Assembly: GCA_028697255.1 (NCBI GenBank) | Contig: JAQVFM010000006.1 | Coordinates: 1 to 53,371, forward strand | DNA: 53,371 nt | Reading direction: 5' to 3' | From: Oscillospiraceae bacterium | GTDB taxonomy: Bacteria > Bacillota > Clostridia > Oscillospirales > Acutalibacteraceae | Shown here: piece by piece, positions 1 to 53,371 of the stretch | Position numbering within the stretch: position 1 is the first letter of the stretch | How the letters are laid out: every line of letters starts with the position of its first letter | Made by a program: the position numbers and the translations under genes | Notes under the pieces: model-generated | Seen by the model: only the letters and a program-made list of their open reading frames with translations | Database searches by the model: none | What the model was told of the DNA's origin: nothing

Positions 1-158
1 ACGCCGAGGACGGCGTCCTCTACGGTTGCAAGGATATTGCGTCTATTTTGTGTACAAACGGTTATAAAATAATATCCGTTTTGGCTGTAATCCCAGCATT
101 TCAACCTGTGCAATTTCCTTTTTGGTTAATCCAATCGATCACCATCTTATACTAAAAA

Positions 159-1613
159 TTATCCGCTGTATTCGGATAAAAGGCGCTGTTTTTCATCCCA
201 AAGAGGCTGCGATAAATCTACATAATATTTGTGCGGGTTTTCAAACCGCAGCACTTCGTCCCACATGGTGTCAATCTGCGTTTTACAGTGTTCGCGTATA
301 CTTCCGATATCGGGCGAGTCGTATACACGCTTGCCTGCTTTAAAAATAGGAACCTGAAGCTCGCGCGCAATAAAGTTATCGATTGTTTTGCGTTTCCATA
401 TATGCTCGGGGTCAAATATCATATACGGACGGGTGTCGTCAATTACTTCATCATTTAACGTCATTACATCCGCAATCGCTTTTTTGCTGTCGCGGTCAAA
501 AAGCCGCCAAAGCTTTTTAAAACAGGGATTTGTAATTTTTGTTACGTTATCACTAACCTTTATGCGGGGAACTATCCGACCATCGACTTCAATTGCTGAA
601 AGCTTATATACACCGCCGAATACCGGATCGCTGGCGGCTGTTATCAGCCGCTCGCCAACTCCAAAACAGTCAACGCAAGCGCCTTGATGTATCATGTCGC
701 GTATAATATACTCGTCAAGTGAATTAGAAGCGATAATTTTGCAGTCGGGAAACCCGGCACTATCCAGCATTTTACGTGCCTTTTTGCTTAAATAGGTTAT
801 ATCGCCAGAATCAATGCGTATACCAAGTGGGCGATATCCGCGGGGCACAAGCTCTTCATTGAATGCGCGTATTGCGTTGGGAATACCGGACTTTAATGTA
901 TTGTATGTGTCCACAAGCAATATGCACGAGTTCGGATATTCTCTTGCATAATTTTTAAAAGCATCGAGCTCACTGTTAAAAAGCTGTATCCAGCTGTGTG
1001 CCATGGTTCCTAATGCGGATATGCCAAATTTTTTGTCGGCAAGTGTGCATGAAGTTCCGGTACAGCCGCCTATATAAGCTGCTCGAGCACCATAGATTGC
1101 CGCGGCATATTCATGTGCCCGGCGGCAGCCGAATTCGATAACATCGCGCCCCTGTGCAACACGAACCATACGATTTGCTTTGGTAGCTATAAGAGATTGA
1201 TAGTTTATCGTAAGAAGTATTATTGTTTCGATGAACTGCGCCTGGATAATAGGACCACGTACAGTTACAATAGGCTCGTGCGGAAAAATCGGTGTTCCCT
1301 CCGGCACTGCCCATACATCGCAGCAAAATTTAAATTCTCTTAAATATTCTAAAAACTCTTGGCTAAAAAGATTTTTGCTTGCCAAAAACTCTATGTCTTC
1401 TTCTGAAAACGAAAGGTTTTCAAGATATTCTATCAACTGTTGTAGGCCCGCCATAATCGCAAATCCGCCGCCATCGGGGATTTTTCTAAAAAACATATCA
1501 AAATATGCAATATCATCTGCTTTTTTGTTTGTCAAATAGCCGTTTGCCATTGTAAACTCGTAAAAGTCGGTTAGCATTGTAAAGTTTTCACGGCACAGCG
1601 CTGATCCGTTCAT
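159..1613 (-). CDS. pncB: Nicotinate phosphoribosyltransferase
   Basis: 484-aa ORF; N-terminal MLTDFYEFTMANGYL and internal GVGERLITAASDPVFGGVYKL typical of NAPRTase. Confidence 0.93.
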   Translation of the reverse strand: MNGSALCRENFTMLTDFYEFTMANGYLTNKKADDIAYFDMFFRKIPDGGGFAIMAGLQQLIEYLENLSFSEEDIEFLASKNLFSQEFLEYLREFKFCCDVWAVPEGTPIFPHEPIVTVRGPIIQAQFIETIILLTINYQSLIATKANRMVRVAQGRDVIEFGCRRAHEYAAAIYGARAAYIGGCTGTSCTLADKKFGISALGTMAHSWIQLFNSELDAFKNYAREYPNSCILLVDTYNTLKSGIPNAIRAFNEELVPRGYRPLGIRIDSGDITYLSKKARKMLDSAGFPDCKIIASNSLDEYIIRDMIHQGACVDCFGVGERLITAASDPVFGGVYKLSAIEVDGRIVPRIKVSDNVTKITNPCFKKLWRLFDRDSKKAIADVMTLNDEVIDDTRPYMIFDPEHIWKRKTIDNFIARELQVPIFKAGKRVYDSPDIGSIREHCKTQIDTMWDEVLRFENPHKYYVDLSQPLWDEKQRLLSEYSG

Positions 1614-1638
1614 TATGAAGAATTCTCCTTATCAAATC

Positions 1639-1740
1639 AAATCTAAATTATTCGATGTGCACGTTTCATCAAAAACATTTTGTAGTGGCGAACTGTGTTC
1701 GCCCGCAAATCCGTGCATTCTAAACTTAATTTTTAGATTT
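1639..1740 (+). repeat. Dispersed MITE/REP-like element, copy A
   Basis: GGCGAAC-TGT-GTTCGCC core; ends AAATCTAAATTATTCGATGTGCACG / CCGTGCATTCTAAACTTAATTTTTAGATTT are inverted. Confidence 0.7.
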
Positions 1741-2269
1741 CTTTTATGAAATATTCGTTGTATCTTTTTATACAACGACAAATTATCTCTACTGCATCTT
1801 TGCGCCCTAACGACTCCTTTACCTCGGTTTCCTTGTCCTCAAGAGTTTTGTAAACAGAAAAGAAATGCTTGATTTCATTAAATGTATGTGCCGGAAGCTC
1901 AGTGATATCCTTATAGCATGAGAGCGACGGATCCCGAAAAGGCACGGCAATAATCTTTTCATCAAGCCCCATATCGTCGGTCATTGTGACAACACCTATC
2001 GGGAAGCATTGAACAAGCGTCATAGGTACAATGGATTCTTGACACAGCACAAGCACATCAAGCGGGTCACCGTCATCTGCATAGGTGCGGGGGATAAATC
2101 CGTAATTGGCCGGATAGTGGGTAGCGGTATACAAAACACGATCAAGTCTAAGCATGCCGGTATCTTTGTCCATTTCATATTTGTTTTTGCCGCCTTTGGG
2201 AATTTCAATGACAGCAATGAAATCTTCCGGACTTATAAATTTTTCCGAAATATCATGCCAAATGTTCAT
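1733..2269 (-). CDS. ppa: Inorganic pyrophosphatase (soluble, family I)
   Basis: 178 aa; EIPKGGKNKYEMDKDTGMLRLDRVLYTATHYPANYGFIPRTYADDGDPLDVLVL signature. Confidence 0.95.
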   Translation of the reverse strand: MNIWHDISEKFISPEDFIAVIEIPKGGKNKYEMDKDTGMLRLDRVLYTATHYPANYGFIPRTYADDGDPLDVLVLCQESIVPMTLVQCFPIGVVTMTDDMGLDEKIIAVPFRDPSLSCYKDITELPAHTFNEIKHFFSVYKTLEDKETEVKESLGRKDAVEIICRCIKRYNEYFIKEI

Positions 2270-2382
2270 AAAGCACCTCGTTTAAACCTGTTATACCTCA
2301 AATTATATCCCTATTTCCATATTTTATCAAGACAAAAGAAAACGCTCAAACTATTTGACTGTTTTCAAATAACATTAAAAGT

Positions 2383-2415
2383 AAAAAAGGCATAGTCGCA
2401 ATAAACGACTATGCC
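2383..2415 (-). terminator. Rho-independent terminator downstream of rpmB
   Basis: GGCATAGTCG-CAATAAA-CGACTATGCC perfect 10-bp stem, T-tract on the minus strand (aaaaaa at 2383-2388). Confidence 0.8.
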
Positions 2416-2488
2416 GAATTTTCAGAGATTAATATGATAATCTCGATTTGACTGCGTCAAAACGCTGCCTTTTATAAAACGATAAACA

Positions 2489-2677
2489 TTAAACTGCACG
2501 GGTGACTTTGCCGGAACGCAAGCATCGGGTGCAGGCGTGAATCCGCTTTGGAGAACCGTTTACAACTGCTTTTACGCGGCGTACATTTGGTTTCCAGGCA
2601 CGGTTGGAACGTCTGTGAGAGTGGGATATCTGGATACCGAACTTAAGGCTCTTTCCGCAGACATCACATTTAGCCAT
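2489..2677 (-). CDS. rpmB: 50S ribosomal protein L28 (start trimmed from ORF track)
   Basis: MAKCDVCGKSLKFGIQISHSHRRSNRAWKPNVRRV...CTRCLRSGKV; AGGAGG-like SD upstream of ATG at 2677; CxxC...CxxC zinc form. Confidence 0.96.
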   Translation of the reverse strand: MAKCDVCGKSLKFGIQISHSHRRSNRAWKPNVRRVKAVVNGSPKRIHACTRCLRSGKVTRAV

Positions 2678-2761
2678 ATTGGTCTGCACCTCCTTTTTTA
2701 AATCGCAAGTGATATAGTAACAGATATCAATTCGAAAATCAAGTTTTTTTACCATTTATTT

Positions 2762-2796
2762 AAAAAGTTTGCCGCCGAGCGTTTTCGGCGGCAAAC
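2762..2796 (-). terminator. Rho-independent terminator downstream of the PRTase-like gene
   Basis: GTTTGCCGCCGA / TCGGCGGCAAAC inverted repeat followed by a T-run on the minus strand. Confidence 0.8.
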
Positions 2797-2805
2797 TTTC
2801 AAGGT

Positions 2806-3447
2806 TCAAATTCTTGAATAACCGTAGCTGTTGACGATAGCATCAATTTTCTGCCCGGCTTTGCACATTGAGCATTCCATCGACTTCATAGTGGTGTATT
2901 GGGGAATATCCTCTTCTGTAAACAATGCATTTACCTGAATACCGTTGGATTCGCGAATTGCACTGAACACTGCCGATATCCCGACAAGACGGCCACTATA
3001 ATATTTTAAGCAGTCGATTGAACGGTTGATAGTTTTTCCGGTCGAGGCAGAAGCAATAAGCAGAAGAATGTTTTTTCCCCACACCATTTTTTGCGTATTG
3101 TCGCGAAAAATCATCTGATTGTTGGAGTTAAGCTCGGGTGTGAGTACATAAATATTGTTATTGCTGTTCATAACAAGGGTTCCGGACTGTGACAGCGAAT
3201 CGGCAAGAAAAGCGCCTATGGTTTCGGTGCCTTCAAGACAGATTACAGTGTCGATCGGCGTTGTGGTAAGATAGTTTTTTGCAAGCTCTTCAGCTGCTGC
3301 TTTCGCCATTTTGTGTCGACATTTAATGCTTGTGAGGTCAACATAATAATTGACATGCGAATGGTTGGTTGCAAAGTGCCCCGGAATATAGGATATTTTA
3401 ATATTCTTGTTGAAACGCGATCTGGTTTCCTGAAGTCTTGTTTCCAT
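2806..3447 (-). CDS. Phosphoribosyltransferase-like (orotate PRTase-fold) protein, probably non-canonical
   Basis: 213 aa; TVICLEGTETIGAFLADSL and LLLIASASTGKTINRSIDCLKYYSGRLVGISAVF resemble the type I PRTase hood and PRPP loop, but the acidic pair is missing. Confidence 0.65.
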   Translation of the reverse strand: METRLQETRSRFNKNIKISYIPGHFATNHSHVNYYVDLTSIKCRHKMAKAAAEELAKNYLTTTPIDTVICLEGTETIGAFLADSLSQSGTLVMNSNNNIYVLTPELNSNNQMIFRDNTQKMVWGKNILLLIASASTGKTINRSIDCLKYYSGRLVGISAVFSAIRESNGIQVNALFTEEDIPQYTTMKSMECSMCKAGQKIDAIVNSYGYSRI

Positions 3448-3541
3448 ACACTTGGCCTCCTTAAAAGCAAAATGCCTATTTATATTATGATAAGCGGGTG
3501 ATATTAATACCTTACCATAATTTCACTAAAAATACAACTGC

Positions 3542-4825
3542 TTATAACGAAGCCAGCGCCTGACGCACATCCTCTATTATATCATCAGGGTGCTCAATTC
3601 CCACAGAAAAACGGATTAAGTCAGGCGAAATACCGGCTGATTTAAGCTGTTCGTCGTTCATTTGCCGATGGGTTGTGCTGGCAGGGTGTAAAACGCTGGT
3701 ACGCAAATCAGCTACGTGAACTACTATTGCTGCAAGCTTTAGGTTTTCCATAAATCGACTCGCCGCCTGACGCCCGCCTTTAACACTGAATGAAATCACG
3801 CCTGAACTGCCATGGGACAGATATTTTTGCGCAAGCTTGAAATATTTACTGCTTTTAAGACCCGGATAGTTTACCCATAAAACATTTTTATCGGTTTCGA
3901 GATATTCTGCAAGCTTTTGGGCATTTGAGCAGTGGCGTTCCATACGCAGGTGTAGTGTGTCAATACCCTGACTTAGCAAAAAAGAGTTCATTGGCGAGGG
4001 AGACGCACCGATATCTCTCATTAGATGCGTACGACATTTTGTGATGTAAGCTGCATTGCCAAACTGCTCGGTATATACTAAACCGTGATATGTTTCGTCG
4101 GGAGTGTTAAGCCCCGGAAACTTATCCGATGCCGACCAGTCAAAACGTCCGCTGTCCACAATTACGCCGCCAAGTGCTGTAGCGTGTCCGTCAAGATATT
4201 TCGAAGTTGAATGTATGACGATATCAGCGCCGTATTCAATCGGGCGGCAGTTTATTGGGGTAGGGAATGTGTTGTCCACTATCAACGGCACTCCGTGGCT
4301 GTGAGAGATGCGGGCAAATTTTTCGATGTCAAGCACGCGAAGACTCGGATTTGACAAAGACTCGCCAAAAACCAACTTGGTATTCGGCTTAAAGGCTGCA
4401 TTAAGCTCGTCCTCAGGTGAGTCAATATCAACAAAGGTTACATCAATGCCCATTTCACGCAGTGTTTTATTAAAAAGATTATAAGTACCGCCGTAAATTG
4501 AACTTGCGCTGATAATATGGTCATTTTTGTGCGCGATATTCAAAACCGCAATTAAGGCTGCGGCCTGACCGGCAGAAGTCAGCAGCGCCCCTACGCCTCC
4601 CTCAAGCGCAGCGATTTTTGCCTCAACCGCTCCCGTGGTCGGATTGGAAAGGCGTGTATAAAAATCTCCCGCTACCTCAAGGTCAAATAGACTCCCGAGA
4701 GTTTGTGCGCTGTCATATTTGAAAGTTGTGCTCTGTATGATGGGCAGCACGCGAGGTTCGCCGTTGCCCGGAACCCAACCTTCTTGTATGCATTTCGTAT
4801 CAATTTTCCAATTATGTCGGCTCAT
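3542..4825 (-). CDS. metY: O-acetylhomoserine aminocarboxypropyltransferase / cysteine synthase family (PLP)
   Basis: MSRHNWKIDTKCIQEGW... EGGVGALLTSAGQAA, VDNTFPTPINCRPIEYGADIVIHSTSKYLDGHATALGG. ATG at 4825 preceded by AGGAGG-like SD. Confidence 0.93.
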   Translation of the reverse strand: MSRHNWKIDTKCIQEGWVPGNGEPRVLPIIQSTTFKYDSAQTLGSLFDLEVAGDFYTRLSNPTTGAVEAKIAALEGGVGALLTSAGQAAALIAVLNIAHKNDHIISASSIYGGTYNLFNKTLREMGIDVTFVDIDSPEDELNAAFKPNTKLVFGESLSNPSLRVLDIEKFARISHSHGVPLIVDNTFPTPINCRPIEYGADIVIHSTSKYLDGHATALGGVIVDSGRFDWSASDKFPGLNTPDETYHGLVYTEQFGNAAYITKCRTHLMRDIGASPSPMNSFLLSQGIDTLHLRMERHCSNAQKLAEYLETDKNVLWVNYPGLKSSKYFKLAQKYLSHGSSGVISFSVKGGRQAASRFMENLKLAAIVVHVADLRTSVLHPASTTHRQMNDEQLKSAGISPDLIRFSVGIEHPDDIIEDVRQALASL

Positions 4826-4960
4826 AAACAATTCCTCCCGATATAACCTATAAATAGTTATAGCACCTGCTTTGCAACTAAATATATAGGGTAAAAATTC
4901 CTTATAAGAATAGCACAAAACATAAATTTTTACAATTAAAATCACATTTAACTAATCTCT

Positions 4961-5085
4961 TATTTTGCGAAATGCACGGGCAACTACTGGTCGCCCCAAC
5001 AAGCAAAAACGCACTCAACATTTGTGGGGGCGAACTGTGTTCGCCCGAAAATCCGTATATTATGCAATCAGCTAAAATGTGAGAA
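4961..5085 (+). repeat. Dispersed MITE/REP-like element, copy B (two inverted half-elements)
   Basis: GCGAAATGCACGGGCAACTACTGGTCGCCCC then TGTGGGGGCGAACTGTGTTCGCCCGAAAATCCGTATATTATGCAATCAGCTA. Confidence 0.75.
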
Positions 5086-5086
5086 T

Positions 5087-5127
5087 AAAAACAAAAGCTG
5101 GTGAAAAACAAAAGTTTAACACCAGCT
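5087..5127 (-). terminator. Terminator downstream of the mazF-like gene
   Basis: AGCTGGTG...CACCAGCT stem with T-rich tract on the minus strand. Confidence 0.7.
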
Positions 5128-5177
5128 CCTTTAAAAAGAGGTCATTTTTTGCGGAGAGATTTAATTGTACGGACAAT

Positions 5178-5546
5178 TTATGTAGTCCGGTTGTTTGTCT
5201 CGCCGCCAAGACCAAAGCTTACTTGCAGTGCTTGATTAATGCGATTCATTGATCCTTCATCCAGACGTCCCATGTGTTCTTTTAAACGACGTTTATCTAT
5301 TGTACGGATTTGTTCAAGTAAAACGACAGAGTCGCGGGCAAGCCCGCAGCCTGTTGAGTTGAGCTGAATATGTGTTGGCAGTCTCGCCTTATCCCTTTGG
5401 CTTGTGATGGCTGCTGCTATTACCGTGGGACTGTGTCGATTACCGACATCGTTTTGAACAATAAGCACTGGACGCACACCACCCTGTTCCGAACCAATAA
5501 CAGGGCTCAAATCTGCATAATAAATGTCTCCTCTTCGGACAGTCAC
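5178..5546 (-). CDS. ndoA: MazF/PemK-family endoribonuclease toxin (EndoA-like)
   Basis: MTVRRGDIYYADLSPVIGSEQGGVRPVLIVQNDVGNRHSPTVIAAAITSQ...RDSVVLLEQIRTIDKRRL. Confidence 0.92.
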   Translation of the reverse strand: MTVRRGDIYYADLSPVIGSEQGGVRPVLIVQNDVGNRHSPTVIAAAITSQRDKARLPTHIQLNSTGCGLARDSVVLLEQIRTIDKRRLKEHMGRLDEGSMNRINQALQVSFGLGGETNNRTT

Positions 5547-5762
5547 ATATTTTCACTCCTGCTTTAAACTCTCGGTGTTTAACCGGTAAATATATTTTTA
5601 CCAAGATTATTTCTGTTTAAACGCTATATTAAAAAAAATTTTTAAAAAACAGTATGGGTACAAGCATTGCTTGTATTATATATTATGTAAGCGGCATAAT
5701 TTTGCTATTAAGATGAAAAGTAGTCTACCAAAGTTATCCTTTAAATTCACACTTCCCTATGA

Positions 5763-5768
5763 TATAAT
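5763..5768 (+). promoter_or_regulatory. Extended -10 promoter (TGaTATAAT) for the DUF1538-type gene
   Basis: TG-A-TATAAT at 5760-5768, followed by SD AAAGGAGA at 5788-5795. Confidence 0.55.
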
Positions 5769-5802
5769 ATTTCTCATAATTAAATCTAAAGGAGAGAGCA
5801 AT

Positions 5803-7305
5803 CTGAATATACTTTTTGGCAAATTTAAGGAAGTGCTCTATTCTGTGCTTCCAATCACAACTATCGTAATATTATTAAATTTTACGATATCACCGCTTGA
5901 AACAAATGTATTTATCAGCTTTTTAATAGGTGCATTGCTAATAATACTCGGTCTCACTGTCTTATTATCGGGTATTGATATAGGGATTACGCCGTTTGGT
6001 AATTTGATAGGTTCAGCACTTACAAAATACAATAAATTGTGGATAGTAATTATATCGGGTTTAATTTTAGGGTTTTTTATATCAATTGCTGAGCCCGATT
6101 TGCATGTCCTTGCGGGTCAAGTTGACATCGTCACGAAAGGCGCAATTCCAAAGCTTACTATGGTCGCAGTAGTATCGGTTGGCATAGCTGCAATGATGAC
6201 TTTGGGCATTGTTCGAATATTGTATAACATAAAAATAACAATAATGTTGTTAATAGTGTATTTGTTTATTTTTGTGATTTCGCTGTTTACGACTTCGGAT
6301 TTTTTGGCAATTGCCTTTGATGCATCGGGTGCAACCACCGGCGCTATGACCACGCCTTTTATTTTGGCGATGTCGATTGGCATATCAGCTTTAAAAAAGG
6401 ATAGTAAGTCTTCTGAAGATGACAGCTTTGGTCTTGTAGGAATTACATCTTCGGGTGCGATAATAGCAGTTATCTTAATGAGCTTATTTTTCCGAAACGG
6501 CGGAATGTCCGGCGGTGAAGCTGTTGCTAAGATTGCCGAATCGGATTCGATTTTCTTGTCGTTCCTTGACATGCTGCCCACCATCTCCGGCGAAGTGGCG
6601 CTCGCTTTGCTGCCGCTTATAGTGATATTTGTAATATTTCAGATAATATCCTTTAAGCTAAAGACAAAATCATTTTTTAAAATTGTTAAAGGATTTTTAT
6701 ATACATTCTTGGGAATGGTGCTGTTTTTGGTAGGAGTAAACGCCGGCTTTATGAATGTCGCCAGTACTGTAGGACATGATTTAGCATCTATGGACAACAA
6801 AGCATATGTTATTATTGTCGGGTTTGTTTTGGGACTGGTCACAATTCTTGCTGAGCCTGCCGTTTATGTGCTGAATGAACAGGTTGAAAATGTTACAAGC
6901 GGTTCTGTTAAAAGAAAAGTCATTTTGATCGCGTTGTCAGCGGGCGTTGGTGTTGCAGTCGCTCTGTCTGTGCTGCGCGTATTGGTTCCCGGAATAAAGC
7001 TGTGGCATTATCTTTTGCCGGGATATATTTTGGCGCTTATTTTATCGTTTTTCACACCCGATTTATTTGTTGGTATCGCTTTCGATTCCGGAGGGGTGGC
7101 GTCCGGTCCCATGACTGCGACATTTATTCTGGCGTTTATACAAGGCGCGGCACAATCGATTGAAAGCGCGAATGTGCTGATTGACGGCTTTGGCATGATT
7201 GCAATGGTTGCACTTGCACCGTTGATTACGTTACAGATATTAGGCTTAATCTACAAAGCCAAGACGGCTAAGGAGGGAGTTAATGACAATGCACTCAACT
7301 CATAA
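5803..7305 (+). CDS. DUF1538-type polytopic membrane protein, two repeats (probable CTG start)
   Basis: Two homologous halves: AEPDLHVLAGQVDIVTKGAIPK / AEPAVYVLNEQVENVTSGSVKR and FLAIAFDASGATTGAMTTPFILA / LFVGIAFDSGGVASGPMTATFILA. ORF track start (5671) lies upstream of the likely promoter. Confidence 0.82.
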   Translation: MNILFGKFKEVLYSVLPITTIVILLNFTISPLETNVFISFLIGALLIILGLTVLLSGIDIGITPFGNLIGSALTKYNKLWIVIISGLILGFFISIAEPDLHVLAGQVDIVTKGAIPKLTMVAVVSVGIAAMMTLGIVRILYNIKITIMLLIVYLFIFVISLFTTSDFLAIAFDASGATTGAMTTPFILAMSIGISALKKDSKSSEDDSFGLVGITSSGAIIAVILMSLFFRNGGMSGGEAVAKIAESDSIFLSFLDMLPTISGEVALALLPLIVIFVIFQIISFKLKTKSFFKIVKGFLYTFLGMVLFLVGVNAGFMNVASTVGHDLASMDNKAYVIIVGFVLGLVTILAEPAVYVLNEQVENVTSGSVKRKVILIALSAGVGVAVALSVLRVLVPGIKLWHYLLPGYILALILSFFTPDLFVGIAFDSGGVASGPMTATFILAFIQGAAQSIESANVLIDGFGMIAMVALAPLITLQILGLIYKAKTAKEGVNDNALNS

Positions 7306-7972
7306 CATCGAGCTTATCTGCATTATTGTAAATATGGGAACAGGCAGCAAGGTTTTAAAGATTGCAAGACAAAACGGCATCAATTCGGGCACGGTTTTTT
7401 TGGGTACCGGAACCGTTAAAAACAGGCTGCTTGAGCTGTTGGATTTATATGAAACGAGAAAAGAAATCGTTATTATGATTGCACAAAAACCGGTTGTTAA
7501 TACCGCTTTTGATACAATCTGCAGTGAGCTGCGTTTAGACAAACCAAATCACGGCATAGCTTTTACTATGCCCGTTGATTTGTTGATAGGAAACAGCAGC
7601 TGTAAAAATGCTTCTATAGGAAACAGCAGCTGTAAAAATGCTTCTACGGATAAAGGAGAATCAGACAGCATGTATAAATCAATATTTGTAATTGTTGACA
7701 AAGGCAAGGGGGAGTCTGTTATTGAATCTGCATCAAAGGCGGGTTCTAAAGGCGGCACTATAATCAATGCAAGAGGTTCGGGAGCACACGAAACCTCAAA
7801 GCTGTTCAGCATGGATATCGAGCCTGAAAAGGAAGTCGTGTTAATATTGGCGCAGGATAATGTCACAGAAAATATTGTCGAAAGTATAAGAGCAGATTTG
7901 GAAATTGACAAACCGGGACATGGTATTATTTTTGTTCAGGATGTAATTAACACCTACGGTATATTAAAATAA
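7283..7972 (+). CDS. PII-like (nitrogen regulatory protein P-II family-like) protein with two tandem domains
   Basis: Two similar halves: HNIELICIIVNMGTGSKVLKIARQNG...LDKPNHGIAFTMPV and YKSIFVIVDKGKGESVIESASKAG...IDKPGHGIIFVQDV; overlaps the upstream CDS by 23 bp. Confidence 0.75.
   Translation: MTMHSTHNIELICIIVNMGTGSKVLKIARQNGINSGTVFLGTGTVKNRLLELLDLYETRKEIVIMIAQKPVVNTAFDTICSELRLDKPNHGIAFTMPVDLLIGNSSCKNASIGNSSCKNASTDKGESDSMYKSIFVIVDKGKGESVIESASKAGSKGGTIINARGSGAHETSKLFSMDIEPEKEVVLILAQDNVTENIVESIRADLEIDKPGHGIIFVQDVINTYGILK
7586..7645 (+). repeat. Perfect 2x30-bp tandem duplication inside the PII-like gene
   Basis: ataggaaacagcagctgtaaaaatgcttct at 7586-7615 and 7616-7645; encodes IGNSSCKNAS twice. 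Confidence 0.98.
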
Positions 7973-7973
7973 C

Positions 7974-7994
7974 ACTAATACCGGATATTAGTAT
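7974..7994. repeat. Palindrome ACTAATAccgGATATTAGTAT (copy 1)
   Basis: Near-identical to the palindrome at 24809-24829; no following T-tract. Confidence 0.7.
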
Positions 7995-8014
7995 AAAGTG
8001 ATAGGAGCCGCGGC

Positions 8015-8542
8015 GTGGATACACAGGATGAATTACGGTCTGTGACGTGCTGTTTTACCGGTCACAGACCGGACAGGCTTGCGGGCGGTTATAATCAAAG
8101 CAACAACATCTGCACCCGTCTGAGGGCAGCTTTAAGGGCGGAGATCGAAAACGCCGTCTTGCAAGGATACACTCGCTTTATTTCGGGTATGGCGCAGGGT
8201 GCTGATATGTGGGCGGCTGAAGAAGTGATAAGGCTGCGCGATAAAGGGTATAATTTGAATCTTGTCGCCGCGTTGCCCTGTCCAAACCAAGATTCGCGAT
8301 GGCCCGAATACGCACGCATTAAATATCGGCAACTGCTTGAACGTGCCGATGAGGTGCATTTGATAAGTGAGAGGTATACGCCGCTTTGTATGGGTGCTCG
8401 AAACCTGTGGCTTGTAACACAATCTTCGATGGTGATTGCATTATATGATGGTGGTAAAAGGGGCGGCACTGCAAATACACTTGCGCATGCGCGACGTTTT
8501 GGGCTGCACATTGTTCGCATAAATCCAGCGGATTTCAGGTAA
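8015..8542 (+). CDS. SLOG-fold DUF1273/YpsA-like protein
   Basis: CCFTGHRPDRLAGG..., FISGMAQGADMWAAEEVIRL, LPCPNQDSRWPE; GTG start with GGAG upstream. Confidence 0.85.
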   Translation: MDTQDELRSVTCCFTGHRPDRLAGGYNQSNNICTRLRAALRAEIENAVLQGYTRFISGMAQGADMWAAEEVIRLRDKGYNLNLVAALPCPNQDSRWPEYARIKYRQLLERADEVHLISERYTPLCMGARNLWLVTQSSMVIALYDGGKRGGTANTLAHARRFGLHIVRINPADFR

Positions 8543-8609
8543 TTTCGGTTAAATCGATATCGAATGTAACAAATAAACATACAGTTGTACAATGGGGGCT
8601 TGAAAACTT

Positions 8610-8819
8610 ATGGATGTACGTGTTGACGACGTGTTGCGGATGAAAAAGCCTCATCCATGCGGGAGCCATGCCTTTAAAGTGCTGCGTATCGGTATGGATT
8701 TTCGCCTTAAGTGTGAAGGGTGCGGGCACGAGTTTATGGCATCCAGACATAAAATTGAACGCCGCATAAAGAAGATTATGCGTGAAGATAAAGATGTAGA
8801 AACGGAGCAGAACACATGA
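8610..8819 (+). CDS. DUF951-family small zinc-ribbon-like protein
   Basis: [56 protein letters not shown]. Confidence 0.85.
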
Positions 8820-9901
8820 ATATGTTTGAAAACCTTACCGAGGTGGAAAAGCGATATGACGAAATATCGCTTCAGCTATATGATCCCGAAATTATATCAG
8901 ATGTCGGACGATACAGTGAATTAATGAAAGAAATAAAAACACTGTCTCCGATAGTGGAAAAGTTTAGGGAATATAAAAACGCACTTAAGCGCAATCAAGA
9001 TGCTTTTTCAATGCTTGATTGCGGAGTACAAGACCGTGAGATGCGCGAGCTTGTGGAATTAGAAATCGAGGAAAGCCGAGCTGATATTGAGCGCTGTACC
9101 AATGAACTCAAAACTCTGCTGCTGCCGCGCGATCCTAACGATGACAAAAACGTTATTATAGAAATTAGAGGCGGCGCGGGCGGCGAGGAATCGGCGTTGT
9201 TCGCTGGTTCACTTTTTCGAATGTATACAATGTATGCAGAATCCAAAGGATTTAAGTTTGAAGTAATGAATATAAATGAAACAGGGCTTGGCGGCATAAA
9301 GGAAGTTAGCTTTATGGTTACGGGTGACGGTGCATATAGCCGTTTCAAATTTGAAAGCGGCGTTCATCGCGTCCAGCGTGTGCCCGAAACCGAGGCAAGC
9401 GGCAGGATTCATACGTCAACCGCGACAGTTGCGGTGCTGCCCGAAGCTGATGAAGTTGAGGTTGAGATTAATCCATCGGATTTGCATATAGATACTTTTC
9501 GCGCAAGTGGGGCAGGCGGTCAGCATGTCAATAAAACCGATTCTGCTATACGTATTACTCATTTGCCTACCGGTATGGTTGTGGAATGTCAGGACGAACG
9601 AAGCCAGTTTAAAAATAAGGATAAGGCATTGAAAATATTGCGTGCTCGGCTGTACGAGCAGCAGCTTGAGCAGCAGCGCTTGGCAGTTGCGGCCGACCGG
9701 CGCTCGCAGGTTGGTACGGGTGACAGAAGTGAGCGCATACGCACATATAATTTTCCCCAAGGCCGCGTAACTGACCACAGAATTAATCTGACACTTTACC
9801 GTATCGAAAGTATTCTTAACGGTGACTTGGACGAGCTAATAGATGCTCTTATCACTGCCGACAGAGCCGAAAAGCTTCAGGCGGCGGGGGAGACAATGTG
9901 A
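8816..9901 (+). CDS. prfA: Peptide chain release factor 1
   Basis: [40 protein letters not shown] (GGQ) and [20 protein letters not shown]. Confidence 0.97.
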
Positions 9902-10926
9902 AAAAATATAAAACACTTCTTCTTGAAAACAATGAAACGGGCATAAAAAAAGCCGCGGCACTGCTGCGTGCAGGGGAAATTGTGGGAATACCCACCGAAA
10001 CGGTGTATGGACTTGCGGCTAATGCACTTAATGCTTCGGCGATAAGGCGCATTTTCAAGGCGAAGGGACGTCCCCAGGATAATCCTCTTATAGTGCATAT
10101 TGCAGAATTAAATTCGCTTTATGAGCTTGTTATGGATGTTTCGGACACCGCTTTACAGCTTGCGATGCGTTTTTGGCCGGGTCCGTTAACAATGGTATTT
10201 GCAAAAAAGCCGGTGATACCCGATATATTAAGCGCCGGACTTGCAACGGTTGCGATTCGCATGCCATCACATCCAACAGCGCTCTCGCTTATTAAAGCTG
10301 CAAATGTGCCGCTTGCTGCTCCGTCGGCTAATCGCTCGGGCAGCCCGAGCCCAACAACGGCGTCTCATGTTATTCGCGATATGGACGGCCGAATTCCGGC
10401 TGTGCTTGACGGCGGTGCATGCAGCGTGGGGGTTGAATCAACCATTTTAGATTTAACCGGTGAAGTGCCGTGCCTGTTACGCCCCGGCGGCATTACTCCC
10501 GAAATGATAAGATCGGTGACGGGCAAATTAAAAATACACAGGGCAGTAACTGCTGAATTGAGCCGCAGCAGTATGGCGATTTCACCCGGCATGAAATACA
10601 AACATTATTCACCAAAAGCGCATGTTGTGCTTGTCAAGGGTTCTCCGCAGGCATTTACTCGCTTTGTCAATTCACGCAGCGGGGAGGGCGTTGTCGCAAT
10701 GTGCTTTGACAAAGAACAATACGGTCTCGAAGTGCCTTATGTTACCTATGGTGCAAGGGGCGATGCGGCCGGACAAGCTCGCCAACTTTTTAGTGTGCTT
10801 AGGCGTCTTGACGATATTGGGGCAAAAACTGTGTATTGCGCCTGCCCTAACGAAAGGGAGATGGGTCTTGCAGTGTATAATCGCTTGCTTCGTGCCGCAG
10901 GGTTTGAGGTGATTGAGCTTGATTAA
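9898..10926 (+). CDS. tsaC: L-threonylcarbamoyladenylate synthase (Sua5/YwlC type)
   Basis: [20 protein letters not shown]...[27 protein letters not shown]-terminal Sua5 domain. Confidence 0.95.
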
Positions 10927-11542
10927 CAGTCTCTATGTAGTCGGGTTGACCGGACCTACCGGGTCGGGGAAAAGCGAGGTTGCACGTGTTTTTACAAATT
11001 TTAATATACCCGTCATAGATGCCGATGAGATTGCACGCAAAGTAGTTGAGCCGGGTTCGAAATGCCTTAAAAAACTTGTAGATGCCTTTTCGGACGAAAT
11101 TTTGCAGACAGATGGCACGCTCAATCGCCGCGAACTTGCAAAGCGTGCTTTCGCTACGCCCGAAAAAACTCAGTTGCTAAATTCAATAACACATCCGTAT
11201 ATAATTGAGCTTATAAAGATAATAATAATTCGGATGGAACAAACACATGAAAAAATTGCCGTTTTGGATGCTCCGCTTTTGTTTGAAAGCGGGTTGGACA
11301 GTATATGTAATAAGACGGTTGCAGTGTTAGCCCCGTATCAAATTCGGCTTGAGCGCATATTATTGCGCGATAATAATCTTACTGAACAGGAGGCGCGTGC
11401 TCGCATGTCGACTCAAAAACCTGAAGAATATTATACTGCGCGCGCGTCGACAGTGCTTTACAACGACGGCGATTTTGAAACTTTGCAAAAAAAGGCCCGA
11501 AAGCTGGCACTTGATATACAGGAGTGGGCCAATGAAAAATAA
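10913..11542 (+). CDS. coaE: Dephospho-CoA kinase
   Basis: VGLTGPTGSGKSEVARVF...IDADEIARKVVEPGSKCLKKLVDAF. Confidence 0.95.
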   Translation: MSLINSLYVVGLTGPTGSGKSEVARVFTNFNIPVIDADEIARKVVEPGSKCLKKLVDAFSDEILQTDGTLNRRELAKRAFATPEKTQLLNSITHPYIIELIKIIIIRMEQTHEKIAVLDAPLLFESGLDSICNKTVAVLAPYQIRLERILLRDNNLTEQEARARMSTQKPEEYYTARASTVLYNDGDFETLQKKARKLALDIQEWANEK

Positions 11543-12206
11543 TAACAATTTCACCCGTCAACGCGATCAAGTAATGCATGTGGGTTCTCAAGCTCCTTTT
11601 AGTTTGCACAATAATAAAGCTCGTCATAAATTTAAAACACTGTCGCGCATTGTTTTGGATGCTATAGCTTTTTTAGCGTTGTCGGCGATATTAGCAGGTC
11701 TTTTGCATTTGGGATATTTTTGTTTTATGCGGGCAGCATACCCGGTCAAATATAATGATTTCGTAACACACTACGCCAATATGTATGGTTTTGAACCGTC
11801 TTTGGCATTTGCAATAATTCGTACCGAAAGCGGGTTTGACTCGGATGCCGTATCTCATGCCAATGCGCTTGGGCTTATGCAGATTACACGCGATACTTTC
11901 GATTGGGCGCAAAGCCGAACCCCCGGTAATGAAAATCTTCCGCACGACAGGCTATTCGACCCGGAAACCAATATACAATACGGTTTGTTTGTGCTGTCCC
12001 TGCTGAGGGAGGAATTTAGCGACACTCACACAATGCTTGCAGCCTATAACGCAGGAATAGGAAATGTTAGAAAATGGCTAAAGGATTCAGAATGTTCCGA
12101 CGACGGTGTTACACTAAAATACATTCCATACAACGAAACGCGATGTTATGTGAAAAAAGTTCCTACTGCAAAAAAAATATATGAAAAGCTCTATGACTTT
12201 GAATAA
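11532..12206 (+). CDS. Membrane-anchored lytic transglycosylase (SLT domain)
   Basis: IIRTESGFDSDAVSHANALGLMQITRDTFDW...AAYNAGIGNVRKWL; one N-terminal TM; overlaps coaE end. Confidence 0.9.
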   Translation: MKNNNNFTRQRDQVMHVGSQAPFSLHNNKARHKFKTLSRIVLDAIAFLALSAILAGLLHLGYFCFMRAAYPVKYNDFVTHYANMYGFEPSLAFAIIRTESGFDSDAVSHANALGLMQITRDTFDWAQSRTPGNENLPHDRLFDPETNIQYGLFVLSLLREEFSDTHTMLAAYNAGIGNVRKWLKDSECSDDGVTLKYIPYNETRCYVKKVPTAKKIYEKLYDFE

Positions 12207-12220
12207 CGGAGGTAAATACT

Positions 12221-13633
12221 ATGTCAAACAATCAAAAAAAAACGCCGTCCGAAGCTTTAAAAGACGAGCTGTTTTATCAGTCGCGTGAAGCGACGCGCAC
12301 GCTAAGCGATGAAGAAATCAAAAAAGCGGACAGCTATTGCGAACAATACCGCAAGTTTTTGAACAGCTCTAAAACCGAGCGGGAAACTGTTAATAATGCG
12401 GTCTCATTGGCAAAACAGCACGGATTTGTGCCGTTTGACCGAAATTGCCGGCTTAAACCGGGCGACAAGGTTTATGTCAACAACCGTGACAAGGCTTTGA
12501 TACTTGCCGTTATAGGGACGCGTCCGCTTGACGATGGCGTTTCAATTGCTGCAGCACACATTGATTCGCCCAGACTTGATTTAAAGCCCAATCCGCTTTA
12601 TGAAGATCACGAGCTTGCATATTTCGACACCCACTATTATGGCGGCATAAAAAAGTATCAGTGGACGGCAATACCTCTTGCATTGCATGGTGTTATAATG
12701 CGTAAAGACGGCACAAAGGTCGAAGTGGTAATTGGCGAGGACGAGGGCGATCCGGTGTTTTGCGTTACCGATTTGCTGCCGCACCTTTCGACAAAACAGA
12801 TGAAACGCACCGCGGCTGAATTTATCAAAGGCGAGGATCTTAATATTTTGATAGGTTCAAGGGCGTTTAAAGATGATAATGGCAGCGAGCTTGTAAAGCT
12901 TAATATTATGAAGATATTAAATGAAAAATACGGTATTAAGGAAAGCGACTTCTTTTGCGCTGAGTTAGAGGCCGTGCCGGCTTTTTCGGCACGAGATGTA
13001 GGTTTTGACCGTAGCATGATAGGAGGTTACGGACATGACGATCGTGTGTGTTCGTATCCGGCATTAACCGCTTTGCTGCAAACTGAAAACCCGGCATTTA
13101 CGGCAATTACAGTACTGGCCGACAAGGAGGAAACCGGTTCGGATGGCAACACGGGTATGCAGTCGGCGTTTTTGCGCTATTTTATCGAGGATTTGGCCGC
13201 TAATTTGGGTGTTAAAGCGCGTCATGTGTTTTCAAATTCAATATGCCTGTCGGCCGATGTCAATGTTGCGTTTGATCCGATTTTTTCAGATGTTGTCGAT
13301 GTGCGCAACTGTGCCTCTTTAAACCACGGTGTCGTGTTGACAAAATACACCGGTTCGCGTGGCAAAGCCGATACCTCGGATGCATCTGCCGAGCTTATGT
13401 TTAAAATAAGCACATTGATGGAACAGAATGACGTGCTGTGGCAAATTGGTGAGCTGGGCAGGGTTGACGCTGGAGGGGGCGGAACGGTCGCAAAGTACAT
13501 TGCCAATATGGACGTTGACACCGTCGATTTGGGAGTACCGGTGTTATCAATGCATGCACCGTTTGAGGTCGTTTCAAAGATTGATGTTTATATGGCACAC
13601 AAAGCATTTTCCGCTTTACTTGGACGAAAATAA
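12221..13633 (+). CDS. M18-family aminopeptidase
   Basis: SIAAAHIDSPRLDLKPNPLYEDHELAYFDTHYYGGIKKYQW; DKEETGSDGNTGMQS. Confidence 0.93.
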   Translation: MSNNQKKTPSEALKDELFYQSREATRTLSDEEIKKADSYCEQYRKFLNSSKTERETVNNAVSLAKQHGFVPFDRNCRLKPGDKVYVNNRDKALILAVIGTRPLDDGVSIAAAHIDSPRLDLKPNPLYEDHELAYFDTHYYGGIKKYQWTAIPLALHGVIMRKDGTKVEVVIGEDEGDPVFCVTDLLPHLSTKQMKRTAAEFIKGEDLNILIGSRAFKDDNGSELVKLNIMKILNEKYGIKESDFFCAELEAVPAFSARDVGFDRSMIGGYGHDDRVCSYPALTALLQTENPAFTAITVLADKEETGSDGNTGMQSAFLRYFIEDLAANLGVKARHVFSNSICLSADVNVAFDPIFSDVVDVRNCASLNHGVVLTKYTGSRGKADTSDASAELMFKISTLMEQNDVLWQIGELGRVDAGGGGTVAKYIANMDVDTVDLGVPVLSMHAPFEVVSKIDVYMAHKAFSALLGRK

Positions 13634-13637
13634 AATC

Positions 13638-13676
13638 AAAGTGGCTGCCGTGCAAAGCAGCCACTTTGATTTTTTT
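13638..13676 (+). terminator. Rho-independent terminator after M18 aminopeptidase
   Basis: AAAGTGGCTGC...GCAGCCACTTT then gaTTTTTTT. Confidence 0.9.
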
Positions 13677-13689
13677 AACGGCGTGATGG

Positions 13690-14055
13690 TTACGTCTTTT
13701 TATTTTTATAAAATAGCTCTTTTATTCCGATGTATAATAAAAATACACCAAAAATTCGGCGCAGTATGCCAACATCAATTGCGGCGGCGGCAAACGAGGC
13801 AAGGATTGAAAAAGGAATGCCGGCCGCTGTGCACACTATTGCCGCCTTTTTATCAATAAGGCGGTTTTTGAAATGTGATATCAAAGCTGCCGGAGCACAA
13901 AAAATGAAATAAATTAGATTAATTCCTGCTGCGGTGTATTGCGGGACGTTTTCAATACAGGTAAGATACAGTATCAGCAGCGAGCCGCCTCCGATACCAA
14001 ATCCGCTCAATATGCCTGTGACAAGACCGATAATAAAGTTTAAAATCCACTTCAT
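13690..14055 (-). CDS. TauE/SafE-family permease half (121 aa)
   Basis: FIIGLVTGILSGFGIGGGSLLILYL...AAGINLIYFIFCAPAALISHFKNRLID; single repeat of the usual two-repeat protein. Confidence 0.8.
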   Translation of the reverse strand: MKWILNFIIGLVTGILSGFGIGGGSLLILYLTCIENVPQYTAAGINLIYFIFCAPAALISHFKNRLIDKKAAIVCTAAGIPFSILASFAAAAIDVGILRRIFGVFLLYIGIKELFYKNKKT

Positions 14056-14414
14056 AAAAGCAATACCGCCCGGATGCCTCCGTATATTATGAGCAGGCCG
14101 AAAATGCGGTGCAGGACAGTGACGGGTATTTTTTTAAAAATGCGGCCGGCAATAAAACCTCCAGCCAAACCGCCGATTAATGTCGGTATAATGCTTTTGA
14201 TATCTATACCGCCCTTTATCAAGTAGACAAAAAGTGATACTGCCGACAGCGGGAGAATTACCGCAATAGATGTGGAAAAGGATTTTTTTTGATCCATGCG
14301 TAGCCATTTTATAAATAGCGGCACCAAAAACATACCACCGCCCGAACCAAAAAAACCGTTTGCAGCTCCTGCAAGCGCACCGGTGGCAATCTGCTTTTGT
14401 TTGTCTGTCATCAC
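14052..14414 (-). CDS. TauE/SafE-family permease half (120 aa)
   Basis: GALAGAANGFFGSGGGMFLVPLFIKWLRMDQKKSFSTSIAVILPLSAVS; overlaps the next gene by 4 bp. Confidence 0.8.
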   Translation of the reverse strand: MMTDKQKQIATGALAGAANGFFGSGGGMFLVPLFIKWLRMDQKKSFSTSIAVILPLSAVSLFVYLIKGGIDIKSIIPTLIGGLAGGFIAGRIFKKIPVTVLHRIFGLLIIYGGIRAVLLL

Positions 14415-14567
14415 ATTTGTCCCCGTTTCAATTATACTGTTTGTTATTGTGTACGAATATTGACTAAAAATGTATAATACTATTCTTCATTTATAAAAGG
14501 TTGCGCGCTTGTTTTATTTAAAAAATATGTTACAATTTGTCTTGAGTTTGTATAACGGAGTGTTTTT

Positions 14568-15149
14568 ATGGGGTTTCACTTTTTTGCAATGATTTCGCGT
14601 ATGAAATACATAACACGGTGGGCTTTGATGCGCAATACGCGTATAGAGAACCTAAGTGAGCATTCCCACGATGTGGCAGTGCTTTCGCATGCTCTTGCCG
14701 TGCTTACAAACAAACGCTTTAACGGACAGGTGGATATCGGTCGCTGTGTTTTGCTTGCACTCTACCATGACACAACCGAAATACTTATAGGGGATATGCC
14801 TACACCCGTTAAATATTATAATCCCGAATTGCGAGAGGCCTATCGCAAGGTGGAAAATATGTCGGGCAATAAGCTTTTGTCGATGCTTCCGCCCGATATG
14901 CGGGACGAGTACGAACCGCTTTTGCTTGCCGATGACAGGTGGAGAGAGGAGCGCAGAATTGTGCGTGCCGCCGATAAGCTATCTGCATTAATTAAATGTG
15001 TTGAAGAACAAGATCAAGGTAACCGTGAGTTTGACAAGGCGCTTCGTTCCACACAAAAAGCGGTGCGCGATATGAATTTGCCGGCGGCTGATTATTTCCT
15101 AAAGGAGTTTTTACCATCATACAGGCTTACTCTTGATGAGCAAGAATAA
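14568..15149 (+). CDS. YfbR-like HD-domain 5'-nucleotidase
   Basis: MISRMKYITRWALMRNTRIENLSEHSHDVAVLSHALAVL...LALYHDTTEILIGDMPTPVKYYNPELREAY. Confidence 0.9.
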   Translation: MGFHFFAMISRMKYITRWALMRNTRIENLSEHSHDVAVLSHALAVLTNKRFNGQVDIGRCVLLALYHDTTEILIGDMPTPVKYYNPELREAYRKVENMSGNKLLSMLPPDMRDEYEPLLLADDRWREERRIVRAADKLSALIKCVEEQDQGNREFDKALRSTQKAVRDMNLPAADYFLKEFLPSYRLTLDEQE

Positions 15150-15426
15150 CAAATGATAAATTGAACGGAACAATATAAAATGTATATGGTGGCAGTATAG
15201 CAATTCATACACTTGATTTGAACTTTGTGCAGTAAAGTTTGTTAAAATTTTATCGAAATATTCATTGACGGCAAATTTCTAAGATGTTAAAATAACAATG
15301 AAAGAATTTATATGTATTGTAAAGAAAATCATTACCAAATTAATGCAAAATTACCATATCTGCGTTTGATGCGGTCACTTGTTTCGACTTAATGCATTAT
15401 AATACGCAGTTTTAATCAGCCAACGA

Positions 15427-15444
15427 TTGTTAAATTTCTAACAA
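15427..15444. promoter_or_regulatory. Candidate Rex (redox repressor) operator upstream of the hydrogenase operon
   Basis: TTGTTA-AATTTC-TAACAA, 18-bp palindrome matching the Rex-type TTGTTAANNNNTTAACAA pattern; just downstream of TATAAT at 15398-15403. Confidence 0.7.
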
Positions 15445-15502
15445 ACATGTCAGCTCAAGTTTTTTTGATATATAAGTATGCCGTTAAGGAGGAAAATTTA
15501 GT

Positions 15503-16006
15503 ATGCAAAAGAAAATCAGCAAAATTCCTTTTAAGGGAACGGCTGAGCAGGAACAAAAGCTAAAGGAGGTTATCGATAAATACTGTGACGACCAAAGCAG
15601 GTTGATGATGGTTATGCAGGAGGCACAGGATATTTACGGTTATTTGCCGTTTGAGGTGCAGCTGATGATAGCCGACGGTATGAATGTACCGCTTGAAAAA
15701 GTATACGGAATTGCCACATTTTATTCTCAATTTTCACTGTCTCCCAAGGGGGATTACGACATATCCGTATGTATGGGCACTGCTTGTTATGTAAAGGGCG
15801 CCGGTGAAATCTTTGAAAGAATAAGCCAAAAGCTTGGAATCGGAGCCGACGAATGCACAGAGGACGGCAAGTTTTCGATTACCGCATGCCGTTGTATTGG
15901 TGCCTGCGGCCTTGCCCCTGTAATGACAATAAACGACGATGTTTACGGACGCCTTACACCGGATGATGTAGACGATATTCTTGCAAAATATGCCAATAAG
16001 GCATGA
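15503..16006 (+). CDS. hydC: NADH-dehydrogenase NuoE-like [2Fe-2S] subunit of electron-bifurcating hydrogenase
   Basis: LMMVMQEAQDIYGYLPFEVQ...GIATFYSQFSLSPKG...CMGTACYVKGA...CRCIGACGLAPVMTIND. Confidence 0.93.
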   Translation: MQKKISKIPFKGTAEQEQKLKEVIDKYCDDQSRLMMVMQEAQDIYGYLPFEVQLMIADGMNVPLEKVYGIATFYSQFSLSPKGDYDISVCMGTACYVKGAGEIFERISQKLGIGADECTEDGKFSITACRCIGACGLAPVMTINDDVYGRLTPDDVDDILAKYANKA

Positions 16007-16548
16007 GAGAGCTTTCATTATATATTCTTGACATAGCGCAGAATTCTCTTGCCGCCGGTGCATGCGAGATTAAGATCTCGGTTGTCGAGGATACAAACAA
16101 CGACAGACTGACAATCAAAATCGCCGACAACGGCAGTGGCATGACTCAAACGCAGAAAAGGCAGGCAGCCGACCCGTTTTATACAACAAGAACGACGCGC
16201 AAGGTTGGTTTGGGAATACCGCTTTTACGTATGGCGGCCGAACAAACCGGCGGTCGGGTTGAAATTATATCAAAGCCGGGCAAGGGTACAACACTAACAG
16301 CGGAATTTGTTCGTTCGCATATTGATTGTCTACCTCTCGGAGATGTGGTGTCTACCTTAATGGTGTTGATAAGAACCAGACCGGACGTAGATATCTATTA
16401 TAAAAGGGTTTTGGACAGCCGTTCTTATGTGGTTGATACCCGCAAGTTTAAAGAAATTCTCGGTGATGTGCCGCTTAATAATCCCGATGTTTCGGTCTGG
16501 GTCGAAAGTTATTTAAGAGAACATGAAATTCAGCTTGCCGGTCATTGA
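16003..16548 (+). CDS. Stand-alone GHKL (HATPase_c) ATPase-like protein in the hydrogenase operon
   Basis: LYILDIAQNSLAAGA (N-box), IADNGSGMT (G1), KVGLGIPLLRMAAEQTGGRVEIISKPGKGTTLTAEF (G2). Confidence 0.85.
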   Translation: MRELSLYILDIAQNSLAAGACEIKISVVEDTNNDRLTIKIADNGSGMTQTQKRQAADPFYTTRTTRKVGLGIPLLRMAAEQTGGRVEIISKPGKGTTLTAEFVRSHIDCLPLGDVVSTLMVLIRTRPDVDIYYKRVLDSRSYVVDTRKFKEILGDVPLNNPDVSVWVESYLREHEIQLAGH

Positions 16549-16579
16549 ATACCGGATTAATAATTAGGAGGTAACAATT

Positions 16580-16951
16580 GTGAAAACATTAGCTGAGCTT
16601 GAAGCTATTCGGGATAAAGCCCGTGAAAAAATGAATATTCGCAACAATAACAGCGAAGCTATCCGCGTTGTTGTCGGCATGGCAACATGCGGTATCGCAG
16701 CGGGCGCACGCCCGGTACTAAACGCGTTTGCCGAAGAAGTGGCAAAACGCCGTCTTGAAAATGTCGTGGTAAATCAAACAGGGTGTATCGGAATGTGCCA
16801 GTTCGAGCCGATTGTCGAAGTGCTGGTGCCCGGCCACGAAAAGGTTACATATGCAAAGGTTACGCCCGACAAGGTCGCACGTATAGTAGTCGACCATATT
16901 GTTAACGGTAACCCGGTGATGGAATACACAATCGGACACATAATGAAATAG
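16580..16951 (+). CDS. hndB: (2Fe-2S) thioredoxin-like ferredoxin, HndB-like
   Basis: VVVGMATCGIAAGARPVLNAF...VVNQTGCIGMCQFEPIVEVLVPG. Confidence 0.9.
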   Translation: MKTLAELEAIRDKAREKMNIRNNNSEAIRVVVGMATCGIAAGARPVLNAFAEEVAKRRLENVVVNQTGCIGMCQFEPIVEVLVPGHEKVTYAKVTPDKVARIVVDHIVNGNPVMEYTIGHIMK

Positions 16952-16971
16952 GCGGGGGAGGCAGATATTCG

Positions 16972-18759
16972 ATGGTTCGTTCTCATGTACTTGTTTGCGG
17001 CGGTACAGGCTGCACATCATCAAACAGCCTTAAGATAATTGAGGCTTTGGAAAAAGAAATAAATAAGCAGGGACTGACTGACGAGGTCAAGGTTGTACAA
17101 ACCGGTTGTTTCGGACTTTGTGCGCTTGGTCCCGTGATGATTGTTTATCCCGAGGGATGCTTTTATTCAATGGTCAAGGTTGAGGATATACCTGAAATTG
17201 TGTCAGAGCATCTTCTTAAGGGACGCATTGTTACCCGCCTTTTATATGACGAAACGGTTGGCAAGGATGAAATTAAGTCGCTTAACGAAACCGACTTTTA
17301 TAAAAAGCAGGTTCGCGTCGCACTTCGCAACTGCGGCGTTATTGATCCCGAATCAATAGAAGAATATATTGCATATGACGGTTATATGGCTTTGGCAAAG
17401 TGCCTTACGGAATACACGCCCGAGCAGGTTATTAAAATTGTTTCTGATTCCGGGCTTCGCGGACGGGGTGGCGGTGGATTTCCGACCGGTCGCAAATGGG
17501 CATTGACCGCACCAAATAAGGCGCCGCAGAAATACGTCGTCTGCAATGCCGACGAGGGTGACCCGGGCGCGTTTATGGATCGTTCGGTGCTTGAGGGAGA
17601 CCCCCACGCTATTATTGAGGCAATGGCTATTGCCGGTTATGCGATAGGTGCAACAAAGGGTTTTGTTTATGTCCGTGCCGAATATCCTATTGCTGTTAAG
17701 CGTTTGCAGATTGCGATTGATAAAGCGCGCGAGTATGGTCTTTTGGGAAAGAATATTTTAGGCTCCGGCTTTGATTTTGATATGGAAATCCGTCTTGGTG
17801 CAGGAGCATTCGTATGCGGTGAGGAAACCGCACTAATGACTTCAATTGAGGGCAACCGCGGCGAGCCGCGCCCGCGCCCGCCGTATCCTGCAGTCAAGGG
17901 ATTATTCGGTATGCCTACGGTCGAAAACAATGTTGAGACACTTGCAAATATTCCGCAGATTATACTGCGTGGCCCCGAATGGTTTTCCTCAATGGGCACC
18001 GAAAAGTCAAAGGGAACAAAGGTGTTCGCTTTGGGCGGCAAAATCAAGCATACCGGTCTTGTCGAGATACCGATGGGTACGACGCTGCGTGAAGTTGTTG
18101 AGGAAATCGGCGGCGGTATTCCGGGAGGTAAAAAATTTAAGGCTGCTCAAACCGGAGGTCCTTCAGGCGGCTGCATTCCGGCCGAGTTGTTTGATACCAA
18201 AATTGATTATGACAACCTGACAGAAATCGGGTGCATGATGGGCTCGGGTGGACTAATTGTAATGGATGAGGACACCTGCATGGTCGACATTGCAAAGTTT
18301 TTTCTCGAATTTACGGTCGATGAGTCGTGCGGCAAATGTACGCCATGCCGTGTAGGCACCAAACGCCTGCTTGAAAAGCTTGAAAAAATAACAAGCGGCA
18401 ACGGCACGATGCAGGATATTGATGAATTAGAAGAGCTTTGCAATTTCATTAAGGAAAATTCTCTTTGTGGTTTGGGTCAAACTGCACCAAATCCTGTGCT
18501 GTCAACTCTGCGATTCTTCCGTGATGAATACATATCCCACGTAAAAGACAAAAAATGTCCCGCCGGTGTTTGTAAATCGCTGATGAGTTATGTGATTATC
18601 GCAGACAAGTGCAAGGGTTGTACGGCATGTGTTCGTGTATGTCCTGTCGGGGCTATTTCGGGCAGTGTAAAACAACCGCATGTAATTGACGATTCTAAAT
18701 GCATTAAATGCGGCGCTTGCATGGAAAAATGCAAATTCGGCGCCATTGTTAAACAATAA
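16972..18759 (+). CDS. hydB: NuoF-like NADH/FMN-binding hydrogenase subunit
   Basis: GLRGRGGGGFPTGRKW, CNADEGDPGAFMDRSVLEGDPH, GAGAFVCGEETALMTSIEG; C-terminal CxxCxxCxxxCP ferredoxin motifs. Confidence 0.96.
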   Translation: MVRSHVLVCGGTGCTSSNSLKIIEALEKEINKQGLTDEVKVVQTGCFGLCALGPVMIVYPEGCFYSMVKVEDIPEIVSEHLLKGRIVTRLLYDETVGKDEIKSLNETDFYKKQVRVALRNCGVIDPESIEEYIAYDGYMALAKCLTEYTPEQVIKIVSDSGLRGRGGGGFPTGRKWALTAPNKAPQKYVVCNADEGDPGAFMDRSVLEGDPHAIIEAMAIAGYAIGATKGFVYVRAEYPIAVKRLQIAIDKAREYGLLGKNILGSGFDFDMEIRLGAGAFVCGEETALMTSIEGNRGEPRPRPPYPAVKGLFGMPTVENNVETLANIPQIILRGPEWFSSMGTEKSKGTKVFALGGKIKHTGLVEIPMGTTLREVVEEIGGGIPGGKKFKAAQTGGPSGGCIPAELFDTKIDYDNLTEIGCMMGSGGLIVMDEDTCMVDIAKFFLEFTVDESCGKCTPCRVGTKRLLEKLEKITSGNGTMQDIDELEELCNFIKENSLCGLGQTAPNPVLSTLRFFRDEYISHVKDKKCPAGVCKSLMSYVIIADKCKGCTACVRVCPVGAISGSVKQPHVIDDSKCIKCGACMEKCKFGAIVKQ

Positions 18760-18776
18760 GAAAGGAGTACGCTGAA

Positions 18777-20519
18777 ATGGAAATGATTAATTGCAAAATA
18801 AACGGAATAGCTGTCAGCGTGCCCAAGGGCGCAACCATTCTTGAAGCTGCCCGCGAGGCCGGTGTCGATATACCGACGCTGTGCTATCTTAAGGAAATCA
18901 ATGAAATCGGTGCTTGCCGCATTTGCGTTGTTGAAGCCACCGGTGCACGCGGACTTGTTACCGCTTGCGTTTATCCCGTGACCGAGGGTATGGAAGTCAA
19001 GACAAATACACCTAAAGTGCAAAATGCACGCAAAATTAATTTAGAGCTTATATTATCAACGCACGAAAAGAAATGCCTGTCCTGTGTTCGTTCTCAGGAC
19101 TGCGAGCTTCAGACACTGTGCCGTGATTACGGCGTTGAGGATTCGGGCAAATACGATGGCTTTAAGCCTCAGTATGAACTGGATTTGTCGGCTCCCCATC
19201 TTGTAAGGGACAACAATAAATGTATTCTTTGCCGCCGCTGTGTTGCCGCATGTGAGAAGCAATATGTGCATGTTATAGGCGCAAACGATCGCGGTATTGA
19301 CACTCATATCGGAACGCCGTTTGAAAAGCAGCTGGATGACGTGCCCTGCGTTTCCTGCGGTCAGTGCACGGTTGTATGTCCGACCGGCGCACTCAGAGAG
19401 AAAGATAACACTGATGAGGTTTGGGAGGCTATTGCCGACCCGTCCAAGCATGTAGTTGTGCAGACAGCGCCTTCGATCAGGGCAACGCTTGGTGAGTGTT
19501 TTGGCATGCCCATAGGCACAAATGTTGAGGGCAAAATGGTCGCTGCATTGCGCAGGCTCGGGTTTGACAAGGTTTTTGATACCGACTTCGGCGCCGACTT
19601 GACAATAGTTGAAGAAGCGACCGAATTTATTGACAGAGTTAAAAACGGTGGCGTTCTGCCAATGATTACATCCTGTTCTCCCGGATGGGTAAAGTTTGCC
19701 GAGTATTATTATCCCGAGCTTTTGGAGCATCTGTCATCATGCAAGTCGCCGCAGCAGATGGTAGGCGCGGTTATAAAGACATACTATGCCCAGAAGAATA
19801 ATATCGATCCAAACGATATTGTGGTTGTATCGATTATGCCGTGTACAGCCAAAAAGTTTGAAGTTGGGCGCGATGATCAAAGTGCGGCCGGTGTACCCGA
19901 TGTCGATATTGCACTGACTACCCGAGAACTCGGCCGTATGATTATGCGTGCCGGAATAGACTTTGTAAACCTGCCTGACGAGCAGTTTGACAACCCGCTG
20001 TCTGATGATACGGGCGCGGCAGTCATATTTGGTTCGACCGGCGGTGTTATGGAAGCAGCGCTTCGCACTGCAAATGACTTGCTGACCGGCAAGGACAACA
20101 AGGATGTCGAGTACAAGGAAGTGCGCGGAACGGCCGGATTAAAAGAGGCAGTATACAACATTGCGGGCATTGAAGTAAAGGTTGCAGTAGCAAGCGGTAT
20201 CGAAAATGCAAATTATATTATGAGCCGAATTAAGGACGGCACCGCAGATTGGCATTTTATTGAGATTATGTGTTGCCCGGGCGGATGTGTCAACGGCGGT
20301 GGGCAGCCCCTGCAGCCAGCTTCGGTTAGAAATTTTGTCGATCTCACGTCACTTCGCGCCAAAGCGCTTTATGAGCAGGACAAGGCAATGAAGATACGTA
20401 AATCACATAAATCTCCCGCAATTAAGAAAGTATATGAAGAATTTTTCGAAAAATATGGCAGCCACAAGGCTCATGAAATCCTTCATACAAGCTATGTGGG
20501 GCGTAAAAAATACCGTTAA
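18777..20519 (+). CDS. hydA: [FeFe]-hydrogenase catalytic subunit
   Basis: H-cluster motifs TSCSPGW, MPCTAKKFE, EIMCCPGGCVNGGGQP; N-terminal 2Fe-2S and 4Fe-4S clusters; C-terminal small-subunit domain. Confidence 0.97.
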   Translation: MEMINCKINGIAVSVPKGATILEAAREAGVDIPTLCYLKEINEIGACRICVVEATGARGLVTACVYPVTEGMEVKTNTPKVQNARKINLELILSTHEKKCLSCVRSQDCELQTLCRDYGVEDSGKYDGFKPQYELDLSAPHLVRDNNKCILCRRCVAACEKQYVHVIGANDRGIDTHIGTPFEKQLDDVPCVSCGQCTVVCPTGALREKDNTDEVWEAIADPSKHVVVQTAPSIRATLGECFGMPIGTNVEGKMVAALRRLGFDKVFDTDFGADLTIVEEATEFIDRVKNGGVLPMITSCSPGWVKFAEYYYPELLEHLSSCKSPQQMVGAVIKTYYAQKNNIDPNDIVVVSIMPCTAKKFEVGRDDQSAAGVPDVDIALTTRELGRMIMRAGIDFVNLPDEQFDNPLSDDTGAAVIFGSTGGVMEAALRTANDLLTGKDNKDVEYKEVRGTAGLKEAVYNIAGIEVKVAVASGIENANYIMSRIKDGTADWHFIEIMCCPGGCVNGGGQPLQPASVRNFVDLTSLRAKALYEQDKAMKIRKSHKSPAIKKVYEEFFEKYGSHKAHEILHTSYVGRKKYR

Positions 20520-20525
20520 GCAAGG

Positions 20526-20561
20526 TTTAAGCGGCCGCGAAATCGCGGCCACTTAAGTTTT
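20526..20561 (+). terminator. Terminator after hydrogenase operon
   Basis: TTAAGcGGCCGCGAaaTCGCGGCCaCTTAAG then TTTTG. Confidence 0.75.
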
Positions 20562-20645
20562 GCAATACTTAAAAAATCCTCGTGCCTGATGCCTTGATTT
20601 TTTAATCATTAGCGTGTATAATATCTGTCGAACGTGTGCTTTGGT

Positions 20646-20765
20646 GCATACGGACGGACGGGTCCTGTGCGACGGCGCGCCGTGAACCATGTCAGGCGGG
20701 GAACCGAGCAGCATTAAGCGGATGTCGCTGTGCGCCGCAGTAAACCTGTCGGTCCGTATGCCCGA
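20646..20765 (+). ncRNA. ffs: Small bacterial signal recognition particle RNA (4.5S-like)
   Basis: GCATACGGACgGACGGG...CCTGTCGGTCCGTATGC closing stem with the conserved SRP tip GAACCATGTCAGGCGGGGAACCGAGCAGCATTAAGCG; located directly upstream of dnaX, as is common in Firmicutes. Confidence 0.9.
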
Positions 20766-20782
20766 GGGCATACGTTTTTTTA
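20755..20782 (+). terminator. Terminator of SRP RNA
   Basis: CGTATGCCC-GAG-GGCATACG followed by TTTTTTT. Confidence 0.85.
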
Positions 20783-20798
20783 AAAAAGGAGGACTTGC

Positions 20799-22442
20799 AT
20801 GTATCAGGTGCTGTACCGCAAATGGCGGCCACAACGTTTTTCCGATGTTTACGGACAGAATTTGATTACCGCAACGCTTAAAAACGAGCTGCGCACCGGA
20901 CGAATTGCCCATGCATATCTTTTTACCGGCTCGCGCGGCACCGGAAAGACCTCCTGCGCCAAAATACTTGCAAAGGCGGTAAATTGCCTTGATCTCCAAG
21001 ATGGTGATCCATGCAATCAATGCACCAATTGCCGCGGCATTGATGACGGAGTTATTCTTGACATTGTCGAAATGGACGCTGCATCAAACAGAGGCATTGA
21101 TAATATGCGCGATTTACGCGAAGAGGTTAATTTCACCCCATCGGTTGTACGATATCGCGTATATATTATTGACGAAGTCCATATGTTAACTTCGGAAGCA
21201 TTTAATGCACTGCTTAAGACTCTTGAGGAGCCGCCCGCGCATGTTATTTTTGTGCTGGCCACAACCGAGGTGCACAAGCTGCCATCAACTATTAAATCAC
21301 GCTGTCAGCGTTTTGACTTTCAGCGTATTCTGCCTGAGGATATTGCCGCACGAATACAGTTTATTGCCCAGCACGAGGATTTTAGTGTTACCGACGATGC
21401 GGCACTTTTGATTGCAAAACTGGCCGATGGCGGTATGCGAGATGCACTTTCGATGCTTGATCAATGCATTACGCAAACAAAAAGCGTGACGGTCGACACT
21501 GTTTCGGATACGGCTGGGCTTGCCGGGCATGATCACCTTTTTGATTTTTCAAAAGCTATTAAGACTGGTGATGCGGGCAATGCCATAGCTTTGGTCGGCA
21601 AGCTTTATAATGCGTCGCGCGACATGGAACGTCTTTGTTCCGAGCTAATTGATTTTTATCGAAGTCTGATGATTGTTAAAAGTGTTCCCAAGCCTGACCG
21701 CTTAATCGTTGCATCTCCATCCGAGCTTGAAAGCCTGCAAAAGCATGCCGACGAATATGAGCTTACTGAAATTATGTACTGTATGGACACTCTGCAACGA
21801 ACTTTTGAAAGCATTAAGGCGGGTGCGTCACGCCGTGTTGCGATGGAAATGGCGATGTTGCGTTTGTGCTCGCCCGAACTTAGCGACGACAAAAGCTCAT
21901 TGCTCCGTCGTGTACAGGCTATCGAATCTGCGCTTAAAGCCGGCGCAAGGGTTCCGGCAGCACAGTCCGCACAACAGCTGCAGACCGTGCAAAAGACCGA
22001 TAAAAAGACCGATAAAGGTTTAATAGAGCATAAGCCCAAACAACAATTAAATCCTGCTACTGTACCGACCGACAATACAGATAAGGGCAGTGACACCGGC
22101 AAGGATGAAGGTATAGCAAAAGAAACCGAATTTTCCGGCTGGGATCAGGTTGTTGAAATTCTATATACAACCTGCCCTCCGCTTCACGGTGTTTTACAGG
22201 ATTCAACTGCATGCATACGCGGGGATTTCATATTGATTGAAACCGATAATGAAATGTTTAAATCACTTGTTACGCGAAACGGCAATAAAAGGATACTTGC
22301 CGACGCGATTAAAAGCGTAACGGGTCGGTCATATCGAATAGGCATTAAGAAAAAGTCGGCTGCAAAGCAGGAATTTGCTGATCCACTGTCTGCATTTATA
22401 CGCGATAGCCGTAATATGGGCATAAATCTTGAAGTTGAGTAA
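20799..22442 (+). CDS. dnaX: DNA polymerase III subunits gamma/tau
   Basis: MYQVLYRKWRPQRFSDVYGQ...HAYLFTGSRGTGKTSCAKILAKAVNC. Confidence 0.97.
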   Translation: MYQVLYRKWRPQRFSDVYGQNLITATLKNELRTGRIAHAYLFTGSRGTGKTSCAKILAKAVNCLDLQDGDPCNQCTNCRGIDDGVILDIVEMDAASNRGIDNMRDLREEVNFTPSVVRYRVYIIDEVHMLTSEAFNALLKTLEEPPAHVIFVLATTEVHKLPSTIKSRCQRFDFQRILPEDIAARIQFIAQHEDFSVTDDAALLIAKLADGGMRDALSMLDQCITQTKSVTVDTVSDTAGLAGHDHLFDFSKAIKTGDAGNAIALVGKLYNASRDMERLCSELIDFYRSLMIVKSVPKPDRLIVASPSELESLQKHADEYELTEIMYCMDTLQRTFESIKAGASRRVAMEMAMLRLCSPELSDDKSSLLRRVQAIESALKAGARVPAAQSAQQLQTVQKTDKKTDKGLIEHKPKQQLNPATVPTDNTDKGSDTGKDEGIAKETEFSGWDQVVEILYTTCPPLHGVLQDSTACIRGDFILIETDNEMFKSLVTRNGNKRILADAIKSVTGRSYRIGIKKKSAAKQEFADPLSAFIRDSRNMGINLEVE

Positions 22443-22485
22443 CATTTACGAAATGTGGGGGTGAACTGTGTTCACCCGTAAAATT
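22442..22485 (+). repeat. Dispersed palindrome, copy C (covarying arms)
   Basis: GGGTGAAC-TGT-GTTCACCC at 22459-22477 after TGTGGG. Confidence 0.75.
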
Positions 22486-22533
22486 ATAAATTATATCGAT
22501 TATTTATTACTGTTATAAGGAGAGGAATATATA

Positions 22534-22884
22534 ATGAAAGCAAGACTTCCCCAGGGTTTTTCAAACAAAGGTCAGGGAAACATGAAAAATATGCTTAAGC
22601 AGGCACAAAAAATGCAGGAGGATATGGCGGCACTTCAATCCGAGCTTGATGCGCGTGAATACAGTGCATCGTCGGGTGGCGGGGCGGTGACGGCAACAGT
22701 GGACGGCAAACACTGCATTACTGCGCTTGAAATCAATCCCGAGGTAGTCGATGCCGATGATGTCGAGATGCTCGCAGATTTAATAATGGCGGCGGTTAAC
22801 GAGGCTATTAGAAAAGCTGTTGAAACATCTGAAAACGAAATGGCAAAAATTTCTGCCGGGTTTTCTATTCCGGGGATGTTTTAA
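22534..22884 (+). CDS. YbaB/EbfC nucleoid-associated protein
   Basis: MKNMLKQAQKMQEDMAALQSELDAREYSASSGGGAVTATVDG. Confidence 0.93.
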   Translation: MKARLPQGFSNKGQGNMKNMLKQAQKMQEDMAALQSELDAREYSASSGGGAVTATVDGKHCITALEINPEVVDADDVEMLADLIMAAVNEAIRKAVETSENEMAKISAGFSIPGMF

Positions 22885-22886
22885 TC

Positions 22887-23486
22887 ATGTCTTATGTAGT
22901 GGCGCCGCTTGAGCGCCTTATAGAACAATTTGAGCGCCTGCCCGGCATCGGGCATAAAACGGCACAGAGACTGGCTTTTTTTCTGTTGAGTCTTCCGGAT
23001 AGCACCGCTGACGATTTTGTTGACGCGATAAAAGATGCACGAGAAAAAATTCGGGAATGCTCGGTATGCTGCAATCTTGCAGAAGATGAGCTGTGTCCCG
23101 TTTGTCGTTCTGTTACGCGCGATGCGTCCACAATATGCGTTGTTGAGGATGCACGCGATGTTATGGCGTTTGAGCGTACACGGGAGTACAAGGGTCTTTA
23201 CCATGTGCTGCACGGCACCATATCGCCGATGGATGGCATAGGTCCCGAACAGCTTCGTATAAAGCAGCTGCTTAAAAGGGTTGCCGATACCGAGGTTAAC
23301 GAGATAATTATGGCTACAAATCCCACGGTCGAGGGAGAAGCGACCGCGATGTATATAGCCAAGCTGCTTGCCCCCTTTGAAACCAAGGTTACACGGCTGG
23401 CATACGGCATACCTGTCGGCGGAGATTTGGAATATGCCGACGAAGTTACGCTTCGTCGTTCGCTTGAAGGGCGCAATGTGCTTTAA
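22887..23486 (+). CDS. recR: Recombination mediator RecR
   Basis: LIEQFERLPGIGHKTAQRLAFFLL; C4 zinc CSVCCNLAEDELCPVC; Toprim. Confidence 0.96.
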   Translation: MSYVVAPLERLIEQFERLPGIGHKTAQRLAFFLLSLPDSTADDFVDAIKDAREKIRECSVCCNLAEDELCPVCRSVTRDASTICVVEDARDVMAFERTREYKGLYHVLHGTISPMDGIGPEQLRIKQLLKRVADTEVNEIIMATNPTVEGEATAMYIAKLLAPFETKVTRLAYGIPVGGDLEYADEVTLRRSLEGRNVL

Positions 23487-23492
23487 TAAGGG

Positions 23493-23966
23493 GTGACCGT
23501 TTTGGCGACGGACAACATTAAGACCATTACAAAAAACAAAAAGGCATATCACGACTATTTTATTGAAGAAACAATGGAAGCCGGAATCGAGCTTTCGGGC
23601 ACAGAAGTCAAGTCTATAAGAAACGGTGCCGTAAACCTTAAGGACGCATGGTGTTCGATTGATGCGGGCGAAGTTTTTGTCAACGGTATGCATATAAGTC
23701 CTTATGAAAAGGGCAATATTTTTAACCGTGAGCCTACGCGTCCACGTCGTCTTTTGCTGCATAAAAAAGAAATTTTGCGTCTGTTTGGTAAAATGAAGCA
23801 GCAGGGATATACTCTTATACCGATTTCTCTTTATTTTAAAAATTCTCTTGTAAAGGTGCAGCTTGGTCTTTGTCGGGGCAAAAAGCTGTATGATAAACGG
23901 GAAGATGCTGCGCGCCGTGATATGAAACGCGAGGCCGAGCGTTATCTAAAAGAGCGAAATGCATGA
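23493..23966 (+). CDS. smpB: SsrA-binding protein
   Basis: [39 protein letters not shown]...[20 protein letters not shown]-type C-terminus; GTG (23493) or TTG (23502) start. Confidence 0.96.
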
Positions 23967-24011
23967 TCGAGTCATTACAATATTTAATTTTGAATATGGA
24001 GGTTCCCGTAT

Positions 24012-24758
24012 ATGCAAAGAACAATTTCTATTGCAGTTCAAATGTATACACTGCGCGATGTGGCAAAAGACGATATGGCAGGTACACTGAGGTCGGTCGC
24101 AGACTTCGGTTATGGCGGAGTGGAGCTTGCCGGCTTTAACGGTATGAGCGTTAATGAACTTAAGGAATCGCTTAATCAAAATCGACTTGCCCTTGTCAGT
24201 GCCCATGTTGGCTTTGATGACTTGCGAGACAATATTGACACATGGTGCGAAAACTTAAAAACATTAGGCGCAAAACGGGTTACAATTCCCTGGATTTCAG
24301 GTGAATCACTTGATGGTGACCAGCTTGCTAAAACTGCTGCAGTGGTTAACGACCTTCAAAAAAAATTATGGGATGCAGGGATTGAGCTTTCGTATCATAA
24401 TCACGATTTTGAATTTGAAAACCAAAGATTTGATCGTCTTATTGATGCATGTCCTGAATTAAAGTTTGAACTTGATACCTATTGGGCAGAATTTGCCGGC
24501 ATAAATTCGGTAGAACTTATGAAGCAACTCGGCGATAGGCTAACGCTTATTCATATTAAAGATATGATGAAAGATGCGCAGTCACACAGCACTCCAAACC
24601 CAAATATTTTGGAGGGTGTTCTTGACATTAAATCAATCCTTAATCAAGCTATAAATCAGGGTGTTGAGTGGGCAATAGTCGAAATGGATATTCCTATCGG
24701 CAATTCGATTGATGCCGTACACGCAAGCCGTGAAAATCTGCGCAAAGCAGGATATTGA
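24012..24758 (+). CDS. Sugar phosphate isomerase/epimerase (AP endonuclease 2-like TIM barrel)
   Basis: AVQMYTLRDVAKDDMAGTLRSVADFGYGGVELAGFNG...LSYHNHDFEF...WAIVEMD. Confidence 0.88.
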   Translation: MQRTISIAVQMYTLRDVAKDDMAGTLRSVADFGYGGVELAGFNGMSVNELKESLNQNRLALVSAHVGFDDLRDNIDTWCENLKTLGAKRVTIPWISGESLDGDQLAKTAAVVNDLQKKLWDAGIELSYHNHDFEFENQRFDRLIDACPELKFELDTYWAEFAGINSVELMKQLGDRLTLIHIKDMMKDAQSHSTPNPNILEGVLDIKSILNQAINQGVEWAIVEMDIPIGNSIDAVHASRENLRKAGY

Positions 24759-24805
24759 GATTAAAATGGATCAGAATTCTTAGAGATTGACATATATTGC
24801 TCCCC

Positions 24806-24830
24806 AATACTAATATCCGATATTAGTATT
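24806..24830. repeat. Palindrome AATACTAATATC-C-GATATTAGTATT (copy 2)
   Basis: Perfect 12-bp arms; core shared with 7974-7994. Confidence 0.75.
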
Positions 24831-24885
24831 AATAGTGCATGCATGGGTCGTCTGCGGCATATAAATTTATATAGTTTATTAAAGT

Positions 24886-25707
24886 GTGTGCCGAAAGGGA
24901 GCAGTTTTGATGAAGCTTAATAGATATAGTATTCTTAGCGGAAAGCAGATGCTTTTGCTGCTTGCTGCTTTTTTTGCGGTGTCCGCTTTGCTGGTTTTGG
25001 CAGCAATGTCGCTTCCCGACGCAATCAGGACAATTACGCTTGAACCAAGCGCAAAGCTGCCAATAAATTGTACCGACAGGGCACGGGGGGTAGTGAGCCT
25101 GACATTCGACGCAGCGTCCGGTGATGAATCGGTCGATGCGTTGTGCGATATTCTAACTAAAAACAATATAACGGCAACATTTTTTGTTACCGGTGAATGG
25201 GCTGACCGCTATGCCGAATCACTTAGTAAGCTTCATAAGTCGGAACAGGAAATAATGAATGCGTCCGACGGCAGAATGAGTCTTGTAGCACTTAAGCGCG
25301 ACAGGGTAATCAAAAGGATTAATGCAGGCTGCGACAAAATTCAGGCGGTTACAGGTAAGCGCCCAATGTTCTTTAGACCAAACGACGGACAGTATGACGA
25401 AAGATTGCTTGACACTATTAAAATGCTTAAAATGTTTCCGATTGGGTGTGATGTTGACAGCTTTGACATAAAGGGATTGGACAAAGAAGGGATTATTAAG
25501 CGTGTTTTGTCATTGACTTCTACCGGGTCTATTATCAAATTTAGCGTTGACGGAAAATTTACTGTTCAGGCACTGCCCGAAATTATTGGCAAACTCAAAG
25601 CGAAAGATATTTCATTCATTCCGGTGTCACAGATGGTTTATACTGCTGAAGATTATGCATTGGATCGTGACGGCCGTCAAATACTTCTTACATATACAGG
25701 GGAATAA
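24886..25707 (+). CDS. Membrane-anchored polysaccharide-deacetylase-fold (NodB homology) protein, probably inactive
   Basis: GVVSLTFDAASGDESVDALCDILTKNNITATFFVTGEW...PMFFRPNDGQYD; HSxxH motif absent. Confidence 0.8.
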   Translation: MCRKGAVLMKLNRYSILSGKQMLLLLAAFFAVSALLVLAAMSLPDAIRTITLEPSAKLPINCTDRARGVVSLTFDAASGDESVDALCDILTKNNITATFFVTGEWADRYAESLSKLHKSEQEIMNASDGRMSLVALKRDRVIKRINAGCDKIQAVTGKRPMFFRPNDGQYDERLLDTIKMLKMFPIGCDVDSFDIKGLDKEGIIKRVLSLTSTGSIIKFSVDGKFTVQALPEIIGKLKAKDISFIPVSQMVYTAEDYALDRDGRQILLTYTGE

Positions 25708-25715
25708 TTATTATT

Positions 25716-25741
25716 TGCCGGCCTAATGCCGGCATTTTTTT
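25716..25741 (+). terminator. Rho-independent terminator
   Basis: TGCCGGC-CTAA-TGCCGGCA followed by TTTTTTT. Confidence 0.85.
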
Positions 25742-25860
25742 ATCTCGGCGGGGACAAAATGCTGAAATCAGGTGACTATTGTATCATTAATCAAAAATTT
25801 ACCTTTTGCGACTTTACAGAGGTATGTGAATAGTGTAAAATAAGGGGAAGATTATTACCA

Positions 25861-26595
25861 ATGGTTGGGATGTGGTTAAATTTGCAGCCGAAGTATAAAA
25901 GAGTGTTGTTAAAGCTAAGCGGCGAAGCACTTGCGGGCAATACCAGATTCGGGCTTGATTTTGACACGGTTCTGCGTATTTGCACAGAGATAAAAAAGTG
26001 CATTGATTTGGGCGTTGAGATTGCGATTGTTGTGGGCGGCGGGAATTTTTGGCGCGGCCGTTCAAGCGGGCAGATGGACAGGACGCGCGCCGACCATATG
26101 GGAATGCTGGCTACTACCATAAATTCTTTGGCATTGGCAGATGCACTTGAACAGCTTGATTGCATTGTCCGCGTTCAGACTGCAATTACAATGAACCAAA
26201 TTGCCGAACCTTATATTCGCAATCGCGCTGTCCGTCATCTTGAAAAAGGGCGTGTTGTTATTTTTGCTTGCGGCACAGGCAACCCGTTTTTTTCCACCGA
26301 CACTGCGGCAGCTCTGCGCGCAGCCGAAATTGAAGCAGATATTATTTTAAAAGCAAGCTTGGTTGACGGTATTTATAATAGTGATCCCAAAACCAATAAT
26401 AATGCTGTGAAATACAATTCTTTGACATATCTCGATGTGCTAAACCTTGGTCTCAAAGTTATGGATTCCACTGCTGCAACGCTTTGCCGCGACAATGAAA
26501 TACCGATTTTGGTGTTTGACCTCAATGATCCAACCAATATATTACGTGCCGTTAAAGGAGAACAAATCGGAACAATTGTTAAGGAGGAAGAATAA
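25861..26595 (+). CDS. pyrH: UMP kinase
   Basis: [24 protein letters not shown]...[34 protein letters not shown]. Confidence 0.97.
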
Positions 26596-26596
26596 T

Positions 26597-27151
26597 ATGG
26601 ATACAATCATTTCAAATGCAGAACAGAAAATGAAAAAAACTATTAATGCGCTTGAGAACGAGTACGCAGTTATCCGTGCGGGGCGGGCAAACCCTGCTAT
26701 TCTTGACAAAATCAATGTTGATTATTACGGTGTTCCAACACCGATTAATCAGCTTGCAACCATTTCTGTGCCCGAAGCGCGCATGCTTCTTATTCAACCA
26801 TGGGACAAATCTTCGATAAAGGCAATTGAAAAAGCGATTCAGACTTCCGACATCGGCATAAACCCACAAAATGATGGTGGTTCGATTCGCCTGCTGTTTC
26901 CGCCTCTGACAGAAGAACGCCGGCGCGATCTCGTCAAGAATGTTAATAAGTATGCTGAGGACAGCAAGGTTGCAGTACGCTCTATACGCAGAGACGCGAT
27001 TGAAAAACTTAAAAATATGAAAAAGAATAGTGAAATTTCCGAGGACGACCTTAGGGTTGCCGAAAAAGATGTTCAGGATTTGACAGACAGGTTTTGCAAG
27101 GACATCGATAATATTGCTGCTAAAAAAGAAAAGGAAATCATGGAAATATGA
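26597..27151 (+). CDS. frr: Ribosome recycling factor
   Basis: AEQKMKKTINALENEYAVIRAGRANPAILDKINVDYYGVPTPINQLATISVPEARMLLIQPWD; ATG at 26597 after AAGGAGGAAG. Confidence 0.97.
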   Translation: MDTIISNAEQKMKKTINALENEYAVIRAGRANPAILDKINVDYYGVPTPINQLATISVPEARMLLIQPWDKSSIKAIEKAIQTSDIGINPQNDGGSIRLLFPPLTEERRRDLVKNVNKYAEDSKVAVRSIRRDAIEKLKNMKKNSEISEDDLRVAEKDVQDLTDRFCKDIDNIAAKKEKEIMEI

Positions 27152-27241
27152 CAAAAAAGCCGGTTTACTGGCTAAAGGGCGGGCTTTTGTCCGCCTTTAA
27201 TGCTGCACCGGAACTTTTGTTTTAAGCTTGGAGTGAAACGG

Positions 27242-27976
27242 ATGTTTTTGTTTCGCAGACGAAAAGCATCCATTCCCGATGTTTTGCCGGTTCACATTGG
27301 TATCATAATGGACGGTAATGGGCGCTGGGCCAAAAAGCGTGCGCTGCCGCGGCAGGTAGGGCATCGTTATGGTGCGCAGACTTTTCGCACAATCACTAAG
27401 CACTGCGAAAAGCGCGGAATAAAATATTTGACAGTGTACGCGTTTTCGACCGAGAACTGGAAACGCCCTGCTTCTGAAGTTAACGCGATTATGGAACTGT
27501 TTAAGGAGTATTTGCATGAGTCGTTGACGGATTTTACCAAAGAGAATATACGCACCCGGTTTATTGGTGATTTTTCTCCGTTTACACCGGAAATATGCGA
27601 CCTAATGAGACAAGCCGAAGAGCTGACTAAGGACAAAACAGGCCTTTGTCTTAATATTGCGATAAATTACGGTGGGCGCGAGGAAATAACGCAGGCTGCA
27701 CGCCGTCTTGCAAAAGAGGTTAAACAGGGGGATTTGTCGCCCGAAGACATAAACGACGAACAGATTGCAGCCCGGCTTTATACTGCAGGGATGCCTGACC
27801 CCGATTTGATACTGCGTCCGAGCGGGGAATTCCGCACATCCAATTTTCTTTTGTGGCAATCGGCTTATGCGGAGTATTTATATATGGACGTTTTATGGCC
27901 GGATTTCAAACCGGCGGATTTGGACAGGGCGCTTGAGGAATATGCACGCCGCAATCGCCGGTTTGGAGGATTATAA
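27242..27976 (+). CDS. uppS: Isoprenyl (undecaprenyl) diphosphate synthase
   Basis: HIGIIMDGNGRWAKKRALPRQVGHRYGAQTFR...YAFSTENWKRP...DPDLILRPSGEFRTSNFLLWQSAYAE. Confidence 0.96.
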   Translation: MFLFRRRKASIPDVLPVHIGIIMDGNGRWAKKRALPRQVGHRYGAQTFRTITKHCEKRGIKYLTVYAFSTENWKRPASEVNAIMELFKEYLHESLTDFTKENIRTRFIGDFSPFTPEICDLMRQAEELTKDKTGLCLNIAINYGGREEITQAARRLAKEVKQGDLSPEDINDEQIAARLYTAGMPDPDLILRPSGEFRTSNFLLWQSAYAEYLYMDVLWPDFKPADLDRALEEYARRNRRFGGL

Positions 27977-28794
27977 TGAAATCACGGATTATTACAGGCA
28001 TAATCGGAATATCACTTATGTTGGTTGTGCTTACAATGCCACCGCTCGCACTTATTATAGCAACATCGCTTATTTGCGCAATGGCTGTAATCGAGTTGCT
28101 TTTAGCAACCCATTTTAATATTCATCGCAGCATTTTGATAACATCGGTTATTTTTTCGGCATTCACTCCTTTTTTTATGCTCGGTCAAAGTCCTATGTTT
28201 GCGTTGATAGTGGTTTTTGTATATTTGCTGGTAATGGTAATTATACAAACAGCAGTTCATAAAATTCAGCCTGTAGAACATACAAGCTTTGCTTTCGCTA
28301 TGTCGCTCATATTCCCGTTATCTTTTTCTTGCATTGCTTATCTTCGCACTTTTAGTGAGCGAGACGGGCTTTTTTACGTTATTCTTGCAATAGTCATTCC
28401 GTGGATGTGTGATATGGGAGCCTACTTTGTAGGCACATTTTTTGGAAAACACAAACTTTGCCCCGAGTTAAGTCCCAAAAAAACAATAGAAGGACTTGTC
28501 GGGGGTATAATAGTTTCAGTTTTAAGTGCAGTTGTCTGCGGCTTGCTGTATCAGGCATTTTTAGAACAGACTGCCACGGTTAATTTGTTGCAAATAAGCT
28601 TATTAGCACTTGTATGTGCCCCGTTGTCGGTGATTGGAGATTTGTTTGCATCACTGATTAAAAGGCAGTGCCACGTCAAGGATTTTGGCAATATTATGCC
28701 GGGGCACGGCGGAATTATGGACAGGTTTGACAGCATGCTTTTGTCAGCACCGTTAATTTATATAGCGGTACATTACCTGCAGCTGGTGATATAA
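27976..28794 (+). CDS. cdsA: Phosphatidate cytidylyltransferase
   Basis: C-terminal LVCAPLSVIGDLFASLIKRQCHVKDFGNIMPGHGGIMDRFDSML. Confidence 0.95.
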   Translation: MKSRIITGIIGISLMLVVLTMPPLALIIATSLICAMAVIELLLATHFNIHRSILITSVIFSAFTPFFMLGQSPMFALIVVFVYLLVMVIIQTAVHKIQPVEHTSFAFAMSLIFPLSFSCIAYLRTFSERDGLFYVILAIVIPWMCDMGAYFVGTFFGKHKLCPELSPKKTIEGLVGGIIVSVLSAVVCGLLYQAFLEQTATVNLLQISLLALVCAPLSVIGDLFASLIKRQCHVKDFGNIMPGHGGIMDRFDSMLLSAPLIYIAVHYLQLVI

Positions 28795-28800
28795 CGGTGT

Positions 28801-29982
28801 ATGGGAAGGCTGGTGTTAAACGATATGAAAAAACGAATAACTGTACTTGGGTCGACCGGCTCAATTGGTACGCAGGCTTTACAAGTTGCACAAAGGCTTG
28901 GGTGTCGCATTACGGTCTTGACTGCTCATTCAGATGTTAAAACTATCGAAAGTCAAATACGGCAGTTTAATCCCGCGCTTGCGGTTTTATATGATGAACA
29001 GGCCGCTCAAGATTTGAAAACGCGTGTACGAGATTTGCCTGTAAAGGTTTTGTCAGGGCTTGAGGGAATGTGCGAGGCGGCGGCTGCCGATACAGATTTG
29101 GTTTTGAACTCAATTGTAGGCTTTGCCGGGCTTAAACCAACGATGGCGGCTATACAGGCAGGTCACGATATCGCGCTTGCCAACAAAGAAACTCTTGTTG
29201 CAGGCGGTTCGGTTGTAATGCGCGAAGTTGCCCGATGCGGCGTGAGGTTGTTACCAATTGATAGCGAGCATTCTGCGATATTCCAGTGTTTGCAAGGAGC
29301 TCCGCCCGCCAGGGCTGTCAAGCGGTTGATATTGACGGCGTCGGGCGGCCCTTTTTTTGGAAAAAATTCGGTTGAGCTTGAAAACGTAACACCCGAAGAT
29401 GCTTTGCGTCACCCCAATTGGAGCATGGGCGCAAAAATTACCATTGATTCGGCTACAATGATGAACAAAGGGCTTGAGCTTATTGAGGCACGCTGGTTAT
29501 TTGATGTTGACCCTGAGAATATAGATATTATAATACACCGTGAAAGCGTAATTCATTCGCTTGTGGAATATGACGATAATTCCATGATTGCTCAGTTGGG
29601 AGTTCCTGATATGCAAATACCGATGCAGTATGCGATAACGTGGCCGGCACGCGTTCAATCGAACGCAAAAAGCCTTGATCTCGCAAAGATTAAAAATCTT
29701 AGCTTTTATCAGCCCGACTGTGAAACATTTATATGCATAGATGCCTGTCGGCGCGCGATCGAACGGGGTGGGCTTGCACCTGCGGCTGTCAATGCCGCAA
29801 ACGAAGTGGCAGTTGAACTGTTTCTTAACCGCAAAATTGGGTTTTTGGATATTGGCAGACTTGTGTGCAAAGCACTGGATTACAGACTGCCCGATGAGGC
29901 AGACAGCTTGGAGCAGATATTACAGACTGATAAAGCAGTACGCGAACAAACCATTGCCGCGGCTCGGGAAATCATGAGGTGA
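28801..29982 (+). CDS. dxr: 1-deoxy-D-xylulose-5-phosphate reductoisomerase (start may be 28825)
   Basis: ITVLGSTGSIGTQALQVA...LANKETLVAGG...LPIDSEHSAIFQCL...NWSMGAKITIDSATMMNKGLE. Confidence 0.97.
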   Translation: MGRLVLNDMKKRITVLGSTGSIGTQALQVAQRLGCRITVLTAHSDVKTIESQIRQFNPALAVLYDEQAAQDLKTRVRDLPVKVLSGLEGMCEAAAADTDLVLNSIVGFAGLKPTMAAIQAGHDIALANKETLVAGGSVVMREVARCGVRLLPIDSEHSAIFQCLQGAPPARAVKRLILTASGGPFFGKNSVELENVTPEDALRHPNWSMGAKITIDSATMMNKGLELIEARWLFDVDPENIDIIIHRESVIHSLVEYDDNSMIAQLGVPDMQIPMQYAITWPARVQSNAKSLDLAKIKNLSFYQPDCETFICIDACRRAIERGGLAPAAVNAANEVAVELFLNRKIGFLDIGRLVCKALDYRLPDEADSLEQILQTDKAVREQTIAAAREIMR

Positions 29983-31106
29983 TTACAATTATACAAGCAT
30001 TTTTTTTATCGACTGTCGGGCAGATTATTGCTGCCGTATTTCTTTTTGGCATAATAATTCTTGTGCATGAGATTGGACATTTCATTGCCGCAAGGCTAAT
30101 GGATGTAAAGGTAAATGAATTTGCTCTCGGCATGGGTCCTAAAATTATAAAATTTGGAAAAAAGGAAACCAAATATTCATTAAGAGCTTTTCCAATCGGC
30201 GGCTTTTGTGCAATGGAGGGTGAAGATACCGAAAGCAGTGATGCGCGCTCTTTAGGCAGCAAAAAGGTGTGGCAACGTATTTTTATTATCACTGCCGGTG
30301 TTATAATGAATCTGCTGCTTGGGTTTGTGCTGCTGCTGATAATATTTGCATTTTGCATGAAACCGGATAGTGACGGTCGCGTGTTGTTTTCGAGCACGAC
30401 AATTGCAAAGCTTTCTGAATCGGCGTCGTCATTCAAGACGGGATTGCGTCCTGGGGACAAGATTGTGGCAATCAACGGCAAGGGTGTTGTAACCGATCAG
30501 GATATTGCCGTTCTTATGCAAAGTGATGAAGATGGTAAAATGGATATGACTGTTCGCCGTAAGGTGGACGGCAAGCGAAAAAAGGTTGAGCTTTCGGGCG
30601 TAACCTTTGAGCTGAAGAAAGATGAGCAAAGCGGACGCCGATATTTGGTTTATGACTTTACTGTTGTGGGCATTAAACGAACCGTGCTTTCAACTATTTC
30701 ACAGGCAGCAAAGACAGAATATTCGGTTGCCACGATGATTTGGCGTAGCCTTGGAGATATAATAACGGGAAAATACGGACTTAACGAGCTGTCTGGACCG
30801 GTTGGCACGGTCGGTGCTATCGGGAATGTGGTCGAGGACGCCGCACAGAAAAAGGATTTACGCGAAGGCATGTATCCTTTGCTGATGATGGTTGTGCTTA
30901 TTACCGTAAATGTCGGTATTTTTAATTTGCTTCCGCTGCCCGCTCTTGACGGAGGCCGGTTGATGTTTTTGATTTATGAAGGCATTTTCCGCCGTCCCGT
31001 AAACCCGAAATACGAGGGAATTGTGCATGCGATAGGGCTTATACTGCTGCTTTTACTGATGGTTGTTGTTACCTTTAGCGATATATGGCGATTGGTCACC
31101 GGTTAA
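29979..31106 (+). CDS. rseP: RIP metalloprotease (site-2 protease family)
   Basis: ILVHEIGHFIAARLMDVKVNEFALGMGPKI; PDZ; NLLPLPALDGGRL. GTG start overlapping the dxr stop. Confidence 0.95.
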   Translation: MITIIQAFFLSTVGQIIAAVFLFGIIILVHEIGHFIAARLMDVKVNEFALGMGPKIIKFGKKETKYSLRAFPIGGFCAMEGEDTESSDARSLGSKKVWQRIFIITAGVIMNLLLGFVLLLIIFAFCMKPDSDGRVLFSSTTIAKLSESASSFKTGLRPGDKIVAINGKGVVTDQDIAVLMQSDEDGKMDMTVRRKVDGKRKKVELSGVTFELKKDEQSGRRYLVYDFTVVGIKRTVLSTISQAAKTEYSVATMIWRSLGDIITGKYGLNELSGPVGTVGAIGNVVEDAAQKKDLREGMYPLLMMVVLITVNVGIFNLLPLPALDGGRLMFLIYEGIFRRPVNPKYEGIVHAIGLILLLLLMVVVTFSDIWRLVTG

Positions 31107-31155
31107 AATGTAGGACGAGCTGTGTTCGCACAAATTCGCATATTACGCAATCGAC
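31107..31155 (+). repeat. Dispersed palindrome, copy D (degenerate)
   Basis: TGTAGGACGAGCTGTGTTCGCACAAATTCGCATATTACGCAATCGACA. Confidence 0.55.
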
Positions 31156-31169
31156 AGGGGGGCTTTAAT

Positions 31170-32222
31170 ATGATTTCGCGGCGCAATACCCGCATGGTAA
31201 AAGCGGGCAACCTTGAGATTGGCGGCACAAGCCCGATTTCAGTTCAATCAATGCTTAACACCCCGGCCCATGATATTGATGCCTGCGTCAATCAAGCAAA
31301 GCAACTCGAACAGGCGGGCTGTGAGCTGCTGCGCGCCGCAGTTCCCGATTTTGAGGCCGTGACCGTAATTTCTGCTTTGAAAGAAGCTGTATCAATCCCG
31401 ATTGCGGCTGATATTCATTTTGATTACAGAATAGCTATTGAATCGGCAGCGGCGGGGGCAGATAAAATACGCATCAATCCGGGCAATATCGGAAATTCTG
31501 ACGGTATTAAAGCGGTTGCAAATGAGTGCCGAAAACGCAAAATACCGATACGTATAGGTGTAAATTCCGGGTCGCTTGAACGCAATATCTTAATAAAATA
31601 CGGGCACCCCACACCTGAAGCAATGGTTGAAAGCGCAATGTATCATGTATCGCTGCTTAATAAATATGATTTTAACGATATTGTGCTGTCATTAAAATCC
31701 TCTGATGTTGCAACAACGGTACGTGCATATGAGCTTGCAGCAGACACCTGTGATTATCCTTTGCATCTCGGCGTTACCGAAGCGGGAACCGAAAGAATGG
31801 GTATTTTAAAATCGGCAGCCGGAATCGGGGCGCTGCTGCTGCGCGGCATCGGTGATACAATCCGCATATCGCTGACTGCAGATCCATTGCGTGAAATTGA
31901 AGCTGCGCATGATCTGTTGCATGCACTTGCCTTAAGGAGAAACCGGCCTGTTATGATATCCTGTCCAACGTGCGGGCGCACTGCAATCGAGCTTGTCGAA
32001 ATTGCATCAGAGGTTGAAAAGAGGCTTAAAAAGATAGACAAGCCGATAACAGTTGCGGTAATGGGATGCATAGTTAATGGTCCCGGCGAGGCACGCGAGG
32101 CGGATGTCGGTTTGGCGGGCGGCAAGGGGAAAGTTGCAATATTCAGAAAAGGTCGTGTTGTGAGAACCGTTGATCAAAGCCGTGCGGTGGACGAGCTTAT
32201 CAAAGAAATTGAAGCACTTTAA
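31170..32222 (+). CDS. ispG: 4-hydroxy-3-methylbut-2-en-1-yl diphosphate synthase (start trimmed)
   Basis: ISVQSMLNTPAHDIDACVNQAKQLEQAGCELLRAAVPD...ISCPTCGRTAIEL...VAVMGCIVNGPGEAREADVG. Confidence 0.97.
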   Translation: MISRRNTRMVKAGNLEIGGTSPISVQSMLNTPAHDIDACVNQAKQLEQAGCELLRAAVPDFEAVTVISALKEAVSIPIAADIHFDYRIAIESAAAGADKIRINPGNIGNSDGIKAVANECRKRKIPIRIGVNSGSLERNILIKYGHPTPEAMVESAMYHVSLLNKYDFNDIVLSLKSSDVATTVRAYELAADTCDYPLHLGVTEAGTERMGILKSAAGIGALLLRGIGDTIRISLTADPLREIEAAHDLLHALALRRNRPVMISCPTCGRTAIELVEIASEVEKRLKKIDKPITVAVMGCIVNGPGEAREADVGLAGGKGKVAIFRKGRVVRTVDQSRAVDELIKEIEAL

Positions 32223-32227
32223 TTTTT

Positions 32228-35200
32228 GTGGGAGAAGATATGAGTAAAAAAACCTTTGCGGACGTATTTGGTTCTTATCTGGACATTAATAAAATGCCAA
32301 AGTCTGTGGTGTCTGCGACAGTTGAATATATAAAAGTAAATAAAAAACGGACAGCACTGTGCGTCTGCTTGGCGTTTTCCGAGTTTGTCGATATAAGCGA
32401 TTTGCATATGATTGAAAAGGCTGCGTCAAAAACGCTTGAAACGTCAGTTGTAGTTGACCCGCGTTACCCTGAGCAGTCTTTGTGTGACGAATGTTATCCA
32501 ACCATTTTGGCACTGCTTGCTCGAAAAGTTGCAGCCGTCAAAGGTGTATTTGACGGATCAAAATGGTGTTTCGAAAACGATGCGGTTCGCATTACGCTTG
32601 CCCGCGGAGGACTAAACATAATACGGTCAACCAAAACTGACAAATATCTTGCTAATCTGATAAAAAAACTTTTTGGGCGCACAGTTAAAGTCGATTTTGA
32701 TGGTGTTACCGATGTGGATACCGAAAGCGAGGAGTACCGCCGATATATGCGTGAGACAGAACGCAAAACAGCTTTGCTTGCGCAAAAAGCCGCAAAAGCG
32801 GAAATACAAATGCAAACAAAGGCAACACCCCAAAAGCAAACTGTAATAAATAGCTTTAAAAAAGCTAACAAAGAGCTTCCAATATGCCCCGATACAATTA
32901 TGATGCTGTTTGGTTCAGACATACGAGATTTGCCATGCAAACTTAGCTCTCTTGAGCCGCACGGCGGCACATACACTATATGTGGCTATGTTTTTGACAG
33001 TGGAATTCGTGAGTCGCGCAACGGCGAAAAACTACGCTATACATTTAAAATAACTGACAAAACAAATTCGGTTGCAGTCTTGTTATGGGTTGATAAAAGG
33101 CGTGACAAGTCGAAAATCCAAGCACTTGACCAAATAAAAAACGGAAGCTGTATTCTGGTTTCGGGCAGTTATGATTACGATAAATTCGCAAATGACTACA
33201 TAATCAGACCGAAATCAATAGCTTTAGTGCAACCTAAATCTAAGAAGGACAATGCCGAAAATAAGCGCGTAGAGCTGCATATTCACACAAAAATGTCTGC
33301 AATGGACGCTGTTGGCGACACTGAAGCTTTGGTGTTGCGTGCAGCCGAATGGGGACACAAAGCAATAGCCATTACCGACCATGGCGTGGTGCAGGCTTTT
33401 CCGGATGCAATGAATGCCGCAGCCAAAGCCAAAAAACAGGGTAAAGATATTAAAATACTGTACGGCATGGAGGCGTATTACATTAACGACGATGCTGCAG
33501 TGCTTGACGGGGAAGCATCACAGCCGCTTGATGGCGATTTTATAGTGTTTGATATTGAAACAACAGGTATAAATGCTCAGAACGAGCGCATTACCGAAAT
33601 AGGTGCGTTGAAAATAAGTGGGGGAGAGATAAAGAAAAGTTTTAAGACTTTTGTCAACCCTCAAAAGCCGATACCTCCGAAAATCACCGAAATTACCGGC
33701 ATTACAAACGAAATGGTCAAAGATGCGCCGGACGAAAAGACTGCATTGAAAAGTTTTTTTGATTTTTGTGGGGACACTCGCGTACTGATAGCACATAATG
33801 CAGCATTTGATAGCTCCTTTATACGCATTGCAGCCAAGCGAAGCGGGCTAAAATTTGCGTTTGCTTCGCTGGATACTTTGCCTCTGTGCCGCGCATTATA
33901 CCCTGAGCTTAGCAACCACAGGCTGAATACGGTTGCCAAGCTTGCAGGATTTAATGATTTTAATCATCACCGTGCTCTTGACGATGCACGTGCGCTTGCC
34001 GCTGTCTTTTTTCGTATCGTAACCGACTTGCGTGAACAGATGAATATATCGAATATCAGCGAATTAAATAATAGTATATCAGGCGAGCATTTAAAAAAGG
34101 CACGCGCCAATCATATGATTTTGCTTGTAAAAAACAAAGAAGGCCTTAAAAACCTTTATAAACTCGTATCATGGTCACATTTACATAACTTTTACCGTAG
34201 ACCGCGCATAACAAAAAGTAAGCTAATGGAGCACCGACAAGGTCTTATTATTGGCAGTGCATGCGAGCAAGGCGAGCTTTTCAGAGCAATATTAAACGGC
34301 AAACCGTGGGGAGAGCTGTGCGAGATTGCTCAGTTTTATGATTTTCTTGAAATCCAGCCGCTTTTAAATAATGCGTTTATGCTAAAGGACGGGACTGCCA
34401 AAGATGAAGAACAGCTAAAGGAGTTCAATCGTACTATAGTGCGTCTTGGCGAAAAGCTGGGTATTCCTGTTTGCGCGACCTGTGATGTGCATTTTATAGA
34501 TCAGGATGACGAGATTTACCGCCGTATACTGATGGCGGGGCAGGGATTTGATGATGCCGACAACCAACCGCCGCTTTATTTTCGTACGACGGAAGAAATG
34601 CTTGCCGAGTTTGAATATTTAGGGCGTGAAAAAGCGTTTGAGGTTGTGGTCGAAAACACAAACAAAATCGCCGACCTCATTGAGAGCATCCGCCCGATAC
34701 CCGAAGGCATGTATACGCCGCACATTGAAGGCGCCGAGCAGCAGCTCCAGCAGATTACTTGGAGCCGGGCAAAGCAAGTTTATGGTGAGAATTTGCCTAA
34801 AGTGGTATCCGACAGGCTGGAACGCGAGCTTAGTTCCATAATAAAGCACGGGTTTGCAGTGCTTTACATAATTGCCCATAAGCTGGTAAAGGATTCCGAG
34901 GAACACGGCTATCTTGTTGGTTCGCGCGGATCGGTCGGATCATCATTTGTTGCCAATATGGCCGGTATTTCAGAGGTCAATCCGCTGCCGCCGCATTATG
35001 TATGCAAAAACTGTAAATATTCAGAATTCTTTACTAAAGGTGAGGTGGGTTCCGGTTTCGATTTGCCCGAAAAAGAGTGCCCCAACTGCCGCAAACCACT
35101 TTTTAGAGACGGACATGAAATACCGTTTGAAACTTTTTTGGGCTTTGACGGTGATAAAGCACCGGATATAGATTTAAACTTTGCGGGTGAATATCAGGCG

Positions 35201-36601
35201 TCTGCTCACAAATATACTGAATCACTTTTTGGCAGCGACCATGTATTCAAGGCCGGCACGATATCCACAATTGCCGACAAAACCGCATATGGCTACGTAA
35301 AGAAGTATATCGATGAACGCGGACTTGTGCATAGCAATGCCGAAATAGACAGGCTTGTAAAGGGATGCACAGGTGTTAAGCGAACAACCGGTCAGCATCC
35401 CGGCGGCATGGTTGTGGTGCCAAACGAGTATGAGGTTGAGGATTTTACACCGGTTCAGCGTCCGGCAGACGATACGAAATCTGATATTATTACGACACAC
35501 TTTGACTTCCATTCCATTCACGATACTATTCTTAAGCTGGACAACCTTGGCCACGATATTCCTACAATTTACAAATACCTTGAAGAGTACACGGGTATCA
35601 GTGTTATGGATGTTCCAATGACCGACCCGAAAGTCTATCAACTGTTTACATCACCTGAGCCGCTTGGCGTTAGCGAGCAGGATATCAACTGCAATACAGG
35701 CACGCTGTCAATTCCCGAGATGGGCACGCCTTTTGTGCGCCAGATGCTTATTGAGGCAAAACCGAAGAATTTTGCGGACTTGCTTCAGATTTCGGGATTG
35801 TCTCACGGTACTGACGTTTGGCTTGGCAATGCGCAACAGCTTATTAGCGACAATATCTGCACAATATCCGAAGTTATCGGAACGCGCGACAGCATCATGA
35901 CTTATTTAATTCATAAAGGCCTTGACAAGAAAATGGCATTTAATATTATGGAAATCGTGCGAAAAGGCAAAGCGACCAGGGAGCTTAACGAAGAGCACAT
36001 AAACGCGATGAAAGAGCATGGAGTGCCGTCGTGGTATATTGAATCGTGCATGAAAATTAAGTATATGTTCCCAAAAGCTCACGCAGCCGCCTACGTAATA
36101 GCGGCATTGCGCGTTGCATGGTATAAGGTGTATTACCCGGTCGAATATTATTCTGCATACTTTACGGTACGTAGTGATGACTTTGATGCTGAGCCGGTTG
36201 TAATGGGCAAGTCCGAAGTAGCGCGACGTATTGACGAAATTCGCTATAAAGGTAAGGAGGCATCTGCAAAAGAGCAGTCACAGGCCGAAACCTTGCATAT
36301 TGTATATGAAGCAATGGCACGCGGTATCGAATTTTTGTCGGTGGATTTATATAAATCCCATTCATATAAATTTTTAATCGAAGATGGAAAAATCCGCATG
36401 CCTTTCAGTGCTGTCAAAGGTCTTGGTGTATCGGCGGCGCAAGGTCTTGAAAAGGCAAGACAAAACGGCGGCGAATTTATATCATGTGACGACCTGCAAT
36501 CGCGCAGCGGCATTTCAAAATCGGTTGTAGAGTCTTTGCGTCAGCTTGGCGCTTTGGGTGACTTGCCCGAATCAAGCCAAATGACATTGTTCGGAATATA
36601 A
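32228..36601 (+). CDS. polC: DNA polymerase III PolC-type alpha subunit
   Basis: 1457 aa; PHP VELHIHTKMSAMDAVGD, exonuclease FIVFDIETTGINAQNERITEIGAL, HQHPGGMVV-like GQHPGGMVVVP, PDIDLNFAGEYQ. Confidence 0.97.
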   Translation: MGEDMSKKTFADVFGSYLDINKMPKSVVSATVEYIKVNKKRTALCVCLAFSEFVDISDLHMIEKAASKTLETSVVVDPRYPEQSLCDECYPTILALLARKVAAVKGVFDGSKWCFENDAVRITLARGGLNIIRSTKTDKYLANLIKKLFGRTVKVDFDGVTDVDTESEEYRRYMRETERKTALLAQKAAKAEIQMQTKATPQKQTVINSFKKANKELPICPDTIMMLFGSDIRDLPCKLSSLEPHGGTYTICGYVFDSGIRESRNGEKLRYTFKITDKTNSVAVLLWVDKRRDKSKIQALDQIKNGSCILVSGSYDYDKFANDYIIRPKSIALVQPKSKKDNAENKRVELHIHTKMSAMDAVGDTEALVLRAAEWGHKAIAITDHGVVQAFPDAMNAAAKAKKQGKDIKILYGMEAYYINDDAAVLDGEASQPLDGDFIVFDIETTGINAQNERITEIGALKISGGEIKKSFKTFVNPQKPIPPKITEITGITNEMVKDAPDEKTALKSFFDFCGDTRVLIAHNAAFDSSFIRIAAKRSGLKFAFASLDTLPLCRALYPELSNHRLNTVAKLAGFNDFNHHRALDDARALAAVFFRIVTDLREQMNISNISELNNSISGEHLKKARANHMILLVKNKEGLKNLYKLVSWSHLHNFYRRPRITKSKLMEHRQGLIIGSACEQGELFRAILNGKPWGELCEIAQFYDFLEIQPLLNNAFMLKDGTAKDEEQLKEFNRTIVRLGEKLGIPVCATCDVHFIDQDDEIYRRILMAGQGFDDADNQPPLYFRTTEEMLAEFEYLGREKAFEVVVENTNKIADLIESIRPIPEGMYTPHIEGAEQQLQQITWSRAKQVYGENLPKVVSDRLERELSSIIKHGFAVLYIIAHKLVKDSEEHGYLVGSRGSVGSSFVANMAGISEVNPLPPHYVCKNCKYSEFFTKGEVGSGFDLPEKECPNCRKPLFRDGHEIPFETFLGFDGDKAPDIDLNFAGEYQASAHKYTESLFGSDHVFKAGTISTIADKTAYGYVKKYIDERGLVHSNAEIDRLVKGCTGVKRTTGQHPGGMVVVPNEYEVEDFTPVQRPADDTKSDIITTHFDFHSIHDTILKLDNLGHDIPTIYKYLEEYTGISVMDVPMTDPKVYQLFTSPEPLGVSEQDINCNTGTLSIPEMGTPFVRQMLIEAKPKNFADLLQISGLSHGTDVWLGNAQQLISDNICTISEVIGTRDSIMTYLIHKGLDKKMAFNIMEIVRKGKATRELNEEHINAMKEHGVPSWYIESCMKIKYMFPKAHAAAYVIAALRVAWYKVYYPVEYYSAYFTVRSDDFDAEPVVMGKSEVARRIDEIRYKGKEASAKEQSQAETLHIVYEAMARGIEFLSVDLYKSHSYKFLIEDGKIRMPFSAVKGLGVSAAQGLEKARQNGGEFISCDDLQSRSGISKSVVESLRQLGALGDLPESSQMTLFGI

Positions 36602-36639
36602 GAATATAGTTCGGACATGGAAAAGATTGTATATCAGCA

Positions 36640-36668
36640 TTGACAAGAAAATGATATTGTGCTATCAT
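36640..36668 (+). promoter_or_regulatory. Predicted sigma-70-type promoter of the his operon
   Basis: TTGACA (36640-36645) - 17 bp - TATCAT (36663-36668). Confidence 0.7.
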
Positions 36669-36669
36669 G

Positions 36670-36681
36670 CTAACATGTTAG
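36670..36681. promoter_or_regulatory. Candidate operator at the his promoter
   Basis: Perfect 12-bp palindrome CTAACATGTTAG adjoining the -10 box, about at the transcription start. Confidence 0.5.
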
Positions 36682-36717
36682 TGCGATAAAGCACCGCTTA
36701 TTTCTCGTAAAATTCGC

Positions 36718-36780
36718 TCAACATATTGTTGTGGCGAACTGTGTTCGCCCAAAAACAGCGCATTTCGCAATTGGCTATGA
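36718..36780 (+). repeat. Dispersed palindrome, copy E
   Basis: CAACATATTGTTGTGGCGAACTGTGTTCGCCCAAAAACAGCGCATTTCGCAATTGGCTATGA. Confidence 0.75.
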
Positions 36781-36812
36781 GCTTTCCTATAAGGAAAGGA
36801 GGCACCTGATAT

Positions 36813-37997
36813 ATGAAAAAGTATGTTCGTGTCACTCCCGAGGGTACGCGGGATCTTTTGTTTGAGGAATGTATAGCCCGCCGCAGGGCTGAAAGCATAC
36901 TTTCTAATTTGTTTTTGAGCCGTGGGTTTTCCGAGGTGATGACGCCCGGCATTGAATTTTTTGATGTGTTTGACACTGTGCTGCCTGCACAAAGCATGTA
37001 TAAAATGACAGATGCACAAGGGCGTCTTTTAGTGATGCGACCGGATTCAACGCTGCCTATTGCAAGGCTGACGGCAACACGCTTAAAGGATGCGCCTTTG
37101 CCCATAAGGCTTTTTTATACGCAGGATGTATACCGGTTCAATCAGGCTCAAAGCGGGTATCTTGATCAGGAATTTCAGGCAGGCATCGAGCTTATCGGCG
37201 CGGCGAGCGAAATGGCCGACATTGAAGTGCTGTCGCTTGCCGCAAAAGCACTTGAGCTGTTTGATATAGGCGATTACAGGCTGGAAATTGGGCATGTCGG
37301 GTTCTTTATGTCGCTTATTGATGAGCTTGATGCAGATGATGATACAAGGGACAACATACGAACCTTTATTGAAAACAAAAATTATGCAGCGCTTGGAGGT
37401 GTACTGGATACACTGCCGGTCTGCAAGGCCGTTGATGCCGTGCGACAGTTGCCCCGTTTGTTTGGCGGGGATGAAGTACTTAAAGCCGCTGCTTCGCTTT
37501 GCGGCAATGAGCAAACACGCTGTGCACTTAAATTTCTTGACACATTGTATAAAAAGCTTTGTGAATTGGGGCTTTCACAAAAGGTTATGATTGATTTGGG
37601 GCTTGTGCATCAACACGAATACTATACCGGTGTCATTTTCCGTGGATATATCGAGGGCGGCGGGGATAGCGTTATTTCGGGCGGCCGTTACGATACACTG
37701 CTTTCAAGGTTTGGCTGTGATTTGCCGGCAACCGGGTTTGGAATTAATATGGATTTGCTTGCCCGCCGCATGCTTGCTTGCGGCTGCATTGAGTCGACAG
37801 CACCTGTGCAAGTGCTGGTTCACGCCAAACCCGGACATGAAGCCTATGCACTCAAAAAGGCAGACGAGATGGCAAGCAAGGGTGTTGTCTGCGAGGTTAG
37901 CGTTTTCAGTTCGATTAATGAAGCGCGTTTATACGCCAAAAACCGCCGTATTCCCAAGGTGTTGGAGGTTGGCGGGGATATAAGGAGTCAGCAATGA
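36813..37997 (+). CDS. hisZ: ATP phosphoribosyltransferase regulatory subunit
   Basis: HisRS-like: TPEGTRDLLFEECIARRRAESILSNLFLSRGFSEVMTPGIEF...GGRYDTLLSRFG; followed by hisG. Confidence 0.94.
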   Translation: MKKYVRVTPEGTRDLLFEECIARRRAESILSNLFLSRGFSEVMTPGIEFFDVFDTVLPAQSMYKMTDAQGRLLVMRPDSTLPIARLTATRLKDAPLPIRLFYTQDVYRFNQAQSGYLDQEFQAGIELIGAASEMADIEVLSLAAKALELFDIGDYRLEIGHVGFFMSLIDELDADDDTRDNIRTFIENKNYAALGGVLDTLPVCKAVDAVRQLPRLFGGDEVLKAAASLCGNEQTRCALKFLDTLYKKLCELGLSQKVMIDLGLVHQHEYYTGVIFRGYIEGGGDSVISGGRYDTLLSRFGCDLPATGFGINMDLLARRMLACGCIESTAPVQVLVHAKPGHEAYALKKADEMASKGVVCEVSVFSSINEARLYAKNRRIPKVLEVGGDIRSQQ

Positions 37998-38629
37998 AAC
38001 CGATGAGGATAGCCCTAACCAAAGGGCGGTTAGAAAAGGATGCGCTAAAACTGTTTGATAGCATGGGTATGGATACAAGCGCACTATACGATAAAGGCAG
38101 AAGGCTGATATTGCCGGTCGGTATGCCTGACGGAGGACAGTTTGAGGCTGTGCTTGCCAAGGCGGCCGATGTAATAACCTATGTCGAGCACGGTGTATGT
38201 GATTTAGGGATCGTTGGTAAGGACATTATTGCCGAGTACGGCGGAAGCTTTTATGAAGTGTTGGATTTAGGGTTTGGAAAATGCCGCTTTGCACTTGCCG
38301 CGCCGCGCGGCAGTGATTTTTTTAAAGGCTACAGCACAAAGATCGTTGCGTCAAAATATCCAAATGTCGCCAGGGGATATTTTGACCGTAAGGGCATGGA
38401 TGTCGGTATTATAAAAATTGAAGGTTCGGTTGAGCTTGCACCTCTTTTGGAGCTTTCCAATGCAATAATCGATATTGTTGAAACCGGCTCGACATTGCGG
38501 GAAAACGGTCTTGAGGTAATAGAGGATATAATGCCGGTATCTGCCCGTCTTATTGTGAACATTGCATGTATGAAGCTTCGCAAAAAGGAGATTGAAGCAT
38601 TTGTATCCAAAATGGAGGAATGTTTATGA
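37994..38629 (+). CDS. hisG: ATP phosphoribosyltransferase catalytic subunit (short form)
   Basis: MRIALTKGRLEKDALKLFDSMG...VCDLGIVGKDIIAEYGG...ATKYPN-like ASKYPNVARGYF. Confidence 0.96.
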   Translation: MKPMRIALTKGRLEKDALKLFDSMGMDTSALYDKGRRLILPVGMPDGGQFEAVLAKAADVITYVEHGVCDLGIVGKDIIAEYGGSFYEVLDLGFGKCRFALAAPRGSDFFKGYSTKIVASKYPNVARGYFDRKGMDVGIIKIEGSVELAPLLELSNAIIDIVETGSTLRENGLEVIEDIMPVSARLIVNIACMKLRKKEIEAFVSKMEECL

Positions 38630-39927
38630 TACCGGTTATCGAGGCCAACGGCAAAAGGGAATACGAGGCACTGTCAAGCATTTCGAAACGTAGTGGACAA
38701 GTAGATCGGCGCGTGACGACCGAGGTTCAAAAAATAATTGACGATGTTGACGTGCGCGGTGATGAGGCGGTTATGGAGTATACACGCCGGTTTGACGGCA
38801 CCGACGCACGACTTGTTGCCATAATGCGTGATGAACTTTCACAATATGCTCAAAATTGTGATACGTCAGTATATAACGCTCTGAAAAACGCTGCGCAAAA
38901 TATTCAGGATTTTCACCGCAGACAGCTTAGTCAAAGCTGGCTTACTACCGGGAAAAACGGTGTTATAACAGGGCAGCGTATACGCGGACTTGGGCGTGTA
39001 GGTATCTATGTGCCCGGGGGCACCGCTGCGTACCCGTCTTCGGTTCTTATGAACGCAATACCGGCACGAATTGCGGGCGTTAAGGAAATAATAATGGTAA
39101 CGCCGCCGTCAAAGAACGGAAAAATCAACAATGCGGTTATGGCTGCTGCCTTTATTGCGGGAGTAGACAAAGTTTATTTATGCGGTGGGGCACAGGCGGT
39201 TGCTGCACTTGCATTCGGTACCGACTCGATGGACCGGGTAGATAAAATTGTAGGTCCCGGCAATATCTATGTAGCAACCGCAAAACGCCTGCTTTTTGGC
39301 AAGGTTGATATTGACATGATTGCAGGGCCCAGCGAAATTTTAATTATTGCCGATGATACCGCCGACCCGGATTTTATTGCAGCCGATTTAATGTCACAGG
39401 CCGAGCACGACATGCTTGCATCTTCGATACTGCTCACAACATCAAAAAGAATAGCCCATCAAACAGTGGAGCGGCTAAAAGATAATATATCAAGCCTTTC
39501 ACGCGCTGATATTATACGCCGCTCATTAAAGGATTATGGCGCGATAATAATATGTGATGATATAGCTAAGGCCGTGGATTTGGCTAATCGTTTGGCACCC
39601 GAGCATTTAGAGGTTATGTGCGAAAATCCAATGGATTATATTTCACAAATTGATAATGCAGGCTCTGTATTTCTTGGCAAATACTCGCCCGAACCCCTTG
39701 GAGATTACTATGCCGGACCCAACCATGTGCTGCCAACCGGCGGGACTGCACGCTTCTTTTCACCTCTTTCGGTCGACAGCTTTGTCAAAAAGTCCAGCTT
39801 TATTTATTACACGCGTGAGGCTTTGAAAAAGGCAAGCGAAGATATAGTCACGCTTTCCAATGCAGAAGGCCTTGACGCCCACGCAAATTCGATTCGAGTG
39901 CGCTTTGGCATTGAAAGGAATGGATAG
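38626..39927 (+). CDS. hisD: Histidinol dehydrogenase
   Basis: LGRVGIYVPGGTAAYPSSVLMNAIPARIAGV...DMIAGPSEILIIAD...APEHLEVMCENP...AGPNHVLPTGGTARFFSPL. Confidence 0.97.
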   Translation: MIPVIEANGKREYEALSSISKRSGQVDRRVTTEVQKIIDDVDVRGDEAVMEYTRRFDGTDARLVAIMRDELSQYAQNCDTSVYNALKNAAQNIQDFHRRQLSQSWLTTGKNGVITGQRIRGLGRVGIYVPGGTAAYPSSVLMNAIPARIAGVKEIIMVTPPSKNGKINNAVMAAAFIAGVDKVYLCGGAQAVAALAFGTDSMDRVDKIVGPGNIYVATAKRLLFGKVDIDMIAGPSEILIIADDTADPDFIAADLMSQAEHDMLASSILLTTSKRIAHQTVERLKDNISSLSRADIIRRSLKDYGAIIICDDIAKAVDLANRLAPEHLEVMCENPMDYISQIDNAGSVFLGKYSPEPLGDYYAGPNHVLPTGGTARFFSPLSVDSFVKKSSFIYYTREALKKASEDIVTLSNAEGLDAHANSIRVRFGIERNG

Positions 39928-39931
39928 CAAA

Positions 39932-41065
39932 ATGTCTTACACTCCGGCAAAAAAAACAGAGCTAATAACTGCATATGAACCGGTTAAGGGCGCATACCGT
40001 ATACGCATGGATGCAAACGAATCCTTTTTGCTGCCAACCGAAGAAGACAGACATGCAATGGCCGAGGCGGCTGCTGGTGTAAAGTTCAATCGCTATCCAG
40101 ATCCGCTTGCGACTGAGCTGTGTGCAGATTTTGCGGCATTATATGGTATTTCTCCAAAATATGTAACTGCGGGCAATGGTTCTGACGAGCTGATATCAGT
40201 TATAATGTCTGCATTTGTCCAAAAGGGTGAAAAGGTAATAACATTGTCACCTGATTTTTCAATGTATAAATTTTATTCTGCAATTACTGAAACACCGTGT
40301 ATCACTATTCAAAAAAACCAGGACATGACGGTCGATGTTGATGTTATAATAAAAACCGTAAAAGAACGGAATGCAAAGCTTGTCATTTTCTCAAATCCTT
40401 GCAATCCCACTTCCTTGGGGCTTGAAGCCGATGAGGTACGCCGCCTTGTTAAAGGCACTGATGCGCTTGTGGTTTTAGACGAGGCTTATATGGATTTTTG
40501 GGATCAATCAATGATAAACGAGGCACATTTATACGATAATCTTATTGTGTTGCGCACCTGTTCCAAAGCACTGGGGCTTGCTGCACTGCGGCTTGGGTTT
40601 GCCATTGCAAACGAAAGACTTACCGACATTCTTCGCTCGGCTAAATCTCCGTATAACGTAAATGCAGTGACTCAGGAAATGGCGCGAATTGTTCTTAAAA
40701 ATAATATGTATAGAACAGTTTATGGTGAGATATTGCAGACATCGGTAAACATGCTGTTGTCAGGTTTAATCAGACTTGAGAAAAAAGGAATGATAAAGCG
40801 TGTTTATCAAAGCCGTACAAACTTTGTTTTCATAAAAACGGACGATGCAACCGGCGTGTTTGAATGGCTTTGTGACAAAGGTATAGCGGTACGGCTCATA
40901 GGGACCGAATATCTTCGTATTACAGCCGGCAAGCAATACGAAAATAAAGAGCTGTTAAGCGCAATTGAGGCATATTTTATTATGAAAGGCGGGAATATCA
41001 ATGAGACAGGGCATATGTGCTCGCAAAACAAAGGAGACAAACATAACTGTCGAGATATGTCTTGA
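39932..41065 (+). CDS. hisC: Histidinol-phosphate aminotransferase
   Basis: RMDANESFLLPT...YPDPLATELCADFAALYG...IFSNPCNPTSLGLEADEV...LRTCSKALGLAALRLGFAIA. Confidence 0.94.
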   Translation: MSYTPAKKTELITAYEPVKGAYRIRMDANESFLLPTEEDRHAMAEAAAGVKFNRYPDPLATELCADFAALYGISPKYVTAGNGSDELISVIMSAFVQKGEKVITLSPDFSMYKFYSAITETPCITIQKNQDMTVDVDVIIKTVKERNAKLVIFSNPCNPTSLGLEADEVRRLVKGTDALVVLDEAYMDFWDQSMINEAHLYDNLIVLRTCSKALGLAALRLGFAIANERLTDILRSAKSPYNVNAVTQEMARIVLKNNMYRTVYGEILQTSVNMLLSGLIRLEKKGMIKRVYQSRTNFVFIKTDDATGVFEWLCDKGIAVRLIGTEYLRITAGKQYENKELLSAIEAYFIMKGGNINETGHMCSQNKGDKHNCRDMS

Positions 41066-41573
41066 CGGGGGCAAGGTGGATATTTCGACCGGTATCGGAT
41101 TTTTTAACCACATGCTTGAGGCTTTTGCAACACATGGCAATTTTGGTTTAAAGGTTAATGTGTCGGGCGACTTATATGTGGACGGGCATCACACTGTGGA
41201 GGATACGGGCATTGTCTTAGGCAAGGCGTTTGCCGATGCACTTCGTGACAAAAGCGGGATTGCCCGATTTGGCTGCTTTTCGCTGCCGATGGACGAAGCA
41301 CTGGCATCTGCCGTGGTTGACATAAGCGGCCGTCCGTTTCTTGTATTTGATGCCAGCTTTAACGACCAGTGCATTGGTGAATATGATACATGCCTTACAT
41401 CCGAATTTTTTCGTGCATTTGCCTTTAATGCAGGTATAACGCTGCACTTGCGCGTTGAGTACGGAGGCAACTCGCACCACATGACCGAAGCGCTGTTTAA
41501 AGCGGCTGCACATGCACTGCGCCTTGCAGTTATTCCGCGCGAGGGTGTATTATCAACAAAGGGATCACTGTGA
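41001..41573 (+). CDS. hisB: Imidazoleglycerol-phosphate dehydratase
   Basis: STGIGFFNHMLEAFATHGNFGLKVNVSGDLYVDGHHTVEDTGIVLGKAF...HHMTEALFKAAAHAL. Confidence 0.97.
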   Translation: MRQGICARKTKETNITVEICLDGGKVDISTGIGFFNHMLEAFATHGNFGLKVNVSGDLYVDGHHTVEDTGIVLGKAFADALRDKSGIARFGCFSLPMDEALASAVVDISGRPFLVFDASFNDQCIGEYDTCLTSEFFRAFAFNAGITLHLRVEYGGNSHHMTEALFKAAAHALRLAVIPREGVLSTKGSL

Positions 41574-41589
41574 TTGAAAGGATTTTTGT

Positions 41590-42612
41590 ATGCTGATTTT
41601 TCCTGCAATTGATATAAAGGACGGCAAATGTGTACGCCTTTATAAAGGGGATTTTTCAACCGTCCATCAGGTGGCCGAAAATCCGCTTAGTACCGCGTGT
41701 GCTTTTTTTGATTCGGGCGCCGAATGGATTCACATGGTTGATTTGGACGGTGCCAGAACCGGACAGCGTAAAAATTCCTCAATATTTATTGAAATAGCAA
41801 AAAAAAGCAGACTTAAGGTGCAATTGGGCGGCGGCATACGCGATATGGAAACGCTGGAATATTATTTTTCGCACGGTATTTCGCGCTGTATACTCGGCTC
41901 GGCGGCTGTTAAAAATCCTGATCTGGTACGCAGTGCTGTCAAGGCTTATGGCGACAAAATTGCTGTCGGAATTGATGCGGTTGACGGCATGGTTGCAGCA
42001 GAGGGGTGGCTTGAAATATCAAGCATGCCATACATAGAAATGGCAAAGCAAATGGAGGGTTTCGGCGTCAAAACACTGATATTCACCGATATATCAAAGG
42101 ACGGCACACTTGAAGGGCCGAATTTCGAACAGCTTAGGGCGCTGTCCGAGGCAGTTTCATGTAACATTATCGCATCGGGCGGCATACGCGATTTGTCTAA
42201 CATACGCACGCTTGCCCAACTCAATCTTTACGGCGCTATATGCGGCAAATCCATTTACAGCGGCACACTAAATCTGCCTTCGGCTATTGTTACGGCCGAT
42301 ATTGACAGGTTGTTTAAAAAAAGTGATTTGATCCCTACGATTGTGCAAGAAGACAGTACCGGTGAGGTTTTAATGTTGGCGTATATGAACCGCACATCAC
42401 TTAAACGCACAATACAAACCGGCAAAACATGGTTTTGGAGCCGATCAAGGCAGCAATATTGGAACAAGGGTGAGACAAGCGGTAATTTCCAGCATGTTGT
42501 TTCAATATCTGCTGACTGCGACGATGATACACTGCTTGTGCGCGTCATACAGGATGGTGCGGCATGCCATACAGGGGCGCATTCTTGTTTTTTTAAAGAA
42601 TTTTATAAATGA
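41590..42612 (+). CDS. HisA (ProFAR isomerase) fused to HisI (phosphoribosyl-AMP cyclohydrolase)
   Basis: N-term [22 protein letters not shown]...VQLGGGIRD (HisA); C-term [57 protein letters not shown]...[13 protein letters not shown] (HisI) in the same ORF. Confidence 0.93.
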
Positions 42613-42624
42613 GGTTTTATCATT

Positions 42625-42951
42625 ATGAACGGTTGCATACAAAATGTTTATGACACAATCTTAGACAGGCGGGAAAACCCGAGTGAAAATTCATATACAA
42701 GATATTTGTTTGATAAGGGTATCGACAAGATATTAAAAAAAGTGGGGGAGGAAACCGCCGAGGTATTGGTTGCCGCAAAAAATGGCGACAATAATGATAC
42801 TGTCGCCGAAATTGCCGACTTGACATATCATTTGCTTGTGTTAATGGCACTGCAGGGTATTAAACCGCAGGATGTGGCGGCGGTTTTGGAGCAAAGACAT
42901 AAAAATAAGGGAAACCTAAAGCAATTTCATAAAACCGATAAAAACACATAA
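42625..42951 (+). CDS. hisE: Phosphoribosyl-ATP pyrophosphatase
   Basis: VYDTILDRRENPSENSYTRYLFDKGIDKILKKVGEETAEVLVAAKNGD...EIADLTYHLLVLM. Confidence 0.96.
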   Translation: MNGCIQNVYDTILDRRENPSENSYTRYLFDKGIDKILKKVGEETAEVLVAAKNGDNNDTVAEIADLTYHLLVLMALQGIKPQDVAAVLEQRHKNKGNLKQFHKTDKNT

Positions 42952-42960
42952 GCGCACAAA

Positions 42961-42996
42961 AAAACAGGCGAGATAGCTTCCCGCCTGTTTTTTTTA
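42961..42996. terminator. Bidirectional terminator between hisE and fba
   Basis: AAACAGGCG...CGCCTGTTTTTTTT, A-run on the other side. Confidence 0.85.
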
Positions 42997-43001
42997 TAAA
43001 T

Positions 43002-43937
43002 CTATGCCTTGTTGGCACAACCAAGAACATTTTGAATTTTATGCTTAACAACGTCGGTGATAAAGTCACGACCAACTCCAAGATACTTGCGCGGGTCAAA
43101 ACCTGTGGGGTTTTCTGCAAGATTTTTGCGAATTCCTGCGGTCATTGCAAGTCGCAAATCCGAATCGACATTAATTTTGCAAACTGCCATGCTTGCCGCC
43201 TTGCGCAGCATATCCTCGGGAATTCCGATAGCGTCGGCCATTTGCCCGCCGTAACGGTTTACGATATCGACATATTCGGGTAAAACCGAAGACGCGCCGT
43301 GCAGCACAATCGGAAACCCGGGCAGGCGGTCCATTACCTCCTGCAAAATATCAAATCTTAGCTGTGGTTTTTGACCGGGCTTGAATTTAAAAGCGCCGTG
43401 GCTTGTTCCGATAGCAATAGCTAATGAATCAACGCCGGTGCGAGATACAAATTCCTGCACCTGTCCGGGATCTGTAAAAGAGGCTTTGTCAGCATCAACT
43501 TTGACTTCGTCCTCGATTCCGGCAAGCTGTCCCAGCTCGCCCTCAACTGTGACATTTCGTGCATGGGCATAATCGACAACCTTTTTTGTCAATGCGACAT
43601 TTTCTTCAAAATCAAGGTGTGATCCGTCTATCATAACAGACGTAAAGCCGCTGTCTATGCAGTCTTTGCAAAGCTCAAAGCTTGAACCGTGGTCAAGGTG
43701 AAGAGCAATCGGCAATCCGGTTTCATCAACGGCTGCTTTGACCATACCGAAAAGATAATTGTGTCGGGCATATTTTCGCGCCGATGAGGATACCTGAAGA
43801 ATGACCGGAGAATTAAGCTCCTTACACGCGTCGACAATACCCTGAACAATCTCCATATTGTTCACGTTGAATGCGCCGATGGCGTATCCACCCTCATAAG
43901 CATTTTTAAACATTTCCTTTGTGTTGACAAGCGGCAT
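43002..43937 (-). CDS. fba: Class II fructose-1,6-bisphosphate aldolase
   Basis: MPLVNTKEMFKNAYEGGYAIGAFNVNNMEIVQ...ALHLDHGSSFELCKDCIDSGFTSVMIDGSHLDFEENVALTKKVV. Confidence 0.96.
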   Translation of the reverse strand: MPLVNTKEMFKNAYEGGYAIGAFNVNNMEIVQGIVDACKELNSPVILQVSSSARKYARHNYLFGMVKAAVDETGLPIALHLDHGSSFELCKDCIDSGFTSVMIDGSHLDFEENVALTKKVVDYAHARNVTVEGELGQLAGIEDEVKVDADKASFTDPGQVQEFVSRTGVDSLAIAIGTSHGAFKFKPGQKPQLRFDILQEVMDRLPGFPIVLHGASSVLPEYVDIVNRYGGQMADAIGIPEDMLRKAASMAVCKINVDSDLRLAMTAGIRKNLAENPTGFDPRKYLGVGRDFITDVVKHKIQNVLGCANKA

Positions 43938-44081
43938 TTTTTAACAACCTCCTAATTATTGCGAAAACAAGATCCATAAACCTGCCGCAAAAAGCCGGCA
44001 GAGATCTTTCACCGTTAAACAGTATACAATATATTTTAAAAAATAAAAAGAGGTTGATAAAAAATTATCTGACTAAAATTT

Positions 44082-44609
44082 TTATGCTTTACTTTCCGAC
44101 GTCAATAAAAAGTTTGAAAATTCCGCCGTAAGGCCGGTTGAAGGCATGCGTATCATTAAAAGCTTGCCGGTTTTGGGATCTGACAGTATTTCGAATTCGC
44201 CAGACACAGTAGTGCCCTTTGTCATAAGTCCGTCCTCGGTTATTTCGCCGCCGTCTTGGTTACCGATTGCAGTATCGAGAACACTTAGCAGGCTTTTGCC
44301 AAGCGCGCTTTGTGGCACGGTTTCCGGATTGACATCAAATGACAGGCCGTACAATTTTAAAGATATCGTTTCACCATTCCAATGCATCGACAAGCCTTTA
44401 ATTGTTTCCGGTTCTTCAATATCAAGGCTAAGTGTGCCGGCCGAATCGCGTGTTAAATGTCCTTTTACATTCATGTCCTGATACTGTACATCCACATCGC
44501 AGGAAAAGCCGGTGATAACCGGCTGCTCGGTTCGTTTCTTTTTAAGGCACGCAGTTAAACTGAAGATGATAATAAATGAAATCAACAGACAAACAAAGCG
44601 GCGAAGCAT
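44082..44609 (-). CDS. Predicted lipoprotein of unknown function
   Basis: Signal peptide with lipobox: MLRRFVCLLISFIIIFSLTAC|LKKK. Confidence 0.75.
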   Translation of the reverse strand: MLRRFVCLLISFIIIFSLTACLKKKRTEQPVITGFSCDVDVQYQDMNVKGHLTRDSAGTLSLDIEEPETIKGLSMHWNGETISLKLYGLSFDVNPETVPQSALGKSLLSVLDTAIGNQDGGEITEDGLMTKGTTVSGEFEILSDPKTGKLLMIRMPSTGLTAEFSNFLLTSESKA

Positions 44610-44620
44610 GTTTTCAGCTC

Positions 44621-46156
44621 CTATTTTTCTAAGATTAAAAACAGTCCGCTTAGTTCATCTATTATATCCGACGGAAGCATATAATGCTGTGACAGACGCG
44701 CGGCTGCCCTGTCTCCTGCCAGACCATGAAGATGGACACCGCATATAACCGCATCAAGCGGATTTAATCCTTGAGCGGCAAAAGCTGCAATCATGCCGGC
44801 CAGCACATCCCCGCTGCCACCGGTTGCCATTCCGGGATTGCCGACAGTATTGATAAAGGGGGACTGCCCGGGTGCTGCAATTACCGTTTGGTGCCCTTTG
44901 AGCACTATGATGGCTCCGGTTTGGTCACAAAGGAGCTGGGCAGCCTGTGCACGGTTTGACTGTATTTCTGCAATGCTTTTGCCCGTAAGACGCGCCATTT
45001 CGCCGGGATGCGGAGTCATAATGAGAGGTGCGCGGACTGTTTTCAATCTATTTATATGTTTGGCTGCGATATTTATACCGTCCGCATCTAAAACAATTGG
45101 GCAATGTGCGTTTACAAGACAGTCTATGACAAGAGATTCGGCTCCCGCTGATTGTCCAAGTCCGCAGCCAATCAGTACCGCGTCCGCCTTGCGCATATGT
45201 TCGCGTAAAACACTGCGCGAATGCAAGGCAAAATCGCCGGAAGCAGTTTGTTCAAGTAACAGGAATATCGGTTCACAAAGCTGTGATGCAACGATAGGAT
45301 AAAGTGTAGCGGGCACGGCAGCCTCGACAAGACCGACACCACAACGCAACGCTGCTCTAACAGCTAATACAGCCGCTCCCGCCATTCCTGTGCTGCCGCA
45401 GAGTGTTAGCAGGCGACCATAGTCACCCTTATTAGTGTCAGCTGCCCGCTTGCTAAAACAACGTCCAACCATTTCAAGGTTGATTTCATTTTGGCTTGGA
45501 CGATACTGCTTTAGTATTTGCTCGTCAATTCCTATTGAAACCACATACACTTCACCGCACAAGTCAACGCCGCTTTTTGAAACTAACCCGGTTTTGTTCG
45601 CCGTAAACGTAACGGTTAAATTAGCCTTTATCGCATCAGTGTCATATTCACCGGTGTCGGCGTTAACACCGCTTGGAACGTCAACCGCGATAACAGGAAC
45701 AAGGCATTGATTAACAATGCGTAAAAACCCCCTGAGATAGTTAGGCAGCTCACCTTTAAAGCCAATTCCGAAAATAGCATCTACAATAAGTTCAGCGTTG
45801 CAAATGCTGTTTTCGGCAACGTAGGGCTGCGACTGCAAGTCAACAATCCTTGCATCACTCTTTAGTATGCGCGACAGCATTTCTGCAGCATTAGAGGACG
45901 ACGGCTTGCCGCAAGTGAGGATAACCGTAACGGTTGCACCCTCCTCCATGAGTTTGCGTGCGATTACAAACCCGTCACCGCCGTTATTGCCTTTGCCGCA
46001 TAGCAGGGCAACACGTTTGCCTGCAATATCAAATTTTGAGCGAATAAGCCTTGCGGCCGCACTGCCGGCATTTTCCATCAGTCGCAGCTCATCCATGCCG
46101 CCTTGAATAGCTTTTTGTTCTATTTCCCTCATTTGAGATGTGGATATTATCAGCAT
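44621..46156 (-). CDS. nnrDE: Bifunctional NAD(P)H-hydrate epimerase / ADP-dependent dehydratase
   Basis: MREIEQKAIQGGMDELRLMENAGSAAARLI...LCGKGNNGGDGFVIARKL (YjeF_N) and GNPGMATGGSGDVLAGMIAAF (carbohydrate-kinase-like). Confidence 0.95.
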   Translation of the reverse strand: MLIISTSQMREIEQKAIQGGMDELRLMENAGSAAARLIRSKFDIAGKRVALLCGKGNNGGDGFVIARKLMEEGATVTVILTCGKPSSSNAAEMLSRILKSDARIVDLQSQPYVAENSICNAELIVDAIFGIGFKGELPNYLRGFLRIVNQCLVPVIAVDVPSGVNADTGEYDTDAIKANLTVTFTANKTGLVSKSGVDLCGEVYVVSIGIDEQILKQYRPSQNEINLEMVGRCFSKRAADTNKGDYGRLLTLCGSTGMAGAAVLAVRAALRCGVGLVEAAVPATLYPIVASQLCEPIFLLLEQTASGDFALHSRSVLREHMRKADAVLIGCGLGQSAGAESLVIDCLVNAHCPIVLDADGINIAAKHINRLKTVRAPLIMTPHPGEMARLTGKSIAEIQSNRAQAAQLLCDQTGAIIVLKGHQTVIAAPGQSPFINTVGNPGMATGGSGDVLAGMIAAFAAQGLNPLDAVICGVHLHGLAGDRAAARLSQHYMLPSDIIDELSGLFLILEK

Positions 46157-46216
46157 CAGAACACCCCCATTATAAAAAAAGAGGAGGACATAATGCCCCC
46201 CCGTTGGTTATAATAA

Positions 46217-46741
46217 TTATTGTGTTTTTTTATTAGTTTCACGCAGTACAAGTGCAGACAGCCCTGATTTCAGCGCTTCAAGCACACGTTTTTCGGGCTG
46301 AAACACCACTAAAGTGTGACCGTTTTTTTTGCTGCGATAGGTAAAACACCATAAATCATTTTCAGCGAGAGAGGGGGCGGCAATAACGCGCCGGTCAAAT
46401 TGACGCACAGCATAGTCCGGTGCATTATAAGGTTCAAGCACCTCGATTTTAGATCCTGCAACCGATACAATTCGTTTGCGCTTTCGCCGCGCGATAATTT
46501 GGTCAATATCTATTTCCCCGTTTGTGACGCTGTATTCATATTCAATATTTAAAGATGTCAGGAACCACCAAATACCATATCCGATGCCTGCGATTATAAG
46601 CAGCGATAGCGGAGCAAATGCGAATAAATATGGTAGAAAAATAGTTATAATAATCAATGCGGCCGTTATGGAACCGAAAATGATGGCATACTCCTTAGCG
46701 CCTTTTTTCTTTGCCACAATTTGTTCCACAAACGTATCCAT
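46217..46741 (-). CDS. Small two-TM membrane protein of unknown function (start trimmed)
   Basis: MDTFVEQIVAKKKGAKEYAIIFGSITAALIIITIFLPYLFAFAPLSLLIIAGIGYGIWWFLTSLNIEYEYSVTNGEIDIDQIIARRKRKRI. Confidence 0.7.
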   Translation of the reverse strand: MDTFVEQIVAKKKGAKEYAIIFGSITAALIIITIFLPYLFAFAPLSLLIIAGIGYGIWWFLTSLNIEYEYSVTNGEIDIDQIIARRKRKRIVSVAGSKIEVLEPYNAPDYAVRQFDRRVIAAPSLAENDLWCFTYRSKKNGHTLVVFQPEKRVLEALKSGLSALVLRETNKKTQ

Positions 46742-46957
46742 AATAAGCACTCCTTTAAATTGGCAAAATAATGTCCACAATGTGGATAACACAACTATTA
46801 TACACATAAGCCGATATAAATTCAACGATTGTTAGAAATTTAAAATTTTTTTAGTTTATAATTGAAATAAAATAACAATTGATGTATAATAAACACATTA
46901 ATTTAAAATGGGTAAATGTGGGCTTTTGACACGATTTTTGTTATGGAAGGTATGAAA

Positions 46958-47362
46958 ATGGGAGAATTTAAGTTTATATCGACTCTTGCGTCCGTAAAAG
47001 CGTCAGAAGTGATTTTAGACGCACTTTTTGTTATTGCAATAGGCGTGATAGTTGTTTTTATTGCGTTAATTTTGCTTACAGCAATTTTTTGGTTGTTCGG
47101 CAAATTTATGCAACAGGGACAAAAAACATCTGTCTTTGAAGAAAAGGGCGTTAACAACGATACATCATCAGAACCGCATATTTTGCCGGAGATTCCTGTT
47201 GCCGAAGCAGGAATCAGCGAAGAAGTGGTTGCTGTCATATCTGCTGCCGTGGCGGCAATGTCAGCCGACGGCAAACGCTATACAGTTCGCCGCGTCCGCC
47301 GGGTAGTCAATCGACCGGTTTGGGCAGCTGCCGGCATTGCCGAAAGTACACGACCCTTTTGA
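46958..47362 (+). CDS. OadG-family (sodium-pump decarboxylase gamma) protein
   Basis: One N-terminal TM (VIGVIVVFIALILLTAIFWLFGKF), then EEVVAVISAAVAAMSADGKRYTVRRVRRV; adjacent to oadB. Confidence 0.8.
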   Translation: MGEFKFISTLASVKASEVILDALFVIAIGVIVVFIALILLTAIFWLFGKFMQQGQKTSVFEEKGVNNDTSSEPHILPEIPVAEAGISEEVVAVISAAVAAMSADGKRYTVRRVRRVVNRPVWAAAGIAESTRPF

Positions 47363-47411
47363 TTGCCGCGGACTGTACTAATATATCTAACCCCTCGAAA
47401 GGATTGAGTTA

Positions 47412-48728
47412 ATGAATTCACTGCTACAGGCTATTGTCGATATTTGGAATGAATCTGGTTTTGTGAGATTGTTCACATTGGGAACAGGGAACAATCTCTG
47501 GGAACGCATTGCCTCAGGCGGCATAGGAAATCTTATTATGCTTGGGATTGCCTGTATATTGCTATATTTAGCTATTAAAAAGCAGTTTGAGCCTTTGCTT
47601 TTGTTGCCCATAGCATTTGGCATGCTGTTAGTTAACCTGCCTTTGGGTGAAGTTATGAAATCACAGTTTAACACGCTGGTGCCGCTGACCGAACAGGAAT
47701 ATGCTAATTATCTTAAAGGTATTTTTGACCAATCGTATCCCGTGTTTGAAATGAACGGTCAGTATTATTGGCAGCATTTTGAAACCGGCGGACTGCTGTG
47801 GTACTTATATCAGGGAGTTAAATTCGGCATATATCCGCCGCTTATCTTTTTAGGAATAGGTGCAATGACCGATTTTGGACCGCTGATTGCAAATCCCAAA
47901 AGCTTTTTGTTGGGTGCGGCGGCTCAGCTTGGTATTTTCGCTACATTTTTCGGTGCGGCGGCGTTGGGACTTACGGGAATTTCTGATTTAACATTTTCAT
48001 CACAAGAAGCAGCCTCTATTGCGATAATCGGAGGTGCCGACGGACCGACTGCCATTTGGCTTACATCAAAGCTTGCGCCGCACCTACTTGGCCCGATTGC
48101 GGTTGCCGCTTATTCATATATGGCACTTGTTCCGATTATTCAACCACCGATTATGCGCGCCTTGACAACAAAAAAAGAGCGCTCGGTGGTTATGCAGCAG
48201 CTTCGTCCGGTATCCAAAACAGAAAAGATTATGTTTCCTATATTTGTCACTTTAATTGTTGTTTTGCTTTTACCAAGTGCGGCGCCATTGGTCGGCATGC
48301 TAATGCTTGGAAATCTGTTTCGCGAAAGCGGTGTTGTTGAGCGTATTTCCAAAACTGCCCAAAATGAGCTGATGAATATTATCACGATTTTCATAGGCGT
48401 GACTGTGGGTGCTACGGCTAATGCTGCAACATTCCTGCAGCCCAAAACCATCTTGATTATTATACTCGGGCTTATTGCGTTTTCGGTAGGAACGGCTGGT
48501 GGCGTGCTGTTTGGAAAGCTGATGTATTTCTTTACGGGCGGCAAGGTAAATCCCCTTATCGGCTCGGCGGGTGTTTCGGCAGTTCCTATGGCAGCACGTG
48601 TTTCACAAAAGGTTGGACAGCAGGAAAACCCGGCCAACTTTTTGCTGATGCACGCAATGGGTCCGAATGTTGCAGGAGTAATAGGTTCGGCTGTGGCTGC
48701 CGGCGTTTTGTTGACATTGTTCCAATAA
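47412..48728 (+). CDS. oadB: Sodium-ion-translocating decarboxylase beta subunit
   Basis: [29 protein letters not shown]...[22 protein letters not shown]...[44 protein letters not shown]. Confidence 0.96.
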
Positions 48729-48747
48729 GAATTTTAATATATAATAT

Positions 48748-48783
48748 AAAAAGGGGAAGGGCTGTTCTCTTCCTCTTTTTTTA
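48748..48783 (+). terminator. Terminator after oadB
   Basis: AAAAAGGGGAAG...CTTCCTCTTTTTTT. Confidence 0.75.
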
Positions 48784-48792
48784 AATGAATAA

Positions 48793-48859
48793 TAGTCAAT
48801 TGCTAAATGCACGGGCGACCGCAGTTCAACCGCAAAGCAGTGCATTACTAAATCTGCTA
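48793..48859 (-). repeat. Dispersed MITE-like element, copy F, flanked by 12-bp direct repeats
   Basis: Element TAGTCAATTGCTAAATGCACGGGCGACCGCAGTT...GTGCATTACTAAATCTGCTA; TTAAATGAATAA at 48781-48792 and 48860-48871. Confidence 0.75.
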
Positions 48860-48906
48860 TTAAATGAATAACTTGAAATGATTAATAAATGGGGGAAACG
48901 GGTGCA

Positions 48907-51339
48907 ATGCCTTATAAAACCGAATTTTTAATGCTTCGTAAACGGATTATGGAAAATGATTTTTTGCGAATGAACGACAGGCAAAGGCAGGCGGTATTCC
49001 ATACCGAGGGGCCGCTATTGATTCTTGCAGGTGCGGGCAGCGGCAAGACCACAGTGCTTGTTAACCGTTTTGCAAACATAGTCAAATACGGCCGTGCCTA
49101 TCAAAGCACCCGGGTGCCTATGCTGTCTGATGATGATATGAATGCAATGCGTGCAGCGGCGAACGGGACGGCAAGCGAACAAGAGTATTCGCATGCGGTG
49201 TCTCTTTGTGCGGTTGACCCTGTCCCTGCATGGCGCATTCTGGCAATAACATTCACCAACAAAGCAGCAGGTGAACTTAAAGAGAGGCTGTCACTCATGC
49301 TTGGTTCTGAACAGGCGAGAGAGGCACAAGCAAGCACCTTTCATTCGTTTTGTGCGCAGATACTGCGCCGATACGGTGACAGGCTTGGATATTCAAACAG
49401 GTTTACCATTTATGACACCGATGATAGCCGGCGCCTTATGAAGCAATGCCTGCAAACGCTTAATATAAACGAAAGGCTGCTTAGCCACAAAGCGGCTTTA
49501 AGTGAAATCGGGCGCGCCAAGGACAACCTTTTGTCACCTGATGAATACAAATCACAAGCCGGCAAAGATTTTCGCCTGCAGCAGATTGCCAAAGCCTATA
49601 GTCTGTATCAGCGCAGATTAATGGAAGCCGATGCTATGGACTTTGACGACTTATTGTATATGACAGTCAGGCTATTTACTAAAGAGCCTGATGTGCTCGA
49701 AAGCTATCAAAATCGGTTTCGCTATATTATGGTGGACGAATACCAGGATACAAACCATGTTCAGTACCGTTTTGTTAAAATGCTGTCCGAGGGATGGGGA
49801 AACCTGTGTGTCGTCGGTGACGACGATCAAAGTATATATAAATTTCGGGGCGCGACAATTGAGAACATACTTAACTTTGAAACGGAGTTTAACAACTGCC
49901 GAGTAATTCGCCTTGAACAGAATTACCGCTCGACACAGAACATACTTGATGCGGCCAATTCGGTTATATCAAAAAACGAAAATCGCAAGGGTAAGGTGCT
50001 TTGGACAAACAATAAAAAAGGAGATAAAATACAAGTCAACAGTGTTATTAACGAGGAAGATGAGGGTCGGTTTATTGCCGACACAATACAGGACGGAGTT
50101 GCCGCCAACAGACGGTACAGTGATTTTGCGGTGCTTTACCGTACAAATGCTCAGTCAAATGCAATTGAACGCGCTTTGGTGAAAAGCGGAATACCCTACC
50201 GTATTATCGGGGGGCATCGTTTTTTTGACAATTTGGAAATACGTGACGCAATGGCTTATCTCAGGCTGATTAACAATCCCGGCGATAATGTGGCATTGCG
50301 ACGCATTATAAACCAGCCCAAGCGCGGCATTGGAGAAGCTACAGTTGATAAAGCAATGCGTATTGCTGATGGAATCGGTGCTTCGCTTTATGATGTTATT
50401 TTAAATGCAGATAATTATGCCGACATCAGCCGTGCTTCTGTAAAGCTAAAGCACTTTACGGATATGATAGAAAATTTACGCAAGATGAACCAAGACAAAA
50501 ATGTGTCGCTGCATCTTTTATACACGACTATGCTTGAAATAACCGGTTATCTTGCAATGTGGGAACAGGCGGGGGAAAGCGAAGCAGGGCGAGTTGAAAA
50601 CCTTAATGAGTTAGCATCCTCGATAATAGATTACGAAAAAAACAGTCCGGAACAGCCTGATTTAGCAGGCTTTCTTGAAGAAACTGCACTTATGACCGAT
50701 ATTGACAATTATGATGCCGGTACGGACAGTACCGTGCTTATGACAATGCATGCGGCAAAAGGACTTGAGTTTCCTGTTGTATTTTTGCCGGGTTTTGAGG
50801 AGGGTATTTTCCCCGGAATGCAGACAATTCTGCAACCCGAAGAGCTGGAAGAAGACCGCCGCCTTTGTTATGTTGCTATAACACGCGCTAAAGAAAAGTT
50901 ATATATTATACATTCTCAAAGGAGAATGCTATACGGTACAACTAAAAGAAACCTGCCATCACGCTTTTTAGCTGACATACCACAGTGTTTGAAAGACATA
51001 CATGATCCGAGTTTTTTATCTTCGGGCATATCTCCGTCGCAGTACGAGGGCGAATACTATCAAATTCGTTATAAAAAACCAGACAGGACAAGCACATTTA
51101 ATATAAGAGAAAATGCAGGCGGCGGTATTTCCGCAGCAAATTTTGCACAGAAACGAAGCACATCAACCACAACTGCAAGCCATTGGAAGCCGGGTGACAT
51201 TGTTTGTCACAAGGTGTTTGGAAATGGTAAAATTTTGGCAAGCTCGCCGATGGGCAACGATACACTGCTTGAAATTAGTTTTGAAAAAGTGGGAACAAAA
51301 AAAATTATGGCAAACTATGCTCATTTAACGAAAGCCTAA
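48907..51339 (+). CDS. pcrA: UvrD/PcrA-family ATP-dependent DNA helicase (start could be 48889)
   Basis: LNDRQRQAV-like MNDRQRQAVFHTEGPLLILAGAGSGKTTVLVNRF...ITFTNKAAGELKERL...VDEYQDTNHVQY...VGDDDQSIYKFRGA. Confidence 0.95.
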   Translation: MPYKTEFLMLRKRIMENDFLRMNDRQRQAVFHTEGPLLILAGAGSGKTTVLVNRFANIVKYGRAYQSTRVPMLSDDDMNAMRAAANGTASEQEYSHAVSLCAVDPVPAWRILAITFTNKAAGELKERLSLMLGSEQAREAQASTFHSFCAQILRRYGDRLGYSNRFTIYDTDDSRRLMKQCLQTLNINERLLSHKAALSEIGRAKDNLLSPDEYKSQAGKDFRLQQIAKAYSLYQRRLMEADAMDFDDLLYMTVRLFTKEPDVLESYQNRFRYIMVDEYQDTNHVQYRFVKMLSEGWGNLCVVGDDDQSIYKFRGATIENILNFETEFNNCRVIRLEQNYRSTQNILDAANSVISKNENRKGKVLWTNNKKGDKIQVNSVINEEDEGRFIADTIQDGVAANRRYSDFAVLYRTNAQSNAIERALVKSGIPYRIIGGHRFFDNLEIRDAMAYLRLINNPGDNVALRRIINQPKRGIGEATVDKAMRIADGIGASLYDVILNADNYADISRASVKLKHFTDMIENLRKMNQDKNVSLHLLYTTMLEITGYLAMWEQAGESEAGRVENLNELASSIIDYEKNSPEQPDLAGFLEETALMTDIDNYDAGTDSTVLMTMHAAKGLEFPVVFLPGFEEGIFPGMQTILQPEELEEDRRLCYVAITRAKEKLYIIHSQRRMLYGTTKRNLPSRFLADIPQCLKDIHDPSFLSSGISPSQYEGEYYQIRYKKPDRTSTFNIRENAGGGISAANFAQKRSTSTTTASHWKPGDIVCHKVFGNGKILASSPMGNDTLLEISFEKVGTKKIMANYAHLTKA

Positions 51340-51503
51340 AAATGCTCACAGAAAAATATCGTTTAAGTGCACCTGAAGGTATAAAATATAAGTATAACCT
51401 CCCCAAAACAACAAAAGCCCCTAAATCCAATCACATAACTTCTCCCGCATCATAAAATGTATTGAAGTAAACATACCTATATCATTTTACGGGAGGATTA
51501 ACC

Positions 51504-52331
51504 ATGTCTAATAACAAATTTTTTCACGACAGCGGCTGTAAAGAAGCCGTCTGCATTGATGCTGGTCGTGTTTATGACTCATGTTCGGATAAAGATTGTT
51601 TAGAGGATCTTCGAGTATTCTTTACCGAGCGTGAACAGATGGTTATTGACCGCGCTGTCAGTGTGCGGGCAAAAAACGCATGTGTACTCACGACCTTCAT
51701 CGACATCGAGCCGCTTCCTTTCAACCGCGGCTACTTTGCCTGTGATTTGACCTTCTTCTTCAAGGTCGAAGTCGAGGCATTTACATGCCGCAATGTACAT
51801 CCGGCGACACTGTGCGGTATTTCAGTATTCCGCAAACGCGTTATACTTTTCGGCAGTGAGGGAAATGTCAAAGTTTTCAGCAGTGAATTCCGCGAGGACG
51901 AGACCGACAGGCAACAGCCATTAGAGCGTAATCTGCCCACCTGCAAAGTACAGGTAGCCGAACCCATTGTGCTTTCCGCATGTATCGTTGACCCCTGCGA
52001 TCGCCGCAAATGCAAATTCGACTGTGATTGTGGATGCAATTCCATCCCCGAGGGAATTGCCAACCGTTTCGGTGGTTGCTTTGTTGACCCCGATGAAAGC
52101 AAAGCTGTTTATGTCACGCTTGGCATTTTCACGATTGTCCAGCTCATTCGCAATGTGCAGATGCTGGTTCCGGTTTATGATTTCTGTCTGCCAACCAAGG
52201 ACTGCTCAGATTCAACCGGTGACGAGCCCTGCGACTTGTTCCGCAAAATGCATTTTCCTGTTGACGAGTTTTTCCCGCCCGAGCAGAAGAGTGATAAAAA
52301 AGATAATTGCGGCTGTGACAACAAAAGGTAA
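51504..52331 (+). CDS. Cysteine-rich conserved-type protein of unknown function
   Basis: SCKEAVCIDAGRVYDSCSDKDCLEDLRVFF...DPCDRRKCKFDCDCGCNSI...NCGCDNKR; SD GGGAGG upstream. Confidence 0.8.
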   Translation: MSNNKFFHDSGCKEAVCIDAGRVYDSCSDKDCLEDLRVFFTEREQMVIDRAVSVRAKNACVLTTFIDIEPLPFNRGYFACDLTFFFKVEVEAFTCRNVHPATLCGISVFRKRVILFGSEGNVKVFSSEFREDETDRQQPLERNLPTCKVQVAEPIVLSACIVDPCDRRKCKFDCDCGCNSIPEGIANRFGGCFVDPDESKAVYVTLGIFTIVQLIRNVQMLVPVYDFCLPTKDCSDSTGDEPCDLFRKMHFPVDEFFPPEQKSDKKDNCGCDNKR

Positions 52332-52365
52332 CAAAAAACAACATAAACCAAATCATGTTGCATAC

Positions 52366-52402
52366 CGATGCCGGTGCCCTTTGATAGGTTGCACCGGCAT
52401 TG
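52366..52402 (+). terminator. Hairpin downstream of the Cys-rich gene, possible terminator
   Basis: ATGCCGGTGC...GCACCGGCAT 10-bp arms; no strong T-run. Confidence 0.4.
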
Positions 52403-52495
52403 ATTATATTAGTATCACATAGTTTTAAAAGATTTGTGGCATAATAGGGGTAATCCATTTATTCTATCCGTTTTTTATAGGAAGGATGAAACGAA

Positions 52496-52888
52496 TTGAA
52501 CCATCACAAGGCAAAATTGTTTTGGATAACGACATTAATTGTCGCCGTTTTTTCTTTTGTATTTTTATGGCTGGGTGTGAAGTTTATAATTGGGCAAACG
52601 GTCAGCACTCAAAACCTGCTTGCCTATGCGCTGTTGTCACTCGTTTTCGGCGGGTTGTCGGGCGCGTTTTTTGCATTGGATATGAAAGCGACATTCACTA
52701 TTTTTGTTGCAGGCTTGCTTATAGGGTATTTTTTAATGTTTTGGCAGTTTATTGCCGGTCTTGACGGCTGGGGCGACTTGACCGGTCTGCTTTATCTTTT
52801 TATGTGCGCAGGAATCGGACTTGCAGCAGGCCTGCTTGTGCAGCTAATATGGTATTTGATAAGAAGAACAAGAAGACGACGAAGATAA
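52496..52888 (+). CDS. Small polytopic membrane protein (four predicted TM)
   Basis: Hydrophobic segments LFWITTLIVAVFSFVFLWLGV, LLAYALLSLVFGGLSGAFFAL, IFVAGLLIGYFLMFWQFIAG, LLYLFMCAGIGLAAGLLVQLIWYLI then RRTRRRRR. TTG start plausible. Confidence 0.6.
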   Translation: MNHHKAKLFWITTLIVAVFSFVFLWLGVKFIIGQTVSTQNLLAYALLSLVFGGLSGAFFALDMKATFTIFVAGLLIGYFLMFWQFIAGLDGWGDLTGLLYLFMCAGIGLAAGLLVQLIWYLIRRTRRRRR

Positions 52889-52909
52889 ATTTTAGGCAAT
52901 CCTGTCGGC

Positions 52910-53059
52910 GGGCGCACACATAGGTGCGCCCCTACGGCAAAAATAGATTACTCTATGTGTTTAGCAAACGGTGGTTTTAACGCCCAGAAATATGCGTTTG
53001 TCGCTTGCGTCTTGAACCATTTGATAATCCCGGGTAGGGGCGCACCTGCGTGTGCGCCC
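52910..53059. repeat. Inverted pair of REP-like hairpins (REPIN-like arrangement)
   Basis: GGGCGCAC-ACATAG-GTGCGCCC (52910-52931) and GGGCGCAC-CTGCGT-GTGCGCCC (53038-53059); flanks CCTAC / GTAGG are inverted. Confidence 0.75.
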
Positions 53060-53077
53060 GTGTGAATAGAGAATAAT

Positions 53078-53125
53078 ACAAAAAGAAACGACAACTTTCT
53101 GACGAAAACTGTCGTTTCTTTTTGT
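53078..53125. terminator. Bidirectional terminator
   Basis: ACAAAAAGAAACGACA / TGTCGTTTCTTTTTGT perfect 16-bp arms. Confidence 0.8.
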
Positions 53126-53168
53126 AAAGAGGTAACGAAAAAGATGCCGAGAGACAATAAATATAAAT

Positions 53169-53371
53169 TTATTGATTGTTTTTCTTAGCGGTATTAATTG
53201 AGGCGATAAGCATACGTTTGATTTCCTCAGCTAGTAATAAAAGATCATCATAATTATAGTCAAAGATCATTGTTCTTTTCAGCAATTTTAGCCAATAAAT
53301 ACTTTCGCCAGTTTCTTTTAATGATATATGAAGCTTGGAAATAAAATCAGCTTTGCTGTTCCCGTAAACTG
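53169..53371 (-). CDS. C-terminal part of a four-helix-bundle (S23/IVP-like) protein, truncated by the window edge; absent from the ORF track
   Basis: Minus-strand translation ...VYGNSKADFISKLHISLKETGESIYWLKLLKRTMIFDYNYDDLLLLAEEIKRMLIASINTAKKNNQ*. Confidence 0.82.
   Translation of the reverse strand, partial: VYGNSKADFISKLHISLKETGESIYWLKLLKRTMIFDYNYDDLLLLAEEIKRMLIASINTAKKNNQ

Follow-up and report, generated by a model that had tools for sequence, protein, structure and literature searches.

Within the window, by which we mean the whole analysed stretch of 53,371 nucleotides, a gene for a DUF1538 membrane protein overlaps a gene for a PII-like protein. The locus raises the question of whether the two genes form one system, what the membrane protein moves and what the PII-like protein contributes. 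In the reading that we favour, and that we regard as probable by a modest measure, they constitute one operon for an antiporter from the UmpAB family, exchanging monovalent cations for protons, together with a dedicated PII-like sensor that gates it.

Gene arrangement and the DUF1538 membrane protein

Gene 1 (5803..7305, forward strand, as are all further features unless stated otherwise) encodes a fused UmpA-UmpB-like DUF1538 membrane protein of 500 residues (Pfam PF07556, E = 2.3e-136; AF2). Its CTG start codon was assigned because the homologues begin at the same residue. A Shine-Dalgarno-like sequence, AGGAGAG (5790..5796), lies 6 nt upstream of this codon and is preceded by a promoter-like site with an extended -10 element (TTTAAA-17-TATAAT, 5740..5768); the latter comes from a consensus scan alone, which returned 13 such sites against 8.6 expected. 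Gene 2 (7283..7972) encodes a PII-like protein of 229 residues with a double domain (Pfam P-II, E = 8.1e-14; AF2; Foldseek). The 23-nt overlap of both genes (7283..7305), already described in a first-pass annotation of the sequence, is of a kind common among relatives: the gap between the DUF1538 and PII genes has a median of -8 nt and measures at most 60 nt in 132 of 135 junctions, and in plasmid homologues the PII gene begins within the 3' end of the DUF1538 gene. Chance is excluded as an explanation for the gene overlap and the duplicated halves. Profile searches of the assembly that contains the window (1.59 Mb, 88.5% complete) found no second DUF1538 gene and no further PII match.

Neither a Na+ nor a c-di-AMP riboswitch was found upstream of the window module or at the 50 relatives searched. 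Riboswitches were therefore dropped as a clue to the effector, and their absence is counted against the favoured reading. A MazF/PemK-type toxin gene lies just 5' of the module on the opposite strand (5178-5546). Directly 3' follows a YspA SLOG-family gene (8015-8542), which is not found beside the module in annotated plasmid relatives.

The product of gene 1 matches the Pfam DUF1538 model in two stretches with 452 bits (gathering cut-off 22.6) and thus belongs to this family. As the first-pass annotation had noted, its halves are homologous (30% identity over 223 residues; BLASTP E = 6.5e-27, profile E = 8.6e-39), and each contains the motifs AEP..QV..VT.G and IAFD..G...G.MT..FILA. The N-terminal half is UmpA-like (5854..6486, PF07556 E = 9.7e-66), the C-terminal half is UmpB-like (6619..7251, E = 5.6e-73), and seven transmembrane (TM) helices are predicted for either. 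The numbers of Lys and Arg residues alternate from loop to loop, and the alternation in one half runs counter to that in the other, whether the proteins are fused or split. Because these loop charges mirror each other, a 7+7 inverted repeat is predicted, with the N-terminus of the UmpA part inside and its C-terminus outside, and the reverse for the UmpB part. The pseudo-symmetry proposed earlier for this protein is thereby borne out at the level of prediction. The helices of the AF2 model (pLDDT 89.7, pTM 0.89) agree with two homologous 7-TM components.

Four acidic residues are located at or near helix breaks in this model. Glu97 (codon 6091..6093, AEPD motif) is invariant in 42 fused proteins; Asp173, in a broken helix (6319..6321, AFD..G motif), Glu351 (6853..6855, AEPA), which is equivalent to Glu97, and Asp428 (7084..7086, AFDSGG), the equivalent of Asp173, are likewise invariant in fused proteins.

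UmpA and UmpB of Halomonas zhaodongensis, a split DUF1538 pair, together act as a Na+(Li+,K+)/H+ antiporter (PMC5484666). The window protein is a member of the same Pfam family, its N- and C-terminal halves follow the order UmpA-UmpB, and seven TM helices are predicted per half. It differs in that both subunits are joined in one polypeptide, in its low UmpA/UmpB scores and in the attached PII-like gene. Since split DUF1538 pairs are known as the UmpAB antiporter, we consider an antiporter likelier than a channel, in favour of the first part of the "transporter or channel" of the first-pass annotation. Against the NCBIfam equivalog models NF041627 and NF041628 the window protein reaches 158 of 490 and 133 of 500 bits, respectively, far below the cut-offs; we therefore treat it as a divergent UmpA/UmpB relative with a putative substrate, which could differ from that of UmpAB. 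The homologue from Paraclostridium is 62% identical.

A rather unlikely alternative keeps the pairing of PII and transporter and gives the window's DUF1538 branch a substrate besides Na+, Li+ or K+ for exchange against protons. The low equivalog scores are in line with it, as is the fact that a single family member has been assayed so far (PMC5484666). DUF1538 is also without a solved structural relative: a comparison of the model with the PDB gave no significant fold match (best E = 0.02, top TM <0.2), and none was found by sequence. Against another substrate speak the Glu (AEP) and Asp (FD..G) residues, which do not vary in either half or among the compared UmpA/B-like proteins, and the gene order UmpA-UmpB-PII, which is retained in the loci nearest to the UmpA model.

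The PII-like protein

The product of gene 2 belongs to the PII superfamily, with 52 bits against Pfam PF00543 (cut-off 25) in two stretches. Its halves share 33% identity over 88 residues (E = 6.6e-16) and end in LDKPNHGIAF and IDKPGHGIIF, as had been read from the sequence before. In the AF2 model (pLDDT 83, pTM 0.79) they form two ferredoxin-like domains, and the top solved matches in a Foldseek search are GlnK/GlnB. The fold thus agrees with the PII type, a point on which the first-pass annotation had made its proposal depend.

The two domains are unequal. The first (7307..7588; strands and helices of residues 9-102 in the AF2 model) is degenerate and, judged by the group consensus, lacks the GGT and EPEKE motifs, which are gone from this domain throughout the fused clade; it is still matched by the profile of the single Ump-PII proteins (hhalign E = 1.4e-20). 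The second (7673..7957; AF2, group consensus) retains the motifs GGT, ARGSG.HE, EPEKE and PGHGI. The linker between them was modelled with low confidence and contains a perfect 30-nt tandem duplication (7586..7645, IGNSSCKNAS twice). This repeat is not found in the aligned relatives; it either arose recently or is an artefact of the assembly.

In an alignment, the subfamily is characterized by the motifs AGA.GGT..GRG.GIHE, IEPEKE and PG.GIAF. Its T-loop is 11 residues shorter than that of GlnB. In GlnB, Tyr51 is the uridylylation site, and Lys90 as well as Arg101/Arg103 contact phosphate groups. None of these canonical GlnB/GlnK residues was found in the aligned subfamily: a hydrophobic residue takes the place of the B-loop Lys, and the C-terminal Arg pair is not conserved. 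The window protein scores 17 of 202 bits against the GlnB/GlnK-type model of NCBIfam. The missing phosphate contacts are counted against the favoured reading.

Linkage across genomes and history of the duplications

We searched GTDB contigs for a DUF1538 motif, taking no account of PII, and the 80 loci obtained belong to Bacillota, Pseudomonadota, Thermodesulfobacteriota, Spirochaetota, Balneolota and several archaea. A PII-like domain follows directly 3' of DUF1538 in 77 of them. One of the three misses is a contig end; the other two, Sutcliffiella and Metabacillus, are real and have UmpAB with no PII of the subfamily nearby. The reverse selection gave the same picture, as all of 20 Bacillota loci picked by PII alone have this gene behind DUF1538. 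In Pseudomonadota, 20 of 20 loci picked by UmpA alone read UmpA-UmpB-PII, and among 299 genomes the subfamily PII is present in 112 of the 115 with UmpA. Within the phylum of the window, 399 genomes divide into 137 with both genes, 2 with DUF1538 only (one at a contig edge, one with a decayed gene), 15 with PII only (nearly all weak matches) and 245 with neither. Because the genomes are related, Fisher values overstate their independence; the pattern of linkage nevertheless recurs in separate phyla. A distinct PII-like subfamily is thus a near-obligate companion of the DUF1538 family, and the conserved linkage that the first-pass annotation had called for is present. The decayed DUF1538 gene (L178, L179; genome G252) has six in-frame stops, and its genome is also without PII, as if the pair had been lost jointly.

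Of 72,556 plasmid records, nine carry DUF1538, and these same nine carry PII. The module is found on plasmids of Paraclostridium, Peptoclostridium, Methylocystis and Chelativorans (L033, L034, L036, L037, L039). The closest kin of the window gene are among the plasmid copies, which suggests that the module spread by horizontal transfer.

This linkage bears on the possibility that the protein is an ordinary nitrogen regulator with a fortuitous transporter neighbour. The NCBI product name of the relatives, "P-II family nitrogen regulator", points that way. We regard it as highly improbable, given the linkage in both directions across phyla and the absence of the full GlnB T-loop and of key GlnB residues. 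Moreover, genomes such as those of Bradyrhizobium and Methanomethylovorans have additional, separate PII proteins with higher scores. Canonical nitrogen regulation was rejected on account of linkage and residues.

The classified loci differ in how both partners are built. The window type, a fused membrane protein with a fused double PII, is represented by 68 loci, and 8 combine the fused membrane protein with two PII genes. Split UmpA/UmpB occurs with a double PII in 20 loci, with two PII genes in 8 and with a single PII in 24 modules (23 loci and one tandem). The tandem is locus L165, a pair of complete UmpA-UmpB-PII modules. On the transporter tree, membrane fusion requires one change, the number of PII domains four and the state of the PII genes eleven. 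The first PII domains cluster together with a support of 93, whether they come from split or from fused systems, in a tree built from few columns and with many weak forks. Because they group together, the PII duplication appears older than the membrane fusion; probably a single duplication of PII was followed by several rounds of gene fusion or splitting.

The first-pass annotation had noted the duplication of both partners and suggested a pseudo-symmetric transporter or channel gated by a fused PII pair. In its strict form this makes the double duplication a functional principle, with a channel in which each half is matched by one PII domain. Fused membrane proteins indeed have two PII domains every time, and a single domain was seen in none of some 77 intact modules. 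Since the membrane fusion happened only once, however, this association is without independent replicates, and the 24 modules of split UmpA/UmpB with a single PII do not conform to it. The PII duplication, in addition, seems to predate the membrane fusion and to be an event of its own. We removed matched duplication as a working principle and give it almost no credence. For the same reason, the single fusion event, we do not claim co-fusion as an adaptation in which a fused transporter needs a fused PII.

Proposed mechanism and relation to known systems

For the favoured antiporter-sensor operon we propose the following mechanism. The membrane protein would correspond to UmpA and UmpB joined, with two 7-TM halves in opposite orientation, and the invariant Glu (AEP) and Asp (FD..G) residues in the broken helices would probably form the cation/proton site. 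The PII-like protein, possibly as a trimer, would dock on the cytoplasmic face of the antiporter and open or close it depending on a small-molecule effector, in the manner of GlnK-AmtB and SbtB-SbtA. Ligand binding would most likely fall to the second PII domain with its kept loop motifs; the first domain, without these motifs, probably serves in docking or trimer building. The effector may be of the adenine-nucleotide type, which is the weakest step of this proposal. As a broader generalization, DUF1538/UmpAB antiporters as a class would be controlled by this unnamed PII-like subfamily, and the fused clade would be gated by an asymmetric two-domain PII with one sensing and one docking domain; we judge this as likely to be right as wrong.

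UmpAB functions in E. coli KNabc without added PII (PMC5484666). This activity is counted against the favoured mechanism, as are Sutcliffiella and Metabacillus with no PII nearby. The same two observations also weaken the idea, which we consider unlikely, that the PII-like protein belongs permanently to the antiporter as a structural subunit instead of acting as a reversible, effector-driven sensor. The near-obligate linkage, the translational overlap and the loss of the canonical ATP-contact residues would fit such a subunit. The loop motifs GRG.GIHE, EPEKE and PG.GIAF, however, are strongly conserved in the subfamily, as expected for a ligand pocket, and we continue to favour a gating sensor.

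PII proteins are the textbook example of how transport is coupled to metabolic state, and AmtB, the partner of GlnK, is an ammonium channel. As in GlnK-AmtB, a PII-type gene stands beside a transporter gene, and the window protein has the PII fold; it differs by the absence of about 11 T-loop residues, of the uridylylated Tyr and of Lys90/Arg101/Arg103. SbtB is a PII-like protein paired with the Na+-dependent transporter SbtA. The pairing as such is shared, whereas the neighbour in the window is DUF1538 with no SbtA, and the subfamily reaches SbtB chains only marginally (E = 0.1-0.26), so that we do not assign it to SbtB. In Firmicutes, c-di-AMP has ties to cation homeostasis. The c-di-AMP PII-like proteins DarA/PstA share the PII-like fold, yet they belong to another Pfam family, with no match in the window PII or in 63 members of two alignments. 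Their B loop is long and their T loop short (PMC6516651).

The first-pass annotation had named the module as its best candidate for an undescribed system. This does not hold for the transporter, as split DUF1538 pairs are the known UmpAB antiporter (PMC5484666); it may hold for the link to PII, which we found in no paper of the open-access library searched. The UmpAB paper makes no mention of PII, and this only functional study found for the family assayed the transporter without a PII gene (PMC5484666). Our results suggest a widespread, apparently unreported mode of ion-transport control. PII-controlled transporters are already known; here a new PII subfamily is combined with a different transporter class. 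To our knowledge, few transporter targets of PII have been described so far. If the proposal is true, monovalent cation/proton exchange would be a further major PII-transporter branch beside ammonium (GlnK-AmtB) and bicarbonate (SbtB-SbtA). A near-obligate PII partner would place pH or salt homeostasis in bacteria and archaea under the direct influence of a metabolite signal, and proteins labelled "nitrogen regulator" in many genomes would gain a function.

PII-like genes were also seen away from DUF1538. In a genome without DUF1538 (G560; L180, 4158-6092), a subfamily PII lies 5' of a CitMHS/ArsB-type permease with MamN as best NCBIfam match. This single case is a possible partner swap and fits a role in ion transport. 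Several Pseudomonadota genomes contain extra PII-like paralogues that do not adjoin DUF1538 (L184, L185, L191-L194, L196, L199, L202, L205, L207), repeatedly near genes that by eye were named argB-like, SH3-domain and FAD-oxidoreductase-like.
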